A stretch of DNA of 9,253 nt from a bacterium (GTDB lineage Bacteria; Patescibacteria; Saccharimonadia; Saccharimonadales; UBA4665), in the NCBI GenBank assembly GCA_021778165.1, contig JAJYCU010000012.1, positions 1 to 9,253 of the forward strand. Direction: 5' to 3'. Of this stretch, positions 1-9,253 are shown piece by piece. The number at the start of each line of letters is the position of its first letter. The stretch's first letter is position 1. The position numbers and the translations under genes were made by a program. The notes under the pieces were generated by a model. That model did not search any database and was not told the origin of the DNA. It saw only the letters and a list, made by a program, of their open reading frames with translations.

Positions 1-2
1 TA

Positions 3-926
3 GTCTCAACAGGCGGAACTGGTGCTAGTGGAGTAACCAGTGAATTAATCTTTCATGATGGTAATATCGAATTTTTAACAGTTGGCTCAACAATTCATGA
101 CGATGACGGTAGTGGTGACAACAGATTTACGACTTCGGCTGATGGACAAGAATTATTCTGCCAGATAGACGCAAATTATAGACCTCTTTCATTTGTCTTC
201 GGTAATGTGGCTTATTCAATTGGGTTTGCCAAGGGAATCCTAGGATCAATTCGTCAACTCGCTAAAGGAGAAGTGAGACAGTATAGCGACATATTCAATA
301 CTACTCGTAATATAGCTTTAGAGAGAATTGTGGCTGAAGCTAAAACTAAAAATGCTAATAGTGTTGTTGGCATCAGAACAAGCATATTACCAGTTGGGAC
401 GTCTGAAGTTCAAGAAATGATTATGATAGGAACTGCATCATATAATCAACAAATCGAAGCGGTGGCAGAAAGTGTCGGTGGTGTTACCACCAGTGATTTA
501 ACCGCTGAAGAAACTTGGAATATCACAAAACTTGGCTATACACCAATAAAGCTTGTTCTAGGTACATCAGTTTATTCTTTAGGTTTTATCGGTGGCATCA
601 AATCAATGATTAAAAATTTAGTTAAAGGTGAAATTAGTGAATTAACCCAATTAATTTATGGAGCAAGGGAGCAATCTTTAAAAAAACTTCAAACAGAAGC
701 TGAAGCTATGGGAGCAGATGACATACTAGGAATAAAAACGCATATATATAATTTGGGTAGCGGTCTGATTGAATTTTTGGCAATAGGAACAGCAGTCAGG
801 AAAGTAGAAGGGGTATCTACAAAAACCGATATCATACCAGCTCAAGCCATTATTAAAGATAAAGATACATTTACTAATTCAGCTGATTTTGCATACGGCG
901 CTAACCTTCAAAATCCTACTAAATAG
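3..926 (+). CDS. Tandem YbjQ-type (heavy-metal-binding family) repeat protein, 5' end outside the window
   Basis: The frame is open from the left edge, so the GTG at 207 is internal and the true start lies upstream; 307 residues are visible. Two complete YbjQ-like domains (Pfam PF01906 family) lie at about residues 42-148 and 161-267. Each has a GxxxYSxG strand/helix, a KGE(V/I) turn, a long helix ending near G-A/N-D/N-S, a V(V/L)GI(R/K)T strand and a closing IGTA strand. The first visible residues (about 7-32, with IEFLTVGSTI) match the closing strands of a third copy, so at least three domains are in tandem. E. coli YbjQ is a single domain of about 107 residues. The last 40 residues look unstructured. 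There is no membrane segment or signal in the visible part, so it is probably cytoplasmic. The family is named for metal binding, but its role is unproven and I see no Cys/His cluster. Family confident, function unknown. Confidence 0.85.
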   Translation, partial: VSTGGTGASGVTSELIFHDGNIEFLTVGSTIHDDDGSGDNRFTTSADGQELFCQIDANYRPLSFVFGNVAYSIGFAKGILGSIRQLAKGEVRQYSDIFNTTRNIALERIVAEAKTKNANSVVGIRTSILPVGTSEVQEMIMIGTASYNQQIEAVAESVGGVTTSDLTAEETWNITKLGYTPIKLVLGTSVYSLGFIGGIKSMIKNLVKGEISELTQLIYGAREQSLKKLQTEAEAMGADDILGIKTHIYNLGSGLIEFLAIGTAVRKVEGVSTKTDIIPAQAIIKDKDTFTNSADFAYGANLQNPTK

Positions 927-931
927 TCTTT

Positions 932-957
932 TAATAGAATATTAATAGCTGTAATAG
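932..957 (+). repeat. Three short TAATAG direct repeats before the kinase-like gene
   Basis: The hexamer TAATAG occurs at 932-937, 943-948 and 952-957, in the 35-base gap between the YbjQ-repeat gene and the next start codon. In DNA this AT-rich it may be chance. The last copy overlaps the candidate -10 box, so the repeats could be a binding site, but nothing else supports that. Confidence 0.25.
950..955 (+). promoter_or_regulatory. Candidate -10 box (TGTAAT) for the polyprenol-kinase-like gene
   Basis: TGTAAT matches the -10 consensus at five of six bases and ends six bases before the ATG at 962. Transcription would then begin at or next to the start codon, giving a leaderless message. There is no Shine-Dalgarno sequence in the gap, and I see no convincing -35 box. 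The same spacing appears before the PAP2 gene, which strengthens this call. Confidence 0.4.
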
Positions 958-961
958 TAGA

Positions 962-1597
962 ATGTTAATCATGGTACTAGAAATCCTAGTAATAGTCTTA
1001 TTGCTTCTAATATTAAATGAACTTATTTTAAAGAATTCTAATAAAATAAATGAATTCAATCGAAAATTCGTTCACATATCAGTCGGTAGCTTTATTGCTT
1101 TCTGGCCTTTTTTAATATCCTGGCAGGACATTAGACTGATTAGTCTGGCCTTTGTAGCAGTAGTACTAGTGTCTAGAAGATGGAATATATTTAAAGGTAT
1201 TCATACAGTGGTTAGACCGACAATGGGCGAAGTTTTATTTGCAATAGCTGTTGGAGGACTGACTTATCTGACAAGTAATAACTGGATATATTTAGTCGCT
1301 ATTTTACAAATGAGTTTGGCTGATGGTTTAGCTGCTATGATCGGCACGAATTTCGGTAAAAAAAATAGCTATCGGGTATTCGGTCAAATTAAAAGTATTA
1401 TTGGGAGTTTAGGATTTTTTATATCGTCGTTTATTCTACTAATAGTCTACGGTATTTTAAGTGCCGTTCAGTTACCAGTTTATTTGATTATTAATTTCTC
1501 TCTATTTTTAACACTTATTGAAAATGTCGGAATTTTTGGGCTTGATAATCTCTTAGTACCTGTCTTTACAGTATGGTTTTTAAAGTTAGTAGCCTAA
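962..1597 (+). CDS. Polyprenol/phytol kinase-like membrane protein (SEC59/VTE5 superfamily)
   Basis: This 211-residue, highly hydrophobic protein has seven or eight membrane segments. It carries the signature order of the CTP-using dolichol/phytol kinase superfamily: RKxxH at 34-38; GE at 89-90; a nucleotide-binding-type ADGLAAMIG followed by FGKK at 120-134; K144 with GSLGFF from 148; and E187 followed by GLDNLLVP at 193-200. Family members phosphorylate a long-chain isoprenoid alcohol in the membrane. In a bacterium the likely substrate is undecaprenol or a scavenged polyprenol, which is an inference. The usual K-(S/T)-x-E-G-S is KSIIGS here, so the Glu before Gly is Ile. A second ATG lies at 971. 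The PAP2 and LCP genes nearby fit a lipid-carrier role. A CDP-diglyceride synthase-like activity is the main alternative. Confidence 0.72.
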   Translation: MLIMVLEILVIVLLLLILNELILKNSNKINEFNRKFVHISVGSFIAFWPFLISWQDIRLISLAFVAVVLVSRRWNIFKGIHTVVRPTMGEVLFAIAVGGLTYLTSNNWIYLVAILQMSLADGLAAMIGTNFGKKNSYRVFGQIKSIIGSLGFFISSFILLIVYGILSAVQLPVYLIINFSLFLTLIENVGIFGLDNLLVPVFTVWFLKLVA

Positions 1598-1598
1598 A

Positions 1599-1618
1599 AA
1601 ATTAGATTGATCTTTTTT
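1599..1618. terminator. Weak bidirectional hairpin between converging genes
   Basis: An A-run and a T-run flank a short AGA/TCT stem with a TTGA loop (1604-1613), just where the plus-strand kinase-like gene and the minus-strand P-type ATPase homologue end 4 bases apart. Reading either way gives a hairpin followed by T residues. Two T-T mismatches break the outer stem, so this is only a candidate terminator serving both genes. Confidence 0.25.
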
Positions 1619-3449
1619 CAACCAATAAACTGTAGGCAATAATTATTAGCACAAATATGTTTATTTCTACCAATTGCATGACTGAGCTAAGTATTAAGTT
1701 GAAGTTTAATTTAATCGAAACATAAACAAGTCCAATGTTCAGTGCTAGTGCCAGAATTACTAAAATTTTAAGTGTTGTTTGAGCGAGCCTAGACAATTTA
1801 AAAGATCTTAAGAGTTGTTTCAAGTCAGTCGGGGAAATAATGAAGTCTGGATGGTGTTGCAAAGACTCTTCTATCTCATCACTAAGCTCGACGACACAGT
1901 TAGCTCTAGAATAAATACTCTTTTCAGATATGTTACTAGATACTAATGTGATAGGTTTTAGTTTCTGTTTTCCAATTAGTTCTAGTTTATCTTTAGTGGA
2001 CTGATTGAAAAAGAAATTAAAAATATCTAATTTTTCGGCTATTGTTTTGACGGCCGATTCATTGTCGCTACTTACTATAATCAAGTTTTTAATTTTCATT
2101 TTTAGTGAGGCAATAACAGAGAAATTATTTTTCGGGATGTCTTCTTTAAAAGTTATAACACCAGACAATCTATCGTTAATGACTATGTATAATGCTGAAG
2201 AATTTAACCTAATTTTATTGAATGCTTTAGGAATCTCAATTTCTTGGCTCTTGATGATTGGTTCAAGTCCGATCTTTACTGAGTCGTTTTTTATTTTAGA
2301 TGCAGAGTACAATTCACTCACTTCAAGGTGCTTTATTTTAATTAATTTTAATTTACGTCGTTTAATTGATTCCAAAAGAGTTTCACTACTGGGATTATTT
2401 TTTGATTGAAAGATTGAAGCGGCAAGAGTCAAAACCTCATTGTCTGATAAATCAGAGAAATTGTAGATAGTGTCTAAATCTTTTTTGTTGGATGTTAGGG
2501 TACCGTTTTTACCAAATATAATGGTCTTGGTCTTAGCTAATAATTCAATTGACCGTGAGTTTTTTACTAAAATACCAGAATCATAAAGAGAATTTAGGAT
2601 TGGTATATAGATAGTTTTTGAGGAGATTATCAATAAATACGGAGACGCAATAACTAATATTTTAATTAAATCCGACAGATTTTTATTGTAAGAGAATAGA
2701 AGTATTGCCAAAGATAAAACGGCCAAGTGATAGGCAATTAAATTATTAATTATTTTCCGACTAGTTTTATTTTGAGATGATAAAGCCGAACGCTTTAAAC
2801 CACTGACTCTATTAATTAAGGTATCGTTAGCAATAGACACGACTTTAACTTCAATTTTTTCAGCGATTGTTCTCGATCCAGCTAAAATCTTAGAGTTTTT
2901 AAAGATGTTTATTTTGTGATGTTTTGAAGTCGACGGATCAATTGACTCAATTGTGGCTTGGTCACCCAACATCATTACATCAAAAGGAATCGAAGATTTT
3001 TCTGCTATAACTAGTTTATCGCCAATCTTAACGTCTCTGATGGATGTTTTTATTATTTTTCTTTTTTTGATGACATCGATATATTCACTTGCATGATCAC
3101 TTAATGAGTCTTCGAAATCATTTTTCAAGTAAGTAAGTAGTAATTTCTCGTTAAGGGGATATATTGAAATAAAGAACAGAAGTAATATGGTCAGATTGTA
3201 GTATGAATTAAAAAAGGAAATCAAAATAGCTAAGAATAGCAAGAAATTAATATCTAATTCATTGAATTTTATTTTCTGATAATAGTTAATTATTAGTGGT
3301 ATCAGTATAAAGATAAGGTCAATCAGCGATAACCAGAATTGGTAACCGTTTGTTTTGGTTAAAATCAACACCATATTAACGATAAGCGCCAGACTGCTTA
3401 ACAAAACAAAATAATAGTCTTTTAACACACTAAATAGCTTTTTTATCAT
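1602..3449 (-). CDS. Degenerate P-type (P1B-like) ATPase, catalytically dead pseudoenzyme
   Basis: This 615-residue protein has P1B-like order: four N-terminal membrane helices (about 12-100), an actuator domain (about 105-235), two helices (about 240-282), P and N domains (about 300-550) and two final helices (about 558-608). There is no N-terminal metal-binding domain. Homology is clear in TIIFGKNGTLT (309-319), against family TIVFDKTGTLT, and around SSDNESA (460-466), against TGDN. Nearly every active residue is changed: the phosphorylated Asp is Gly313; the actuator TGE is missing (IDPSTSK); the CPC-type motif is ASPY; GDGIND is SSNISE (504-509); and the N-domain HP is not evident. ATP-driven pumping by the usual phospho-Asp cycle looks impossible. 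The frame is unbroken, so the protein is probably kept for another role (inference). I prefer the ATG at 3449, preceded by GGAAG with five A's, over the in-frame TTG at 3461. Confidence 0.82.
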   Translation of the reverse strand: MIKKLFSVLKDYYFVLLSSLALIVNMVLILTKTNGYQFWLSLIDLIFILIPLIINYYQKIKFNELDINFLLFLAILISFFNSYYNLTILLLFFISIYPLNEKLLLTYLKNDFEDSLSDHASEYIDVIKKRKIIKTSIRDVKIGDKLVIAEKSSIPFDVMMLGDQATIESIDPSTSKHHKINIFKNSKILAGSRTIAEKIEVKVVSIANDTLINRVSGLKRSALSSQNKTSRKIINNLIAYHLAVLSLAILLFSYNKNLSDLIKILVIASPYLLIISSKTIYIPILNSLYDSGILVKNSRSIELLAKTKTIIFGKNGTLTSNKKDLDTIYNFSDLSDNEVLTLAASIFQSKNNPSSETLLESIKRRKLKLIKIKHLEVSELYSASKIKNDSVKIGLEPIIKSQEIEIPKAFNKIRLNSSALYIVINDRLSGVITFKEDIPKNNFSVIASLKMKIKNLIIVSSDNESAVKTIAEKLDIFNFFFNQSTKDKLELIGKQKLKPITLVSSNISEKSIYSRANCVVELSDEIEESLQHHPDFIISPTDLKQLLRSFKLSRLAQTTLKILVILALALNIGLVYVSIKLNFNLILSSVMQLVEINIFVLIIIAYSLLVEKRSI

Positions 3450-3472
3450 TTTTTCTTCCAATCTTTCGATTA

Positions 3473-3481
3473 ATTATATCA
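3473..3481 (-). promoter_or_regulatory. Extended -10 (TGATATAAT) for the P-type ATPase homologue
   Basis: Reading the minus strand, TGATATAAT is a perfect TGn-TATAAT extended -10. A start of transcription near 3466 leaves a leader of about 17 bases that includes the purine-rich GGAAG at 3459-3455. This favours the ATG at 3449 over the TTG at 3461. No good -35 is visible, as is usual for extended -10 promoters. The identical nonamer precedes two tRNA genes in this window. Confidence 0.5.
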
Positions 3482-3525
3482 GTTAAGATAATATATTTAA
3501 TAGTTTCATTTGGAGTGGAGGTTCG

Positions 3526-3534
3526 TGTTAAAAT
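3526..3534 (+). promoter_or_regulatory. Extended -10 (TGTTAAAAT) for the LCP gene
   Basis: TGT followed by TAAAAT fits TGn-TAnnAT. It ends six bases before the TTG at 3541 and twelve before the ATG at 3547, so the transcript would have a leader of only a few bases. A GGAGG at 3517-3521 lies upstream of this box and too far from either start (19-25 bases) to serve as a normal ribosome binding site. If transcription instead starts further upstream, near GATAAT at 3487-3492, that GGAGG would be in the leader but badly spaced. Confidence 0.4.
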
Positions 3535-3546
3535 TAAAACTTGATT

Positions 3547-5226
3547 ATGGACAGTAATAATGATGATTTTTCGAGGTCTAGACCCAGAAGAACTAGCATA
3601 GACGGTTTTATTGTTAGGCCGGTTAGGGCTCGTGGTGACTTTGTTAAATCAACAAATCAGCCAAGACTGAGATCAACTGTTCAGCCGCAACCTCTTTTAC
3701 CACGACATAATACTGAATTTATAAAACCAAAACCAAAACTAGATGTCAATCACTCATCGCCATCTCTAATTGGTATCAGTCTACCTAATTCGTTTAGCGG
3801 AAATAAAAATAATTCATCAAACCCGTTTTCAGATAAATCTGGAACCAAAAAAATCAAAAAGAAAAGGTCTAAATTAAGAAAAATAAGCTTCAGGTCAATC
3901 GCTGTAATAATAATTATATTGTTAGGGATTGGCGGATTTGTTGGGTATAAAGGCTTAAAAACAATTAATAAGGTATTCCATGGCAATATAATATCTGACC
4001 TGACAGCGCCCTTTAGCTCCTCACCATTAAAAGGAGAGAACAATGGAAGAGTCAATATTTTATTGGCCGGAGATTCGGTTGATGACCCTAATCATCAAGG
4101 TGCCAGTTTAACTGATTCTATTATGGTACTGAGCCTTAATACAAAAACTAAACAAGCCTTCTTATTAAGTATACCGAGGGATCTTTGGGTTTATGTACCT
4201 GGTCTATCTTCTTATCAGAAAATAAATGCTGCAAATACGGTTCTTAGATTCAATCAATCTGGCTACCCAGCTGGTGGCATGGGCGAACTGGAGCAGATAG
4301 TTACCACCCAACTAGGAATACCAATAGACTACTATGGTCTTATTGATTACACAGCCTTTAGGGATGCCGTTAACGCTGTCGGTGGAGTCACTATAAACAT
4401 TCAAAGCTCCAATCCATATGGGCTTTATGATCCTTACACTAATTTAAAATTACCTAACGGCTGGGTTACTCTCAATGGTCAGCAAGCTTTAAATCTCGCA
4501 AGGGCAAGAGGTGATGGTCCGGGTGCTTATGGTTTTCCCCAGTCAGATTTTGATAGAACAGCTCATCAAAGGCAGCTCTTTACAGCAGTTGCCGAAAAGG
4601 CCTTAACTCTCGGTTTTCTATCAAATCCAGCTAAAATAAGTAATTTGTTTAATGCATTTGGCAATAATCTACAGACTGATTTGAGTTTGCAGAATGTACT
4701 AAGACTAATTCAGTATGTTAAGAATATAAACCTAAACACAGTCCAGTCCTATGCATTTGCCTACGGTTCAACCAATAACTTTCCAAACCCGATACTTAAA
4801 GGGTATGTTGATCCTTCTTCAGGACAAGATGCCTTAATCTCGACTGATGGTATCGGTGTATACACAGCTCTCACAAATTACTACAATCAGTTAACTTCGA
4901 CTAATCCACTAGTAGTTGAATCAGCACCGATTACCTTGTTGAATGGATCGGGTCAGGTCGGACTAGCTCAAAAAGAGGAAACTATTCTGAAAAATCAAGG
5001 TTATAATGTAACAAAAATCGCTGATGCCTCTAAGACTTATTCGTCTTCTATGATAGTTGATCAATCTGGTGGACAAGAACCGCTGACGCTAGCTGCTTTA
5101 AAAAGGGAATTTTCTTCACAAGCTCAGATCACAACATCTTCTAATTATGGACAAGAGTCCTATGAAGCAATTAATTACGAGTCGAGTTTTGTAATAATTT
5201 TAGGTAATAATTTTAAAATTAATTAA
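3547..5226 (+). CDS. LytR-CpsA-Psr (LCP) family glycopolymer transferase with LytR_C domain
   Basis: LCP enzymes transfer glycopolymers such as teichoic acids or capsule from a polyprenyl-pyrophosphate carrier onto the cell wall, acting outside the membrane. This protein has a cytoplasmic, disordered, Arg/Lys/Pro/Ser-rich tail (1-112, ending in a lysine cluster), one membrane helix (115-134), an LCP domain (about 168-353) and a C-terminal LytR_C domain (about 460-554, opening ITLLNGSGQVGLA). LCP landmarks are SLTDSIM (187-193), SIPRDLWV (208-215), KIN (225-227), the GGV strand, LNGQQAL with ARAR (318-321), and FDRTAHQRQ (335-343). The Arg and Asp residues that bind carrier phosphate and metal in the family are therefore present, and it should be active. 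An in-frame TTG lies at 3541; I chose the ATG. The 110-residue basic tail is longer than in classic LytR and might bind nucleic acid or acidic lipids (inference). Confidence 0.93.
   Translation: MDSNNDDFSRSRPRRTSIDGFIVRPVRARGDFVKSTNQPRLRSTVQPQPLLPRHNTEFIKPKPKLDVNHSSPSLIGISLPNSFSGNKNNSSNPFSDKSGTKKIKKKRSKLRKISFRSIAVIIIILLGIGGFVGYKGLKTINKVFHGNIISDLTAPFSSSPLKGENNGRVNILLAGDSVDDPNHQGASLTDSIMVLSLNTKTKQAFLLSIPRDLWVYVPGLSSYQKINAANTVLRFNQSGYPAGGMGELEQIVTTQLGIPIDYYGLIDYTAFRDAVNAVGGVTINIQSSNPYGLYDPYTNLKLPNGWVTLNGQQALNLARARGDGPGAYGFPQSDFDRTAHQRQLFTAVAEKALTLGFLSNPAKISNLFNAFGNNLQTDLSLQNVLRLIQYVKNINLNTVQSYAFAYGSTNNFPNPILKGYVDPSSGQDALISTDGIGVYTALTNYYNQLTSTNPLVVESAPITLLNGSGQVGLAQKEETILKNQGYNVTKIADASKTYSSSMIVDQSGGQEPLTLAALKREFSSQAQITTSSNYGQESYEAINYESSFVIILGNNFKIN
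5208..5221. terminator. AT-only palindrome between the LCP gene and tRNA-His ends
   Basis: TAATTTTAAAATTA is a perfect 14-base palindrome overlapping the last LCP codons. On the minus strand it lies just after a T-run that follows the tRNA-His CCA end. It could help end transcription in both directions where the two genes converge, but an AT-only stem is weak and may be chance. Confidence 0.2.
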
Positions 5227-5229
5227 AAA

Positions 5230-5307
5230 TGGGGCGAATGATGGGTTTTGAACCCACGACCTTCGGGACCACAATCCGACGCTCTAACCTACTGAGCTAC
5301 ATCCGCC
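5230..5307 (-). tRNA. tRNA-His (anticodon GTG)
   Basis: It folds as a full cloverleaf. The acceptor stem is GCGGATG/CATTCGC with one G-T wobble, and the anticodon GTG lies at 5272-5270 in loop TTGTGGT. The T arm is GTGGG-TTCAAAA-CCCAT. The His-specific extra G at -1 (5307) faces C73 (5233), and the 3' CCA is encoded (5232-5230). The anticodon stem TCGGA/CCCGA has an unusual A31-C39 pair closing the loop. It lies head-on to the LCP gene, 3 bases past its stop codon. Confidence 0.95.
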
Positions 5308-5326
5308 ATTATTATTAACAGAGGTG

Positions 5327-5355
5327 ATTATAACTTAAATTTACACATAAAACAA
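5327..5355 (-). promoter_or_regulatory. Promoter of tRNA-His
   Basis: On the minus strand, TTGTTT (5355-5350) is followed after 17 bases by a perfect TATAAT (5332-5327). This places the start of transcription near 5320, about 13 bases before the tRNA. The -35 matches the consensus at three of six positions. The region is shared with the divergent PAP2 promoter, whose -35 begins at 5362. Confidence 0.55.
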
Positions 5356-5361
5356 ATTAAA

Positions 5362-5389
5362 TTGGGATTTTGAAGTATTAATTTATAAT
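5362..5389 (+). promoter_or_regulatory. Promoter of the PAP2 gene, leaderless
   Basis: TTGGGA (5362-5367), 16 bases, then a perfect TATAAT (5384-5389). Only seven bases separate the -10 box from the ATG at 5397, so transcription should start at or beside the start codon. No Shine-Dalgarno sequence exists in that gap. This is the clearest leaderless arrangement in the window. Confidence 0.6.
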
Positions 5390-5396
5390 AGTATTT

Positions 5397-6050
5397 ATGG
5401 AAAAAAATAAAATTAATAAATATACATTTTTAGGTTTCGAACTTTCTAATTGGGATATCGCCGGTCTTTTGATTGCTTTACTACTTTTAATCTTTTCGGC
5501 TAGCGTGTCAATGAGCCATCAACTAACCGGATGGCAGCGAACATTATTCTATAATGTTAATAATTGGCCAAATTACTTTAAGAACTCAGCTTTAATTATT
5601 ACTGAAGCGCTTGGTGCTGGTTACCCTATTGCAGTTTGTGTTATAGTTCCGATTCTCTTTAAAAACTATAAGCTGGCTTGGAAGTTTTTCGTGACAGTAG
5701 GCGGTGCAGGTGTAATCATGGAAATTGCTAAACATATTGTCAAAGAACCACGACCGGTAGTAATGTTGTCTGGTCATTTACATCAACGTGCAATTGAGAC
5801 TGGCTTGACCAGTTATCCTTCAGGCCACGCAGCCGTAGCAACGGCTATGGCTTTAACTCTATGGTTTGTACTACCAAAAAAATTAAGATTTTTGAGTGTT
5901 TTATGGATTTTGTTGGTGATTATTTCCAGACTTTATCTGGGAGTACACACACCACTAGACGTAATCGGTGGGTTTTCAATCGGCTTTTTAGCTATTTTGG
6001 CAGTTAAAATTTTACCAAAAAATTTTGCTAAGAAAATTTATCTCAATTAG
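5397..6050 (+). CDS. PAP2-family membrane lipid phosphatase
   Basis: This 217-residue integral membrane protein has all three catalytic motifs of the PAP2/phosphatidic acid phosphatase superfamily: KxxxxxxRP (K112 to R119-P120), PSGH (141-144) and SRxxxxxHxxxD (S177-R178, H184, D188). The mechanism uses the two His residues and the Asp, with phosphate held by Lys/Arg. About six membrane helices are visible (roughly 20-38, 65-88, 94-111, 145-160, 166-182, 188-206), with the motifs on the outer face by family topology. Likely substrates are undecaprenyl pyrophosphate (a BacA/PgpB-type recycling role) or a lipid phosphate; sequence alone cannot decide. Lipid-carrier recycling fits the LCP gene before it and the polyprenol-kinase-like gene at 962. 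The start is fixed by the promoter seven bases upstream. The size is normal for the family and nothing is truncated. Confidence 0.93.
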   Translation: MEKNKINKYTFLGFELSNWDIAGLLIALLLLIFSASVSMSHQLTGWQRTLFYNVNNWPNYFKNSALIITEALGAGYPIAVCVIVPILFKNYKLAWKFFVTVGGAGVIMEIAKHIVKEPRPVVMLSGHLHQRAIETGLTSYPSGHAAVATAMALTLWFVLPKKLRFLSVLWILLVIISRLYLGVHTPLDVIGGFSIGFLAILAVKILPKNFAKKIYLN

Positions 6051-6121
6051 GTTTATAGATTATTCTTTTTTGTTACCAAAAAATATTTAATTTAGTTTCT
6101 AAGCTAAGTAGGGAATGACTT

Positions 6122-6127
6122 TATAAT
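6122..6127 (+). promoter_or_regulatory. Perfect TATAAT seven bases before a short ORF
   Basis: TATAAT at 6122-6127 is followed after seven bases by ATG (6135), the same spacing as at the PAP2 gene. No clear -35 box is visible. It may drive the 29-codon ORF, a non-coding transcript, or be a chance match in AT-rich DNA. Confidence 0.35.
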
Positions 6128-6134
6128 TAGAGCC

Positions 6135-6224
6135 ATGGCAAAAACTGTATTTGCTTCACCTCATAACAATTTTATACAGTTCGTCGTTTTTTATCTTGGT
6201 CAGATATTGTTACAGAAGAATTAA
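6135..6224 (+). CDS. Possible leaderless 29-residue peptide
   Basis: A 29-codon ORF (start MAKTVFASPHNN, end in TAA) occupies the middle of the 242-base gap between the PAP2 gene and tRNA-Arg. Support: a TATAAT box placed exactly seven bases before the ATG, matching the leaderless PAP2 gene, and a sensible peptide with a hydrophobic middle (FIQFVVFYLGQILL) that could insert in the membrane. Against it: ORFs of this length are common by chance, and I recognise no family. It could also be the remnant of a longer gene. The rest of the gap (6051-6121 and 6225-6292) holds nothing I can name, apart from a seven-base T-run on the minus strand past tRNA-Arg. Confidence 0.3.
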   Translation: MAKTVFASPHNNFIQFVVFYLGQILLQKN

Positions 6225-6292
6225 TAAGATAATTAACCATTGATTACATCAATATATTTTCGTTAAATCAAAAAAACCTTGTCAAACTATAT

Positions 6293-6369
6293 TGGTACCC
6301 CGAGCAGGATTTGAACCTGCGACCTTAGGCTTAGAAGTCCTCTGCTCTATCCAGCTGAGCTATCGGGGC
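6293..6369 (-). tRNA. tRNA-Arg (anticodon TCT)
   Basis: The acceptor stem is GCCCCGA/TCGGGGT with a G1-T72 wobble. The D arm is GCTC/GAGC, the anticodon TCT lies at 6335-6333 in loop CTTCTAA, and the T arm is GCAGG-TTCAAAT-CCTGC. The discriminator is A73 and the CCA is encoded (6295-6293). The anticodon stem is odd: GAGGA against GCCTA gives only three Watson-Crick pairs, with G27-A43 and A31-G39 mismatched. The rest of the fold is normal, so I call it a real tRNA rather than a relic. Confidence 0.92.
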
Positions 6370-6379
6370 ATTTTCGTCA

Positions 6380-6388
6380 ATTATATCA
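6380..6388 (-). promoter_or_regulatory. Extended -10 (TGATATAAT) of tRNA-Arg
   Basis: On the minus strand, TGATATAAT lies ten bases before the first tRNA base, placing the transcript start near 6373. It is identical to the nonamers before tRNA-Gly and the P-type ATPase homologue. No clear -35 box is seen. Confidence 0.55.
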
Positions 6389-6439
6389 CGAAGTAAGGCT
6401 ATCTATATCTATAATATGGTAATTTATTGCCTTAGTTAC

Positions 6440-6445
6440 TATACT
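6440..6445 (+). promoter_or_regulatory. Candidate -10 (TATACT) for the PrsW operon
   Basis: TATACT matches the -10 consensus at five of six bases and would start a transcript near 6452 with an A-rich leader of about 23 bases and no Shine-Dalgarno sequence. A perfect TATAAT at 6410-6415 is an alternative with a longer leader. Neither has a good -35 box. Confidence 0.3.
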
Positions 6446-6474
6446 TAAAGTAAATAGATAAATAAAAAATAAAA

Positions 6475-7242
6475 ATGAAAATATTCTTTCTTCTTCTTTC
6501 GTTCATACTAATTGTTGCACTAATGGCTTGGTATCTGATTTCCAATGATAAAGGACCAAAGGAACCAATAAAAGCATTATGGCTAGCATTTATCTTCGGT
6601 ATGTTTGGTGCTGTAGCGGCTAGTATTTTAGAGAAGTACTTAATAATTTATAAAAATACTCAACCAGGTGCTCCAGATATCAAAATGATTGGTAGCTACT
6701 TAGTAGTTGGAATTATTGAAGAATTAGTTAAGTTTTTGCCTTTTGCTATCTATATCTATAAGAAAAAATATTTCAATGAGCATAGCGACGGTGTTTTATA
6801 TTTCGCAATCGTTGGGCTTGGTTTTGGTTTACCAGAAAATTTATTGTATGTGCTTAATTTCGGCACTTCTACTGGTATAGGGCGCTTATTCTTAACTCCT
6901 TTCTTTCATGCTACTACTGTTGCTCTCGTGGGTTATTACTTATCGCGCAAAAAACTTTCTGGTGGATCGTTTAGGCCAGTTATTAATGCCCTAGCTTTAG
7001 TTATCGTTCTTCATTCTGTCTATGACTTTGGTTTATCGTCCGGGATAACGATTCTAACAGTTATTTCAATCTTAATCACAGCCTTTTTAAGTATAAATCT
7101 ATTTAGTTTGTATTATCGTTCAACCGAGTTAGATCAACTTCAGGGGATAGCCGAAGTAGGTATAAATCGATACTGCCGAAATTGTGGTCGAAAAAATTCT
7201 GAACATCACCTCTATTGTACATACTGTGGTAACCATGCTTAA
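6475..7242 (+). CDS. prsW: PrsW-family intramembrane protease with C-terminal zinc ribbon
   Basis: PrsW proteases cut membrane-embedded substrates; B. subtilis PrsW performs site-1 cleavage of the anti-sigma factor RsiW. Here 255 residues contain about seven membrane helices and the family motifs: EELVK (E82, E83, K86), D105 followed by GLGFGLPEN (114-122), FFHAT with H145, and LHSVYDF with H180 and D184. All expected conserved acidic and His residues are present, so it should be active. Fused at the C terminus, on the predicted cytoplasmic side, is a zinc ribbon, CxxC-10-CxxC (C234, C237, C248, C251). The next gene, 25 bases on, starts with a matching ribbon, suggesting the two proteins work together (inference). 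The start has an A-rich leader and no Shine-Dalgarno sequence. PrsW family is confident; the substrate is unknown. Confidence 0.88.
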   Translation: MKIFFLLLSFILIVALMAWYLISNDKGPKEPIKALWLAFIFGMFGAVAASILEKYLIIYKNTQPGAPDIKMIGSYLVVGIIEELVKFLPFAIYIYKKKYFNEHSDGVLYFAIVGLGFGLPENLLYVLNFGTSTGIGRLFLTPFFHATTVALVGYYLSRKKLSGGSFRPVINALALVIVLHSVYDFGLSSGITILTVISILITAFLSINLFSLYYRSTELDQLQGIAEVGINRYCRNCGRKNSEHHLYCTYCGNHA

Positions 7243-7267
7243 ATAAGGATGAAATAACTAACAAAAA

Positions 7268-8146
7268 ATGTATTGTCCAAACTGTAATTCACCAATCGAT
7301 GAGAGCGAATATTTTTGCGGAAATTGTGGTATTAACCTTAGACCAAAAAATCCTGAGTCAGATAAGATAATGAGTACTGGCTTTGTCGAAAAAACATTGC
7401 CCCAGTACGCGAAACTTAAAACAATTCCTAAGTTAAGTTTAGCGACCTACATTAGCTACCTTAGTTTTTTTGGTGGAGCTATCATCGCTTTATTTATTTC
7501 ACCTATTTACGGACTGTTAGCTGGTTTGATTGGCATTATCAGTGCCAGTTTTATATCGAGAAAATACCATATTATCCACAAATCAGTTGGTCTAGTCATG
7601 GCCTCAGTTCTAATTATTTTCAGCGTAGCGGTGGTGTCACATAATTATAATGTTTTGAAAAAAAATCAATCTGCTAATAAATTAAGTTCAAGTAATTCAT
7701 TGCTCAGCTCGTCAGTAAATACGAGTTGTTATAGTTTCAGTTTTTCAACTGAATTAAATTTATCGGCTAATAACACTGGATGTTCAATCGAGGCTTACAA
7801 TGGTTCGACTCCGAGTAATTCAACTATTTTTTACAAAATTTTATCGGTTGAAAATCATAATATAAACCAAACCAATTTTACAGGCTTAATCAGTCCGATT
7901 ATTGTTCAAGACGTCAAACAGAGTTTGAACGGTTTTAGTATTGTAAGTGAGAATCAAACAACTTTTGCCGGTAATCTCGCTTTTGCAGTTTTAGCTAACA
8001 GCAATACTGCTAATAATTCAGTTATTGAGGAGGGAGTTTATCATCCATCTTCAGGAGCAAACTTCTTTGACATTATTTACTCAAATGACTATCCTAATGT
8101 TAACTTGAGTAGTTTACAATCGAGCTGGGTATGGAAAAAATATTAA
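7268..8146 (+). CDS. Zinc-ribbon membrane protein with an extracytoplasmic domain
   Basis: I recognise no full-length family for these 292 residues. In order: an N-terminal zinc ribbon (C3, C6, C17, C20) of the double-CxxC type; a linker; membrane segments at about 57-77, 80-97 and 105-125; a Ser/Asn-rich linker (134-152); and a soluble domain (153-292) with two cysteines (C154, C172) that could form a disulfide outside the cell. With three helices and a cytoplasmic ribbon, that domain would be external. Its end (FFDIIYSNDYP, then SSWVW) resembles the closing strands of PsbP/DcrB-like domains, a weak impression only. It lies 25 bases after prsW and overlaps the next gene by 16 bases, so the three are almost surely co-transcribed. 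It may be the substrate or partner of PrsW (inference). No clear ribosome binding site; AAGGA is about 18 bases upstream. Confidence 0.8.
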   Translation: MYCPNCNSPIDESEYFCGNCGINLRPKNPESDKIMSTGFVEKTLPQYAKLKTIPKLSLATYISYLSFFGGAIIALFISPIYGLLAGLIGIISASFISRKYHIIHKSVGLVMASVLIIFSVAVVSHNYNVLKKNQSANKLSSSNSLLSSSVNTSCYSFSFSTELNLSANNTGCSIEAYNGSTPSNSTIFYKILSVENHNINQTNFTGLISPIIVQDVKQSLNGFSIVSENQTTFAGNLAFAVLANSNTANNSVIEEGVYHPSSGANFFDIIYSNDYPNVNLSSLQSSWVWKKY

Positions 8147-8412
8147 ACAAGAATCTACATAATCATTATTTGCCGATATTTCTGTTGGTAATCGGAGTTT
8201 CTTTGTTTATCTTCGTTATAAGTTATTCTACGGTCAACTTGTCTGGGCTAAATCCAATAAACAGAGTTTTTTTTACCGCTGATTTTAAATTATCTAAAAA
8301 TACAAACGGCAGTTACTCTATTGTCCCTAATAATCAAAACACTTTGACTTATCAGCCAAACTATTTAGTTGTCGGACAAAATACAATTTTACAGACTTCT
8401 TTGATACATTAA
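8131..8412 (+). CDS. Small single-pass membrane protein, function unknown
   Basis: This 93-residue protein has a short basic N terminus, one membrane helix (about 13-34) and an outward-facing tail of about 58 residues rich in Asn, Ser and Thr. I recognise no family. Its ATG lies inside the last codons of the zinc-ribbon gene, with a 16-base overlap in another frame, so translation is probably coupled to its upstream neighbour. Its topology suggests either an accessory subunit of the zinc-ribbon protein or a candidate PrsW substrate, but the sequence gives no direct support for either. The tail could instead belong to a secreted protein with an uncleaved signal anchor. The 48 bases after its stop, up to tRNA-Gly, show no convincing terminator. 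Confidence 0.68.
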   Translation: MEKILNKNLHNHYLPIFLLVIGVSLFIFVISYSTVNLSGLNPINRVFFTADFKLSKNTNGSYSIVPNNQNTLTYQPNYLVVGQNTILQTSLIH

Positions 8413-8460
8413 ACAAAATAAAGTTGTGTTTGACTTAGAATATATGTGAGGATGCATCTG

Positions 8461-8535
8461 TGGTGCGAGTGGCGGGAGTCGAACCCGCGTCACCAGTTTG
8501 GAAAACTGGGATAATGACCGTTATACCACACTCGC
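8461..8535 (-). tRNA. tRNA-Gly (anticodon TCC)
   Basis: The acceptor stem is GCGAGTG/CACTCGC, and the short D arm (GTAT with ATTAT) is typical of bacterial tRNA-Gly. The anticodon stem CCAGT/ACTGG is perfect, with loop TTTCCAA and anticodon TCC at 8502-8500. The T arm has the TTCGA motif, the discriminator is A73, and the CCA is encoded (8463-8461). It lies 26 bases downstream of the murA-like stop codon on the same strand and has its own -10 box overlapping that stop. Confidence 0.96.
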
Positions 8536-8555
8536 ATGGGTTAAGCTTAGGATAA

Positions 8556-8564
8556 ATTATATCA
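8556..8564 (-). promoter_or_regulatory. Extended -10 (TGATATAAT) of tRNA-Gly, overlapping the murA-like stop codon
   Basis: On the minus strand, TGATATAAT is a perfect extended -10 about 20 bases before the tRNA, with a transcript start near 8549. Its first three bases are the TGA stop codon of the murA-like gene, so any -35 contact lies within coding sequence. The tRNA can thus be transcribed alone or by readthrough from the murA-like gene. Confidence 0.55.
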
Positions 8565-9251
8565 AATTTCGTGGAGGATTGTTATATTAGCACCAAGGCT
8601 GTTTAGACGTTCTGATAAATCCTCATAACCTCTATTGATAGTGTAGACATTTCTAAGTAAACTTATACCATTTCCGGCCATCATACCGATTAAAAGTAGA
8701 CTGGCGGGGCGGAGAGCCGGCGGACAGATAACTTCAGCACTTTGAAATTTGGTTGGACCAGTGACATATGCTCGGTGTGGATCTACTAATTCTACCTGAG
8801 CTCCAATCTTAGTTAGTTCTGTGTAATAAATAGCCCTGTTTTCGAACATCCAGTCATGGATTAAGCTCCTACCTTTAACAACACAAGCTATTAAAACAAA
8901 ATAGGGAATGTTGTCTGGATTTATTCCTGGGTAAAGATTAGGATGGATTTTTTCTTCTAACGCCTGTAGGTTACCATTGTGTTGATGAATCGTTAAATCA
9001 CATAAATCTATGACACCATTTCCAGCTTTATAACTTTCACTTTTTGTTATTTTAAGACCCATTTTCTGTAGTTTTAGTAGTTCAAGGGAAATCCATCGAT
9101 AGGGTACTCGCTTAACAGTTATTCTAGAATTCGTTACTATGGCCGAAGAAATGAAGAACATCGCTTCAATTGGATCTTCTGTTGGATAGTAGGTTACATT
9201 TTTCTTAATTTTCGATCCAACACCTTTGATTTGTAAGAAAGGTGTGCCTAT
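8562..9251 (-). CDS. Divergent MurA-like enolpyruvyl transferase, C-terminal part
   Basis: The frame stays open to the right edge, so the ATG at 9161 is internal. The 229 visible residues are about the last half of a protein of the MurA family, which joins enolpyruvate from PEP to UDP-GlcNAc, the first committed step of peptidoglycan synthesis in the cytoplasm. Matches to MurA: DPIEAMFF (26-33) for DRIEAGTF; PGINPDN (108-114) for PGFPTDxQ; FENR (136-139); TELTKIGA for EL.RMGA; ALRPASL (179-185) for DLRASAxL; RGYE (207-210); and LGANI near the end. The Asp of TD, the Arg of FENR and the Arg of RGYE remain, but the Arg of DRIE is Pro and the Asp of DLRA is Ala. The catalytic Cys/Asp loop lies outside the window. 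It is either a divergent MurA or a paralogue with another role, so I give no symbol. Confidence 0.82.
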   Translation of the reverse strand: MGTPFLQIKGVGSKIKKNVTYYPTEDPIEAMFFISSAIVTNSRITVKRVPYRWISLELLKLQKMGLKITKSESYKAGNGVIDLCDLTIHQHNGNLQALEEKIHPNLYPGINPDNIPYFVLIACVVKGRSLIHDWMFENRAIYYTELTKIGAQVELVDPHRAYVTGPTKFQSAEVICPPALRPASLLLIGMMAGNGISLLRNVYTINRGYEDLSERLNSLGANITILHEI

Positions 9252-9253
9252 GC

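Follow-up and report, generated by a model that had tools for sequence, protein, structure and literature searches.

A degenerate P1B-type P-type ATPase conserved in one clade of probable Saccharibacteria and most likely kept for a role other than pumping

A single phosphorylated Asp defines P-type ATPases, which are textbook examples of pumps. A member of the superfamily retained without function reportedly occurs in FUPA family 24 (Chan et al. 2010), where a type I ATPase half is said to be fused to a type II half and function to be kept in the latter only. The protein analyzed here resembles that case in being a retained P1-type moiety without function; however, the FUPA moiety is reportedly joined to a working pump within one larger protein, whereas ours is free-standing and recurs in the DNA under study and six further genomes. 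Set against P1B pumps such as CopA, ZntA and their Saccharibacterial TPC relatives, it is a pseudo-pump without the phosphorylatable Asp, TGE, the M4 Cys, GDGxND and the nucleotide-site motifs. In its kept fold and some kept ligand contacts, its replaced catalytic residues and its clade-wide conservation it is comparable to pseudokinases and pseudophosphatases. Passages of two publications name Saccharibacterial homologues of CtpE, which belongs to a different P-type family (PMC10654040; PMC5615198). A preliminary description of the locus, made from its letters only, considered P-type pseudoenzymes of this degree to be little described in bacteria; no report of a conserved pseudo P-type ATPase was found in the open-access literature with a limited set of phrases.

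The window, meaning the whole stretch of 9,253 nucleotides that was analyzed, contains the pseudo-pump gene together with the following neighbors:

1602..3449, minus strand: degenerate P1B-type P-type ATPase (pseudo-pump), 615 aa, stop included; from profile and PDB matches and orthologues
962..1597, plus strand: SEC59/CTP-transferase-like membrane protein, convergent neighbor; in 7/7 degenerate and 60/80 intact stretches
3541..5226, plus strand: LCP (LytR-CpsA-Psr) glycopolymer transferase, divergent neighbor; in 6/7 degenerate and 0/80 intact stretches
5397..6050, plus strand: PAP2 phosphatase (undecaprenyl-diphosphatase-like), next protein gene after LCP

The frame of the pseudo-pump runs from an ATG at 3449 to a stop at 1602 and encodes 615 aa, with a TTG at 3461 as an alternative start that would give 619 aa. 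Its product matches TIGR01525 (NCBIfam) over residues 71-595 with an E-value of 4.8e-50, while missing the curated cut-off of that profile (171 bits versus 346.25); it exceeds the cut-off of PF00122, the actuator domain (44 bits versus 28.1), stays just under that of PF00702 (24.3 versus 26.4), and among PDB entries matches CopA (3j08, E 6e-23). The PF00122 match and the M, A, P, N domain order make it a homologue of the superfamily. Going by sequence, it is a P1B-type ATPase with homology over nearly its whole length, and the profile and PDB matches put it closest to the heavy-metal P1B pumps. The P1B-like fold and length that had been read over about 615 uninterrupted residues agree with these matches, the coding strand being the minus strand. 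A predicted model likewise matches P1B pumps over 604 residues; because the alignment behind it is rich in intact pumps, and AlphaFold run on four close rows alone reaches a pLDDT of just 33.9, this confident model is no independent proof of the fold.

Aligned to intact members, the catalytic and metal-binding sites of the window protein read as follows:

2499..2513, minus strand: GKNGT at the DKTGT site (residues 313-317), with Asp replaced by Gly and Thr by Asn
2916..2930, minus strand: T-S-K-H-H at the actuator TGES site (residues 174-178), the loop alignment being uncertain by 1-2 residues
2637..2645, minus strand: S-P-Y at the M4 TPC metal site (residues 269-271), with Pro kept and Cys replaced by an aromatic residue
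2064..2072, minus strand: S-S-D at TGD (residues 460-462), with the Asp and the Ser/Thr position of HAD motif II kept
1986..1988, minus strand: K488, the HAD motif III Lys, kept in 8/8 degenerate members
1923..1940, minus strand: SSNISE at GDGVND (residues 504-509), with the Mg-binding acids lost

Every individual replacement that the preliminary description listed for the soluble domains (Asp to Gly313 in GKNGT, TGDN to SSDN, GDGxND to SSNISE, and disappearance of the actuator TGE) is seen in this alignment. Two of its broader statements stand in part. For the membrane metal motif the loss of Cys is real, but CPC is the wrong reference, since intact relatives have TPC (76/79) or SPC (3/79); and the phrase "every catalytic motif erased" is right for the nucleophile, TGE, the M4 Cys and GDGxND but goes too far for K314, D462, K488, P270 and the motif II Ser/Thr, which are kept.

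A protein search with the window protein retrieved P0002 (75% identity) and P0003 (66%), followed at a distance by a match of 24%, among the best 120 of 188. A genome scan found one locus, L001 (JAJXVX010000004.1), and of the 148 relatives of its genome that were then searched 118 had a match, some of them outside this ATPase family. The same kind of degenerate protein, with the same losses, is encoded in six other genomes (G001, G002, G004, G005, G006 and G007), at 66-75% identity to the window protein in G001/G002, 32% in G007 and 21-23% over the full length in G004/G005. These orthologues measure 614-616 aa where complete, the G006 copy being split over two contigs and read as two pieces. 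For comparison, 79 other family members were fetched from 78 genomes (G085 twice), mostly picked by score and not at random; source names of intact members among the best 120 matches include Candidatus Saccharimonadales, Saccharibacteria, and a few Dormibacteraeota and Verrucomicrobiae, and judged by these relatives the window probably comes from Saccharibacteria, which are very small bacteria. All 79 have an intact DKTGT, [TS]GE and metal-motif PC; [TS]GD is intact in 78/78, GDGxND in 76/76 and the motif III Lys likewise in 76/76, the remainder being cut by contig ends. The loss pattern, found in 7/7 records of one clade (the window and six genomes) against 79/79 intact among the other members fetched, is by its distribution not a product of chance. 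An assembly or frameshift artefact was ruled out, as the pattern stands in seven different records and the gene order is shared with G001 over most of the window and with G002 over all of it. None of the six degenerate genomes yielded an intact member of this ATPase family, the kind of paralogue that had been suggested as a check, and some of them carry other P-type ATPases.

Counting an eighth, half-way member, P0121, the nucleophile and an intact HAD motif IV are lost in 8/8 degenerate proteins: GDGxND stands at 0/8 versus 76/76 intact, and the Cys-containing M4 motif (CPC/SPC/TPC) at 0/8, with SPY, SPF, TPF or SPG instead. The TGE loop is present in 0/7 rows that cover the stretch. Position 313 reads G, G, S, T, T, N and N in the seven degenerate members and N in P0121; a replacement nucleophile was ruled out, no Asp standing at this variable site and no conserved substitute being found. 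In addition, the window protein has lost the nucleotide-site His and GxG. Retained in all deep degenerate rows and in P0121 are K314 (in xKNG), D462 (in SSD), K488 and the M4 Pro P270; the motif II position is Ser or Thr in 8/8, and the Asn of xKNG is common to 8/8. In HAD enzymes the motif II Ser/Thr and the motif III Lys are phosphate contacts, and the degenerate pocket could accordingly hold phosphate while being unable to transfer it. More broadly, 10 of the 132 near-invariant columns of 76 intact proteins survive in all deep degenerate rows having a letter there (P155, D157, P270, E302, K314, G394, D462, K488, P499 and L574), and in 16 of 596 compared columns all degenerate rows share a residue that intact members rarely have, D66, N68, Y97, P98, Y107, N315 and N571 being among them. 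The net charge of seven full-length degenerate proteins, P0121 included, lies between +20 and +28, whereas 76 intact ones average 4.9 and reach 19 at most; low GC accounts for part of this excess (z 1.6-3.1).

The convergent SEC59-like gene, whose name is tentative because its product stays under the cut-off of Pfam CTP_transf_1 (19.9 bits versus 24), is shared by degenerate and intact loci, so that the degenerate gene is most simply the pump's orthologue and not a side copy. The 80 intact stretches behind the neighbor counts include G047 twice, and 77 of them hold at least 800 bases upstream. LCP homologues occur elsewhere in such genomes, for instance in G008 and G018, and in G007 a PAP2 gene takes the place of LCP on that side of the degenerate gene. 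In a tree of the SEC59-like neighbor (69 rows), an SH-aLRT of 98 supports the grouping of all seven degenerate genomes. The ATPase tree (44 rows), which carries a long-branch warning, groups all eight degenerate members with P0121 branching first (90, unstarred) and the seven deep ones joined with support 100. Independent losses were rejected on the SEC59 tree, with which the ATPase tree agrees despite its very long branches; the losses thus probably happened once, in the ancestor of one clade.

P0121, which was picked up by a profile built from the degenerate rows, shares 54% identity with the intact protein of G018. It reads NKNGT, TGNH, SPG and GNGVDD but still has TGDN, the Lys and, at the nucleotide site, His and GRG. 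It thus resembles an early stage, suggesting that the chemistry was lost first and the nucleotide site later.

Purifying selection acts on the degenerate gene. The window and G001 copies, of 1845 bases each, are 73% identical and differ at 128/66/301 sites by codon position, and the G004/G005 pair differs at 118/63/234. The dN/dS of window versus G001, which had been suggested as a check for decay, is far below 1 (NG86 0.048, YN00 0.131, ML 0.063), the values being rough because dS is saturated; six neighboring genes of the same pair have lower ML values of 0.009-0.052. In a neutral simulation to 0.1 substitutions per site, 0/300 runs remained stop-free. A decaying pseudogene was ruled out by the low dN/dS, the third-position excess, the SEC59-tree clade, the equal length and this simulation. 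Kept under purifying selection without its catalytic residues, the protein qualifies as a pseudoenzyme, and it probably neither catalyzes nor transports.

Since the residues for pumping are lost yet the gene is kept intact by selection, the protein most likely has a different membrane job now. A conserved pseudo-pump of probably single origin is well supported; as to its role, a non-pumping membrane scaffold or sensor is the reading we favor with some confidence, its tie to the envelope being a best guess. The retained non-pump function that had been proposed from the intact frame, with a sensor, scaffold, scramblase-like or regulatory subunit as candidates, gains support in this respect from losses conserved in six other genomes and from a dN/dS far below 1. 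Judged by its place in the genome and by its descent, the pseudo-pump is orthologous to a widespread Saccharibacterial P1B-type metal ATPase. The capacity for phosphoryl transfer and for Mg binding, like the membrane metal site, was lost, probably a single time, in the ancestor of the clade, and purifying selection has kept the product since then with its membrane P-type ATPase layout. Its M1-M4 core may then do the membrane work, while the former phosphorylation pocket, with phosphate-contact Ser/Thr and Lys kept, may still bind a phosphate-bearing ligand; likely partners would be the adjoining envelope enzymes, namely the LCP transferase, the PAP2 phosphatase and the SEC59-like protein, although adjacency of genes is weak evidence for function. 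Counting against a scaffold or sensor are the survival of just 10 of the 132 intact-family invariants, and fast evolution, which strong relaxation would explain as well as a new role would. Relative to SEC59, the ATPase distance is 1.6-3.3 in 15 degenerate pairs, whereas 465 intact pairs have a median of 0.60; the 12 intact pairs whose SEC59 proteins are most similar give 0.7-1.1. The readings weighed below overlap with this one, a scaffold possibly being a subunit, and the chances given to them need not add up to a whole.

An ATP-independent carrier or channel for metal, lipid or another solute, reusing the P-type membrane core, is a possible but unlikely alternative. It draws on two stretches that are the best conserved in the window's subclade:

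3120..3263, minus strand: pre-M1 to M2 (residues 63-110), best-conserved stretch, with the new invariants D66, N68, Y97, P98 and Y107
2577..2744, minus strand: M3-M4 (residues 236-291), next in conservation

In the window/G001 pair, 98/104 positions of the M1-M4 core are identical, versus 366/511 elsewhere (p 8e-8). Synonymous identity at same-residue sites is 48/98 in the core and 182/363 elsewhere, and this equal codon agreement indicates that the constraint acts on the protein. New invariants before M1 and in M2, and the M4 Pro kept in 8/8, would also suit a carrier or channel. However, the core of G004/G005 is no better conserved than the rest (74/101 versus 370/497), and in the intact pairs tried it is likewise somewhat better conserved, so the argument from the core is local to the window's subclade and fails as a general rule. 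Moreover, three residues that do not vary among 76 intact members, Cys in M4 and Glu and Asp in M6, have disappeared, although M6 is aligned with some uncertainty and the window protein has another Glu close by; the old metal path is thus probably lost. The large soluble domains are kept too.

Less probable again is a role as a subunit that regulates or helps to assemble another membrane protein, perhaps as the inactive partner of an intact P-type ATPase, a reading that overlaps with the scaffold. Pseudoenzymes often act as regulatory or assembly partners, other kinds of P-type ATPase, their motifs intact, are present in G007 (two), G006 and G003 (one each, that of G003 with its TGD pattern unmatched), and a second P-type ATPase is degenerate in the same clade. 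Against this, a PF00122 search of G001, G002, G004 and G005, whose assemblies may be incomplete, detected no P-type ATPase whose motifs are intact, which argues that such a partner is not general.

A bolder version of the envelope reading, which we regard as doubtful, makes the dead ATPase a fixed part of an envelope module with LCP and PAP2, its emptied HAD pocket reading a phosphate-bearing lipid or sugar; with the second P-type ATPase degenerate in the same lineage, dead pumps would then be a theme of the clade.

That the gene is a relic under fading constraint, still translated and heading to loss because a reduced genome has no need of the pump, appears improbable. Its accelerated rate would fit, as would G014, G050 and G061 (L134-L136), where the SEC59-like gene is present without a match to the ATPase at E 1e-5 and the gene may have been lost outright; but a length of 614-616 aa held across members just 21-23% identical, the third-position excess with dN/dS far below 1, and the new invariants all speak against it. 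Least credible is an unusual chemistry hydrolyzing ATP or phosphate with other residues, for although K314, D462 and K488 are kept in 8/8 and motif II stays Ser/Thr, the nucleophile and intact motif IV are gone from 8/8, position 313 varies between G, S, T and N, and the window protein has lost its nucleotide-site His and GxG.

A clade-wide loss, together with the half-way P0121 and with intact orthologues that occupy the same locus, allows one to ask directly what use a pump scaffold has without pumping, and in which order a catalytic cycle is dismantled. It is also a caution for automatic annotation, as a PF00122 match would assign to these cells a pump that they probably lack.

The second degenerate P-type ATPase, P2-like by eye, is found at G002:C30:4934-7609 (L137), G001:C21 and G001:C5 (L127 and L138), G005:C48 (L128) and G003:C8 (L133). 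Neither DKTGT nor GDGxND is present in the four stretches covering these sites (L128, L133, L137 and L138), L127 holding the N-terminal 256 aa only, while ten homologous stretches from other relatives (L139-L148) have both motifs. Its frames span 892 aa in G002 and 681-684 aa in G003 and G005, with differences by codon position of 168/100/381 (G001/G002) and 136/68/252 (G003/G005).

Elsewhere in the window, scans returned 16 promoter-like sites versus 19.2 expected and 1 terminator-like site versus 2.5 expected. A plus-strand frame at 3-926, open at the window edge, encodes a protein of at least 307 aa with two YbjQ stretches that is about 89% identical in G001 and G002. Positions 6475-8146 (plus strand) encode a PrsW-like membrane protease that carries a zinc ribbon and, after it, another membrane protein of the zinc-ribbon type, a pair also present in G001, G002, G006 and G007, and tRNA genes for His, Arg and Gly lie between protein genes at 5230-5306, 6293-6369 and 8461-8535 (minus strand).
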